The notes under the pieces are model-generated. The model saw only the letters and a program-made list of their open reading frames with translations. It did not search any database and was not told the DNA's origin. Of a stretch of 64,000 nt of DNA, positions 1-64,000 are shown one piece after another; the first letter of the stretch is position 1; each line of letters opens with the position of its first letter. Origin of the DNA: Cylindrodendrum hubeiense (Eukaryota > Ascomycota > Sordariomycetes > Hypocreales > Nectriaceae); assembly GCA_014621425.1 (NCBI GenBank), contig JAANBB010000020.1, positions 124,001 through 188,000 of the forward strand, given 5' to 3'. The position numbers and the translations under genes are program-made.

Positions 1-673
1 TCATGCATCCAGAGTACATTTCGATTCTTCGAGACGAGGTTGAGTCTATGCCTGTTGATGGCAATGGCATGTTCACTAAAGAGGCTATTCCAGCCATGCA
101 AAAGCTTGACAGCTTTATTAAGGAGAGTCAACGGTTAGCTGCTGCCGACCTGAGTACGTTTTGATATATTCTCGAGGATCCCGCAAACTTACTGACCCGA
201 TGGCAGGCACTTTTCAACGTGCAGCGACAGCTAATATGACTTTGCCTGACGGAACATTTGTCCCTGAGGGAACGAAGCTAGAAGCCAACACCTACTCTAT
301 TCACTATGATGATGCACACTACAAGAATGCCTCAACATTTGACGGACTCCGCTTCTATAAACAGCGACAGCACCCTGGCCATGAGAATAAGCATCTATAT
401 ATCAGCGTTGGAAAGGGTGATTTGTCGTTCGGGTACGGCAGACATGCTTGTCCTGGACGATACCTCGGCCAACTCAACATTAAGCTCGTCATGGCAGAGC
501 TACTGCGGAAATATGATTTGAAGGCAGCCGGTACTCAAGCACCAAAGAGCCAAGCATTCGAGGCCCTTGTGAGTGCTATATATATTGTTTAAACCCTTCC
601 TATACTAATATTTTAACTGTAGGTATCGCCAGACGCGGACTTTCAAATTATGATGAAGAACAGACAGGTCTAG
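1..673 (+). CDS. cytochrome P450, 3' part (cut by window edge)
   Basis: C-terminal part of a fungal microsomal P450, a haem monooxygenase; the 5' part lies outside the window. Exons are 1-153, 207-568 and 623-673, with the reading frame starting at base 3. Both introns (53 and 54 bp) are GT..AG in phase, and the second has a CTAAT branch site. The K-helix E-x-x-R (KESQR) is in the first exon. The haem loop FGYGRHACPGR fits F-x-x-G-x-x-x-C-x-G-R, with Cys as the haem ligand. The sequence after the loop resembles ent-kaurene-oxidase-like (CYP68-type) fungal P450s, but the exact family is inference. It runs in the same direction as the monooxygenase gene downstream, so a shared oxidative pathway is likely. 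Substrate unknown. Confidence 0.9.
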
Positions 674-1664
674 GGCCAAGATAGACGGCTAGAGAATAGT
701 GATTCGATGGAAGAAATGTCTCATGTTGTACTCTGTTCAAGGCTGTGATTTCAGAAGCAAAATAGTGATTAGTTTGGCTTGGAGTAGCCAAGTGTGGTAT
801 ATATGAATGTTATACAGTCTGTCTCTACTTTGTTTCAATGCAGAACATTGCCACCAGCATTGTTATCGTGACTTATCCACTACATTGATTTGTCTGATAC
901 CTTAATCCCCAAATATTCATTATTCAAATTTGGACCCGCAGTTCTGTCAATGAATATCTATGCTGCATCCAAATTCTACGACATACGCCGTGTCCCCCGT
1001 TGTAAGGCTCTGCCAGGGTGGACGGCAGCCTGCACGATCCGCTGTCCAATCTCCGCCACAAATTGAAATGATGCTAACTTACTGCTCAGGAAGTCTGCCG
1101 GTCATATTTGCAGTATTCTAGAGCCAAACAAGACTTGGGCCTACTGCCGACAAGCTTCATTTTGCCAGGCAGTTGTCAATGGCACGTTCGGCAAACACTG
1201 GACTCGTAGCTAATGGACCCACAATTCTACGGATTTCCGGAAGCCGGTTTCCTATCATGCGCATTACACGCGGGTCCGCAATCCGCCTTAGCGTACCATT
1301 CTATCTCGTATGTCGTGGATATGGCTAGGAATGCCAAGATCCGGGCCTCGAGCCGCTTCGGAAAGCCCGAAGCCTGTTCTCTGGCTCCATGTGTGGATCA
1401 GATAGTGTCCAGGAGACCCACGACAGGGCTCATCAATTTGACGCCACTCGGAAACGACGTCCGGCAAAGGCAGGACGCCGACTCTATGCTAATTACGCAC
1501 ATTTAATACACAATTATTCAAGCTCACTTCCGAGAAAAACAACATCATATTACTGGGGGTGTATTCCAGAGTCGGAAGGAAACAAAAACAGCCCTCATCC
1601 GTCACCAGCGTCGCTTAAGCACCAAACGAATCTATCAAAGTCTGCTTCAAGGAAAATAAGCAAA
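674..1664. other. intergenic: P450 3' flank and BVMO promoter
   Basis: No convincing gene. Open frames across 1213-1664 read into the monooxygenase frame but lack protein-like composition before the ATG at 1665. A CGG-AAG-CCG inverted repeat sits at 1238-1246, about 420 bp upstream of that ATG. It is the type of site bound by Zn2Cys6 regulators. Confidence 0.5.
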
Positions 1665-3506
1665 ATGGATAGCGAAAAGATCATTGTCAAGCGCATATTC
1701 TGTGCCATTGTGGGCGCAGGTATGTGTGGCATCTCTCTTGGAGATCGGTTCCTGGCTACTGGAACATTGAAGCGGGATGAGTTTGTCATTTTCGACAAGA
1801 ACAATGACTTTGGAGGCGTTTGGGAAACCAATCGGTACCCAGGCGCAGCCTGTGATATCCCAAGCCACGCTTATGTCATGAAGACATGTCTCAATGCCGG
1901 TACGATTGCAACCCCGTCGACGTCCTCCAACCTTGAATCTAAAACTGACAAACTTGACACAGATTGGTCCAAAAAGTTCGCTGAGGGCAAGGAGATCCAA
2001 CAGTACTACGCCCGGTTTGCAAACCGCCGATGTCTACAGCAGAATACGTGCTTTAATACGTACGTCCATGAAGCTCGATGGAACGAACAGACACTCCTAT
2101 GGGACGTTCTGGTCGAAGATCGGAAAACTGGCCAAAAAACCAAATGGATTGCCAATGTCATCTTTGACAATGGTGGTGGCTTTCACAGCCCGAAATTTGC
2201 AAACATTCCTGGCCGTGATAGCTTCAATGGCGAACAGTGGCATACTGCGGAATGGCCAGCGGATGCTGACCTGAGGGGTAAACGCGTCGCCTTGATAGGG
2301 ACAGGCCCAAGTGCAGCTCAGGTTGCCCCCAAGATCCAACCCATCGTGAAGCAGCTTTACATGTTTCAGCGGAGTTGTGGTCACGTCCTTCCACGCAACA
2401 ACCAAGATATTCCCAGCTGGAAGAGGACCCTTTTCCAATGGTTCTATCCAATCCTTTGGCTCTACCATGTCTCATGGTTTGTCTTCGTAAGCTTCTTCCA
2501 TCTTCAGATTTCTACGCCGTGCTAACCAAGTTCATCAAATAGTTTGATCGCACCAAAGCTATGTGGATGAGTGGTACCGATGAAAATCGGGCCATGCACA
2601 AGGCATGCATTGATTTCCTCGAACACGAAGTCAAAGATCCGGCAGTCAAGGAAAAACTTCGCCCTACTGACGAATTCGGTTGCAAGCGCGTGCTTTTCCT
2701 CGACAACTGGTATTCCATGTTCAATGAAAGAAATGTGGCACTAGTGACTGAGAAACCCGTTCGGATAACAGAGAACAGCATCGTCGTGAAATCACCAAAT
2801 TCGCTGACAGCTGAAGAACGTGCTGCGCAGCCCAAGGGATCCTACCAGTTAAAAACGCCAGCGGAGATCAGTGACGGAGAAACGGAGCTGGAAATCGACG
2901 TCTTAATATGGGGAACTGGGTTTGATATGAACAATTCGGGTGGTCATTTTCAGATCTACGGAATGAATGGAAAGAACCTCTCTCAAACCTGGAAAGATTA
3001 TCCTGAGACATACTGGAGTATGCCTCTCTATTCTAACTTACTGCATTCGACTGACTCATATGGATGTAGGCGTTGCTGTTACCGATTTTCCCAGCCTTTT
3101 CCTCACGCTGGGGCCAAATTCGACAAATTACTGGTCCAACATCACCACAGTGGTGGAGATTCAGGTAAATTATCACTGCAAGGTTCTTCAGCGCATCAAA
3201 AAGGAGATCAAGAAAGGACCATATGCTGTGTACCCTGATGGCCAAGTTCAGGATGGTTTTAATGACTGGCTGAAAAATAATCGCGGTTCCCCTGCGTTCT
3301 TGTCTGGGCAATGTGCGACATATCACAAGGTAAGTTCTCCACCTTATATTTAAGAAACTAAAATTATTGACACGATTTTCCAGACTCCCGCAGGAGCCAC
3401 ACCAATGTACAATCATTACCGCATCTGGAACTACTACTGGAAGATGCTTGGACCGCGCTGGGGGGATTTTGTTCAACTGAAGGGTTTACCAAAGGCTTCT
3501 GCGTAG
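1665..3506 (+). CDS. Baeyer-Villiger flavin monooxygenase
   Basis: Predicted FAD/NADPH-dependent class B monooxygenase that inserts oxygen next to a ketone to give an ester or lactone. Exons are 1665-1899, 1963-2486, 2543-3017, 3070-3329 and 3384-3506 (538 aa), all joined in phase. Visible motifs are an N-terminal FAD Rossmann GAGMCG, the BVMO fingerprint FNGEQWHTAEWP (F-x-G-x-x-x-H-T-x-x-W-P), a second nucleotide loop GTGPSAA, and WGTGFD. The start was chosen at caaaATGG, directly before the Rossmann strand; the open frame runs further upstream but is not protein-like there. The first intron (1900-1962) is 63 nt with no stop, so retention would keep the frame; homology favours splicing. Its place between a P450 and two esterases suggests ring or chain cleavage followed by ester hydrolysis (inference). 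Confidence 0.93.
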
Positions 3507-3927
3507 ACCACATAGCGAACTCGCTCTTCGTTGCATTCTAGATTGGAATAGGAGAGACAGTTTTCTTTTCAGATCATGTCATATATTGGGGCTTCAAGTA
3601 AATAGAAATCACAGTCATGCTGTTTACAAAGCAGTCTCCCATCTCTCATTGCTCAGCCTTCCTCAACAACCGGCCAATTACAGTAACCTCATAATACGAC
3701 GCGTCTCGTACATATGGTGACGTGAAACACATGATTTTAAGCCATTTCTCCGTATCAAAGCTAATCTAGGTTCGGGAATTAGATTAGTGACCTGCGGCCT
3801 AATGAGACAGCACAGTTACAAAAGACTAGTTGTAGATGAGAAGTACTCCACTCAGCGACAGGTAAGCCACCACAGCATGAAAACTCAACGCAATTTTCAG
3901 ATGATCTCATTGACGATTATTCCAAAT
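3507..3927. other. convergent spacer between BVMO and carboxylesterase
   Basis: The 3' ends of two converging genes meet here. No further coding signal is seen. Confidence 0.4.
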
Positions 3928-5752
3928 TTACGCTCTCAGAAAGCCTTGTGCGGTTTCCAACAACATGTCAAGACCACCGAGTTCATCAGCCAACTGAAAG
4001 ATTGCATCATTCCTTCGAGTTCTCTCATCATCCCAGCCTACTACATGACTCGAAATGTTCTCCTCGCTCGGTCCATAAACTGTCACGAGCGAATTCTCTG
4101 GCTTGAACTCCGGCAAACTGCCTTTCTCCGAAACGAAGCTGACAACGGCTTCCGCAAGCGCTCGAGCAACTGTCCAGTTCTGGCGAGTATATGATTGATT
4201 GTAGTTACCCCAAAGATAAGCGATATCCAGTAAATGGTTCGTCTTTCCCTTGTAAGGGCCATCCCAGGGGTTACGCTCGTTGAAGTGTCCAAGGAAAACT
4301 GGTCCAGGCCACGCCTCAGCCAGCTTGATGGAAGGTGCATAAAAAGCAATTTCTGTGATGAACTGGATAATAGACTCGAGTGCTTCAGAATCTGCGGTGG
4401 CGCTGTTAATGCCGTAGAAGTTAAGTAGCTTGGAGGCAGATTCTTCGCCTAGACTTTCATGGGCGTAGTTGCTGAATGCCTTTTTGATACCTTGCTCACG
4501 AAAGTTCAAGTTGACAAGCGCAAAAATGGTGCCCTGGGTGATTTAGTCAACGAGTCGGTTATTTTTTGGCACGTTCTTACATCAAACTGGCTCTCTATCG
4601 AGAGTAGACGCTCACACCACTTGAAGCCAGGAACAGCCTTGGCGGATTGATCGCGGAGCCAAGAAAAGTCCGCCACCACTGGGATAAGTTCCCCATCCAA
4701 TGTCGGTCCTAAAGAGGTCATCTCCTTGGAGATTTGGGCGACCAGCTGCTCTTGGGGCATTGCAAGCAGTGACTTTACTCTCTCATCTGGCGTAAGGTCT
4801 CCCAAACCGAGAGTCTGGACAACTGCGCGGTACATTTTCTCAGCAATCTCCGTAGTTGCCGGTTTCATCATCAGAAACGAGCCACCAAGAATCACTGCCT
4901 GATTGAATAATTTCTCCTTTGAGTGCATCAGGAAATTCACCGAGGCTTTGTACTTATGTTAGGCCTTCAAATAAACAATCAGAGATACGAACTCACCTGC
5001 GCCTGCGCTTTGGCCTACTACTGTGAGTCTTTCAGGATCGCCTCCAAATCCTGAAACGTACTTTTTGATCCACGATAAAGCGGCGCGTTGGTCAAGGAGG
5101 CCTCTGTTGGATTTGTACCCAGCAGAGCGCAGTTCCTGGGAAGTGAGAAATCCCGCGATTCCAAGACGATAGCTGCAACAATGCTTAGCAGGTAGCTTTA
5201 GCTTTTTTGATAAGGCTTACTTGAAATTTATGGCGACTAGTGGCTGGTCCATAATTGCAGAAAGCTCTATGACTTTGCTTTGGTCATAATGCGGATACGA
5301 TGATGAGCCAAATGTGAAGCCTCCACCGTGGATGTAAACGATCACGGGGAGGTTCTTTCCACCCTCTGTTGGTGTCGTAACATTCAGGTTTAAACCGTGA
5401 ATATCAGACATTTCGGGAATGTTTAGTTGCGCGATTTCCTTCTGGATGAATCCCATCTCTATCGCGGCGGAATTTGGGGGGGTTATAACTGGTGGACTTG
5501 AATTGTTAGTTTGTAGGCATTGGACGACACTAATTGTCGACGAGAATAGTGAAGCACATACCCATGTCTTGTCGCATCGATTTCCTCAGAGCCAGAATAC
5601 TCAATTACCTGTGGCTCAGCGAGCCTATCCTCCAGTGACGCGTACTTGATTCCCAGATACTGGATTACGCCTTTGCCATACTTCCCCTGCAGCCGTCCAA
5701 TAGCAGAGTGGTGCAACGGGCTGGGCAATCCAAGTGGTATCTGCGGGTGCAT
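3928..5752 (-). CDS. type-B carboxylesterase/lipase, intracellular
   Basis: Alpha/beta-hydrolase serine esterase of the type-B (cholinesterase-like) family. Exons in transcript order are 5752-5562, 5496-5221, 5172-4997, 4945-4581 and 4533-3928 (537 aa). All four introns (47-65 bp) are phase-consistent. It has the oxyanion-hole HGGGF near residue 120 and the nucleophile elbow GQSAGA with Ser at about residue 211. A C-terminal NHLLDIAYLWGNY probably carries the catalytic His. There is no signal peptide: the protein starts almost directly with the core strand, unlike the secreted relative at 55337, so it is probably cytosolic. It faces the hydrolase at 6254 across a 501-bp promoter region. Hydrolysis of a BVMO ester product is a plausible role (inference). 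Confidence 0.92.
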
Positions 5753-6253
5753 CTTGGTTTACTTTCGTATTGAAAATGAGTTAGAAAATACCGCATTGAA
5801 TACGATTAAAACGATTCTTCAGGGCAAGGGCAAATTTCTCAACGCCTTCAATGGAGCTGATATAAGGCATCACAAGAGGACCACTCAAATCCACGTACAT
5901 TCATGAACCAAACTCCCCCTGAGTTAGCCCCATCCAAATATCCCATTTGTAATCCATAGCGGCAAATCTTGGCTGCGGAGACTAGAGACTGCTCTCAGAT
6001 TCGACCGGATGTCCGGAGTCCGACTCCGGCGGACCCCGTGAGCGTCCAAGCCCTCCGGAACCCGCTTCGGAAATGTCTTACCACCCTACAGCTGCCAAGC
6101 ATTCAAAAAATAAGTATCTTGGTTGCCCAAGTAGTCTTTGTATAGTATTTCCTCGATTTCGAAATTCCTGTGGTATCAACTCCGTATTGTGGCTTTGACC
6201 TCCCTGATACTTGCCGCCCAGTTTGAGCGCTCAACCAACGAATTGACAACGCA
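5753..6253. promoter_or_regulatory. bidirectional promoter with CGG-N9-CCG palindrome
   Basis: Divergent spacer between two hydrolase genes. It contains a perfect 17-bp palindrome, CCGGAGTCCGACTCCGG, at 6013-6029: 8-bp arms around one base, readable as CGG-N9-CCG. This is the form of Zn2Cys6 regulator sites, and the central position fits co-regulation of both genes. Binding is inferred, not shown. Confidence 0.5.
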
Positions 6254-7431
6254 ATGGTTGCCACTATTGAAGATCCCACTGAGTGGACGCAATGGGGACA
6301 AATGGACAGCGAGCTGAAGCAGGTGGGTAAAAGACATTCTCACTTGATTTTATCATTCAGTATGGACTTTGAGAAATACTTACTCGCATCTAGTTGATTG
6401 AGAATGACAGCAATCCGGCGTTTAAAAAGACACCTGATTTGAATACCATTGTCTCGACTCGCGAAGCGTGGTACCCTAAATATAAAGCAGTTGCTGACAA
6501 CGCCCTGGGTGCTGCTGAAGGTCTCGTCACGAGCAAGGAACTCCAGATTCCACGGCGAGATGGGGGAACCCAACGTGCATTGCTCTATCAACCCCAGGAT
6601 ATAGCTAACACATCTCGGTCTCTACTCGTCCTTATTCACGGCGGTGGTTTCTGCTACGGCTGTCCGGAAATGGAAGGTGCGACTTGTGTCGGAGCAGTGC
6701 AAGCTTATGACTGTGTTGCTATCAGCCTGAGTTATAGGCTGGCCCCAGAACACAAATTTCCCATGGCCTCGGATGACTGTTGGGATGCTTTGAAGTGGGT
6801 GAGTGTTGGTCTCGTTAACTACAGGCAGCTCTCAGAAGCCTAATATCTTGATACTAATTATCTTCAGATCAGCCAAAATCTGGCAAGTCTTGGGGTCGAT
6901 GCCACAAAGGGATTCGTGCTGGGAGGCACCTCGGCCGGTGGCAATATCGCCATTGTGCTCTCTCACTTTGCCAGAGACGAGCAGCTAAACCCACCACTAA
7001 CTGGGGTCTATCTTAACGTCCCGTTGGTTCTGGCACCGGAAGTGGTCCCAGAAAAGTATCTTCCTCTCTATCAAAGCCGCAACCAAAACTCCACCTCTCC
7101 GGTGCTCAACAAGGCATTCATGGACATGTATACGGAAGCGTATGCACCGGATCTTCAGTCACATATCTGGAGTCCCATAAATTGGCCTGGCGGGGGAAGG
7201 AACCATGTAGATATGCCACGGACTTATTTTCAGATTTGTGGTCTGGACGTACTCCGAGATGAGGGATTGATCTATGAGCGTGTGCTACGGGAGGATTATG
7301 GGATTGAAACCAGGGTGGACGTTTATCCTGGGCTTCCCCACATGTTTGTTCCCAACTACCCGACTCATTCTTCAAGCAAGAAATACCCCAAAGACGCGTT
7401 ATCGGGGTTGGGTTGGCTACTTCGGGCATGA
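6254..7431 (+). CDS. alpha/beta hydrolase (HSL-type esterase/lipase)
   Basis: Hormone-sensitive-lipase-like serine esterase. Exons are 6254-6322, 6394-6798 and 6868-7431 (345 aa); intron 2 has a TACTAAT branch site. Visible are the oxyanion box HGGGF, the SYRLAPEH segment typical of this family, and the nucleophile motif GTSAGG. GLDVLRDEG holds the acid residue and GLPHMF the catalytic His. The start gcaATGG gives an N-terminus of typical length. No signal peptide is seen, so it is probably intracellular. It is divergent from the carboxylesterase and followed by an MDR reductase on the same strand, as part of the oxidation/hydrolysis cassette. A lactonase or deacetylase role is equally possible. 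Confidence 0.92.
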
Positions 7432-7985
7432 TATGGACTGAAGTGTTGGTAGAATGTTCCCCTACTGTCTACTTAAGAGATAGAATCACCCTCTTCAACT
7501 TGAGCTACTTACAGTAAGTTTATGTCGAGTTTAAACAAGCGAAAGAATAGAGTCCCAAATGATAGTTGTTCTTTAAAATGCAACTAAGCATAATTAGAGC
7601 CAGAGGTCATCAAGTTCTGCGAGCCTTCCGATGTCTTATCTGCATGTTTCCAGGTGAGCGATACGGTCTACTAATGAGATTTGTGACTTAGAGTATGAGC
7701 CGCATCGGTGAATTTGAATTACGGCGCTAATGCGTCATCTAGTCAGTCGGAGGGGCTGATCGGTAACATGGAAAACGATGGCCCAACGGACGGAAAAATG
7801 GATTCCCATTAGCACAATGGACTCGGACCCCGGAGCAGGCTTCCAGCCTGACCTACCATTAGTCTTCGGAGTTCCGGGCCCAAGTCAGATACATCTAGTA
7901 TATGAAATATTGCATGCTCGCATCCAAGTCTCATTCAAGTCAATCAGGAACCATACCCAGTCACACAAAGCCTCTAATCAACAAC
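7432..7985. promoter_or_regulatory. promoter region of the MDR reductase
   Basis: Holds CGG-ACC-CCG at 7824-7832 and CGG-AGTT-CCG at 7867-7876, both about 110-160 bp upstream of the reductase ATG. They are similar in form to the site before the BVMO. No other gene is seen. Confidence 0.4.
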
Positions 7986-9146
7986 ATGGTTCAAAACAAA
8001 GCTCTCATTTTTACCCAGATCCCAGAAAGCATACCAATTGCCGGACAACACCTTGCGATTCAACAGAGTGGTTTTGACCTCACATCTGAACCACCCTCAG
8101 GCGGGCTCACCGGTCGTGTTCTCCATGCCTCGTTCGATCCATATCTGCGGCACCGTTTGGTTGGACCCGAGGAGGCGAGAGATGGATTTGAACCTCTTCC
8201 TGTGGGTAGCGTTATACCCAACGGTATTATCGTTTGCATCTTGCGCTCGGATAACGAGCGATTCCGTACCGACGATGTTGTAGTCGGTATGGGCCCAATT
8301 CAGGAATATGTGTCCCTAGGCCCAGGTGATGCAAATCAGTTCTTTCCAATTCAAAATCCACACAACTTGGATTTGAAGCTGTTTCTGGGCCCTTTAGGAA
8401 TGCCTGGTTTGACAGCTTACTCGGCGCTTTACGAAATTGGGCAGCCCAAAAAAGGAGAAGTCATCTTTATCTCTGCCGCTAGCGGCGCGGTTGGCCAAAT
8501 AGTTGGACAATTGGCACTCCGCGAGGGACTTGTCGTCATCGGAAGTGCTGGAAGCAACGAAAAGCTTCGCTTACTGACCGATGTCTTTAAGTTTAATGGA
8601 GCATTCAACTATCAAGAAGGGGACATACAGGCTCAACTTAAACAACTAGCACCAGATGGGATCGACAGTGAGTACAGCCTGCTCTTTTTGACAACGGGAG
8701 TAGTCTTGACACCAATAAACAGTCTACTACGACAATGTCGGCGGCGAGCAGCTAGAAGCTGCTATCTCGAGCTTGAAAGATTGGGGCAGGATCGGTAAGT
8801 TGATATCACTGACTATGGTTCTTGCATGATCGTTTTCTAACAATTAATTTCACCAGTCGCCTGCGGTTATGCTTCGCAATACAGCATTCCTCCACACAAG
8901 CAATATGGAATTCGCAACACCAGCATGATTATAGGCAAGCGATTGACGTGGAAAGGGCTGAGTGTCTTTGACAAGCACATGGGGGATGCCTACCGAGCTA
9001 GGCATCAAGAAGCAGTCAGCAAATGGATTATAGATGGTAGCTTCAAGCCGGTCATGAGTGAAACCAACGGCATTGACCAGGCTGCTCAAGGTCTAGTGGA
9101 GCTATTTAAGGGTAACAATGTTGGGAAGGCTCTTTTGAACGTTTAG
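7986..9146 (+). CDS. NADPH-dependent MDR reductase (PTGR/LTB4-dehydrogenase-like)
   Basis: Zinc-independent medium-chain dehydrogenase/reductase of the alkenal/prostaglandin reductase type, which reduces C=C bonds of enones with NADPH. Exons are 7986-8667, 8723-8794 and 8857-9146 (347 aa), all joined in phase. The nucleotide loop AASGAVGQIVGQLA is present, followed by YYDNVGGE formed at the junction of exons 1 and 2. The zinc-ligand cysteines of classical alcohol dehydrogenases are absent. The start was set at caacATGG, 28 codons into a longer open frame, because the family begins shortly before the KALIF strand. It lies last in the left-hand cassette and may reduce an enone intermediate (inference). 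Confidence 0.92.
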
Positions 9147-9655
9147 GCCTAGAATAAAATCGACTCAGAACACTGCGGCAATCAATGACAGAGGAAAGGA
9201 GCTTACATTCATTGCGCTTTTGATTGATCATATTGTCTTGTTCTTGTTCTCGACATCCGCTCTTTCCTGGGCCGAAAGTTTGTGGAGTGCAAATCTTCAT
9301 TTCCATGAACTACAAGGCCCAGCCTACTCCAAAACTCCACCGTTGACGATCCGGCCCTGCAATGACGTAAAGCCGTATGAGACGGGTAATACAAGCCGTG
9401 ACACTGAATACTTATGTCACAGTTGCCTACCAGTGTTCTTCGTGACTGTACGGATAGCCATTTCTTAATAGTGCTTTGCAGCCCACGTGGTTGCGGGGAA
9501 TCGTTGGACTCGACCCCCACAGCAATATGTATTACAAGAACGAGCAAAAAGCTTTACGTATTGCTTCTTGACAGTGGTACGTGGCGAGCATTTCTTATTA
9601 CGATCCCAGAACGATAGTGGACAACAATTCAATTGATAGTAAATATCAGATGGAT
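9147..9655. other. convergent spacer
   Basis: Lies between the 3' ends of the reductase (+) and the DUF6604 gene (-). Open frames here are short and overlapping, with no recognisable product. Confidence 0.4.
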
Positions 9656-12172
9656 CTACTGCTCAACATCTCCGATACCACTTGTGTCCAAGTCATCCTC
9701 AGCAGGAAGCTCAACTTGAACCCCATAAATGTTGCGCACGACTCCAAGCACCATCTCGCCTGTCTTACTTTCAACCATGTCATTGAATGCTCCTGCCGCA
9801 GTCTGCATCAGAAATTCCCCTTTTCCCCCATCGTCTTGGCTTGCAGCCATGAAGATGTACCCTACAATAAACGGTAGTTCGCTCTCCTTCTCGATGTAGG
9901 CCGGCGTGAATAACTGCTTCAATGTAGGATCACAGATCTCTTTAACATGACGCAGGACTTTCCAACAACATCGATGCATGAGCAAATATGGGAATGAAAA
10001 CTCCAGGGTTTCTGCTCCCATGGCTAAGATCAGAGACCTGAGAAGTTCGCCTGAACGCAACTTTGCTCCTTCCGTCCTCTCCTTACGCTGTTTCAACTGA
10101 CGCTTCTTCCTCAACTGGTTCGGATCATCGATTTGAGTGAGCCTGAGAGTACCATCTTTCTCAGATCCTTCCTCTTGGAATCTGCTGCGGGAAAGAATAT
10201 CGTTGACAAGTTCGGGCGACAGGTCAACTCGACCTGAGCCTCCTAGGTATCTCTCAAGAAACATGCGTGATACCGGCGCACCGCTCTTGATGCCACGTGG
10301 CCCGGCACTAGAGGCCAGGTCTTGGTGTCTTACAGGGCGTCCAAGTAGCTGATTTCCACGAGCACCGACAGCTGAAGCAGAGTAGCCCATCTGCAAAAGA
10401 AAGCGTTTTAGATAAGCATCCTTGTTAACTGGCCGTTCCCCAGCAAACAAGTTGGAGTCTCCCAGCAAGGTTTGGACAGCGTCCATATCTGCCCAGCACC
10501 CCTCGACAAGGCCTTCGTGCCGAACGGCATTGTACAGGTGTGCAGTGTACGTGATCGAACCCCATGCGGTTGCGATAGCAATCCCAAGATCATACATCCT
10601 AGCTCGAAAGTTATACATCACAAGACCACAGATTATAGGGGAGTAAATGAGTATGCGATGTCTTTCAGACTCCATGATGGGGATTCTATTCCCCACTGCC
10701 CTCTGCTTAGCAAGGAAGACCGGGTCCTGAGCAAACTGTTGTAGGGACTCTTGAATTTGGCGGACACCGCGATCATTCGAAGCTGGCCAGTTTATAATCT
10801 TCAAATTCTTATGAAATTGAAGATGGCTACTGAGCTCGTCTCTCATTGTGGTGGTTTGCTTGAACAGGCTTTCAACCGCACTGGATGCGCGATCTCTGAT
10901 GATATGATGAATATCCAGAAGAAGTTGGGTAGCGTAGATGAGGTAGAAAGGGATCTTTCCAGTCTTATCCAGCTGTCGGACTCCGCGAATGAACTCGTCC
11001 TCAACCGGGTAGTTGGGTACGAGACGAGCGAGTGTGACGGCCTCGGTGAAGAACTCGGCTAGGATGATCTGATCCTCATTGAACTTGGCTCGGCCTTTCT
11101 TGGAAGTTCGATCACTCTTGGGATCGTATATTCCAAACATGCCTTCTTTGTAGATTGGCAATTCGTTTGGTGACAAAACATCGACCAGGCTCTCGAGCAG
11201 TAGACTGGCATTCAAGTAGGATTTATCCGCAACATCATAGACATCCTCATTTTTACCATTTGGGCCCCATGACAAGATTTCATCCTCTGAAAATCCTTCT
11301 TGCTTGGCACAGATAAAAGAGAACCTCTCCAACATTGCGCAGGCACCGCCATGCTCCTCGAAAATCGGGAGGACTTGGTCCATGAGGTTGCGCGCCAGAT
11401 CGATCCCAGTATTTGTGGCAACGGCCGCACTTGCGAGATCAAAATGCCCGTCTCGGTAATTGGACCAGATCCATTCGATATAGGACCTAATCTCGTTGAG
11501 GTCGTTCACCATGATTGTGTATGCTACCAGAGCATCTTCAAGAGATTTCTCAGGCTCAGCCTCATAAATGATGCTATCACCATCTGAATTCTCGGGACAC
11601 TCAGTATCAGGGGCATCTTCAAACTCTGGGGGAGGCTCGTAAATGTTGAGAACGCAGAAGCGATTACTCAAGTCCTCACAGGAATTCAAGGGTTGAGCTC
11701 CAGCAGGCATGCGAGACCTGAGAATGTCTCTAACCCTTTCCAAAACCCCAACGAAGTAAGAGTGAGCGGTATCCGATTCGGTGCTTGGTTTTACACCATG
11801 CTCAATCATTTGAGATCCGAATTTGGACCGCACATAGATGACTCGATTGATGGTGTTGACGAAGGAAAGGGGAACTGAGATGACTGGCTTTGAAGAGGCG
11901 AAAATGAACTCAGCCAGTGGGATAAAGTCTTTGGTGGCAATAGTGTACTTCGTAGTAGTTCGCGGAGGGACAGGGACAAAGGTCTTCCGTTTCTTGGCAC
12001 CCTTTCTCGCCTTTCCCTTCAAGCGGCCCGCTCCATCTGGCTGGACACCCTTAGGTGTAAGTAGATCTGAAGGGTATCCACATTTCTTTGCTGTCGAAGC
12101 AAGCCAAGAAGCTACCGAGTCGGTGTCTTTCTTATATTGCTGATAAACACTGAACAAGGAGCTGGGCAGCAT
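9656..12172 (-). CDS. DUF6604 domain protein
   Basis: Single-exon gene of 838 aa. The N-terminus, with LPSSLF followed by YKKDTDSVASWL and a CGYP shortly after, is the hallmark of the fungal DUF6604 domain, whose function is unknown. A lysine-rich stretch (about residues 50-68, GKARKGAKKRK) could be a nuclear-localisation signal. The long central part looks helical, and the C-terminus is acidic. No signal peptide or membrane segment is seen. The start at 12172 is directly before the conserved LPSSLF. It has a different layout from the catalytic cassette to its left and is probably not part of it. Confidence 0.88.
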   Translation of the reverse strand: MLPSSLFSVYQQYKKDTDSVASWLASTAKKCGYPSDLLTPKGVQPDGAGRLKGKARKGAKKRKTFVPVPPRTTTKYTIATKDFIPLAEFIFASSKPVISVPLSFVNTINRVIYVRSKFGSQMIEHGVKPSTESDTAHSYFVGVLERVRDILRSRMPAGAQPLNSCEDLSNRFCVLNIYEPPPEFEDAPDTECPENSDGDSIIYEAEPEKSLEDALVAYTIMVNDLNEIRSYIEWIWSNYRDGHFDLASAAVATNTGIDLARNLMDQVLPIFEEHGGACAMLERFSFICAKQEGFSEDEILSWGPNGKNEDVYDVADKSYLNASLLLESLVDVLSPNELPIYKEGMFGIYDPKSDRTSKKGRAKFNEDQIILAEFFTEAVTLARLVPNYPVEDEFIRGVRQLDKTGKIPFYLIYATQLLLDIHHIIRDRASSAVESLFKQTTTMRDELSSHLQFHKNLKIINWPASNDRGVRQIQESLQQFAQDPVFLAKQRAVGNRIPIMESERHRILIYSPIICGLVMYNFRARMYDLGIAIATAWGSITYTAHLYNAVRHEGLVEGCWADMDAVQTLLGDSNLFAGERPVNKDAYLKRFLLQMGYSASAVGARGNQLLGRPVRHQDLASSAGPRGIKSGAPVSRMFLERYLGGSGRVDLSPELVNDILSRSRFQEEGSEKDGTLRLTQIDDPNQLRKKRQLKQRKERTEGAKLRSGELLRSLILAMGAETLEFSFPYLLMHRCCWKVLRHVKEICDPTLKQLFTPAYIEKESELPFIVGYIFMAASQDDGGKGEFLMQTAAGAFNDMVESKTGEMVLGVVRNIYGVQVELPAEDDLDTSGIGDVEQ

Positions 12173-14040
12173 GTTGGCTAGGTGGCAGGGCTTTGGATTT
12201 CGATCTGGCCTGCTTCGCGTGGTGCTTACACAAGCTTGTTTCTCGGCTTGATATTGCGTATAAAAGGCGAATGATGGTAAGGTTAAAAGAGGTCAACTCG
12301 TTTTGAGCGGCAAAATGTTGTGTTGAGTCAAACTTGGGGAAGGCGACTTAGGGTTAGGGAGATGCAGTTAGCCCCGCAAGTGCAAGCCACTCAATACCAG
12401 ATGTGACCTGTTATACCGTGATTAGAGCCTGGCAGGGTTATTATGTTGGCGGGGCGGGGTAATGTATATCAGTATTGGTCCAAGGTACTTCTGTCAGGCA
12501 TGCTACTAGATATCGATATAGAGAGAGGAAGTGCTTGTATAGAGAGGACCCGAGAGTCCTCCATACATGGACAATGGCAAATAAGAAGATTAGTGAAATC
12601 TTCCATCGCAAAAGATCGATATGGCGGAGATTTAGTGACCAAGTCTCCAGCACCTAAGCGTTGGGTGGCAAGACAAAGTAGACCACCCGCGAAGAATGGG
12701 TGTGAATACGGTTGGTCTGCGTTCCGTGTTTCAGCCCCCATTTGCGGACTCTACCATCCAGTTACAGGATGCCATCTGTTATTCATGAATATGGCGGGCC
12801 TCCCGCATTGAAACATTGAACCACAATTGGATAACCGTTAGAATAGAGTGATAGATGTGGTTGAATGTGGCGTGAGCATGAAACCGGTCTCGGCCTTTTT
12901 TACCTGAGCCTTGTGGTGGTGGAAGCGAAGTGGCAAAAATGAATTATGTTTATCGAGATGCACAATACATATTGCAAATGCACGAGAGCGGTGTCGAGAC
13001 TCGACTATGAGATTCTAGGGCTAAATCACCAAATCAGGTCAAAGACGGAGTCTGGTCCATAAAGAACCTCTTCGGTTTGGACGGCTCAGGTGGAGGGTGA
13101 TGAGCCATAAATATCATATATAAAGAGTAAGGCCTGCTATTAATCTGGATCAAGTATATTCACTTATTCAGATATAAATGTTCACGGTACCAGGCCATTA
13201 GATAGATTTTCAGATACTCTGACCATAGGCCCTTCATAAAGGATGCGTGCATCCTTCGGGGATTGTTTTGTGGCGATGAGTTCTTTCCCTGTCCCAGGGA
13301 CCTCTTGAATAATATCCAATTAGTCATCTGCCAGGTTTACCATTTCCATGTAATATTTGTTATCTTGAGTGCCAGTTAAAACTACAAGGAGGCGGTAATG
13401 AACTTACGTCCAGCTCATGAGGACTCGTGGGCGATGCGGGGCCTTCGTTGGGCCCTGAGGCATGACCCACAGTAGGATTGGCTACGTTTCATGCATTGAT
13501 GCCCAAGTCTAACGGCAAATATGATATTATGTCATGATTTTTAATTTCGTGATAGATGAAAAGTAGGCTATGATTGCGACATCAAAACGATTCGGATACA
13601 CATTCCATCCAGCAAGCATTAGTTCGATTCTGCAATAAGAAATACGACTCTAGCCACATCGAAGTTGTTCGTAATGATATAATGGCTTCGGAGCTGGAAT
13701 AGGAAAAAGCAAATACAGCTCAAAAGATCCCAGTAGAATGATATTGATGACCTCCTATGACAATAGCGTCGTCAGCTTGTACAGGTACCTCCGGCTGACA
13801 ACGGAGCCTGCTATTGATAGGAGGCGCCTGCTAAATGTGACACCCTAACAGTCATACTAGTTACAAGCTGGCTTGCACATCAAGATTAAGGAGTTACGCA
13901 GGCGAGTCTCAATGTGTAATTTTCGCAGATGTTGCGCTATGGAGACAGTATATGAGGTAGATTGCAATCCATATACTAGTCTGTTGTGTATATTTGCGAT
14001 AACATTGTTTGAATTCGAGGCAATATTAGCTATTTGAGGT
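12173..14040. other. 1.9-kb gene-free spacer
   Basis: No recognisable gene. Overlapping short frames at 12441-12811 on both strands lack splice-linked extensions or protein-like composition. It holds the promoter of the DUF6604 gene on the left and the 3' flank of the MYND gene on the right. Confidence 0.4.
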
Positions 14041-15087
14041 TCATCTGGTGGCATAACTCAACATATGCGACTTCAACTCCGTTGTCAAGTTCTCAAGCTT
14101 ATTCGTAAACTCGGCATCAGAGCCATCAAGCACGTCAGCACCGATGCGCGTGTCAACAAAGTCGGCAAAACGCAGCCGAGTGTGCCGCTCCAACCGGTGA
14201 TTCTCTCGCTGTGCCTTGGTTCTGTTCATGAACGGTAGAGTCGCGAAGTAATCCAGATCTTTCGTTTCGGTCGCGTCATAGGTGCCGGGGCCGCTCAAAA
14301 TCCGGCATTCATTGATTTCGAGATACTTTTCAAACGGGACGAGAACATCTCGGAAGCCATATTGACAGCCTGCTGTATCGATGATCCATCTCTCGTCGGA
14401 ACGCAGTCGTCCAACCTTAATGACTGTGTGTGGGCACTTGGTTGAGTCTGGGCCAGGAATGAGCTTCACTGGCACCAACGGCTTACCAATCTCAAGGTCC
14501 AATATTTCGACAGTCGAGGCGACTCCTAGTAGATGTAAATCCTAGCCATATAGCGAGTCGCTCTATTTGATCGGCTCACCTGCCAGAAGTTTCCTAGTCA
14601 AACGGCCCAAAAGTGCCATGGCTGTTGTGCATTGATTGATTGTGAGAGCTGCCTCCCGATGCTCTATATTATCAGTGAGATGGTTCGGAAAGGGACCGCG
14701 TTTTGCTAGAGCTGTGACGGATCGTTGATTTTGATAGAGATGGAGAGCCCCATCTTGGTAGTCTATCCTCGTGAGGTCGATATCATACACAGCCTCTCTG
14801 TATGTTAACAGCGCTTCCTTGAGCATGCTGGCTGCTCGATAGAGTTTCCGACGCTGCTTCATGGTGCGGCAATGGAGTTTATGGCTCGGCCAGTCTCCTC
14901 GCTGACAGTCGCGACCACAATAGACAATGGCTGTGGAATCGTCAGGATGGTATTGTGGCGCGTTCATGCAGCCAGCGCATCTCATTGTCGCGTCAGTCCC
15001 ACAGTTTTCACATTGTGCCAGGTGTGCCGGGAGCATCTTCACTAGCCAAGAGGTACGGTATAGAGAAAATATAGCGTTGGGATACAA
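14041..15087 (-). CDS. MYND-type zinc finger protein
   Basis: Two exons, 15087-14580 and 14525-14041 (330 aa), with a 54-bp intron in phase. An N-terminal MYND finger spans about residues 26-73. Its C-x2-C pairs are CENC and CAGC, then YCGRDCQRGDWPSHKLHC supplies the remaining Cys/His ligands. MYND fingers mediate protein-protein contacts. The rest, beginning with the VEILDLEIG block, matches a common uncharacterised family of fungal MYND proteins. Initiation could also be at Met18 (MLPAHLAQ), only eight residues before the finger. The function is not deducible from the sequence. Confidence 0.88.
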
Positions 15088-15595
15088 CAGATGCTCAACA
15101 GAAGAATGTGATGATGGTCAACCCGATGTTGTTGATGTTTAGGCATCAACAGTAACTGCCTGTGCGGGGTTCTACTTATACTACTGTACCGATTACCCCT
15201 CGTAATATACCCAATTACATCGGTGTAAGTGCGAGGGGATTTTGGTACACGGGAGAGTTAGTACTCAGGACATGCGTTGTGACGTCAGCCCAATTTGGTA
15301 AACTCACAATTTAGTAGCTACATAGTTCGGCTGTTTCATGTTAACACAGTACTAGTTAATAAAGGAAAATAATCATATTAAAAATAGTGAAGGTTGAACA
15401 ATAGAAGAATTGTATCTACTATTAAGAATAATACAAGCTTGTATATTAAGTTTACAATATTCTCTAGCAAAATGTGTTAAAAAGACCACATAATGGCCCA
15501 ATAGCGGTAGCATTGCCATCCCCATACTATAGCCAAAGGTTATCCCCCATGCCGATACTTGCCATCTTAACCCCTATATAACATACGTACACAAG
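15088..15595. other. AT-rich spacer
   Basis: Contains a markedly AT-rich stretch at about 15350-15480 without coding potential, possibly a worn mobile-element remnant. It separates the 5' end of the MYND gene from the 3' end of the transcription factor. Confidence 0.4.
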
Positions 15596-18220
15596 TCATT
15601 GAAATATATTTCGAGTAGACTGAGCACAAAACAGATCCCAATCAATCTGTTGCTCGAAAAAAGAAGGATCCCATGGAGACAGCTCGTGTAGCTGATCCTC
15701 CGTTGGGTTGAAGGGGAAATCAACACGAGGAATCTGTCCCACAAGCTCATTATTTAAATGAGAACCAAACGCAAGTGGTGATGTTATTGGTCTGTCATTC
15801 CTAGCTTCTGGGCCCTTGCCAGCTGACCGACTCTGCCCAGGGGTGGAAGGGGTTGTCAGGCGTGGACGCTGCGTGTCCTGCGAGTAGATGACTCGGTCGG
15901 CGTAATTTGTGTACAGCTCGATGAGAGAGACAGATAGTCGATGGATTTCAAAGAACGAAGGGCTGTATTGAATTCCCTTTGACAACCCCGTCGCTATGTC
16001 TTGAAGGATTTTAAGGTCAAGCGCGTCGGATGTCGCTACAACATTAGTGAATATAAAATAGAGTGGGCGCAGTGGGAATAACGGAATGACCCTGTGGTTT
16101 AAAAACATGAGCATTAGACCGAATATCGATGGAAAGGATCCATTCGGAAGTCTTCACTTACCAAGCCAAAGAGCACGCGTAGAGCTCCGGATTTGCGCAT
16201 CGATCTAAAATGTCGAGGAGGGTCTTCAGGGTGGATAGGCACTTGCGAGCATTCTCCAAGCATGAAAAATGGGCATTAGAGTCGTTTCCCGTAAGCCGAA
16301 TAATGGATGTCATCATGGAGTAAAAGACAAAATCGATAGTGAGCCACTCAAATTGGAGAAACTCGTCTGTCGCAGATCGAGATTCTGTCCGATACTGCAT
16401 TGATAACATGCCTTAGCGGACAAGCTGGCATGATATGCATGGGTAAATAAAATACGTACCTCCTCGATTTTCAGACGAATCTTTCTCATTTGAAACTTGA
16501 GGGCCGCTACTCGTTCGATGTTCATTTGATATCTCTGCTGCGAGTTTGTGCAGTTCTTCGTTTCCTGGATAATGACCTCCTGGACTTCTGCGAAGGATAA
16601 CAATGTTTCCAGCACGGCATCTTCTGGATTTTCTGTATCCAAAACGGATCTATCAATGTCCAATTTTGCCGAGCACGCTGGTTGATATATGTTGGCCGAC
16701 AAGGCCGAATTGAAGGCGTAAGACCTGATGTAAGTAATGTGCAACAGCTTGATATCGTCTGTGCTTTCGGTACTGCCATCCGCTGATAGGTTCTGAGCGA
16801 TGCTGGCGCCGACTTGGCATGCTAGTGAGTTGAATCGCCAGCATTGCCTCATCCGGCCAGTTCCTTGCATTAACATGGCCTTTGCACCATTGAATCGTAT
16901 TAGTAAGGGAGGCATTCGAAAGAGATTTGTGAAGATAGACATACCGCAGATTGAAGAGCATACATCAGCGTCTTATCCGGTCGGACTGCGGTGTCGAGGT
17001 GTGCAATAGATGTAATCATGTTATCTCGATACTTTTGTTGAGAGTTTTTCAGCTGCTGGCGCATGCCTTTACTCGCAGCGGAAGAAAAGGCCATGAGAAA
17101 TGCATGGGCCACATGGTTGACACAGATCAGATATTGGATCCGCTTCTGACCATGAACGGTGTAGTTAATTAGAGAGAAGGTCATCTCTTCTAGCAGTGGT
17201 TGAGAGATGGTTGAGAAATGAACGAGAGAGTAAGATACTGTGGAGCTTTTGGAGGATTCTGCTACCTTCTGTCAGCGCTGGTGAAATGCAGGGTGATGAA
17301 GATTTGAGCGGACCGTGGAGCAGTAGATGTAGGAACTCGGCGCTTGGATGCATTAAAGGATCGTAAAAGTTGGGGCGATTATCTCGATTGAGTATAAGCT
17401 GGGGCTCGGCCAGGGCCACACTCTTGGCGAGGATTATGGCAGACTCAATGACGGTCTGGCGTTCCTTATCAATATCTGCGTTCTGGCGATCCAGTCGAAG
17501 ATAGCGTTTTAGATCGAGGTTCGCCAGCATCTTGTCCTCGGGACTCTGGCCTTCTTCATCGTCATCTCCCTTGCGCGACCGCTTTTGCTGTGGCTGGTCG
17601 TCTTCTTTGGGACTGCTTTCATTCAGAGATGATGGAGATGGCTCCTGTCTTTTCCGTTGTGTCGCGTACCCAATGGTTTCGCGGACTTGCCTGGGCTCTG
17701 ATGTTGTCACATGTCCTATATCTGATGCCTGACTGAAGATATCTGATGCAATAGTGGTGGCCATCGAGCCCCTCCGTCCTGGTGAGCCTGGTTTGGTGGA
17801 TGCGGATGAAGTCTTGATTGTTTCTTCTAGACGAGACATACGTTCCAGCACGGCATCAAGACTCTCACTAGGAGGATGGGGTCAGTCACAGGCAGTCATT
17901 TGATAGGATATTGGATGGGCGCACTTGGTCTTGTTTTGTGAGATCTGTCGAGGACGAAGACGTAAACAAGACATTTTTCCTGTTACGCAGTTCCCACAGG
18001 GATCCCGTCGGTCACATCGAGTCTGGACAACCAAGCAAGAGTCAGCCGTCATGTTCCAGTAATAGAGGTTTCCAGAGGCTCAAATGGGTACCTTTTTCGT
18101 GTGGCAGTGGTCACACTATGCACAAGTTAGTCTTGCAGCCGCATGAGAGCTCGCGCCAGCGACAGGGATACTCACGGCGGGTAGCACTCGGGGTGCTGAA
18201 ACCGAGTCCACGGCAGGCAT
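15596..18220 (-). CDS. Zn(II)2Cys6 transcription factor, fungal
   Basis: Eight exons: 18220-18176, 18115-18092, 18022-17925, 17867-17266, 17189-16945, 16879-16460, 16394-16162 and 16091-15596 (720 aa). All junctions are phase-consistent. The DNA-binding cluster starts at residue 16 and is spread over exons 2 and 3. It reads C-x2-C-x6-C-x5-C-x2-C-x6-C, with CDHCHTKKTRC as its first half. A short linker and heptad-like segment (LDAVLERMSRLEETI) suggest dimerisation. Residues 100-160 are polar with KKRSRKGDDDEE-type charge. The remainder resembles the fungal-specific transcription-factor middle homology region. It is divergent from the cupin gene, which could be a target. Whether it regulates the cassette at 1-9 kb is unknown. 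Confidence 0.88.
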
Positions 18221-19238
18221 GGTGGAAAGAGGGTCCAATGTGGTCTGATACGATGGGCGCTGGGAGGCTGGTCAAGAACAAGACGGCTCACGAGGGCTGA
18301 AATAAACTGCCAGGGAGAGAGTCAGAGAGCAAACCCGCGGAAGTCAGCTGGCGGTAGTGCCATGGAATCCCCGATCTTGAGCCTTTCCCGATTAAGCCCA
18401 GACGATGCTTCGTCGCTTGGAGTGAAAATGCGGGGGGCCAATCAAAAGGTTATCAAATACGGAGATACAGGAGCCTTATCTCACGCAGCCCGACGTAGCC
18501 GGTGTTGGTGAGGGTGGCTAATCTCAGATCCGATGTGCAGGAGCGTGTATCGGCGATATCTGGTTTATCTGCCAAGGGGTGATAGCCGCCATACCGCACA
18601 GGCAGCTGGGGGCTTTGCCGAATACAGCTTCAGATGCTGACTATTCCCGCCTACCCTATACTAAATCACGGCGCAGCAGATGGTAAGAATTAATCCACGC
18701 TTGTAAGCTCATGCCGTTCGGCTTATCACTACGTGAGGCTTTTTGGCCAGCTCTATCGGAGAGATGTAAAAACGAGCGCCCGTTGTGAAATCCGCCATCT
18801 TCTTTATCGTGGTTTCTGCGCCAGACTAAGCGGCTTTCCCAGATATGATAGCATCAACAGACAAGGGTGAGTACGGAGGCGTATCACAAGAATGACGTGG
18901 CCGCGTTCCGGCCTCATCTTTACGTAAATGGCCGGGGATAACATACCAGTAGGAGCAAGCAATCCGGGCTGTCTGAATGTGGGGCGGAAACCGGATTTCC
19001 GGCTCCGGCCAGTTCGCCCCATATTTTCTTCAGCTGTGGACTAGACCTCTTAGCACGGAGAGATGATCAATGGGCACTGGGCAATGGGCACTGGAATACT
19101 GGCGATATCAGAGGCCATCATCAGCTATTAGAGGCTGAATCAAGGCCAGAGTTTCCAACTCCAATCCTCTACACTCACTCTCTATCGTGAATTCACTTCT
19201 ATCCCTAGGATACAGGCCTCACTTGAGATTCCCTGACT
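18221..19238. promoter_or_regulatory. shared divergent promoter, TF and cupin
   Basis: 1.0-kb spacer between head-to-head genes; no coding signal. A short direct repeat, gggcactgg...gggcactgg, lies near 19070-19093, about 150 bp before the cupin ATG. Confidence 0.4.
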
Positions 19239-19895
19239 ATGCTGTCCTTCCTGCGTGCTCCACTGCCTCCCAAGACCGATCGCGCCAGCGACAACCCAAT
19301 AGTCTACGAGGATGGTGCTTCGTATCTCGAGTTTCGCACATCGCCAGAATCCAATTACCTGCTGAGGAACCAACATCCGCCATTTGACAAAGAAAACCCT
19401 TCTATAATGGTGCCTCCCTTTCATTACCACATCCACCAGACCGAGCATTTCCGCATTGTCTCAGGCGAATTCCACCTATTTAAAGACACCGCCGACATAC
19501 CGTGGAAGACCCTCTCGGCGGATGACCCCAATGGCCTAAAGACAGCCTTCATTCCGCCGATGCAATACCACACCATCAACAACGCATCGACCACCGAACC
19601 ACTGGTTCTGGATGTTTCACTCACACCCGAAGATGTCGAAGGGGAGGAGCGCTTTTTCCGAAACTTCTTTGGCTATCTAGATGACTGCAGAAAGGCGGGT
19701 CAGAAGCCAAGTTTCTTCCAGTTGATGGTGTTCCTGCAAAGCAGTGATACTCCACTGGGCTTGCCCATTGCCCCCAAATGGTTAGGGATTGCAGCTAGCC
19801 ATTTATTTATGCACGGAATGGGCTTTTTCGGGAGATGGATTTTGGGATACAGATCGACATACGAGGAGTATTATGTCGAAAAGAAGGCTGTGTGA
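19239..19895 (+). CDS. cupin-domain protein
   Basis: Single exon, 218 aa. The cupin core is visible as PFHYHIHQTEHFRIVSGEF (H-x-H-x(3-4)-E-type metal site, about residues 66-84) and a later PMQYHTINN supplying the second-motif His. Cupins of this kind occur as tailoring or isomerase-like enzymes near fungal secondary-metabolite genes, but the reaction is unknown. The C-terminal third has a hydrophobic, glycine-containing segment (IAASHLFMHGMGFFGRWILGY) that might associate with membrane. There is no signal peptide. It is divergent from the Zn2Cys6 regulator. Confidence 0.85.
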   Translation: MLSFLRAPLPPKTDRASDNPIVYEDGASYLEFRTSPESNYLLRNQHPPFDKENPSIMVPPFHYHIHQTEHFRIVSGEFHLFKDTADIPWKTLSADDPNGLKTAFIPPMQYHTINNASTTEPLVLDVSLTPEDVEGEERFFRNFFGYLDDCRKAGQKPSFFQLMVFLQSSDTPLGLPIAPKWLGIAASHLFMHGMGFFGRWILGYRSTYEEYYVEKKAV

Positions 19896-21048
19896 GATGA
19901 GTATTACGTATCGGCCAGTTAATTGAGTTAAAACACATTTTTATCGCGGTTGTCGCCAGGTATTATGAGTAAATCCATATTGTAAGGAGCTGACACACTA
20001 GCTGTCAGCCCGAGTCAGTGTCATCTAGCTTGGATTCAACGCATCCCCGCTCTTTGCAGGGGTGCTGCTTCCCAAACATTGTCTGAGACTCATCCGTGAT
20101 CCGCTCGGTTGACTAACCATTTAAAGAAAGGAACACAACTGAATGGATCTTCGTAGATCCATTTCAAAATAAAGCTGAAGGAGGGGAAAATTCCGCCGAA
20201 GCCCTTGTTGCTGATTTACCGAAGGTCAGCGGGGAGCCATGGCTTCTGTAGACTGCTTCAGCAAATGTGAAGGTATAGGGTATGTCGCGACTATTTTGAG
20301 TCTTCTCTTTCCTCGCATCAGCTAACTCATCAATGAGAGTATAATGCAAATGCGGTCATTCGACAGAAGTTGATAGACGTTCTATAATGCAGCCCAGATG
20401 CTTCCCGACAACAGTAAGCTCAGAAGCATAGCCGGTGCGATTTTCTGCCATCGGGCGTTTCTGCTACTGAATCAGCGTTGACAGATGTGGGGTTAATCTG
20501 AGACGTTGCCGGGTCTGCACTCAAATGGCTAGGAAAAACCGCATCAGTAACCGACAGTAGAGTCATTTCAAATACTAAATTAGCGTACGAAGCCAGCTTC
20601 AGAGAGTTGAACTTCACTAGTCATACAATACTGCAACATGAACCTAGAATGAGCATGAGTGAAAACTGCGACAAAGGATATCTCCACCATTCAAAAGCTG
20701 AGAGAGTAAACCGAGAACAGGGACGAAATCCGACATGCATTCAATCTAATTGCACAGGCCTCCCTAGGATTAACTAAGGTCTGTATTATTAATCTATTGT
20801 AAAAACAAATCCCGTGACGATGGAGGCGCAGGCGGCCATATGTTCCAGCACCATCCTAAACAGATCACGCTCCCGCCACGACCAACGGGGTACCGCACTT
20901 CACACCTTGCTGGCCTCCTCCTAGTTAACCCCCTTCAAACGAATCGCAAAGGTGGGACCATGTAGCTCGCTCACAGGTACGACATTTTAACTTGCAGCGA
21001 TATTTATTCTATGTCATCAGTCATTGCAACAAAACACCGAGTTATATA
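19896..21048. other. spacer without recognised genes
   Basis: Short minus-strand frames at 20164-20349 and 20420-20617 are not protein-like and have no support. Nothing else is seen. Confidence 0.4.
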
Positions 21049-21777
21049 CTAAAGTGTATTATTAAAGTAATTATTAACTATCTCATCTACAATACTTTGG
21101 CACATCTGGCGAACAATCCTCCGAGTCGTGGGGTAGAGAAAAGGCATCATTAGACTATTTGCCTCAACAATCGTCTCCACATGCAGCTCCCACTTCTCTA
21201 CCCCATTGGATACTGTGCTATAGCTCATCGTATCAGGGGTCATCATATCAGAGGTCATCGTGCTAGAGCTTATCGTACCGGAGCTCATCGTACCGGAGCT
21301 CATCGTGCCGGAGCTCATCGTGCCGGAGCTCATCGTGCCAGAGCTCATCGTGCCGGAGCTCATCGTGCCAGAGCTCATCGTGCCAGGGCTGCTCTCATCA
21401 GTGGTGGTGGCGATAACCTCGTATTGTGGGCGAACGGTCCATGTATTCCATGTGGAGATACCACCCGCAGCGGTACCACTACACCGTGTACCGTTTACTA
21501 TAGACTGAAAAACCATGGGCCACTTGGATGCCCGGCGGAGGCCTGGGGCAAGTTGGGTGACCTCACTGGCTTCAAAGGCGCGGATAGTATCGTCCCAGGG
21601 CTCAAAGAAGGGGTCGCCAATAGCGAAGCTAGGAATAGAAGGCAATTCTTCGATGCTGACCACGTTGGGGTTGTGGCGTATAATGGAGCTGTAAGTTTGG
21701 AGAAAAGCTACGACGACCTCAAACGGCAAGTCGTCGGGGATGGGGGTCGCAGCGGTTGTGCTGAATTGTGACCGCAT
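21049..21777 (-). CDS. DUF7053-like protein with MSSGT repeats
   Basis: Single exon, 242 aa from the ATG at 21777; the frame is open two codons further, to a TTG. The N-terminal part (MRSQFSTTAATPIP, then about 90 residues) and the C-terminal part (VETIVEANSLMMPFLYPTTR) resemble a START/SRPBCC-like family common in fungi. I assign it tentatively to DUF7053. Between them lies a run of at least seven MSSGT pentapeptides encoded by a 15-bp minisatellite (about 21264-21388). The repeat sits in what looks like a surface loop, so copy-number change would lengthen the loop without breaking the frame. Function unknown. Confidence 0.75.
   Translation of the reverse strand: MRSQFSTTAATPIPDDLPFEVVVAFLQTYSSIIRHNPNVVSIEELPSIPSFAIGDPFFEPWDDTIRAFEASEVTQLAPGLRRASKWPMVFQSIVNGTRCSGTAAGGISTWNTWTVRPQYEVIATTTDESSPGTMSSGTMSSGTMSSGTMSSGTMSSGTMSSGTMSSGTISSSTMTSDMMTPDTMSYSTVSNGVEKWELHVETIVEANSLMMPFLYPTTRRIVRQMCQSIVDEIVNNYFNNTL
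21264..21388. repeat. 15-bp in-frame minisatellite
   Basis: About eight head-to-tail copies of a 15-bp unit (agctcatcgtgccgg on the + strand). Units differ by single transitions, mainly gtgcc/gtacc and ccg/cca. On the minus strand each unit encodes one MSSGT-type pentapeptide. Confidence 0.92.
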
Positions 21778-22695
21778 TTCCAAGGGGAGATATCTGTGAG
21801 TATTAGTTTACGCGTCCTCTTACAGCGAACAGACTATCCGAATGCAGGGTATGCCCTTAACTACCTCGTTGAAAGGGGTGGTGCGCCTCATGAGCCAATG
21901 CGCCCTTTTCGCGTAAAGAGGGATACCCCTGGTCGAGGCTTGTGGTGTTCACTAGGCAGAGCGAATGGCTTGATCATGGTATAAGCATAGGAGATAGTGA
22001 TTGGAACTCCCTGCTGCAGCAACAAAAAGCCAAGGCCGAGGGTTACTCCAGATGCTGCTATACGAAAGATGCAGCCAGCTGCTGGACAGGAGCGGAGTTG
22101 GGACCGTCAGCGGCGCGCTAGAGACTGCGTGACACGGCACGTGACCCGGTTCTATTGGTTTTTCAATTCATGAAACCCAGTTTAGTCAGCTAGCCGCCGG
22201 AGCAGCTGCCATTCAGAACTTCTGCAACGAGTTCTAGCACTCGTCATCTGCCCTTAACTGCTATAATTAGAGATACCAAAATATCTCGGATGCAAGTACT
22301 GCCGTTGGGAGATGTTTTATGGTTAGAAATAAGGGTGTTATCCCTGCGTTTTTCTGTACGGGGTACCGGTGGATCCCCGTTTGGTAAGTGGTCGTAATGG
22401 CTACAATATGAGACAATCACCAGTTTCATCGCTTTATCCCTTCCCCTGCCACGTTATCCTAGGGGGTGTTTGGGAGCTGTAATAGGACTCACTTACAGTC
22501 GATCAGGCTTAATTCTCCGAAATCTGACTCGCTTTTACGCGGGTTCTTCGATTATCGTGGGATTTGTGTTGGTAATCGCATCTCATTCAAGCTCTAGGCA
22601 CCGCTCTTAGCAAGACTTCCCATTCAATTGTTCTGAGAGATTGAGTAATAATTATAACAAATGCTTCAACACATCAATTGCCATGCCAGTAACAT
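21778..22695. other. spacer without recognised genes
   Basis: Holds the promoter of the repeat-containing gene. Frames at 21796-22140 and 22244-22429 are short and unsupported. Confidence 0.35.
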
Positions 22696-22935
22696 TTATT
22701 TCCCATGGGGCGCACTGGGCGCACTGGGCGCATCGGGCACAATGGGGTATTTGGTAGAGCCAAGCACTGTCTTGTTTGGGAAGGCTTGGCTCTTTACGCG
22801 ACATTTCTTGGCGACGGACTTGGCGATACACTTGGCGATACACTTGGCAGCAGTTTTACAGTCTCTGGGGTCTGTAGCAGCCAGGAGGGCAATGCATCCA
22901 AGACCCATCACCTGTCCAGATGCTACACATTGGTA
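22696..22935 (-). pseudogene. cysteine-rich peptide frame without a start exon
   Basis: Open minus-strand frame of 79 codons. It begins just after a splice-acceptor-like ttgttgtag and reads six cysteines with a lysine/alanine-rich KCIAKCIAKSVAKKC core and a proline-rich tail. The composition looks like a small secreted protein, but no first exon or signal peptide could be found upstream, where the 5' UTR of the + strand gene at 23154 lies. The lysine-rich core is encoded by a 12-bp tandem repeat. It may be a 3' exon of an undetected gene, a relic, or chance. Confidence 0.25.
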
Positions 22936-23153
22936 CTACAACAAATTCCATAAAACCCCATTGCCTTCCGGTGTGTAGACATTGTTTTCTTTCTCCTCAT
23001 CCCCTTCAAGCATCCAACTGTCTGCATTTTTACCCGCATCTTTCTCTTCTTTCTTCGCTGGTCCGAAGATCCTTTATTTGTCATTGATCCTTTTGTTCAA
23101 ACTCTCCGTCTCTTCACCTCACAACCCGCAATCTTCGGATCTCCTCTCTCACA

Positions 23154-24259
23154 ATGCGCCCAACTCAGCTAATTGCCGTGGCGTTGCCGCTGTTTTTCGC
23201 CACAGCTGCAGCAGCCCCCACAAAGACACACCCTCTTAGAGCGGCCCTCAAGATCAGAAATGAAGCCGAGGCCCCCGTTGGTGCAACTGAGACTCCCGCT
23301 GCTGTAATTGAGACTCCCGCTGCTGTAATTGAGACTCCCGCTGCTGTAACGGAGACTCCCGCTGCTGTAACGGAGACTCCCGCTGGTGCAACGGAGACCC
23401 CCGTTGGCGAGGAGGCCGGTGAAGAGGCCGAAGCTGAAGAGGGCAACGAGGTGGACACCGAAGGGCAGTTTGATGTTGCTATTGCTCTCACCGGTGGCGA
23501 TGTCAAGCAAGATGTGCTTTTCCCCGCAGGAGTAAGTCTCAAACAATTAATCCGAATCTTATGGCATCGCTGACAAGTGACCCTTTAGGAAGCTGGTGTC
23601 CTCGAGGTTGAGTTCCAAAACGCAGAAGGAAGAACCCTCACCGTCACCGAAAACACGGCGCCCGCTGCCCCACCAGATGGCTTCACTGCGCTTGACACCT
23701 CGTCTTACATTATCGAATTGGCAGAAGGCGCCGATAACCTTACGCTTTCCAAGGTGGATTGGATTCTCAACGCTGGAAGTAAGTGCCCCTCAAGTCTTGC
23801 GCCAGTTTTAGGACGAATACTCACCTCGATTCAGGTGCTCTCGACATAAGCCAAGGAAAGATTGGCCGTTTCTGCACTGAGGCAGGTGCCTTTTTGATCG
23901 ATTCCGCTGTTGGCGAGTTGGAGTTCGAGGCTGAAGAGAATGAACTCACTCTCACAGTGGCCAACATGAACGGTGAATGGGGCATCTTCTTGCCCGACGC
24001 TGCTGCTGCAGGTGACGACGCTGCGGCAGGTGACGACGCTGCGGCAGGTGACGACGCTGCGGAAGATGTTGCCGAAGATGATGCCGCAGAGGATGTTGTT
24101 GAAGATGTTGTAGAGGATGATGTTGCAGAGGATGACGCTGCAGAGGGCGACGCCGCAGAAGGTGAAGAAGCTGTCGATGCAGAGGCCCCGGAGGAGACCA
24201 GCGCACAGGATAGACTTCTCGATGCCATTACGAATCTGCTTGGCGGAAACAAGGTTTAA
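23154..24259 (+). CDS. secreted acidic repeat protein
   Basis: Exons are 23154-23531, 23589-23778 and 23835-24259 (330 aa), with both introns in phase. A clear signal peptide (MRPTQLIAVALPLFFATAAAA) is followed by a run of ETPAAVI/T heptapeptides encoded by 21-bp repeats. Next comes a globular middle region of about 150 residues. Then come GDDAAA hexapeptides from an 18-bp repeat and a long AED/VED acidic tract. The last 15 residues form an amphipathic segment. There is no GPI signal, so it is probably secreted or loosely wall-bound. A long pyrimidine-rich leader (22983-23150) precedes the ATG, as in well-expressed fungal genes. I do not recognise the family. Confidence 0.8.
23273..23405 (+). 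repeat. 21-bp tandem repeat (ETPAAV)
   Basis: About five to six copies of gagactcccgctgctgtaat-type units in the reading frame of the secreted protein. Confidence 0.9.
23998..24065 (+). repeat. 18-bp tandem repeat (GDDAAA)
   Basis: Three to four near-identical ggtgacgacgctgcggca units, in frame. Confidence 0.88.
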
Positions 24260-25012
24260 CTGAGAGACATCTGTCACACATTTATGCACAGAACCACTCT
24301 ATATGGTGGTGTGTCGAGGGCAAATCTAGAGTAGGAAGATGGCGCAAGCGCAGATAGGAGACAAAAGGCAGGAGAATTTCCAGCTTCTTCAGAAGAGTGT
24401 CATTTCTTCTCAGCCAATTCATGCCTTTCTGCATTTTTTTATTTAATAAAAAAAGCCTTCCAATTTCAAAACATGCCGTGAATTGTCCAGTATTTATCCC
24501 ATTACACTACTCGATGCCGTTGTGGTGCTGGTGTAGCCTTCCTATCCGAAGCTTAGCAGCCTTCTGCAGTGGTCAACTTTGCCCAAGACCCTAACTGGGG
24601 GATCCGGCACGCTGGGACCGGACACGCACCCTTGGCGACTGGTTTAATAGCCCAAACCGCTTACCGGTCCGACGTTATCTAGCTAGCTAGAGATTGAGCG
24701 GGCGCAGGTTCCGCAGACTAAAATGCGGGCTTCCGCCCAGGCGGTTTTTGGCTAACGACTCAGCGGGCGCAGCCTCCGGAACTAAAAAGGGCGGCTTCCG
24801 CGTCCCGCCAGCGTCCTCGGGGCCGGCTTCCTATCTGCCATCTACACAACAAACACCTTGATATTAGCATTCGTGGAATTCAGCCCCTATGATACCTCGG
24901 TTGCAAAGATTACTTCAAGGGCGTCATTCCATCGCTGATGGCCATATTCACGCTCTGATTCACCATTTCAATTGCAGCTTTTCTGCGACTCAATTACCAC
25001 TTACCCAAAATC
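24260..25012. promoter_or_regulatory. permease promoter with imperfect direct repeats
   Basis: Two imperfect copies of an about 42-bp GC-rich element, beginning agcgggcgcag, start at 24697 and 24762 (65 bp apart), some 210-320 bp before the permease ATG. A 12-bp palindrome, ctagctagctag, lies at 24679-24690. No gene is seen. Confidence 0.45.
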
Positions 25013-26934
25013 ATGATGAATAACGCCGCGACCGCAGATGAGGCGGCTGAAATGGGCGGCACCTCTTGTAAGTTGGATAACTGAATTTGCCACTATACAT
25101 CATTCCTTCTTCTCATGGCGCTGACAATGGCACAGCGCTCAAGAAATCGCCTAGCCACGAAAAGTCCTCCCACGACGGGATGAAGGACACGATGGAGGGT
25201 GAGGTGGATGAGTTCGCCATACAGATCAACGAGTCGACACCATTCAAGAAGGATATGGGCTGGTTAAGTATACTGGCTGCGGGTTTCAACGTCAACAATA
25301 GCTGGCTGGTCATTGCAGCGACAATGACCATTTCTCTATCCTACGGTCCGATGAACACCGTCTGGGGTATCCTCGCCATTACGCCCGTCTACATCTGCAT
25401 CGCCCTGACTCTTGCTGAACTGGTCTCTGCTTATCCTACCACTGGTGGCCAATACCATTGGACCTATATGATGGCACCGTCCAGCATTAACAAACCCATG
25501 GTGAGTTTGGATTTAATAAGAACAGACCAGTATGGGTCACGAGGGCAGTTTGACTAACGCATACCCTCGCCAGAGCTACTACTGTGGTTTTGTCAGTTGG
25601 CTCTCCTGGATAGGAATGAGTTCTTCGAGCGCTGGTGCTGTCATGTTTTGCGTGTACGCCCTGATAATGAACAGCGACCCTTCTTTCACCCCAAAGGGAT
25701 GGCATTCGTTTTTAATATTCCAGGCCAATAACTTACTGAGCCTCTTCGTCAATCTTTTTGGAAAGAAGATTTTGCCCAGATACTACTCATTTGGTTGTAT
25801 GTTCAGCGTCTCTCACGGGAGTATCCCCGGCGGCTAACGATACAACCTAGTCATCCTCAGCGTGTCCGCCTTCTTAGTCTTCACGGTTACCACCTTGGTG
25901 ATGCAAAAGACCAAGCAAGACTCGCAAGTTGTTTGGACAATGCACAATGAGTTTTCCGGATGGCCGACTGGTGTGCAGTTTCTAATTGCCCTCGCCGCTC
26001 CCGTGGTGGCATTCTGTCCCCTCGACGGCGCCATACACCTTGTGGAAGAGGTCAAGAATGCAGAAAAGGTGGTCCCACGTACCATTTTGAGTGCCCTCGC
26101 CATATCATTTGGCACCTCTCTCGTATTTATCCTAGCAATGCTGTATTGCATCTCTGACTTTGATGCTGTTTTGGCATCTCCGTCTGGATTTCCCCTTTTC
26201 GAACTCTGGTCACAAGCTACCTCTACCACGACCATTCCTATTGTTTTCACCAGCATCACCATGTTCCTTCTGCCCGTCGGAACAATCGCCTGCACTCAGG
26301 TAGCTTCTATGATGACATGGAGTCTTGCGCGTGACAAAGGTCTTGCATTTGATCAGTACCTCACCAGAATCAACACGCAGCTCAACGCTCCTATCTGGGC
26401 GTTGGTAGTCAACGCATCTATCATGTTTCTCATTGGCTGTCTCTATTTATTCTCGTCACTTGGTACGCATAAAGCGATTCTTGTCTTTCAAGGAGCTTCC
26501 CTTTCTCCTGACTTTGGCTAACTCGGTCCAGCATATAACTCTATTGTTGGAGTAACTGTTATCTTCCAGCAAATCACAATGGCTATCCCAACAGCGTTCC
26601 TACTCTACCATAAACGCTCGTCAGAAGTTCTTCCAGTAGGTCGGGCATTCAAGGTTCCGTCCTTGATTGGCTGGATTGCGAACATTGTCACGGTTTTGTT
26701 TGCCATCCTTGCCGTACCGGTGTTCCTCTTCCCTGCTGTCAAAAACCCGACTGTTACTACTATGAGTAAGTTATTCACCCGAGTACAAATTTATGGCAGT
26801 AATGTTCACATCTTAAAATAGACTATGGCATTGTAGTTGTCGCTGGGGCGCTCACCATCGCTGTCGTGAACTGGTTTTTGTTTGCTAGGACTCGATTTTC
26901 CGGTCCATTAATAGCTAGTTTTGGTGACCATTAA
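25013..26934 (+). CDS. APC-family amino acid/GABA-type permease
   Basis: Plasma-membrane transporter of the APC superfamily, closest in look to the fungal GABA/choline/polyamine group (Uga4/Hnm1-like); the substrate is inferred. Six exons: 25013-25067, 25136-25500, 25574-25796, 25851-26462, 26532-26765 and 26822-26934 (533 aa). The N-terminal 65 residues are polar and cytosolic. About 12 hydrophobic segments follow. The family's first conserved loop is seen as LSYGPMNTVWG, then AELVSAYPTTGGQYHW. A charged loop with EEVKNAEKVVPR matches the family's central signature. Two in-frame ATGs (25013, 25016) are adjacent. Confidence 0.93.
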
Positions 26935-27175
26935 ATACGACGCTTTCCCATTTTGAGATCACTGAAGTTGAATTCTGTTTGAGTGGAAACTCTTTATTTA
27001 GATACGAAACGAACACTAGAGGACGAAAACAGTGACAGAACCAAATCCGGGCCTCGAGGGCTAACAACTGAAGAAGACTAGTTGACATGCATCTTGATCT
27101 GAAATTGGCCCGGTTCGCAACCAATTTATTGCAGACCGGATTCAATAGCCAAATTTGCAAATATATCTCTTGCTC

Positions 27176-27970
27176 TCATCGTGGGGTGTAATCACCCACA
27201 GGGGTCATGCCTACCATGGGGGGATTTCCCTGATCATCCTCCCTCAGAGCATAGAACTCGGTTGTAGACTGGATGTCAGATGGCTGAATTTCTGGTAGGT
27301 CATTTCGGTAATTCATGACAGACTTCTCGTCCCGAACGCCCAAAACGACGGCGCCTCGCCCTTCAGGTCCAATACCGCGCTCAGGAAGACCCTCAATAGC
27401 GAATTCGTGTCTCAGACCCAGAACATGGCCAAGCTCGTGAACGAAGACCTGCCACATGTTGCTCCTAAACTGGGGTCGGAATGCCGTCGTGTAGACGTAT
27501 AGGTAGTTCAAGTCATTGGCGTTTGGGAAGAAGGCAGAGGCCAAAACGCCGCCCATCGCACCACCATTGCATAGGACGAAGGTTGCGTCCGTGGCAAGTG
27601 GAACCCACTCAAAGGTGACACCAATGTTGGCATTGTTCCACTGGCTGGCTGCTATGTTGAGTTGCGCAGCAGCGTGGTCGGCATCTGCTTCGGTTTTGAA
27701 TCCCTGGCGCCATGCTGCCCATTTGATAACGGAGCCGGGAACCCATCGTGGGCATTCATTGTTTAGCCCGACGATGATATCAGCAGGGCCATTACGAAGG
27801 TTGACAGGAATGGCTCTCTGAGTGATGCAAGCAGGCACCTCATCAACCCGAGTTTCAGACGATGCTTCCTTGACCTCGCCTGGCTTGACTGTTTCAAGAG
27901 CTTGGTCTCCAAGAGTTTGAGCAACTTCGTCGAGAATAATATCCTTGGTGGAAGGTGCGTTGGAAGTCAT
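27176..27970 (-). CDS. metzincin-like zinc metalloprotease
   Basis: Single exon, 264 aa. The zinc site HELGHVLGLRHEF (H-E-x-x-H-x-x-G-x-x-H, about residues 179-191) is followed by SVMNYR as a Met-turn, the two hallmarks of metzincins. The E after the third His recalls astacins (M12A). The part before the site (INIAASQWNNANIGVTFEWVP-like) matches the catalytic N-subdomain of peptidase_M10/M12-type folds. There is no signal peptide, unusual for this group. The N-terminal 60 residues are acidic and could be a propeptide, with one Cys (ACITQR) as a possible switch (inference). It may be cytosolic or released by another route. Confidence 0.85.
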   Translation of the reverse strand: MTSNAPSTKDIILDEVAQTLGDQALETVKPGEVKEASSETRVDEVPACITQRAIPVNLRNGPADIIVGLNNECPRWVPGSVIKWAAWRQGFKTEADADHAAAQLNIAASQWNNANIGVTFEWVPLATDATFVLCNGGAMGGVLASAFFPNANDLNYLYVYTTAFRPQFRSNMWQVFVHELGHVLGLRHEFAIEGLPERGIGPEGRGAVVLGVRDEKSVMNYRNDLPEIQPSDIQSTTEFYALREDDQGNPPMVGMTPVGDYTPR

Positions 27971-30104
27971 GATGCCGCTGGGATCTAGAGATGTGCCGCA
28001 CCAAGGTTCGAATGGTTGATCCAGCTTTTGAGACTGGCAAAGAAGATAGATTGAAAATGTGATTCCAAGGCTTGAAGCTTAGATGGGTTGAATGTAGGTT
28101 GTAGATAAAAGTTGAATCGAGGTGGGCAAGGCGAGGCTTTATAGAGAGACATACCAATACGAATACCTGGTACAGGACAAGCTGAGAAATGCTAACAAGA
28201 TTCAATGCCGGGTCTCGGCCCAAAAAGCATTGCCTAGTTCCGTCCTAAACTGCACAGCTGAATGGTGTGGCTGAGTGCTGGCTTGTCATTGCGGCGATTA
28301 GGTTGGACGCCGAGGGCCAAGAATAAAGACTACGGTTCGCTAGTAGCCAGAGATATATCGGAGTTGACATCATAATTACAATTCACAACAACTTCATCAC
28401 ACCGTAATACTCATACCAAGTCTTATTGGTAGATGTATGATTCCGGTCTGGTGCCCGGTCAGAGATCGGGTGGTAAGATCGGCGGTGAGAAGGTGAAGCG
28501 TTACACTTGTGGTCTCGGCAGTTAGAAACAATAGCACAGCTTGTGCAACCTGTGCAACGCCGCGAGTTGATAGTCTGTCTTGATCGCAAGATGACTGGTG
28601 AAGATGCGATAAGCTTTCACAATGTGGCTAGCTGGCTAGAAGTAATGTCTCGGTAACAAGATGGTGGTGTGCGACGAAAATGCACGACAGCAAGCGGTGA
28701 TGGTGTATCCATCTCTGCATGTGTCTCAGGCGCAACGAGATGCGGGGAAAAGCAAATAGGCTATCGGCGATTGTAGTCAGCTGAATATTTGTCTCAGCAC
28801 TACTGCCATCTCGCAGCCTTTGTGAGACATGCTGCGCTATTGTGCGCCAATCTGAATATGCTTATGCTCTTGGGGATTGCATCAGCGGCCATGATCAGCA
28901 GCCACAACTGGTCCAGACCGGGTAATTGAGTATCTCTACCGAAAAGCTTCGGGGACCAGGCTGCAGAATGTACGAAGCATCCTCCCCACGAATGAAATGG
29001 CCATGGGCGCTCGGGAGTGTTGGCGATTGGCAGAGTACGTATATACTAGGCTTGGCATTGAAGCGGGGAAGTTGCACCAGGAAACTCGCTCCCAGCTTCA
29101 TTGACTGGATTTTATAGCAGCCTGAGTGAAATATGCAGTTCCATGTTGTGACGGTTCTACTATTCGTCTGTTTTCATTCGTTCTTGTGTACCTACGGAGT
29201 AGTCAGGTTCGTTTTGAGGTCTCTGGTTTGCTCAAACAAAAGCCCAGCCCTGTTCAGTGGTGTCGACAGGATGCGATCGGACAACGGAACTGGCCGTCCT
29301 GTTGAGTATTGGGCATTGCGTCAGCTAGCTATTATAACTTTGTCGTATTGATTGCATGTGGGTAGTTTACTGTGGAGACTGGCGTGATGACGCTGGTCAA
29401 CTGGTGACTGGAATCTCGGCTCCGCTCCAGGAGGCCCAAGGGTCATCCGTATATCCGAGTACCCTGAATTGTGCAGCGGGTGTTGAATATTGAAGAATTG
29501 TATTAAATGTGGTGTGCAGTGTGTTTTTGTCCTTGTTGCCTTAGTCCTGACGTGAGGCTGATGGGTATTGATGTGTGGAGCAGCCATGTTGGACGCTTAT
29601 CTAGTACAGCTGTGATCAACGGTAGGATTGAACGAGGTCAACACCAGTCTGTCTCTGGTTAAAGGGAGGCTCAAATAAGTATCAGAAACCGGTAGATATT
29701 TCCTGCGCCCACTCTGCGGCTCGTATTCCAGTAAATGAGCCTCATCCGATCCGGCGACTGCCGATACCGGGAATTAGAATGGGTTTAGCGAGTCCGGCAC
29801 AGCCCGTTCCGGCCTAGTCACTGTCACATCATGTGTTCAAGGACAAGGGCGGCGCATCCTTTTTCGTAAGGGTTCGTGGGGGTCGTGGATCGAACTTTTC
29901 CATATTTCCACTACTCCCTCTTCACTAGGCGCTGAATACTCGGCATTCGATTGCTGGTAGCGGCAGTAGCTTCATCACGATGTCTCGGCATCACGATCTG
30001 AGTGGATCTCGGCTCCAGAGGTACCTTCTCTCCTCCCTGACGTCATCTTTTCGACGTGATAAGCAGCCAACTGATGTGACTCCTGAAGATGGGCCAGCCC
30101 AAGG
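27971..30104. other. 2.1-kb spacer
   Basis: Holds the promoter of the protease and the upstream region of the FUSC gene. A 47-codon frame starting near 29979 (MSRHHDLSG...) ends in a stop within the first conserved block of the FUSC gene in another frame. It may be a 5' exon of that gene. No other gene is recognised. Confidence 0.35.
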
Positions 30105-33100
30105 ATGTGGTGGCGTTATCTAGAAATGGACACCGAGTCCCTGCTCATGATGATGAAGGGCTCACTCGCCCCAACCATCGTTATCGCCATGTCAGTAGCA
30201 GTAGAAGCGCTTGACCTCTTGGCGACTGTCCCCTAACTATTCCCAGTTCCCAGAGCCACGCCGTGGCCGATGTCACCACCACCACGGGCTACTTGGCCGC
30301 CCTGATTGCAGTGTCTGCACAATGCCTTCAACCACGTGCCAAATTCATCAAGGTCATGTTTTTTTGCCTCCTATCATTATGCGTCACGGCATCAATCAGC
30401 TGTTTGGCGATTTATTCCGCTGTCAAAGCGCGCCATCCCAGCAACAATGTAATCCCCGATCAATATGACAGCAACGCATCTGCTATCGCTGCTATCTGGC
30501 TCTTTGTAATGATTTGGTCAGTTTCCTTGACTCTCATGATGAATTGAAACTAACATGTTATGCGCTTTAGGGTCGGCAATGCCCTGCGAGCCTGGCGCAT
30601 GGCCGAGCTGCAGGACCCAATAGTCGCGTCATCCATCTTTGCTCTAGTGGCTCTAACACGCGCTGGCAACTGGACCACAGTTGACGATGGTCTTGTTTTC
30701 ATCGTCCGGCTAATCAAGACGTTTCTCATTGGGTTTGCAATCCCCACTGGAGTCTCGCTGTTGATCCTGCCTAGGACGTGCCGTGAGGGCATCTTCAAGG
30801 ACACCCGCAACTTTGTCCAAGAGACAAATGCGGTTCTCCAAGCCCTGACCGATTTTGTCGACACCGCATCAAGGACAAGCTTTTTGACAAGGCAGAAAAC
30901 CCATCTAGCTTCCGAAGATGATACTTCGTCACAAGACGACAGCGAAATGACGTCGGAGATGAGATTTGCCAAAGCTCGAGCTCGCTTGACCAAAGCTTCA
31001 GATAATCTGAACGCGCTCGATGCAAAGATTCAAGCTGGCTTGAAATACTCCAGAAATGAGCTAGCCTGGGGAAAACTATCCGCTGCTGACTTGGATGAGA
31101 TTTCGATGCTTCTACGAGGCGTTCTATTGCCCTTATCCGGCATGTCACTGCTTCCAGATATAGTAAACAGCTTTACAGAAGCAGAAGCGAGGCTGCATCC
31201 GACAGATGACGTGGAAGCCATTGAGGATCAAGCACCAATTGACCATGGCATCATTGACGCCTTGTCCGAGTGTCTCGGAGACACGAAGGCACTTGTCAAC
31301 ACCGGCTTGAAATATTTCTTGCTCCAATTGGAGCTTGCAGAGTCTGGAAACCCTAAGAAAAAGTCATCAGACTCAGAGGCAGGCAATGAAGAGCTCTTTC
31401 CGATGGGGTTGGATCCATCATCGCCAGATTTTGTGAATGCATTCGGACTTAAAATCAACGAAATGTCAGCCACGAAGCAAAATCTACGTGCTGATGCATT
31501 CCTTGTCAAGTCCTCTACTCCTGCTTCTCAAAATGTAAGCGAAGACGATACCTCAGAAACCACCCAGCATCTTGATAGGGACATCATTATCCAGCAAGAC
31601 TTCTTGTTGGTGCTGTTCTTGTTCAGTCTCCAAACCATGGTTCTCGATGCGACCCTCAACTTGATCGCTTTTGCAAAGCGAAAGATGGATGATAATACCA
31701 TGAGGCAACCGCGTCTCATTATCCCCGCAGGTCTCCATCCTAGGCGATCTCAAGATTCGTCTTCAAACGAAAAGAAGCCACCAGTCCAGCCCATCGAGCA
31801 ACAAGACACTGGGAGAGAAGTACAGGGACTTGAAGTCGTTGACTTGGTCCATTTGAAGCCAACTAACTTTTTAGAGCGAGGCAGCAACTGGTTTCGCTCA
31901 GTTTCGCACCTTATCAGTTCAGACCTTAGCATGTTTGGTCTCCGAGTCGCCGCTGCATCGCTCAGCATTGGAGTTGTGGCATTTCTGCAACAAACACACG
32001 ACTTTTTCATCCATCAACGAGGTGTCTGGGCCATGATCGTTGTTGTCATCGGAATGAGCCCCACTAGTGGTCAGTCATTCTTTGGCTTTTTCGCGCGTAT
32101 CATGGCTACGGTATTATCTGTGGCTCTGAGTCTCATTGCCTGGTACATCGTTGCCGGGAAGACTCCAGGCGTCATCATTTTTCTTTACCTAGCCAATGTT
32201 GTCGAGGTAAGCCATCTCCAGTGTACACTCCCTCAGATGCTGATTTACTTACCATGCATAGTTCTACACCTACGTGAAGAAGCCTCATTTATTTGGCCCC
32301 TCAATTATTGCTATTGTTACACTGAACATCATCATTGCGTACGAACTTCAGGTGAGGGGCTTCAGTTTCCATGTGATGCCTTGACCCACTTCTTACATTA
32401 TCCTCAGGTCAAAGCAATCGGTATCGAAGTTGCCGAGTCCAACGGGCAGCCATATTATCCGGTTTACATATTTGGCCCATACAAACTGGCAGCCGTCGCA
32501 GTGGGATGCGCCGTGTCCTTCTTCTGGACCATCTTTCCTTACCCCATTACCGCAAAGTCCAACGTGCCGCGACTTGCTGGCGGTAGCCTGTTCAATTTGG
32601 CCAGATTCTACAGTGCCATGCATATCGCCGTGGATCAATGGATTCACAAAGAACGACAGAGTCCCCAGCAGGTCTTGGGACATGGAGATGATCACCTGCG
32701 CAGCGTTCTTCGAGACTTGTACAAGCAAGAGCTTTTGGTCTTGAACGGACTCCGCATGAACAATCATTTCGCGACATACGAGCCACCCATCGGGGGCAAG
32801 TTCCCAAGCGCAATATACACCAAGTTGACGGCTGGCATGCAAAGAATTTTGACCATTATGTCGCTAATGGCGCACATTGCTCAAACCATGCCAGCACCAT
32901 CTTTTCAGCAGTCAGAAGATACGACGGAGGCCCTAGATTGGTCCTCGCACCCCTTGGCAGTAGCTTGGGCTTCTACTGGTTTTCAGTCTCAGTCCACGAC
33001 GTCGCTATTCTGTCACCTTGCCTCGTCTCTCACACATGCCAAACCCTTGCCGCCTTTCCTTGCCGTGTCGGAATCCTTCCCGTTGGTGAGGCATCTTCAC

Positions 33101-33220
33101 AGCATCAACTCAGAGATGTTCCAGATGCAGAATTCCTATCAGCCGGCATATACTGCCTTCATATCTCTTGAGCTACTACGGACGGCATTGAGCCTAGAGC
33201 TACAAAAGCAATTAGAGTGA
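30105..33220 (+). CDS. FUSC-type membrane protein (ArAE_2/DUF2421)
   Basis: Large membrane protein of the fungal aromatic-acid-exporter-like family (ArAE_2_N, FUSC, DUF2421; brefeldin-sensitivity-type). Exons are 30105-30190, 30247-30516, 30571-32206, 32262-32351 and 32408-33220 (964 aa). Two hydrophobic bundles are visible: N-terminal (LLMMMKGSLAPTI through VMIWVGNALRAW) and central (about residues 470-640, with GVWAMIVVVIGMSPTSG). Soluble stretches separate them. The start is uncertain: ATG 30105 (MWWRYLEMD) is the first in frame after a stop, and an upstream exon near 29979 is possible. The 3' end may also differ: GTGAGT at 33217 and gctaacctctag ending at 33262 look like an intron that would move the stop to 33290. 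Confidence 0.87.
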
Positions 33221-33554
33221 GTTGACATGTATAATCAAAAGATGATCAGTGCTAACCTCTAGAACTTTAGTGAGATCCGACTTTTGGTAGGGGAAATTAC
33301 ATTCCACGTTTAGTGCCACAGGCTGCAATTATGGATCATAATGTTAAAAGGATAGAGAACAGCTACGGAGTGACTGTACAATTGGCAATCGTCGCAAGAG
33401 AATTCAAACACTTATTCCTTGGAGATTACGGACACGACAGTCCAATGAACAATATGACTGACCACTCTCAACGATTCACCCACCCAGAAACAATTTGTGC
33501 TTTATGACCGCTACCATACCTAAATCAATAGCACAAACGCTACATTTTAGTCGC

Positions 33555-34005
33555 CTAGCACCTGTGGACAGTCCCACCTGTTCCCTTATCCTTGTTTGTG
33601 ACACCAACATACGTATAGTCATCTTTCATAATCACGCGGTAAGTTCCGGGATCCTTGATACCTATCCACAGATTGAATGATTAATATCTATTGGGTTAAA
33701 GAAAAGAACAACATACTAGTCCAAACAGGGTCCAACAGCGGAAACTCCCACAACTGTCCCTGTGTGTTGAAAATAGGAGAACCACTGGCAGCCTTATTGC
33801 CAAATTTCTTTGGGTACGCGTAGCCAGAGTCTTGCAACGTATAAGCTTGCGATTTAGACGTGGCAATCTGGGCCTTGGACCAGGTCTTTCCATCACAGGT
33901 TAAGCTCTGAGGAATATCGGCTCGAGTTTCGAGAGTGGAAGTGGGAAAGGCGACCGATAAGGTAACGAGACTGAGGAGGAAAGCATTCTTAAGATTGAAC
34001 ATCAT
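33555..34005 (-). CDS. secreted RNase-T1-like protein, catalytic His not seen
   Basis: Exons 34005-33717 and 33661-33555 (131 aa), with a 55-bp phase-1 intron. A signal peptide begins at the paired ATGs 34005/34002. The mature region has the layout of microbial guanyl-RNase folds: a Cys near the N-terminus (LTCDGKTW), a YPKKF segment, LWEFPLL with the family's Glu, a TYRVI strand with the Arg, and a C-terminal Cys. Where active enzymes carry His in the first and last catalytic blocks, Lys or Asn stands here, and the only His is next to the last Cys. One N-to-C disulphide plus lost His residues recalls RNase-like secreted effector proteins. The family call is from motif order only. Confidence 0.65.
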
Positions 34006-34666
34006 ATTGAGTAGAGAACTAGGATATAGGTGAGTGGAGGTTAATGTGAATTGATAAAGACAGTCACGATGTGTCAACGGGCTTCTTATAGATATTCTCT
34101 CGGCGCTGTGAGCCTGGAAAGTCCCGCGCGAAGCGATGGCGAAGATGTTGAGACAGTAGGGAGTCTCACATCCACAAATGAAATATTAGGCTTCCACGGC
34201 GTTTATGTGATAATCACGCATCAGTATTTGGTCATTATCTACAATCGCAGATTGGGTAGGGAACTGGTATTGACTGAGAATACGGCCGATGTCAGCCTTG
34301 AACTTCCGAATGTCTCAACCCACGATGCTTACATAGCCATGAAGAGCCTATGTAAATGTGGTAGGACTGATACATTCTCGGACAAATTATCAATATTCCA
34401 TAGCATTCGGCTTAACTCCATTAAACCACGGCTACCTGAGAACGCTACATCAGTATCATCCAGTGAACATGAGTCTCAGGCACTCTGAATGTCTCGGGAT
34501 CCCCGGTCATGCAGCGATCGTCAAAGTAGCGGTAAAGAGACGGAGCGGCGTTTGTAAATTTGAACCTAGACGTGACATACATATTCGTTCTTTCAATTGC
34601 ATTGCTATTCTTCCCCAGGGCCAAATGCTTTTTGTGCCATCTTCAGTACCTGGCAAGACAGACACG
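34006..34666. other. divergent promoter region
   Basis: Lies between the RNase-like gene (-) and the DUF3632 gene (+). The DUF3632 frame is open back to 34358, and an alternative start exists at 34625. The upstream residues are not protein-like. Confidence 0.4.
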
Positions 34667-35549
34667 ATGAACTCTACTTCAGGGAAACAGCCTTACCGCA
34701 CTATGATAGAGCACCGCGAAGAATTCAAAATACTCGACGCACTACTACAACGCTCTGACGTCTCAGTCGCTAATGCGGTACAACAAATCCTGAAACTTAC
34801 CACGGCGGCCTGGGACGATTCTGGTTCACTTGGCTCTCACCCTTGGTACACCTTTGACTCTCTCATCGAGATTTCCAAGACCACTGTACCTGCCCAACAA
34901 ACAAAACTCGTTGAATTTGTTTTCCAGCTCCACAAGGTCCAGGTCATAGATCCAAAGACGGGTGACCCGGTGAAAGACGATAACGATTACCTCGTCTGGA
35001 CCGAGCTCCCTGCCCTCGGCTACACGGCAGCTGATGAGTGGAATGCATTTGGTAAATTCTTGCAGTTTTATCTATAACGGGATAAGAAAATCAAGGCTGA
35101 ACTGACTTCACACAGATGTTTTTGACCCTAGCGCGACACCCGAGGAAAAACAACGCTGGGAAAACATGATCGCCTTTTTAGCCCAGCTTAGTGCCGCTGC
35201 TGATGTTGACTACAACAGCACCATAATAAGCGAAATGAACTTTACATTCTGGTCTCTCCGAGCTTTCAAGGAAGCCTTTGAGCCAGCAGATGAAAAGCCA
35301 GCTTTGGAAGATTTAGCAGTGAGAACAGCGTGCTTGTGGCTTGTACATGCATCGGACAGACTATGGGGCAGTATTAAACACGGTCAAATCTTTAACCACA
35401 GAGGAGATGGTACAGGAACATCGATTAATAGCGAGATGTGGAGAAGCTGGGAACGGGGTCTGCTAGCTGCTCAGGTTAGCAGCAGCGAGGAAACAAAGCA
35501 GCTTATCCAGAGTGCATTGGAAAATATGAGAAGAGCTGAGGGAGAATAA
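34667..35549 (+). CDS. DUF3632 family protein
   Basis: Exons 34667-35051 and 35116-35549 (272 aa), with a 64-bp phase-1 intron. A typical fungal DUF3632 layout is seen: an N-terminal alpha-helical part beginning with the EEFKILDALLQ segment, a PWYTFDSLIEIS block, a TELPALGY block, and a C-terminal half with the LAVRTACLWLVHASDRLW helix. The family is cytosolic and of unknown function. ATG 34667 (MNSTSGK) was chosen because the stretch between the earlier in-frame ATG 34625 and 34667 is not conserved-looking. Confidence 0.85.
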
Positions 35550-36581
35550 ATTGGAAATTACGCGTCATCTTAGCTTCTCTATTACTGCCACAAATTCGCA
35601 TGAACTTGAACTACTTGAGTCCTTCAGATGACTGAACACTTATTTGGAATGATAGCCCCTTAATCCGCTACTCGTATTGGGTATTTCTTGAAGGATGACC
35701 CGTCTTACAAGTACCTCTACATATTTATCGGGATCGGGCCGTAATCGGGTCATCCTTAACTCCGGCGGTGATATATGTTAGTCAGTGAACACATGTCTTG
35801 TCGCATTCACACTGACCAACGAAAGTGGGATGCGCATTCTAACGTGGAATTTGTAATATGCCCTGGATATTAAATGTGACATGTCCGATGCTTCATCAGT
35901 GGGAGAATATGTGAAACATGCCCATGCCATGGCTCTAAACTTTTGATGATGAGGACTAATGTCGTTTTACTTGGTATCAAGAGCAAATATCCAAATCCAC
36001 AAACATGCCCCGTTCGATTTTGAATCATTCTAGGGTGCGCGTGTGTCTAAATCACCACCAGGTCACATGCGCTTACGAAGGATTCAGCGTGTGTCCAGAC
36101 TAAAGGGTAGCTTCTATCATCTGTTCAACTTGGCCTGCTGCTAAGTCCAATACTTGTCAAGCTGTATGACCAGGAAAAGGGGAGTCGCATCGCGATGACA
36201 ACTGGCCTAGCAAACAAAGCAGGAAGGAAATGACGGTCAAGGGCTTTTATGGCTGTGATAAATAGAGGCCGGACCAGCCAGCCCCTTGGATAGATCTGTA
36301 TCCTGTCTGGCAACGTTCTTGAGACCTTTAGTACTGTCAGCCGCTGTGACCTTAGTCTGACACTGTCCACATCATCTCACGTCATACTGGTATCGTCACT
36401 TAGGGGCCTGAGCCTCAGGCCAAGATTCTTGTACCCTCCACTCCAAAGGATTCGCCCCAAGGCCAATTTCTGTCGGAATTGGACGCGTCATTTCCCAACA
36501 TGTCAATAAAAGTGCTGTCAAATAGACAACTTGACAAGGGACATATCACGGGTTGATTTAACCTCGCGATTGTCTCGAGGG
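35550..36581. other. 1.0-kb spacer
   Basis: No gene recognised. Frames at 36125-36370 and 36415-36618 on the minus strand are unsupported. Confidence 0.4.
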
Positions 36582-39500
36582 ATGGAGTACTTACCAAGCC
36601 CCACCAACGCAGCGCCACCGGTGCAAGTTCCCCACGTCGCCAAGCTGTTATATGATGGGAAGCACTTCACATCATTCCTTCCCGATGCGGTTACGATCTC
36701 AAGAATCTCAAAGATGAATCTGCGGAGAGAATCGCTTCTTTGGCGCAGTCATGGCTGTATTTTGGCGTGATTGCAACTGTCTTTCACCTGTTTGAGTCGC
36801 CGCCCGTCGACCTGGAGCGATTCAAAATTGAGAGAGTCTCATCTGATGGCTCCCTTGAGCTAGTAGTCAATTCTGAGGAGCTCAAAACACTTCTTGACAA
36901 GTGGTTCAGAGCCGCAGTTGATCCGGCATTCGGGAAACCTCCAGTTGAGGGATTCCGAGAAGGGAGGGAACCGTTTCGCTTAGGCGAGCTTCTGGCTATC
37001 AAGAGCCGCTGCTTGAAGCGGCTAGGAACAGCCATGCGTCATGCTCAACAATTCGAGACTCTCCCGCAAAGTACCGCACACCCGATGCCCATCGTTCTCT
37101 TGTCTATCAAAACCTTGATCGTCAGCGTCGCTGCGATGCTTCAAGCCTCGATCGTTGACGAGTCGAAAACCCGTATTTTCGAGCGCGATTACCAACTTAT
37201 TGAGATGTATGATGCGCACCCACTAGAGAATTGTAAGCCAATAAGCAGGGAATGGGAACAACCATTGCCATCGGCTACAGTGCTTTTGTCAGAGTTTCGG
37301 GAGAGAGGGTGGTGTGAGTTCCGAGCTCGCCAGATGTGCTCCAAGCACAACTATGCTATCACTTATTATCTCTGCAAGCTGCCCGTCCAACCCCCCCACA
37401 TCTCCCACGCGAGATGCTCCAAGACATCATGCGTGGCTCACAACGTGGATATGAAGAAATATACAACGAGGCACATTACCGAAGATTGCCAGTGTCAGAT
37501 GATAGACGTCCCCCACGACAAACTGAGAGCCATCATCAGGTCAGACGCAATCCCATTGGTGGCAGTGCGAGAACGCGAGCATGGACGTCTCGAGCTTGAG
37601 GTACAAGCGATGGAGCATTCTGATCGCTATGTTGCATACTCACACGTGTGGGCAGACGGGCTCGGGAACCCGAATGCAAATGCGCTGCCACATTGTCAAC
37701 TCAAGAGACTCGCAGACCACACACGAAATATTACCCCCCCTACCTCATATATGAATGGAAAGTACGTTACTATGGGTTCATGAGATTGGACCTGTCTCGA
37801 ATGAGTTCAAACCTCCGAACCGAATGGTTCTGGTTTGATACTCTGTGTATTCCAGTGGGATCCTCCGCGGATGACATTGCGCTCAAGTTCAAGGCTATAA
37901 ATCAAATGGCCGCCATCTATTCGTGCGCCATTCAAATTCTCATTCTAGATTCAACCATGCAGAAGATCAACTCTGCCGATGTTGATGTCTGTGAGCTCCT
38001 CGCCAGAATAAGCTCCATGGCGTGGATGACCAGATGCTGGACGTTCCAGGAAGGGGCTTTGGCAGGAGATTGTCAGATCCAAACAGCGGATAAGTCAATT
38101 GACCCTCTAAGGATGGTCCTCGAAAAGGTGACGGAAAATACCTACCGAATGATGCAGAGCAAGGGAAAAGTCCAAGCTGTCCGCAACACTCTTCATGCCT
38201 TTCACACCTTCTACCTCATGATTAGGGAAAAGAAATTCGGACCTGTGGATGGTGAGCCGAGCGCGATGCTGCAAGGAAGGTTGACGACTAGGCCCGTGAC
38301 AGCCGAGGAGGCATTACAAGTAATGCTGGCGCGGCCCATGAAGTACGACCTCCGCCTCGATCTTCACCTCCGGAAAAAAGAGTGGTTTAGCAGAAACACC
38401 AAGCTGGACATTTATCTTGATTTCTTGAGATGTTGGAATGTGTTAGAGAGAAGAACCACGACAAAGCCCAACGACATTCACATCATCATTGCCAATATCC
38501 TCAATTTCAACGCCTTTACAATCATCAATATGGAGAAACCTGAAGACAGAATGGCAATCATCCTCTGGAGTCTGCCTCGAATCCCGCTAGCCATATTCTT
38601 CGACAACACTAGCACGCGGCACAATTCAGACGAGCACCATAGCAACAGATGGCTCCCTCTCTACCCCAGTAGAAAAAGAATCAAGTCACCGATCGGTGTC
38701 GTGCCCCACGGAAACTTGCTGAAACTAGACACCGAGAGAAATGAAGAAGATGGCGACGAGGAAAGCGTACACGAAGACACGCCGACCTTGTTTGTTCTCC
38801 CTCTGACGTCCAAACAAAGCCGAATACTATTCACAGACGAGATGACTTCACTCGTCTACGACATAGAGTTTCATCGGACTGCCAGGGACTGTGCGGACTT
38901 TTCAACGGGAGAGTTTCGCAACACAATTATTATGGTAGAGTGTTCTGGGGACGATGGAAACGTAGATTCGCGAGGGGGGTTAAGTGGAGCTTGTTTTCAT
39001 GAACCGCACGAAACGTCTCAGCCATCGTTAAGTGCTTTGACGACCGATGCCAATGATTCCGATTCCGCGCATGAACTCGATCCCGTTTCATCGGAGAAAA
39101 GGCTCTTCGAAGTGGTGTTCGATTGCCCAATAACCGTGCGTCTACGGGAACATGACGACGATGCAGTTGCGATAACTTTGCCGATGGTTGAAGGCGAGAG
39201 TGTTCCTCCTCACTTTTACGTAGCGATCCGAGCTGGTAAGTTGTGTCTTGTTTTGTGACATCATGTTCCCCAAACATGCCGAGTCTTGGTGAATGCCAGA
39301 CTTCTAATACTCTTGGATAGATGCTCCAACGGTCGACGTACCTCTACCTCGGCGTCCAAAAATGCCAAGAATGATGCTAGTATTGGCTCTTATACTCGTC
39401 CCTACGGCAATCGCGTCGTTCTTGCTGGATCTGGTCGCCGCTATTCTTCTCCTTGCTTGTTATCGACGTTTTTCCCAATTTCCGATCCCGTCTCAAGTCG

Positions 39501-39898
39501 GAGGCATCATGATATTTAATCTCGACATGATCAGCTTTTTCGCACGATTCATTCCTTTCAGAGCTCCAACCTATACATCAACACTTTCATTTGCACTCTT
39601 TCGCATGGCGATGTGTGTGTTGTACCTTGTCCCTCTCTATGTTCTAGCATATGATGGATCGCAGCGTCCATTGGCAATTGGGACCACAGTTTTGACGATG
39701 CTCAGTGTCATCATTCAAATATTTATCTGGACGATATGGAGGTTCCATGTGGCACCGATAGTCTTCACTAACTGGCAAGATACTTTTACGCCTGACTGGT
39801 CACCGGATGATGGTAAGGGTTGGTATTCATTTGTGAGCAGGGTCGACTTTGAGAATATGGGCGCTTTTTTCTTCAATAAGCCTCTGGATGATAATTAA
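36582..39898 (+). pseudogene. HET-domain protein with C-terminal membrane segments, frameshifted
   Basis: Heterokaryon-incompatibility-type gene. From ATG 36582 the N-terminus (LPSPTNAAPPVQVPHVAKLLYD) reads typically. Near 36672-36685 the homologous frame then shifts by -1 into the long frame containing DESAERIASLAQSWLYFG. No intron can bridge this, so there is a missing base or an assembly error. Downstream exons run to 37761, then 37806-39235 and 39321-39898. HET blocks are RYVAYSHVWADGLGN, FWFDTLCIP, MAAIYSCA and MTRCWTFQEGAL. The last exon adds several hydrophobic segments (for example LVLALILVPTAIASFLLDL), so the product would be membrane-anchored. HET proteins trigger cell death on non-self recognition. 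If only the second frame is used, translation could start at 36740. Confidence 0.8.
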
Positions 39899-40568
39899 AG
39901 ATCGGGGTAGTAACATACATCCAGCCCATTCTGTCGCATAAACTGAATTGATTGGTGATATACGTACAAAGTAATTGTCTCTATTGTTGTACTGATATAT
40001 TCTCAATATCTTGATACATGAGTGAAATGCGACAGAATGTAGGAGGACGGGAATCTCGCCTGCAGGATCGGGCTCTGGCTCTTTTATTTGTATGATTCTA
40101 AGCACTAACGGCAAGGAATAAGCAGCGTAATGATTAAATAAACGTGTACTGGCTGGAGAGTTGAGAGGATGTATGTTGATTCACAAAAGCAGGCTCGAGA
40201 TGTTGCGGATGGCAGGCAGTCTTTTATTTAATGATGTTTAACATACTCCCTCCAGCTTTTGACACTTTCACTTTGAATCAGACTATGCATGCATCGATAC
40301 AGTTTGACATGACTCTGTGGATTTGAATGATTACAACAAGAAAATAATAGGCAGTGTGATCGAACCGTCCATTCTCCTTGTCGCGGTTCTCATATTACAT
40401 GGCTCCAACAACTTCAAGCCCTCTTCCTACTCATCCCCACGATCCAAAAAGGCCAAAGGTAAGTGCCCTCCATAAGTACCTCGGCAACTCTCTTAGAGAA
40501 AATCCCGGCGCCGGCAATAAGTCCTTCGGTTTGGGGAGAGGACCCCCCGCTGGCACCGGTTCCTGGCT
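39899..40568. other. convergent spacer
   Basis: Lies between the 3' ends of the HET gene and of the broken coiled-coil gene. A plus frame at 40378-40720 overlaps the antisense gene and is unsupported. Confidence 0.4.
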
Positions 40569-42284
40569 TCAGGCGTGTCGCAGAGCGTCTCTCAGCGCCT
40601 TGCCAAGTCTCTCGACTTCGCTGTCAGCTGTATCACGCTCAGCTTCCAAGGCTTCAAATCTGGTGGCGAGGTCCTTCTTTTCGATCGTCAATTTATGAAG
40701 ATCCTCGTGCTGCTTTTTAAACGCAGTCTCCCGCCTCTCAATGGTTTGTTCAGCAAGAGTGAGTGCCGTCTGGAGGTTCTGGAGGCTAATTTCTAGCTCA
40801 AGCTTTCTCGCCGTAAGTTGGGCATTGTCTGCCCGCAGCTTGTCGTTGTGCTTCTTCTCCACGTTATACCTAGACTGAAACCCGGAAAGTTTCGTCTGCA
40901 GGTCGGTGATAGTCGCCACAGCAACCTTAAGTTTGGCATCTAGCTTTGCGGACTTGAGTAATTCTGTATCCAAAAGCTTCTGAAGGTTGACAAGGCGGGC
41001 GTGCTCGTCCACGAGCTCCTTGCGAGTCGACTGAAGGATCTTGTGGTCCTCTGCGTCGTGCTTAGCATCTTTGGTGATGAGGTCCTCAAGGTCGGTGATC
41101 TTCTTGAAAAGGGCTTTCTTCTCCTTTTCCCAATCCTCTCGGGCCATTGTGAGCTGCTTTTACAAATCGTCACCCTTGGCCTTCTCGATGTCGAAGTTGT
41201 CATTGAGAATCCTGGCAGTGCCACTGAGTCCCGTGTTCTCAGTTTTGGCAGCCTTGAGCTGCCGACCGCGTACGTGAAAGTCGGCATCAAGAGTTGTGAA
41301 TCGCTTTGTGTCATTAGTAATTTCTCTCTATGATAGGAATTACAGTTGCGTACCTCTTGGGCATGCTTGGCAAGGTATCCGGCTTGATCGACAAAGGCAG
41401 CCGTCTGTGCCAAGGTCTCAATAAGACCCTTAGGGAATGGTAACGGTGTTAAAATTCTAGGGAGAGATGACTGTGCCTGGGGAAGGCGAACTTCGAGTGA
41501 GCTCTTGTCCAGCGCTGACTCAGGTGGGTTAAAGTCACTATATGAAAAGTTATCAGCAGCGTTTATGCGTATGGAGGCTCAAACTAACTGGGAATGATGT
41601 TCGATGAGTGCGGAAAGAGTCATTTCGCCAAGTTCTCCTTTGGTTCCATTTTCGTTCATCTGGACGGCAAGCTTCTCGGTCTTCTCACTCCAGCTGCAGG
41701 TGATATTGTAATAGGAGTGATAGGAGAACTTGATGATTCCATCTCCCGCTCCAGCCTCCATTTTCTGGACCGCTTCGCGGAATGATGGAGCCTTGGTCTT
41801 TTCGGGCGAGTCTTTCGTCCACTGCCAGAGGGATAGCACGGGCTTGCCTTCACCAAAGCCTTCGGGGACAATGAAAATCGCCAACTCGTTGCTTGCGAAG
41901 TTAAGCCAGTTGACCTTGCCTGTCCAGATGCGGCCAGTCCCATTTGACTGCTCACCCTTAGACTGCCAGATGCGCTTAAAGTCCATGACCTTACGGGCAC
42001 CTGACTTTGACATGGTGACATTGAGCTTGCCATAAAACTCCTTGGATGTAATCTCAAAGGAGTAGTAGGAACTCTTGAAGGTGAAGGTGCCTTCGCCGCT
42101 TTGGTTCTTAGTCACCTTGTCGACGACCAGGTTCTGGAACCAGTTGGCCTTCTTGACACCCTGTGCATTGGGTGAAGAAGTAGGCAGAGTCGCCGACGCG
42201 AACGGGGCCATTGGGCAAGACAATGACAAATGTCTCCTTGTCACCGTAGTTGAACCAGTCGAGCTTTCCCTCGTAGACGAACAT
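40569..42284 (-). pseudogene. broken gene: repeated beta domain plus coiled coil
   Basis: Transcript order 42284-41589, 41537-41354, 41303-40569, with two good GT..AG introns of 51 and 50 bp. The N-terminal part holds two related units: EGKLDWFNYGDKETFVIVLP (near the ATG at 42284) and TGKVNWLNFASNELAIFIVP about 110 residues later. The C-terminal 200 residues form a long coiled coil. Two lesions break it. The frame changes by one base between about 42185 and 42150, where no intron can fit. An in-frame TAA at 41162-41160 lies 47 codons into the last exon, and the same frame continues with coiled coil for 197 codons. I do not recognise the family. Confidence 0.7.
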
Positions 42285-42505
42285 GATGGCTGGTTGTGGA
42301 GTTGTTGTTTTCAGTGGTGTGAAGCGATAGAGAAGCAGATGATGGTTGAGTAGAGGATAATGATGTCGAGATATCGAGATGATTATCAGTATTTTATAGC
42401 TTGCAGCTCCACAGCCATGTCCTCTTACTGGGTTCAGTTCCCTGAATGTGGCTAACAGGTGAAAATGTGTGGTACTGCCATCTTACTGCTATTGTGTTTC
42501 TTGAT

Positions 42506-42641
42506 CTGGAATGCCCCGTCAATGGTGTCCTGCATGTCTTTGCTAACCGCAAGCTGAGATGGTCCTGTGGCTACCTGGAATGCCCTTTCAATGGTGTTCT
42601 GCATGTCTCTGATAACCACAAGCTGAGATAGGTGTGGCTAC
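42506..42641. repeat. two-copy tandem repeat, about 69 bp
   Basis: Copies start at ctggaatgcc 42506 and 42575 and end before 42642. The second copy differs mostly by C-to-T and G-to-A changes (ccccg/ccctt, gtcc/gttc, gctaaccgc/gataaccac) and is two bases shorter. Confidence 0.85.
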
Positions 42642-44714
42642 CTGGCGCTGCCAAGGACAAAGCAAGCCAGTTGATCCATTGGCGCTATACCTGCTAGTTG
42701 TAAATAACTACAAGGCTTCTCTGGCATATTTCGTGCTGTGCCGCGGCCTAAGAGAACTGGACGTCTCCAATTGCAGTTGAGCCGCATCCCTGTCAAGTGA
42801 AACCCCCGAGGACTAAGAAACTGAGGCTGGAGCAAGGGAGATTCGTCAGCCTTCCAGTCCTCGAAACAGGCAATTATTGGCAACTCCCGACTCGGCCAGG
42901 TGTGGACCTGGTGGCGCTGTGGAGATGCGTAGTGGATTGGTCGAGACGCGGTGGAGCGCTGCGGGCCGAAGCGCCAGTTCATCTCAAAGCGGTCAGGTCT
43001 CCGAGCAGGTGGGGAGCTGATGGGCTCTTCCGGAGAGGTCGAGATGGGGCGAGGTGAGAAGTGTTAGCACGTGGCTGGCTGAACAAGCTTAGACATGCGG
43101 AGGAGATACTGTCGGTACGGCAAGGCGTCTCGACTGAAGGGAGGAGCAAAGCCGCCGCGAACCAACAGCACAGCCAACGGCCCCGCTCTTTCTCATACCA
43201 CAGCACAGTAGAATTCCATCCACCGGGGACAAGGCCAATGGAACGAACCAGAGGGGCTTGTAGTCTAGGAAGGCTAGATATCATTTCAACCATCATCCCT
43301 TCTCCGCAGCAGCTACCACCTTACTGGTAGACCCCTGTCTCACCTCACAGCACGCGGTTCCTGACACTAGTGCTCATCCGCTAGTGTTGAAGAGGACGCG
43401 TCGTTGATGAGGTGGTAGTTACTTGGCTAAGATGGGCACATCAGCCACATGTCTTGGTTCCGACACGCGTTATGAAGTACAAGGAGTCAATAGCAACGGT
43501 GTCTCACTGTGAAAAGAGTGGGCCGCAAAGAAAACAGCTCAGCCACGTTGGTAACTATTGGTCCTGATACGGCAATAGAATCGCTTCGACAGTGATCACG
43601 ACACAACCAGCGAGAATGTCGCAGTACATAGGATGAGCCATTCGGTTACTGCGATGGTCTAGAATCTAATAGTAGATAAGGTGTATCCCTTACAGATTGA
43701 TTGTGATTACAAAGCGGACCTGGTATCTCAGCCAGGCTTCAGCCCAGCGTTCGTAGCATGTACTTTCCTCAATCATGGCGGCTCACCGATAGCTTACCAC
43801 TGGACCGCCTCAATATAGCGCCACCAGAATTTATTTAAGAGGCAGCCTGTAGTGCGAACCAAATCGGACAAATACCACGTGTCATATTTATCCTATAGTG
43901 AATAAAGATGCTTCTTAGCCTTGTTCTCACATAAAAAGAAACCACAGCTCCTCATTTTATTGTCCTTGGCACCATGAGCCATGGTTTCAGTTGTAGACAA
44001 CATCCCAACAATCGCCGACCCCGTTGATATTTGTCGCTGTGATAATTCTCGTATCAATTGACTATTGTTTGTGACGACGCCCCTCCTGATTCGTGGGAAA
44101 CATCTCCGGAGTTCGACCAGCAATCCTTTACTCTTTTTGGGGTATTTCTCAGAAGGTCAGAGCACCGAGAGACCTGATTCTAGACTGTGAGCATTGGCAG
44201 CAATATAGAATTACCCCATCCTTATTTTGGTCATCAACTCCGCAGGTATCAACCCGGACTGGACTCCGCCTGAGCCAAGAGGTCGTCAGTACTTCACCCA
44301 AATAGGCACCAAAATTTTATCCGATTGCTGAGCTTCTAGAGGTAAATATCCCTCTCCACGTACCTTTTATTACCTAACGTCAACTTCTGCTTGATGCACC
44401 CTTTGGTGTTGCCTTACCTTTGTTGCAGACTTTGACGCTCGCACGCTCTTGCTTCATCACTGAATGTGTGGTGGAAATTATGTACTTATTCACTATTCAA
44501 TGTTTAAGCAGCTGGCACAGAACCAGAGTGAAGTGGCCTCTATGTGAGTAACAAAACCTTTCGTGGGTTTCTACTCGTGGGGTGCACAAATCTTTTAACA
44601 TTACCATACGTTATACAGTCGTTCCATTGCATCTCCACTCTACCAACGCTACCCTATACCCCTGCCAATCTGATTTAGAAGTACCCGGCGGGTTGACTAA
44701 GCGAGCTTAGGCTC

Positions 44715-44737
44715 CCCCCTCTCCCTTGGAGAGGGGG
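44715..44737. other. perfect 10-bp-stem hairpin
   Basis: ccccctctcc - ctt - ggagaggggg. The arms pair perfectly with a 3-base loop. It lies about 130 bp before the transposon-derived reading frame and could belong to the element's terminal region. Function unknown. Confidence 0.6.
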
Positions 44738-44864
44738 CGACAAAACCCGTATCTGCGTCGCATGCGTATCCAACTTTCCCACATTCCGTATAAGCCTATG
44801 ACCCCAATTCAAGCTCAATCAAGCCCAAATTCAGACCATATCTTCTCATATATTCAATTTTAAC

Positions 44865-46990
44865 ATGACCGAAATTTCAGCTAAATCCCGTACTATTATA
44901 GCCCGTGCTGCCCGTGCCTATCTTTCGGGTCAGTCCATTACAAGGACAACTCAAGCGAATCCCGCACTTCCTCGCAAGATGACTATCTTTGAGCTGGCTC
45001 GACAACACCACATTACTGAGCCTCTTACTAAGAAATATATCCTGTTATTGAGAGCTGGAAAGAAACTTCCTTCCTCTAGTAATAAGGGAGGCCAATTATC
45101 TGCTCTGATAGCCAGCGAAGAGTGTGCTTTAGTTACCTTTATCTGAGGGGTTGAAAAGAGTGTATTTACTATTACTAAATATTATATCCGCAATTATACT
45201 AGCTTTATATAGAAACATTATATTAAGGGTCCTAGGATTGAGGTCTTATAGGCCTGGGTTCGGAGATTTAAATAGTGATACCTAGAGCTTTAATATAAGA
45301 TCCTAAAGGTTAAGGAAGTTATTAGAGCTAGAGTAGAGCTTAATATTTCATATCTTAACACTTAGTATTAGGAATTTAAAGTATTTATTAAAGAATTGGG
45401 GATAAATTCTACTAATTTATAGAATTTTAATAAAATCTCTTTCTAATTAGGCTAGATAGATAGTAATATAAGGATATTTTTAACTTGAATAAAGAAAAAT
45501 ATCTAGTTTATGATCTTCTAATTAGGTAATAAAGAGTTATTTATATTTATAAATATAATTAGTATAGGAGGGAGATCTATCCCTTTTTTTCTTATTCTTA
45601 TTATAAAGATTATATTAGAGGAATATATTCTAGTTATTATTAATAAAAATATTATCCTAATATTTATATCTTCTAGTTTTAATAATACCCATAAAACCTA
45701 ATAATAATTATAGTATTTTAATTATTATTCCTTTACTTTAAGTAAGAACTTTAATAGCTTCTTAATTAAAACCTAGTTTAGCTATACTTCTAATATTATA
45801 AGAGATTAATAGAGTTATAAGATAGTAAATATCACCTCACAGAAAATATAGAAGATAAAGCTAGTATTTCAAATACTTATTATAAATAGGTTCTCTGCTT
45901 ATAAAGACCCTGATTATAATGTTCTGGCTACTATATACTAGTGAGGGTATAGGGTAGGCAGGAATGTATTGGGGTATGATCTAAGTGGACTAGGATATAT
46001 ACTAAGTAAAAGAGAATTATAGGGTCTGATAATATATAAACGGGAATATTTATATAATCAAATCTATTAATAATTAAGGAACTTAAGGCTTTTATCTAAT
46101 ATACTAAAATAAATATATATATACAAGTAATTAGTATAATTAAATAGTATTAAATTATATTAAATAGTGTCTATTTAATATATACTTATCTGTAGTATTA
46201 AATTGTATTAAATAGAGTCTGTTTAATATATAGGTATTATATATTATAATAGAAAAGAAAAAGTGAATATTAAATAATTTTACTAGTTATAACTATCTAG
46301 TCTTAACTTAGGCTATAATATAATATCTCCCCTCTATTAGTCTTGTCCTTAAGATCTATTAAGTAGGTCTTTTTTCTAAGAGGTAGGTTTTTATTATTTT
46401 TAGTCTTATAATTATTCTTATCTTTCTAACTAATTATAATATTAGGTTATATCTCTAAAAACTTATTATATTTTAAAGTTTTATCTGTTTATTATAGTAA
46501 TATTATTAATATTATTAAAAAGTTTAGCTTTAAGATATCTTATTATTTTATTTATTTTAAAGTAAATTATTATTTTTATATTATTATAAAGGGGAAATTA
46601 TAATATAATTTCTACATAGAGAAGAAGTATATAAATTATAATTTTAATAGTATATTTTCATAAACTTATAGGTTTCTTATACTTATAATTTCTATAATAT
46701 TAATTTATTATAGTTATTTATATTTCTTAAGAGAAGGATTATTTAGAGGAATAAAAAAAGTAAGCTAAGGTTAATCTCTTTAAGGCTTTCTTATAACTAT
46801 AGTATTTATATTATTAGGAGAAGTATCTTTATAAGAAGATAACTAAGATAATTTATTAGGATTATAAAGATCTAGATAAACTAGAGATAATAGAATAGTA
46901 GGATATTATTACTCATTTTAAGGCTCTTTTTAAGATTTAATTATTAGAGGATTATAGGATAATTAATTAGAGTATTATTAATTTAGGTAC
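44865..46990 (+). mobile_element. RIP-degraded DNA transposon relic (Tc1/pogo-like, tentative)
   Basis: A 93-codon frame at 44865-45146 is normal in base composition. It looks like the helix-turn-helix start of a DDE transposase (SKSRTIIARAARAYLSGQSI, then a FELARQHHIT helix). From about 45150 to 46990 the sequence turns extremely AT-rich, dominated by TA/AT steps with stops in all frames. Traces of a transposase remain in shifted frames: a GGRSIPPFLIL-like fragment near 45570 recalls the DDE_1 domain. This pattern fits repeat-induced point mutation. Both edges are sharp. I could not identify terminal inverted repeats or a target duplication, so the class and exact ends are inference. Confidence 0.7.
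46085..46240. repeat. AT-rich direct repeat within the relic
   Basis: Two copies of agtattaaatt[a/g]tattaaatagngtct[a/g]tttaatatata, starting at about 46146 and 46193. They are probably a mutated sub-repeat of the element. Confidence 0.6.
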
Positions 46991-47622
46991 TAAAGTGGCG
47001 GGGATTGCCGTATCGGACAGGAAGGGCCGAGAAATGTGGGGCCGTCCGGGAGGGCGGATAAAAGGGAAGGTCTCCGACCAGAGACCTTGGGCATCACGAA
47101 GCATCAACACACGAGAGATACCTTTTGAAAGGATAGCTTGGTGGAGGAACGAGACCTTCCCTAGCCCTCCCAGCAGAGTCTTCTTAATTTTCTGTATTAC
47201 TTGTATTAATTTGCAATTTTCCCTCGATTTTCTTTGCTGTTAGTCGCGCCCGAGTCTTTGAGGTCGGGATTTTCATCACATCAATCACGGTTTTCAACGC
47301 CTTGCCAACGCCGAAGACCATCATTTCTTCAGCCAAGCATCTAATTAGATGCTTTCCTTCCTTAAGAACCCAGAATCAAGAGATAGCAGCCGATAGCTCC
47401 AGCTGTGGCCTACGCGCACACCCGACCCAGGGAGACTTGCTGCCGACGCTTGATTGAGGATTTCTGTGGGAGGGCATCTACTTTGGTGTTGGGCTAAGAT
47501 CCCTTTTCTCGCCGCTTCAGTACACTTGGCTCATTGAAGGCCAAATAAAGACCATGCTGACCATCAAAGTGCCACGTCGCCGCAAAGCTTTCCGTGCATA
47601 AATTCTTCAATTCACTACCAGA
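46991..47622. other. right flank of the relic and promoter of the coiled-coil gene
   Basis: Base composition returns abruptly to normal at about 46990. A frame at 46995-47243 runs on from the AT-rich block but has no recognisable product. Confidence 0.4.
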
Positions 47623-49899
47623 ATGGAGTTCCAGAACCGTTACGTGCGTGGCTTTGACGATGGGTTGACTCCGCACTTTGGGAATGAGACTCAATATGCT
47701 CCTAGCGAAGCCCAGGAGATACCTGGTGCGCAAATCGCAAGCTATCCTAGTGGTACCCGACCTCCCCACAGAACTTCGCACATAATGCCTCCAGGAGAAG
47801 GATTCATTCCCTTTTCTGCCCCCCCTCCTCCTCCTCCACTAAGACAGAATCAAAGGCGAGAAGGAATGGCGGATTACGAGAGATCTGACCAAAGGTTTCG
47901 GGATCTCATGTTTGATGACGCTCTGAGAGCTTCACAAAAGGTCACTGCTCTTATAGAAAGGCGTGTACAAAGTCTCGAGTCAAAATTCAAAACAGAATTG
48001 GAACGTTCACAGAAAGAATTAAAAGGTGAACAAGAAAGGATGCTGCAGTTAGAAAGAGAGAAGACCCAACTAAGGGAAGAGATGAAAACACAGGCAGGAA
48101 AAGATGCCGAAAGAATACATCAAAAGATTCAAGAATGTCAAGACTTGAAAGTGGAGTGTGACAGATTGGAAAAGAAGCACAAGGATTTGAAGAGAGAACA
48201 TGAGAGTTTGAGAGAGGAGCGTGAGAAATTAAAAATGGACGCGATAGCGATGGATAGAGAAATGAAAAGGCAAGTCCAAACGGTGGACAAGGAAAATATG
48301 ATTGCAAAAAGCGAACGTCTCAAATTCGCAGAAAACCTCAAGGAGCGGTTTGAGACCGAGACTCGGGCGAGGGAAACACAGCAAAGGGTAGCAATGGAAG
48401 AGCAGAGCAAACGTGTATCTGAACAAATTGAAAGGCTGAAGCAAGATCTACAGCAACAATTCGCAAAAGACATTCGCGAACTGGATGAGAAACGGAACTT
48501 GGAAAATGAGGAGTCAAAAAAGAGAGAGGTGGAAGCTACCGATGCACGTGTCGAGAAGGCCGAGAAGAGGGCTCTTGAAGCGGAAGCTCGATGGCAGTTC
48601 GAGAAAGACATGAGGAATAGGGAATGGCACAAGTTGGACGTTCAAAGATTACACTATGACATACAGGGAAGAATCGACCGATCTATCCAGGCAGCATTTG
48701 GCATGGCCAACAAAGAAAGACTTCCGCAACAATCCAGCTTCGCTGATGGCCGACATCGGCACCAAACCCACCGAACGTCTGATCCCCAAACCAACCGACC
48801 ATATACTACGAATTGTCATGGACCGGTGTACCGGAACCATGTTCGAACAGAGCGACCTCAAGGAGATTTATACTCCAGCATAGGACTTTCGGCGAACTCT
48901 TCCTTCGACGAGTCGGAGGATGATCAACATTCGGTTATTCCGCGGTCGAGGGAGCAAGGTGGACGAGATACGCCGCATGGGTATACAAGGAACCCTCCTC
49001 GACATTCCAAACCAACCATGCAATTCTCCGCCTCGAGTTCTCCAGATCACAGCTCGCGCATCAGTCAATTTTCGACATCCGGAGAAGTTGGATCTCCCGG
49101 TTCCGCACCAACTTCACAACGAAGATGGTCAAGCACGGCAAGTGCTCAAATCGTTCAACCTGCAAAAAGGCCTAGTTCTAGAGGCGCTTCGCCTCACGGT
49201 AGTGGAGCGGCCCACAGTCCCACAACTGAATTCACCACCTACAACCCGTCGTCTACCACCGCATCCTATAGAGACTTTGTCGATGCTCCTGATATCTGCG
49301 AAGAAACCTTGCCTGAACAATTTCGTGATTTACAGGAGCACACAGAAGTTTCGGGGAGTGCGAATCCGCTGCGTGAAAGCCTCAATTCGGTTTCTGCTGC
49401 TGAATTTGACCCACCTTTGGCGGCCAAAGACATGGAGAACCCATATCAGTCAAGGGAGATGATTGAGTACAATGAAGGAAAAGGCAAGGATCGGAAATCC
49501 AGTTCCAGAGCTCCCGGATATAGATCAATACGTAATATGAGAGCGTCGCCCAACGAACAGGAAGAAGAAAAGTATGAAGATGCAGGTACCAGCCGTCTAC
49601 GGAGGCCAATGAGGTTGGCGACACCGCCTCAGGCGACGAAAGGCGAACCAGCGGATGGAAATTATATAGAATTCGGTGGTATTGGTGATATGGGGGAAAT
49701 TCAAGTGTACATGACGGGATTTTCGCCACCATTATCGGGTGGTCAACCCCCGTTACAAGGCCCAATGTCGGAGGGAAGCAGGCTTCAAACGTCGACGATG
49801 GAAACTGGCAACTTCATTGGAATGGAATATGATCCAATGAATGCAGTATCGCGAAGCTTGACGTCAGAAAAGTCCGAGATACCTCATCTCTCTATATAG
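47623..49899 (+). CDS. coiled-coil protein with polyproline N-terminus
   Basis: Single exon, 758 aa. A disordered N-terminus carries a PPPPPP run (residues 67-72). A continuous coiled coil rich in E, K, R and Q spans about residues 95-345, with heptad-like LEREKTQLREEMK-type segments. The C-terminal 400 residues are disordered and serine/proline/glutamine-rich. There is no signal peptide or membrane segment. Such proteins often act as scaffolds, but I do not recognise a family. The start is the first ATG of the frame (gaATGG). A further frame directly after the stop (49904-50155) could be a lost 3' exon, but no intron joins them convincingly. Confidence 0.75.
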   Translation: MEFQNRYVRGFDDGLTPHFGNETQYAPSEAQEIPGAQIASYPSGTRPPHRTSHIMPPGEGFIPFSAPPPPPPLRQNQRREGMADYERSDQRFRDLMFDDALRASQKVTALIERRVQSLESKFKTELERSQKELKGEQERMLQLEREKTQLREEMKTQAGKDAERIHQKIQECQDLKVECDRLEKKHKDLKREHESLREEREKLKMDAIAMDREMKRQVQTVDKENMIAKSERLKFAENLKERFETETRARETQQRVAMEEQSKRVSEQIERLKQDLQQQFAKDIRELDEKRNLENEESKKREVEATDARVEKAEKRALEAEARWQFEKDMRNREWHKLDVQRLHYDIQGRIDRSIQAAFGMANKERLPQQSSFADGRHRHQTHRTSDPQTNRPYTTNCHGPVYRNHVRTERPQGDLYSSIGLSANSSFDESEDDQHSVIPRSREQGGRDTPHGYTRNPPRHSKPTMQFSASSSPDHSSRISQFSTSGEVGSPGSAPTSQRRWSSTASAQIVQPAKRPSSRGASPHGSGAAHSPTTEFTTYNPSSTTASYRDFVDAPDICEETLPEQFRDLQEHTEVSGSANPLRESLNSVSAAEFDPPLAAKDMENPYQSREMIEYNEGKGKDRKSSSRAPGYRSIRNMRASPNEQEEEKYEDAGTSRLRRPMRLATPPQATKGEPADGNYIEFGGIGDMGEIQVYMTGFSPPLSGGQPPLQGPMSEGSRLQTSTMETGNFIGMEYDPMNAVSRSLTSEKSEIPHLSI

Positions 49900-51096
49900 G
49901 GCTTTGTTGGAGTGGAGAGAGGGCCAGCAGATTCAAATTCCAGAAGCGAGCAAAATTTGGCATTCATGCATCGTATTGAAGATTCAGGATAGAATTGATA
50001 CGCGCAATTCAGCTGCGGAAGTAAGTCAGGAAATCCTACCCCAAGGTCGTTATCGTAAATTCTATCTGGAACTCACCCAACACGAACTGAAGTGTTGTCT
50101 CATTTTCATGTCGGTTGTTGATGATGGGGCTTGTGATGCTCGGGTTTATGGTTAGTCACAAACCTTGCCGTTAGTTCACCGGGTATCAGGCGAGTTAAAC
50201 AGTTCCAAGGGGAGAGTCACGGTGAGCGTTGGGGGTAGAATCATTTAATATTTAGGAATAAGGGCAATCATAAAAAGAGGAGAACTACCCTCGTCGGCAT
50301 GACCGACGAAGAGAACAGCTTGATCAGAGACAGGCACATTAACAAGACTCAATTTGGAAATCACGCGAAGAAGGCCATTTTTTCCGGTTCTAATGACGAA
50401 TGTATCGACTGTTATCGTAAAGACATGAAGCAGAGATGTGATGGTGTGTTTAAAATGAAGCCCGGCTCGGTTCGTCGCTCCGATAGCTCCACCAATCGGT
50501 GTTGCTGTGCTGCGATCCCAAGTTCGCGGCGCTGATTGTTGTAGCCTAGCGCAGCCCATCCTGCAATCTACGTACAGCATTACTCAATTTAGAATGGATT
50601 AAATACGAGCTCGCATGATCGGTGCCCCCGGATCAGCACTAGTATGCGGAGGCACTACTTGACATGCCAATGAACCCAGCGCACAGCCGTATCAATTTGA
50701 CACATACGTAGAGTAATGTTAAGGTTCCCCGATTAACCTCCTAGTAAAAGTGGCCACCTTCCGTATCCGGGGATGACTAACGGTTGAGGGGATCGAACTC
50801 TATCCCCGACGTAGCATCTAGGACAGGGATCTTTATTCTCGGACATGGATCCTTAGTTCTCAGCTGATAGGCAGCCGCATCACTATCAACTTGCAGCTTC
50901 CTAATGTGGACGGCCTTTTGTTTCCAGTACCCGGTTTGCAGCTAACCATCTGCTGTGGCCTGTGCCCCGGCGATAGGCATAAGCGCCAAGAAGAAGCCAT
51001 GATAAAACAGACAGCATCGCTTCCTCCAACGCGGATCAGTCACCTCCTCCCTTTACCGCCTCTCTTTACCCCCTCATCTGGAATCTGACTGCCACA
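49900..51096. other. 1.2-kb spacer, promoter of the carboxypeptidase
   Basis: Overlapping frames at 49904-50155 (+), 50245-50580 (-) and 50299-50535 (+) have no recognisable products. The last 60 bp are pyrimidine-rich, a usual fungal leader. Confidence 0.4.
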
Positions 51097-52434
51097 ATGA
51101 AGGCGTCTCTTCTCTTGTCGCTCTTTGCGCTCTCTCACGGCACTCTGGGATGCTTGCTGCCCGAGGAACGCGGAGATGGATTCAAGACAGTTGTCCGCCG
51201 CCAAACGAGTAATGGAACGCCAATTGGCACGGGCGATCGATTCAAGGGCGGCGCGACAGCACCCCGAGGATTGGGGACGCAATCCAAGAAGTCGTTCAGC
51301 ACCCTACTGAACGTCAAGGAAATCAAGAGCGGACTTCGAGGCCTCGCGAAGGAGTACGGCATTAAGACATTTGAAACTCCCTATAAGACCTATGAGGGCG
51401 CCACTGTCCTTGCAGCTAAGGTCGGGGGCAGTGGGAGCAAAGACAACGACGCCTTCCGTGTCTTCTTCAACGGCAATATCCACGCTCGAGAGCGCGGTTC
51501 TATGGATAGCGTGTTGTACTTCATTTCCGATTTACTGTATGCCAACAAACACCACACCGGCTTGACATACGGATCCAAGAAGTACACCGCCGCCCAAGTC
51601 AAGACGGCGTTATCCGCTGGAATTGTCTTTATTCCACTTAGCAACCCCGACGGAGTTGCCTATGACCAGGCTACCAATAGCTGCTGGAGAAAGAACCGCA
51701 ACCCTAACGCGGGTCAGTCTAAGGGAGTCGATCTGAACCGCAACTTTGATTTCGTCTGGGACTTCCCGAAGAAGTTTGCGGCCAGTGTACAAGACGTCGC
51801 CTCAAACTCGGCTAGCTCTGAGGTTTACCACGGAACTAAAGCATTCTCTGAGCCAGAGACCAAGAACATCAAGTGGATTTTTGACACATACTCAAAGGTC
51901 CGCTGGTTCATTGACCTGCATTCATATGCAGGTGATGTACTCTACAGCTGGGGCAGTGACGAGAACCAGTCCAAGTACCCATACATGAACTTCATGAATA
52001 GCACCTATGACAGTGTTCGCGGTGTTATCACCGGCACTTCCGGATCCGCTGGCTACGGCGAGTATACGCCTAAAGTAGATCTCGACACGAACAAGGCCGC
52101 GGCCAAGCGCATCGTCTCGGCCATGACTGCAGGCGGCGGCCGAGCTTACACAGCTATGCCAGCAGCCGAATTATATGCTACTTCGGGTGCTAGCGACGAT
52201 TACGCCTACTCACGACACTTCGCAAACCCCAAGAAGAACCTCGTGCACGCGTACACTGTGGAATTTGGATTCGGCAATGACGAGGCATCTTGCCCGTTCT
52301 ACCCCACAGTCGCTCAGTACAACTCAAACCTCAAAGCAACCAGTGCTGGTTTCATGGAGCTGTTGCTGGCTGCTGTCGACCTGGGCCTTGGAGATCCAAT
52401 CAAGTGCAAGGGCAAGGGCAAGGGCAGAAGTTAA
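51097..52434 (+). CDS. secreted zinc carboxypeptidase, M14 family
   Basis: Single exon, 445 aa. A signal peptide (MKASLLLSLFALSHGTLG) is followed by a short pro-region with dibasic VVRR near residue 35, then the M14 metallocarboxypeptidase fold. Zinc ligands are His129 and Glu132 (NIHARE) and His275 (DLHSYAG). NRN at 214-216 provides substrate-binding Asn/Arg, and Glu389 in YTVEFGF is the catalytic acid. All catalytic residues are in place, so it should remove C-terminal residues from extracellular peptides. The C-terminus ends in a lysine/glycine tail (KGKGKGRS) encoded by repeated aagggc units. Divergence of the pro-region from carboxypeptidase A is typical for fungi. Confidence 0.95.
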   Translation: MKASLLLSLFALSHGTLGCLLPEERGDGFKTVVRRQTSNGTPIGTGDRFKGGATAPRGLGTQSKKSFSTLLNVKEIKSGLRGLAKEYGIKTFETPYKTYEGATVLAAKVGGSGSKDNDAFRVFFNGNIHARERGSMDSVLYFISDLLYANKHHTGLTYGSKKYTAAQVKTALSAGIVFIPLSNPDGVAYDQATNSCWRKNRNPNAGQSKGVDLNRNFDFVWDFPKKFAASVQDVASNSASSEVYHGTKAFSEPETKNIKWIFDTYSKVRWFIDLHSYAGDVLYSWGSDENQSKYPYMNFMNSTYDSVRGVITGTSGSAGYGEYTPKVDLDTNKAAAKRIVSAMTAGGGRAYTAMPAAELYATSGASDDYAYSRHFANPKKNLVHAYTVEFGFGNDEASCPFYPTVAQYNSNLKATSAGFMELLLAAVDLGLGDPIKCKGKGKGRS

Positions 52435-55336
52435 ACACCCAAGCTCTAAGACTCCATTTGCAACGGTGGTTTTTGGTTCAGCTAGCTGAAACGATATTAT
52501 GATTTTAGAAAATTTGTACTTCTACCTATATTATTATACATAATTTAACCTTGTTAAATTTTGCAATTTGTGGCATTATGATTCCCACTAATCTCCGATC
52601 GGAGGACATCGTATGAAGCTCGTTGTGGCATTTGGGCGTTATTGTCGTCTTATACTCACTGTCATTGACACCTTGTCTGCCCATCAAAAGTACTCGTAAA
52701 GTAGAAGATGATAAGGTGAATCGAGAACACATGATACTCAACCTATATTATGAACTTGATAATGTTTAATCACACCTTCTCGCTATTCTTGATAATAGGG
52801 TTTCTGGAAGCATACATAACTCCAGGTCACGGATATGGCTGTTTTGCTGGTGTGAGCTGCCTGCATTGTGGACGAACACCGATTACTGGTACGGTTATCA
52901 CGTTTTGAATCTCAATAAACGGCTTGCAATCTTGTGCTGAGGTGTTTTATGTTAATAAAACAATTTGAGGATGATAATGTGAAGTGAGCTTTGAGCCTCC
53001 TCCCATGACGTGCCNNGCTNCNNCNNGNGNNNGTGTGTTAGATTGTTATCGGATTCCTGCAACTCCCTGATATATCGATATCCTAGTCTTAGTCAGAGGG
53101 GCGTGAGATTGAGAGATAAAACCCCTCACGGAAAAGAGGGGCTCGAGGCCCTCAAGGATCAATACAATCATNAGCTTTGAATCNACACTCTATTGANCAC
53201 TAAGACCANTTGATNNAATGTNCCGTANNCGATCNAANANTGTANNNNNNCGAGCAGCCGCACTCATGCGGCTGTGGGTGGAGCGTGGATGATGACAAAT
53301 CCAACTACCTGGAACAACCGGTGCTCAATATGAGGTGATTATGTAAGACCAACCTAATCTTTCCACAGAGGGATCTCCCTGTTTTGTTTCTCTTCTATCA
53401 ATATTACCCCATGCCTGAATCAAGCGTCTGCATCAGTCTTCTTTATCAACCACTTGGATCCAATGTTTCTTTACAATGACATCATCAGAGTCACGATGCG
53501 GAAAAAAACGGGTCACCATATCGCTCAGCAGAAGCAATGTCCTTTCCATTACCAGACACCCCGATGCTAGCCTCTTCAAGGTCGAATACATCTCTCGTCA
53601 TTCAATACTTCTCCCAAATCATAATTGCAGAGCGTCTAGTTAGCCTGCCTTATCTTCTTGACCATTTGGGTACTCAGCAACAAGGTTTCATGCCGAACAT
53701 ACGGCTTCTTTCAAACGGGCCATCATGCGTTTGCTATTGAGCTTTCAAAGACGGATTAAACTAAAGCCACTATAGTGTATCTTGAAATGTTGATTCACAA
53801 ACTTTGTAAACTGAACTGAATTGACAAAGGTGGGAGACCCAAAAGCGACAGCGGCAATACAGCAAAATGAAGATATAGGGTAGCAAATATGACCCTGAAT
53901 ATTGTCAGATTCATCTGGGACGTTTCCTTCCAGAGACCGCTTCCATGGGAATGACCACGTGTGAGATCAGTAGTGTACTGATCGTGTGTCGAAATTGAGC
54001 CATCCTGGAGACTGCGCTTGGAATTGCCAACTCACCTGCGAGCTGAGATGACCTTGCCGCAGCTAACCCACTCTACGTGGGTGCGTTTAGGATACCTCGA
54101 TTAGCGTAGTGCCACGATAAAGCGGCGCAAGATAGTGGAGATAACCAAGGGGCGCTCTGCGGGCATGCAAGACGTTGGGATCAATGTGTTGTTCCAATCA
54201 GTTGGATGTGTGATCTTCGACTATACTGCTCCACTTTGCCCAAGCAAGTGCATCTACAAGTCATGAACATGCAGTTACTCTGTTACCACCATCATTAGTA
54301 GCCTGATCTTAGTCTGTGAGCGGGCGGACACTACGTGCCAGCGGCGTGTGGGGGCAAGGCGCAGCAAAACGCGGGGTCCCCAGACCGGATTGTGTGCTGC
54401 AATCGGTCCGATTATTGGTCTACTCGACCCATTGTCTCCTCTAAATTAGACTTAATTGAGGATACAATTGGACAAGCTTGTTGAGATATCCGAAGTATAG
54501 GCGTAGATTTACCTCAACTAGAGGTCATGAGTCGTTAGACGACAGGGGATTCCATTTACTAGTTGGCCCATGGCTGTACGAGACTAGGAGGGGCTGGTCC
54601 CATTCTCAAGAGGCGAGACTCGCAGATGTTTACATCACGCGAGCTTTATGCTTGCTTTCACTATCCAGCAGCACCTAAGTAGTAGGCTCAGCTGCCAAGC
54701 CAGATCGCTTTAACTCAGAGCGCAATTGAAACTCCAAGAGAATAGTCGTCGACGATGAGGTCTCCTTATTTGGACACATCTGCACACGAAATATAGGCTC
54801 GAAAAGACGAGGACTGTGCCAAAAGTTAGCGGGGGCTCCGGTTAAGCGCATGCGCCCAATCGTTGGGCTTGCCATGTATTGAGCTACTGGCATACAGTAG
54901 GTATGATATTCCCTCATCGATCTCAAGACCCAGCTGAATATCCTGCATAATGCACCGATATTTCACCGTCTTGGCCTGGGACAATGCCACAAGTGGAGAC
55001 AAAACTCGCGTGACGGCTTGGGATCGAAGGCCCCGCCGCCATTTCGGGAGGTGTCGCCCGTGAGACGGTCAAAGCTGCACATCGCTCATAGGTCTCCCAG
55101 GAAACATTTACCCGTGTCTGGAAGTTTTCATGTCGATCTCTCATTCTAGAATCTAGCGACTTTTAGTTAGTCAGTTTGCGGGCCACAGATCAGGCCTTAT
55201 GGGGTATATATAGCTTATATGTCACTCTTCCGTTCTTTCGGCGGTATCCTCCTAACTCTCGAAACCCATAGGGACCACTTTGCATTCTGAACTCCTTAAT
55301 ATCCCACAGGGATCTGCGAGATTTCACCGACCGTCG
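52435..55336. other. 2.9-kb spacer with ambiguous bases
   Basis: No recognisable gene. Scattered N bases at about 53015-53033 and 53172-53250 mark uncertain sequence. Between and around them are simple G-rich and inverted stretches. Short frames at 53537, 54478, 54675 and 54923 are not protein-like. It contains the promoter of the secreted esterase at its right end, including a TATA-like gtatatatag at about 55204. Confidence 0.4.
53255..53274. other. 8-bp-stem hairpin beside N-run
   Basis: cagccgca - ctca - tgcggctg, a perfect stem with a 4-base loop, directly after the second block of ambiguous bases. Secondary structure may be why the bases were not resolved. Confidence 0.5.
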
Positions 55337-57095
55337 ATGGTCTTATCTCATCGCATCTGGCAGTGTGCCTTGGTGCAGTTTCTATTGTCATGGCTTGTCA
55401 TCGCATCACCTGCCCCAAGTCGACGCTTGCCAACTGCGAAGACTATTAACGGCACATATCAGGGCGTGTACAACCGCGCATATAATCAGGATCTATTTCT
55501 TGGAATGCCATATGCACAGCCTCCTGTGCAGGATTTGCGGTTTCGAGTCCCCCAATCCCTCAACACTACATGGAAGGGTACAAAGAATGCAACCGAGTAC
55601 TCCCGTCAGTGCATTGGATATGGAAGCGACACCTGGGTGCTCGGTAACTACGTTTCAGAAGATTGTCTCACAATTAATGTTATTCGGCCATCTGGTACAA
55701 GCAAGAACGACAACCTCCCTGTCGCATTATGGATTCATGGTGGCAGCCTCACCCAAGGAGGCGGCTCCGACCCTCGATACAATCTTTCATTCATAGTTGA
55801 CCAGTCTGTCAAGATGGGAGCCCCAATTGTAGCTGCCAGCATCAACTACCGTCTGCATGGGTGGGGGTTTCTTCACAGTGCTGACCTAGCAGCGGAGGGT
55901 TCGACCAACCTGGGATTCCGTGATCAGCGTCTAGCTCTGCACTGGGTAAAGGAGAACATCGGCAAGTTTGGAGGAGATCCCAAGCATGTTACCATTTGGG
56001 GCGAAAGTGCGGGCGCCCGCAGTGTTGGCGCTCAATTAGTTGCGTACGGTGGGCGAAACGATGGGCTCTTCCACGGGGCAGTCCTCCAAAGTGGCTCATC
56101 ACTTCCAGGAATATTGAAGCCTGCCACAGCAAGTTCATGGGCGCCATACTACAACAAACTTCTCGAAGCTACTAGCTGTGCATCCGCCAGTGACTCAGTT
56201 TCGTGTCTGAGGCGTGTGCCCACTGCGCAGCTGAGCTCTATTTTCAACAGCTCCTTCGCAGCCGCTCCTGGATGGGGTCAGGTGGTGGACAATGACTTTT
56301 TCGTTGCTCCGGGAGATTCCCTATTAAAGCAAGGCAAATTTGTCAAGGTGCCTTTGCTGCTAGGAGCCAACTTCGATGAAGGAACAGCATATGCCACGGC
56401 AGGAATTAGTACAACAGACCAGTTTCTGGCTCTTGTGAAAGGTGCAGGTGTGGATGCGTCTATTGCTGAAGAAATTGCGGAACTATACCCGGATGACCCA
56501 GCTCTCGGCATCCCAGCAACACTTGAGGGCCGCCCGGGAGGATCTATCGCTTCATTTGGACAACAATGGAAGCGAGTAGCTGCGTATCGTGGCGATGTCA
56601 CGCAACATGCAGCTCGCCGGCTCACGGCTCAGTCGTGGGCCGGGAGCAAGGTGCCAGTATGGAGTTACCACTGGAATGTTCTCGTTAACGGCATAAAGCC
56701 CGTTTATGGAGCTACTCATTTCCAAGAAGTTGTCTTTGTGTTCAACAATATCCAGGCCAATGGCTATGATACTCCAGTCTCCGCCAATCCCTTGACTGGG
56801 CAGCCAAAGTCGTTCATACATCTTGCCAATCTCATGTCGCGGATGTGGGTTAGCTTTTTCACCCAGGGCAATCCGAATTATCACCAAGGTAAGACTCGAT
56901 GTCTTTCACAATATAACCTGATCGAGTAGCTGCTAATTTATTCTTACAGCCGGATCCATCAAGTGGCCAAAGTATGAGACCAAAAACCCCAAGAATTTGG
57001 TATTTGATGTAAATACAACGAAGTTGGCATATGGGTCGCCTGACACGTACCGCGACGAAGAAATATCCTTCATTATCGACCACCTGTATTCGTAA
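55337..57095 (+). CDS. secreted type-B carboxylesterase/lipase
   Basis: Exons 55337-56888 and 56950-57095 (565 aa), with a 61-bp phase-1 intron. The start at ATG 55337 gives a good signal peptide (hydrophobic to about residue 23, then APSRR); a longer frame opens at 55280. It shows the FLGMPYAQPP block and EDCLTINVIRP of the family, HGGSL as oxyanion region, and GESAGA with nucleophile Ser224. NFDEGTAY carries the acid Glu and GATHFQEV the catalytic His. Several N-x-S/T sites fit secretion. It is likely an extracellular esterase or lipase. It converges with the NLR gene on its right. Confidence 0.94.
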
Positions 57096-57241
57096 AGTGC
57101 GCTTTAGATTAAAATGAAAGTTTCAATTTTAACACCACTTCATATCCAAGTATATTCTATCCCCATGATCATTGAGATGACTCATCCCCATTCAAGGTTC
57201 CGGTGGCAAAATACGCACCCTTTCAAATCTCACTGACTAGC

Positions 57242-60200
57242 TCACAGTGTATCTAGCATATTCCCATGAGTGCGTCCCTCAAGGATATCCATCAACTCTT
57301 GATCGCGTGTCTCGATCGCAAAATGGAAAGCACTCCGTCCCTCTTTATCTGGCTTATGGGCATCGCCACCCCTGTCCATCATGAGAGCAACCAACAGGTG
57401 GTGCATCTTGCGTACTGCCCGCTGGAGCGGCGTCTGACTCTCGAGAAAATCTTCCGCATTAGGGTCACACCCTCTTTCCAATAGCATGTTGGCAAACAGG
57501 GCACGATCACGGCTAGATATTGACCCTTCCGAGGCGATGATATGAAGAGCTGATAATCCATCATCATCTTGGATAGTGACGTCCATTGCAAACTCAATCA
57601 AGTATTTTGTGATGGCTTGATGTTGTTGACTTTCGTACTCCTCAACCAGCTCCGTGATCGCCCAGTGCAGTGCTGTCTTGTTGCTTTTGTCCACGACAGT
57701 TGCGTCTGCACCCATATGCAACAGAAAGCGAACGAATTGTGAATGTCCAAAACGACTAGCAAGATGCAAGGCCGTCATGCCGCCCTTGTTTCTCGCATTT
57801 ATATTTGCATGTTTTGTTAAGAGGACCCAAGCAACGGGGATGTCGTCCTCTGTTGCTGCGAGGTGCAAAGCAGTCAAACCTTTATTGGTCTTCGTGTTAA
57901 CGTCGGCACCATTCTCAAGCATAAGCCATAGAAGGCTCGCATCCTTCACGAGGCTTCTCTTCACCGCTGCATGTAATGGCGACCACCCTTCCTGGTCCTG
58001 TAGATTGATATTGATCCTTTCTGGGCCAGCTTGTGTGAGTTGCCAGACAACCTTGCCGTGGTCGTATTCCATGGCACATCTGAGTGCTGATTTGCCGTCC
58101 TCGGTAGTGACATTGAGATTTGTCTCCTTTTCAATTAGTAACCGCACTATTGATTCATGACCTTGACTGGCTGCCCAGCATAGGACGGACCAAGGGTGAC
58201 GGTTGCGTGCATGCACTTCGCAGGCCGCGCCACGTCGAATCAAAAATTTGACCATTTGACAGTGCCCTTGCAACGCTGCGTCTCGCACCGCGGCCCAGCC
58301 CTGGTCCTGATCTCGAATATCCAAATTGGCTTCACGATCCACGAGAAGTTGGACTATCGCTTCGTGTCCTTTGTGTGCTGCAATTCTAAGAGGCGTCCAG
58401 TTCTTGGAGTCCAGGATGTTCAGGTGAATGGATTTCGACTCAAGGAGGATCTTCACCAAGTGAATTTTCTCGCGTGCCACCGCCATATGCAAAGCGGTTT
58501 TTCCATTTTTGTCCGTTTCATTGATGTCTGCGCCACGTTGAATCAGGGCATACAGAATATCGGTGCACCCGTATTGAATGGCCCAATGCATGGCAGTCTC
58601 GCCATATTGTGTTTTTGCGTCGAGGTTGATAGATTTCGATAAAAGAATGTTCACAGCTGATGGAGAATCCAGATACGTTGCTAGATGGAGGCCAGAAACG
58701 AGCTTCTCGAGTGAGATCAGGCAGCCGCTCATAGCCTGCACGGCAGATGAAACATTTTCCATGCTTTGAAGGAATCTAAGAGTGTGATGATTGAGATCGC
58801 GAGTAGGCGATTTCGCAAGATGAATGTGCCAGTTGTCAGCCGCATAGTTGAGAAAGGGATACGTCTCCATACGATGGGACACTTCCTCTGCCGGCAGAGG
58901 TTTGCCGAATTCCGGGAGGGAAAGATAAGCTATGCATTTCTCCGCGAGATTGAACGGCACTTGGGGCAAGAATTCATCCTCGATAATGCGGTCTTGGAAG
59001 TATTGTTGAGCGGTATGGTGTACTAATCTCACGACCGAACTCTCAGGGTCGACGATGACAATGCCGGCACAGGTAGATATTAAGTGGGCCTCGACCTGCA
59101 AATTTTGCTTGATATCTTCCAAGTTTCTGATTTCATTGCGTGTCGCCAAAGCATGAGAGAGTTCGCTAACTGTTAGAGGTCTTGAGGCATATAATATGCA
59201 AGATAAAACGTCAAAGGCGAGTGTCCTTTTAGCCACGTCCTGGGCTTCAATTCGGACAAGCGCCTGTTCGTATATCTTATCAGTGCTTTTCGGTAGGTGC
59301 CTCAATCTGTGTTGTAGACCTCTCATGTTCATTGCTTGAACCAGGTCATCCATATGGAGCTGTGCAAGAAGGAACCTGTCATAGAACACTATGTTAGCCG
59401 CCGCTTATTGACATTGTATCTTGATACTCACATCCCATCCGAATTTTTAATGACAGTGTCAACAATGCTGGAAGAGGCTTTCTGATCCATTTCAACCACG
59501 CTCTTGAACAATGAAGAAGAGTTGATCCGGCTGAGGATATAGCGTTTAAGGTCGTCGTTTCGAGCTGAAATATGCAGCTTCGCACCCGCTTTCATCTCAT
59601 TTTCATCAATTAAGTCAGTTCGGGCGAAGAACAAAGCATTGACAGCTGGCGGAAATCCACGGATTATCTTCAAAACTTCATCCCTAGCGTTGAACGGGTC
59701 ATTCGGGCACTCATCCAAAGCGTCGATGACAATGAAGACCTTCTTGAATTTCCCAAACTCTTGTTTGAGTAGCTCTAAGAAATCCCCTGACTCAGGCATC
59801 GATTTATGAATGATGTACTCTTTGTAAATGTCCCTAACCTTGGCGGGGACATCTTCGTGTTGCGCCAATATTGCCTGCTGCAGCATATTTGCCAACAGTC
59901 TGGTAATAAAGGTAGCCGTGCGTTGATCTTCGGCTTCCTGATAGTCGAAATAGACATAAATGCATAAGAAATCTCTAGGATTGGTGATGCATACTTGTCG
60001 GAGGTGTTCAATCACGATTGACCTGGGAGCTATTAATATCGGAGAAAATGGTTGAGGGCGGGAAGAAGCATCGTTCTATATGAAAACGAGCAACGTACGC
60101 GAGAATGGTCCTGCCGGCGCCAGCTACGTCTTCATGAGCATCTTCTAAATTCCTTTTATAATTACAATACTCACGTATTCCATGACACCATAGTATAGCG

Positions 60201-60759
60201 TTCGATCCCCCTTTCCACTCAACGAATTCATCTCTGTTCAAGATCCATTCCCCAGTACCAGGACTTTTGCGTGCTACCTCAGCGTACTGTTTGTGTTTCC
60301 TAAAAAATGGAAGCAATGAAAAGCCATTCATCCAATCAATAATTTCGGACTTTTCATTATCTGCGAGGGTCAACACGACGATCCGTTACAAACATGAGTT
60401 AATAACACACCAACAGATTTGACCCCTGCATTGCATAGTTAGCTATCACCATATGTCCTGTGTTTCTCGACAGCATTTGTCACCAAATGCATTTATTCTG
60501 CAAGGTGATGCCCCGCAGCATACAGACTAGAGAAGCACAATGACTTACCGTAGTTAATCTCACCGACGGTGACTTTATTCCCGATGACTGACTTATGAGC
60601 GTCCCGAACGTCAACCTGGCCACCACTTGTGGCCCACGGGCTCAAAGGCGAGATCTACTGTGGGATTAAGTTCCAGACTTCTTTGAGACATATCTCTTGT
60701 CGCAGCAATGGGAAATCAATTCATCATACCGGTAGAGCCTTGGCGGCGTTCTCATCCAT
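57242..60759 (-). CDS. NLR-type STAND protein: amyloid-like motif, NACHT, ankyrin repeats
   Basis: Seven exons: 60759-60730, 60654-60549, 60425-60411 (15-nt microexon), 60360-60175, 60123-60099, 60022-59432 and 59375-57242 (1028 aa). All junctions are phase-consistent. The N-terminus carries a short beta-prone motif, HKSVIGNKVTVGEINY (residues 30-45), like fungal amyloid-signalling motifs. A linker with WMNGF and GTGEWIL precedes the NACHT domain. Walker A is GIPGAGRT (111-118), with Arg instead of Lys. Walker B is FIVIDALDE at about 217-225. GMFLLAQLHMDDL follows as usual. The C-terminal half has a dozen or so ankyrin repeats (for example NGKTALHMAVAREK and GLTALHLAATEDD). It should act as a ligand sensor that oligomerises and templates a partner. 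The lipase gene lies 513 bp upstream in the same direction. Confidence 0.88.
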
Positions 60760-61272
60760 TGTGAGAGCTAGGTCGGTAGCAAGTGTATGTATATGCGTGC
60801 AGCGCAAGATAGATGTTTGAGGCTTCCGATGTTTACATTTATGTGTTGTGAGTACATTTTAATGGTAATACTTGTGAACAGATGAGGAGGGGGGCACGTT
60901 ACAGCAGCACAATTCTTGCACTTGCGATTGGCGAACCATAACGACGAAAAGCGGAACGGACGCCTTAAATCACAACACAGACGGGTCTCGTAGCGTGATC
61001 TGATTTTGAAAATTTTACAATGGATGGTAGTGGCTCGTCATCCGACGTGCATGCACCACGCCACTCAAGAATTCGCACTTTGCCAGGCTCCCACCTCAAA
61101 GGTTCGCGAGTGGTCCGCTTAAGACATTCACATAGCGTCATAACGCATCATAGTCTAACGCCACATACAGCTGGAGTGTGATTTACGCTTCTGTCTCTGA
61201 TTCGGTGGCCACATGGTACCGCAGTCAAATCGGGTTTCAATCAGTTCATTCTCAAGGCATTCCAGAAAAGCT
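60760..61272. promoter_or_regulatory. NLR promoter / lipase 3' flank
   Basis: 513-bp spacer between two co-oriented genes. The minus-strand frame at 61155-61340 overlaps the lipase end and is unsupported. Confidence 0.45.
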
Positions 61273-62616
61273 CTAACTAAAGACAAGATCCCCATGAATA
61301 ACCTGGCATCCATTAACAATGCTGGAATGTAAGACATCACCCTGTATTATTATGATGCCTGACTCTTCCATCTTTGTTATCGGTTCCGAGGGACCGCCTC
61401 GCAACGGGAACCGGGACTCTGGATTGTTGCTTATCAAGCAATCATGGGAGAGGATATCGTTTACCCATCTCATAATCTCTCCAACAATGCTAATGAAGCC
61501 CGGATCATTCTCGCTAGCAAACTTTACCATATCTTTATGATGGCTGTGGATTCCAATAGATGGGTATGAAGGTAGAATAGCCGAGGACTTCGGGACAATC
61601 TATGGCCTTGTCAGAGATGTCAAAATACGTTGATGTATATAATTGTGAGTAAAACATAGGGAAGATCGGATATGGCACGATAGAGATGGGAAAGTGAATG
61701 AAATTGATATTTCAAGTACCTCTCCAAAACGAGGTGTGGGAAGTTCCTCATAAAAACAAGTTATCGATATTTTGCGGTGGCCGTCGCTTAGTTGAGACCT
61801 GAGCAACGAATGAAAGTCGTTTCGAATTCGAGCCAATAATTCCGAGTCCCTTCGGAGCACCTGAAGAATTCTAGGATTGGCTTGCCGAACATGAGATGTC
61901 CATCGCATCAATCGATGCACAGCATCCCCCAAGCCGACCCCAGTGTGAGGCGTCCCAATAAAAGCAATTGCCGATGTGCAACGGAGAATACTCCTGAGAT
62001 GATCTTCAGCACTCGTTCTCGACATCACTAGGGCCTATATGTCAAATTCGTAAATATGTAATCAACTTAAAAAGTTTGGTCAGTTGAAGATTTAGGGCCT
62101 CCTACCTCTTGACAAACGAGCCCACCAAGACTGTGGGCTACGAAGATGATGGGACGATTGACCTGATAAGTTTTAGCACAACACACCGTAGTAACCGTTA
62201 CAACTCCACTTGCACTCTTGTCGGTCCCTCTGTGAGAAGCGAGGGCCGAGAGCAAGCTCTTGGCGTGCTCCCCAATTCCATTGTTCGATACCGGTGAGTC
62301 GGATTTAAGCACGTGCGCGTCGTATCCATATGCCATCATCCGAGCCTCAGGCAGTTTGGGAGCCAATAGAGCTTCTGGCCATAGCCCGTTGCCATCTTTG
62401 AGCGACCATGTACGGTCGCGATGGCCCGACAAACCATGAAGAAATATGACGCTAGAGAATAGACGATGATCAGCGACGACTTGAGAATGTGGTCTTGGCA
62501 TTAACCTACTCAACGATGGGACTGGCAGGCTCGGACCAAGTTACTAGACCATATTTATCAGAGTCGGCGACGATGCCGCCCGACGGCCTTGCGGTTTCAG
62601 TCCGAAATAGCTTCAT
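61273..62616 (-). CDS. SesB-like lipase/esterase with C-terminal amyloid-like motif
   Basis: Exons 62616-62510, 62451-62106, 62034-61720 and 61599-61273 (364 aa), all phase-consistent. This is the alpha/beta hydrolase of the type found in fungal cell-death STAND systems. It shows VIFLHGLSGHRDRTW, then VAHSLGG with nucleophile Ser143, and a later AFIGTPHTG block. The enzyme ends in a Ser/Pro/Gly linker and a beta-prone tail, HSSIVNGCQVIHGDLVF (about 347-363), similar to the motif near the N-terminus of the adjacent NLR. An upstream half-copy, GIIIIQGDV, precedes it. This matches an effector activated by a partner NLR through amyloid templating (inference). The 120-bp third intron is longer than usual. 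An extra segment just before the NRPIIF strand (about 62155-62200) could be a retained in-frame intron. Confidence 0.82.
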
Positions 62617-63163
62617 GTTATTGACCCTGAGTCGAGTTCCAAGGGGCAAAGAAAAAAGTGAAAAGATAGGGAGGATGGAAAGACTGTTGTCCGTAAAGAT
62701 ATTCTGTGACGGCGTCGAGCTGGTTGTGCTTTGGGCAGATTTTAACCCCGCCTTGGGCGCCCGACTCACTCCCGAATGTCTCGCCACATAGTGTTTGTGA
62801 TACGAGGCTGAGCCCGTGAGATCAGACAATGCCGCGGTGAAATCAAATGGAATTACGACAGCGACGGCGGGCAGAATCGAGCGTTTGAAATATAAAATAT
62901 AAACCGGAGACGTTCATTTCAATTGAGGATGGAGATGGTAATAGCTATCTAGCCAATAACGGCACCGTTCAATTGCAACCCTGCCCCGTCATATCAGCTC
63001 CAGGGAATCAGCTGAAATCTTGACACCAACCAGTGACTTATAGGTTGTACTGGCTACACGCACACCGGACCCTTTGTTCTGAGTTAAACCGGGACGGTGA
63101 GGTTTTGAGGGATTGTCTGGCTGTATAAGATGAGCTTGACTCGGGCAAAGCACGGGGATGATA
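62617..63163. other. promoter of the lipase gene
   Basis: The lipase frame stays open upstream of ATG 62616 to a TTG at 62829, but that part is low in protein-like character and includes the pyrimidine-rich leader. No other gene is seen. Confidence 0.4.
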
Positions 63164-63570
63164 TTAAATTACTTGCTCGAAGCTCGAGGGAATGGGTCCT
63201 TCTACGAGATTGTCAGCCATGGAGGGATCCCATCTGTAGTCGTTGGGATCTTAGCATACCGATTTTGATGACACCGCTGATAATGATATCCCTAGCTACG
63301 ACCGATTGAATAACCTTGCCCCCGATCTCCACGAGGCTTTGCTTCAAGTCTTGCATATCAGCCGAGGTCCCCACATTCTACCAGAAGACACGAGTTAGCA
63401 TATCGCTCCGCTCGGTCGCTTTGTTGAGGCTGCAGGGCATGTGCCTTTTTGACCGATTCTGAGGCTTGCTGGTTGCCTCCTCGGCCTAATTTTCTTCCCT
63501 GATCTTCTTTGCCTTGCACCGTCTGACTGGCGCTGCCAAAATTGTCACTGAGTGTTCGAATCGGAGCCAT
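63164..63570 (-). CDS. small hypothetical protein, possible amyloid-like C-terminus
   Basis: Proposed exons 63570-63454, 63377-63260 and 63201-63164 (90 aa). All junctions keep phase. Intron 1 ends in a good branch/acceptor (gctaac...ggtag) but has a weak GTCAAA donor, and intron 2 starts GTATGC. The N-terminal half is polar and disordered, with QQASES at its end. It is followed by SADMQDLKQSL and a strongly beta-prone stretch, SVVARDIIISGVIKI (64-78). That stretch has spacing similar to the motifs of the lipase and NLR downstream on the same strand. Without splicing the first exon would end after about 70 codons. No known family. Both gene model and function are tentative. Confidence 0.4.
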
Positions 63571-64000
63571 GGTAAAAAGGGAGGCCGGTTGAAGTTCTCA
63601 AAGAAGATAGCCGATTTTAGGCTCACGCGGAAGTCCCTAGCTTTTAAAACCGTCCATTCAAAAGAAATCGCCGGCGACTTAAGAGCACTGCCGGTGGGAG
63701 AGAGCAAATGCATCCATCTTAGTGCTTCGATGGCCGCCTGAAAATCTGTCAGCAGCAACAGTCCGGGAAGAGGAACGCCAAGCCCATGCAAGATGCGGGT
63801 ACACAACAGTCATCCCGCGCAATTGGATGTCAACTGACGAGTGCATGAGTAAGCGGGCTTATATTTGAGTCTGTAACCTGCATCTATCAACTGCCGTTGT
63901 GACCCGGGTTGAAGCTGCTTCACAGGGTTGCGACGAGGCGACGAGGCGACTAGGCAACAAGCCATAGACCCTACCTCTCGATATTCGCGGGGGCTGCATG
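63571..64000. other. right-end flank
   Basis: No gene recognised. Frames at 63486-63806 (-) and 63514-63741 (+) overlap and are not protein-like. A short gacgaggc direct repeat lies near 63932-63949. Confidence 0.35.

Follow-up and report, generated by a model that had tools for sequence, protein, structure and literature searches.

The window analysed here, a 64,000-nucleotide stretch of the Cylindrodendrum hubeiense genome, carries three features on the minus strand: a gene for a SesB-type lipase, a gene for a NACHT-ankyrin NLR, and a small open reading frame (ORF) upstream of the lipase. The lipase gene (61273..62616, minus strand, 364 aa) is read from exons 62616-62510, 62451-62106, 62034-61720 and 61599-61273, and the NLR gene (57242..60759, minus strand, 1023 aa) from exons 60759-60730, 60654-60549, 60360-60175, 60123-60099, 60022-59432 and 59375-57242. 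In both genes the introns are of the GT-AG type and the spliced frame is free of internal stops. The lipase start was placed at 62616, which agrees by eye with the start of P0001, the closest homolog, and 63570 is the ATG of the separate small ORF, not of the lipase. The N-terminal segment of the NLR that is of interest here, HKSVIGNKVTVGEINY (residues 30-45; 60550..60597, minus strand), lies within a single exon with an intron on either side; the codon usage of this exon is coding-like, and the deposited model of the NLR (P0121, G7Z17_g2155) includes the same exon. Both the lipase and the NLR genes are real. The original prediction had placed them in the same orientation and 513 bp apart, which the coordinates confirm for the distance from the lipase stop to the NLR ATG, and the termini it had described were recovered as well, the lipase ending in ...HSSIVNGCQVIHGDLVF followed by S and the stop, and the NLR segment appearing at residues 30-45 of the spliced reading. 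The span it gave (57242..63570) takes in a small upstream ORF that fits the lipase motif, but this ORF went unreported. No second NLR was recognised by eye among ORFs of at least 120 aa within 20 kb beyond the lipase, and among the matches listed only one other NLR is found on the contig, about 66 kb away.

The lipase matches the DUF676 model with 22.4 bits (cut-off 20.3) and the Abhydrolase_6 model with 25 bits, below the cut-off of 26.3. It has 183 homologs at E ≤ 1e-3; among the homologs listed, the closest and some further ones bear SesB-related names, and the putative catalytic residues Ser143 and His277 are identical in 24/24 aligned sequences. By these family features the protein is a SesB-like alpha/beta-hydrolase. 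It terminates in a 28-residue motif, GIIIIQGDVLHSSIVNGCQVIHGDLVFS (61276..61359, minus strand), which does not depend on splicing, because a single exon holds both the motif and the conserved final part of the catalytic domain. The same terminal motif, with the consensus GGITIxGxVxxSxVVNGxQTIxGxLxF (28 residues), was found in 32 of the 120 lipase homologs listed, and in 31 of these 32 it finishes 0-6 residues from the protein end. Identity across 24 lipase sequences is 57% in the domain, 10% in the linker and 50% in the tail, which indicates a short motif conserved beyond chance at the extreme C-terminus of the putative effector, preceded by a variable linker. Its alternating hydrophobic and glycine residues resemble those of amyloid-signalling tails. 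Pfam gave no match above cut-off for the tail, PF17046 and PF17106 included, and the HRAM, PP, sigma, PUASM and GDQN patterns occur in 0/31 tails; the motif is apparently undescribed so far. A possible new motif family with a poor fit to the HET-s class had been suspected; the poor fit is confirmed, and the lipase tail fits none of the families tested. No other copy of the tail was found in the genome by searches that scored only their first-look candidates (a single one in one of the searches). Sigma tails (PF17106) are listed at the same place for the SesB homologs P0066, P0068, P0073, P0076 and P0097, and the PP motif sits at the same tail place on another lipase of the same genome.

The NLR contains an NPHP3_N domain (107 bits, residues 80-236) followed by ankyrin repeats, and the NACHT model itself scores 17.4 bits, below the cut-off of 26.7. 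Ahead of residue 80 no best stretch was found at E ≤ 10, and the first 57 residues alone matched 0 families; the N-terminus before the NACHT linker comprises about 45 residues. An effector-less NLR was defined as a NACHT-type NTPase with repeats and with less than 150 aa, containing no effector domain, ahead of the NTPase, and on its predicted domains this protein is of that short-N-terminus type. Together with the DUF676 match, this bears out the proposed arrangement of a SesB-type lipase beside an NLR. Residues 16-50 resemble the relatives P0123 and P0129 (P 0.001-0.005), and the likeness to P0122 is weaker (P 0.07-0.08). No other genome copy of the NLR exon with the N-terminal segment was found, again among first-look candidates only (a single one in one of the searches). 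A 40-row tree places P0141 from Phialemonium atrogriseum as the sister of the NLR (support 95/76, below the tool's mark of 95/80), and the two fall inside a six-sequence clade with support of 100/98. P0141 seems to share a contig with the tail-bearing Phialemonium lipase P0005, as the longest contig given for each of the two measures 2,659,279 bp. No lipase from the species of P0122, P0123 and P0129 is among the 120 listed, some of which are without a species name.

The small ORF (63164..63570, minus strand, 90 aa as modelled; exons 63570-63454, 63377-63260 and 63201-63164) has its ATG in the context ACCATGG. It lies on the lipase strand, and 645 bp separate it from the start of the lipase. 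Its first donor is weak (GTCAAA) and its last exon is inferred. Within it, VEIGGKVIQSVVARDIIISGVIKI (63261..63332, minus strand) fits 14/14 low-diversity positions of the lipase tail, the cut of at most four residue kinds per column being our own choice and the residue sets coming from the 30 other lipase tails, a limit that was set because a 12-position pattern had been drafted after the small ORF was seen. The next best fit is 11 in the window and likewise among 446,549 background residues, which were drawn from 256 kb of loci around NLR and lipase matches and are in part counted twice because some of the fetched loci overlap. The Smith-Waterman score of the small ORF against the P0005 tail is 49 (rank 2/1621 among window fragments), and averaged over 20 tails the ORF ranks third (P 0.0027). 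The best background values against the P0005 tail, some of them from partial matches, are 10.6 bits and a Smith-Waterman score of 43, near the 11.7 bits and 49 of the small ORF. A 31-tail profile finds the ORF at E 0.044 over the whole window, and a 19-tail profile at E 1.1. On these comparisons the lipase motif seems to recur in the small ORF. Lipases of other species are at least as close to its motif as the neighbouring lipase, which is identical at 7/24 positions and ranks 25/31 by score. The motif exon also shows a weak likeness to the second exon of the NLR (P 0.014-0.085), and in the models its intron phases (0 and 1) agree with those of that exon. No effector domain was recognised by eye upstream of the ORF among minus-strand frames 40 aa or longer.

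It is quite conceivable, although somewhat less so than the contrary, that the small ORF is a relic, for instance of a lost effector or of a receptor 5' end, or else a chance match, which would be compatible with every other reading of the locus. The weak donor and the E 1.1 of the 19-tail profile would suit such an origin, as would the lack of any homolog in its own genome and the 350 proteins compared; elsewhere in the genome the sole match has E 1.1. Pfam gave no match for the ORF. Codon scores of exons 1 and 2 are 0.186 and 0.237, compared with a coding mean of 0.178 and an out-of-frame 95th percentile of 0.115, but their support for the ORF is weak because one antisense frame of exon 2 reaches 0.266, above the frame that is read; the last exon of the real lipase scores merely 0.071 in the same test. 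Against a relic or a chance match stand the complete fit to residue sets from lipases only, the window-wide E of 0.044, and the position on the lipase strand just described.

A second alternative sees in the lipase tail a conserved peptide of a non-amyloid kind that serves docking or regulation, for example a beta-strand binding a partner or the lipase itself, with the NLR as an incidental neighbour. Linear motifs of any sort can be short and conserved like this tail, and the motif goes undetected on the NLR. However, alternating hydrophobic and glycine residues, an extreme C-terminal position and a variable linker typify amyloid-signalling tails, and sigma or PP tails occupy the same place in related lipases. 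The effector-less build of the NLR and the apparent linkage of its sister P0141 to P0005 also speak for more than an incidental neighbour, and we regard this alternative as rather unlikely.

The original prediction also held that the NLR carries the lipase motif, aligned with one gap. This was examined with profile HMMs, a PSSM, Smith-Waterman alignment with shuffles, a ranking of NLR N-termini, an NLR-side profile and position counts, and most of these tests remained at chance level (P 0.02-0.74). The tail profile HMM does not list the NLR even at E 10, and the NLR meets just 5/12 and 6/15 of the motif positions. When the lipase-tail profile was run on NLR N-termini, 23 of 229 others scored at least as high (P 0.27), so that in this comparison with fungal NLR N-termini, which had been suggested as a check, the protein scores like the rest; a second family-profile test gave P 0.10. 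For the NLR-lipase pair of the window, P is 0.02-0.13, including 0.024 under cheap gaps, and 0.43-0.74 with the NLR-side profile. A few comparisons (P 0.01-0.04) are suggestive of a shared motif, namely a 13-residue PSSM (P 0.036, with 0.018 expected from background windows) and the P0005 tail from Phialemonium, which resembles the NLR segment at P 0.010-0.016, ranks the NLR exon 6/1621 among window fragments and aligns gap-free to the N-terminal segments of P0122 and P0123; the likeness of this tail to the NLR segment is equalled by 9/2324 background fragments of similar length. Similarity above chance was not shown overall for the one-gap alignment, and the idea that the NLR and lipase motifs are copies of each other was not supported, given chance-level tests on one side and, on the other, the unmistakable pair of PP effectors of the same genome (score 86, P ≤ 5e-5; an effector-effector, not an NLR-effector pair). 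Position, orientation and distance do match HET-S/NWD2 and SesB clusters, but with these results it appears improbable that a single amyloid motif has one copy on the NLR N-terminus and another on the lipase tail, by which the NLR templates the lipase directly.

The reading that we favour by a little over its denial is a death module split between NLR and lipase, in which the effector side bears a new motif and a third, motif-only protein may take part. Clusters of this kind serve regulated cell death or the recognition of non-self in fungi. The lipase tail would be a conformational switch of the beta-arch or amyloid type that nucleates and activates the lipase, as is thought of the PP and sigma motifs on other SesB lipases, and oligomerisation of the NLR would set off this nucleation. 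Either the motif copy of the NLR would have diverged past recognition, or the signal would travel by way of some partner, which may be the small motif protein. The split module draws on the tail as a separately conserved C-terminal module where homologs carry sigma or PP, on the short NLR N-terminus and its lack of a detected effector domain, on the apparent link between P0141 and P0005, on the fit of the small ORF to the lipase motif, on the 20 kb beyond the lipase in which no further NLR was recognised, and on the PP-, sigma- and HET-s-type motifs that exist elsewhere in the genome. It is weakened because the NLR does not display the lipase motif, because none of the 120 listed lipases is named to the species of P0122, P0123 and P0129, and because foreign lipases are at least as near to the small-ORF motif as the lipase beside it; cognate extensions are reportedly more alike inside one cluster, according to the available part of the source (PMC3321046). 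It is also weakened by a scan that covered C-termini of the hydrolase class for NLR-paired motifs and, in the part of the report available, yielded other families only (PMC9815663).

A bolder version, which we consider doubtful, is that the lipase tail founds a new amyloid-signalling motif family whose partner in the cluster is the tiny motif-only protein, not the NLR. This protein would be the amyloid parallel to ASC and the PYD-only proteins, which act as adaptors or decoys, and would either pass the signal of the NLR on to the lipase or restrain the lipase. A link of this protein to both the lipase and the NLR would be in line with the exon likeness and the intron phases.

The amyloid-signalling motif families of fungi named in the available portions of the literature are a handful: HRAM, PP, sigma, PUASM and GDQN. 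If the split module is true, searches that require both partners to carry one and the same motif overlook some of the repertoire, given that the tail is undetected on the adjoining NLR. A motif-only gene would then introduce a third type of player, be it adaptor, seed or decoy. Mammalian inflammasome systems possess such a third player; for fungi it was not met in the available portions of the amyloid-signalling literature.

Among known systems, PUASM (FxGxGxQxxGxGxF) and GDQN (GxGDQN) are likewise recently added motif families from terminal-motif scans, but the effectors given for them in the available parts of the sources are not lipases: one is PNP_UDP, the other a SesA-domain protein (PMC9815663, PMC12261475). 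Their patterns, run without a positive control, match 0/31 tails. HET-S/NWD2 shares with the present locus the adjoining effector and NLR and the expected C-terminal position of the motif on the effector, but the effector here is a lipase, not HeLo. The HRAM spans 21 residues, hydrophobic at 5, 8, 10, 16 and 18 with Gly at 19, and usually occurs twice on the effector (PMC4518210). This 21-residue pattern, likewise run without a positive control, is absent from the tail, the NLR, the small ORF and the 31 tails, and PF11558 and PF17108 are not among the domain matches. Nectria haematococca, which also belongs to the Nectriaceae, has the sigma locus (sesA/sesB/het-eN). That locus, as described in the part of the source available, shares the SesB lipase, the NACHT-ankyrin NLR and the three-gene make-up (PMC3321046), but its third gene is SesA, and the one here encodes about 90 aa with no Pfam domain. 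Sigma elements A and B (GxGxQF and GGTQN) are missing from the 31 tails, although the sigma control matches, and PF17106 was not found. The PP module (HELLP/SBP lipase/PNT1), whose effector pair is present in the same genome, differs in its core NxGxQxGxN, found in 0/31 tails and in both PP controls of the genome, in PF17046, which is lacking here, and in the motif on its NLR, not demonstrable here. It has in common with the present locus a free SesB-type lipase whose C-terminus bears a conserved motif, an effector-less NLR as neighbour, and clusters of up to three genes.

The NACHT-ankyrin NLR gene (60759-57242, minus strand; 1023 aa) and the SesB-type lipase gene (62616-61273, minus strand; 364 aa) were both modelled with GT-AG introns and without internal stops in the window, which corresponds to bases 124001-188000 of contig C113 of the 47.5 Mb genome. 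The NLR corresponds to protein G7Z17_g2155 of Cylindrodendrum hubeiense, whose deposited model (P0121) looks faulty, with the P-loop region skipped. The original prediction held that an amyloid motif at the lipase C-terminus has a copy at residues 30-45 of the NLR. Part of this observation was confirmed: both quoted peptides were found at the residues given, and the gene models bear out the 513 bp gap between the genes. The NLR copy of the motif was not confirmed, nor was the outer limit of the pair at 63570, the position where a third, small ORF, absent from that description, has its ATG. A carboxylesterase-like gene, convergent with the NLR, was read by eye at 55256-57095 (plus strand).

The conserved 28-residue tail of the lipase (GGITIxGxVxxSxVVNGxQTIxGxLxF) is the new and well-founded part of the finding. 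There were 183 lipase homologs at E<=1e-3, and the tail survey comprised the 120 of them that were listed. A profile of 19 tails, the window's included, picked out the window lipase and 32 of these 120, 14 of the 32 being outside the profile, though spotted by eye beforehand. The tail lies 0-6 residues before the protein end in 31 of the 32; the match in P0018 is partial, and two further proteins matched at chance level only. Across 24 sequences the domain averaged 57% pairwise identity and the tail 50%, against 10% for the linker of 20-74 aa that joins them, and the window tail matched six family tails at P 3e-4, the limit of the test. When the 19 tails were scanned alone against Pfam, an entry was returned for one only (ENOD40, E 4); in full-length lipase scans the tail was covered by no above-cut-off family, and homolog P0063 gave a sub-threshold Calici_MSP match overlapping it (12.4 of 25 bits, E 0.16). 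None of 31 tails matched the patterns published for the HRAM, PP, sigma, PUASM and GDQN motifs; positive controls covered PP and sigma, whose own-genome sequences both matched. The literature search, by paper listings, turned up none that names such a lipase motif. The deposited model of the Ilyonectria homolog P0001 looks faulty, its end being read differently and the tail replaced. A second recurrent, different-looking SesB-type tail, roughly GGNxISGxIxGNxGxIxQGxFxG, was seen by eye in P0037, P0044, P0045, P0046, P0047, P0050 and P0051.

The lipase-tail motif probably recurs in the small upstream ORF (63570-63164, minus strand; predicted 90 aa), where it ends 12 residues before the protein end in the model. 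When the tail of P0005, a homolog from Phialemonium atrogriseum, was scanned against 1621 six-frame fragments of the window, the lipase tail scored 54 and the fragment 63377-63216 scored 49, with 36 for the next. When scores were averaged across 20 tails, the same fragment ranked third, behind a 557-aa frame (shuffle P 0.0027). Position counts, based on residue sets from the 30 other lipase tails only (15 low-diversity columns), gave 15/15 for the window lipase and 14/14 for the small ORF, whose motif spacing is one residue shorter, as in P0005. The next-best count, 11, was reached at two window places, one of them a shifted reading of the lipase, and once in a background of 446,549 residues from 256 kb of the same genome, with partly overlapping loci. 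The profile HMM gave a weaker result (E 1.1 for the 19-tail profile and 0.044 for the 31-tail one), and the motif is identical to the neighbouring lipase tail at only 7/24 positions. In the read frame the codon usage resembles that of coding sequence but says little, because an antisense frame of the motif exon scores higher still.

The sharing of this motif by the NLR is unproven, most tests being near chance and a few suggestive. The NLR was absent from the matches at E 10 when the tail HMM was run against 121 NLR N-termini. A 13-residue PSSM gave a shuffle P of 0.036 (0.018 expected by background windows). Scores as high were reached by 5 of 119 other NLRs, or by 12 of 119 when their first 150 residues were used. 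Smith-Waterman comparison of lipase tail and NLR segment gave P 0.074 and 0.131 under high gap penalties and 0.024 and 0.072 under low ones; the segment fits 5/12 or 6/15 motif positions in two counts. The gapped tail profile gave P 0.27 on the NLR N-terminus, equalled or passed by 23 of 229 others, and the N-terminus ranked 14 of 230 by z. The comparison with the mean over the tail family gave P 0.10, and the window lipase tail gave P 0.43 with the NLR-side profile and 0.74 with the window NLR alone. More suggestive is the P0005 tail, which matched the NLR segment at P 0.010-0.016 and placed it sixth among the 1621 window fragments; of 2324 background fragments (40-70 aa), 9 scored as high. 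A four-NLR N-terminus profile gave family tails a mean z of 1.40 (n=32) against 0.21 for other lipase ends (n=88), whereas the window NLR alone gave 0.24 against 0.40. In contrast, two own-genome PP effectors aligned with a score of 86 and P at most 5e-5 both ways, this control being an effector-effector rather than an NLR-effector pair. A distant relation between segment and tail is possible.

The domain scan assigned NPHP3_N/NACHT and ankyrin repeats to the NLR, and no family had its best stretch in residues 1-79. The genome search found paralogs of the NLR, but the motif exon returned only itself among the candidates scored. In a midpoint-rooted maximum likelihood tree of 40 STAND regions, picked from the best matches to include P0122, P0123, P0129 and P0141, its sister was P0141 of Phialemonium atrogriseum (95/76, below the tool's 95/80 mark), and both fell with P0122, P0123, P0124 and P0129 into a six-member clade (100/98). 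A short N-terminus ahead of the NTPase is also present in P0122, P0123 and P0129, and was domain-free in the two scanned (P0122 and P0129). The N-terminal segment of the window NLR resembles those of P0123 (P 0.0014-0.0024) and P0129 (P 0.002-0.005), and more weakly that of P0122 (P 0.07-0.08); P0141 is annotated without its N-terminus. For both P0141 and the tail-bearing P0005, 2,659,279 bp is listed as the longest contig, and the two presumably lie on one contig.

Other amyloid-type motifs were seen in the genome. At about 21490-23664 of contig C325 (L058, L075, L076), a divergent PP-motif effector pair, HeLo-like (minus) and lipase (plus), carries NNxGFQLGxNTGT near both C-termini, the motifs being about 2 kb apart. 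A sigma-tailed SesA-like protein (C1:440624-440746, L073) has an NLR match about 2 kb off, and HET-s prion-domain-type PF11558 matches above cut-off lie at C667:386812-387006 and C490:47284-47478, one of the two with an in-frame stop.

The original proposal is partly supported, in its conserved lipase tail but not in the NLR copy of the motif; by analogy with its relatives, the lipase may be activated by amyloid templating. Free SesB lipases with PP or sigma tails are known beside NLRs (PMC3321046). These clusters have the same anatomy as that of the window, whose lipase differs in its tail.
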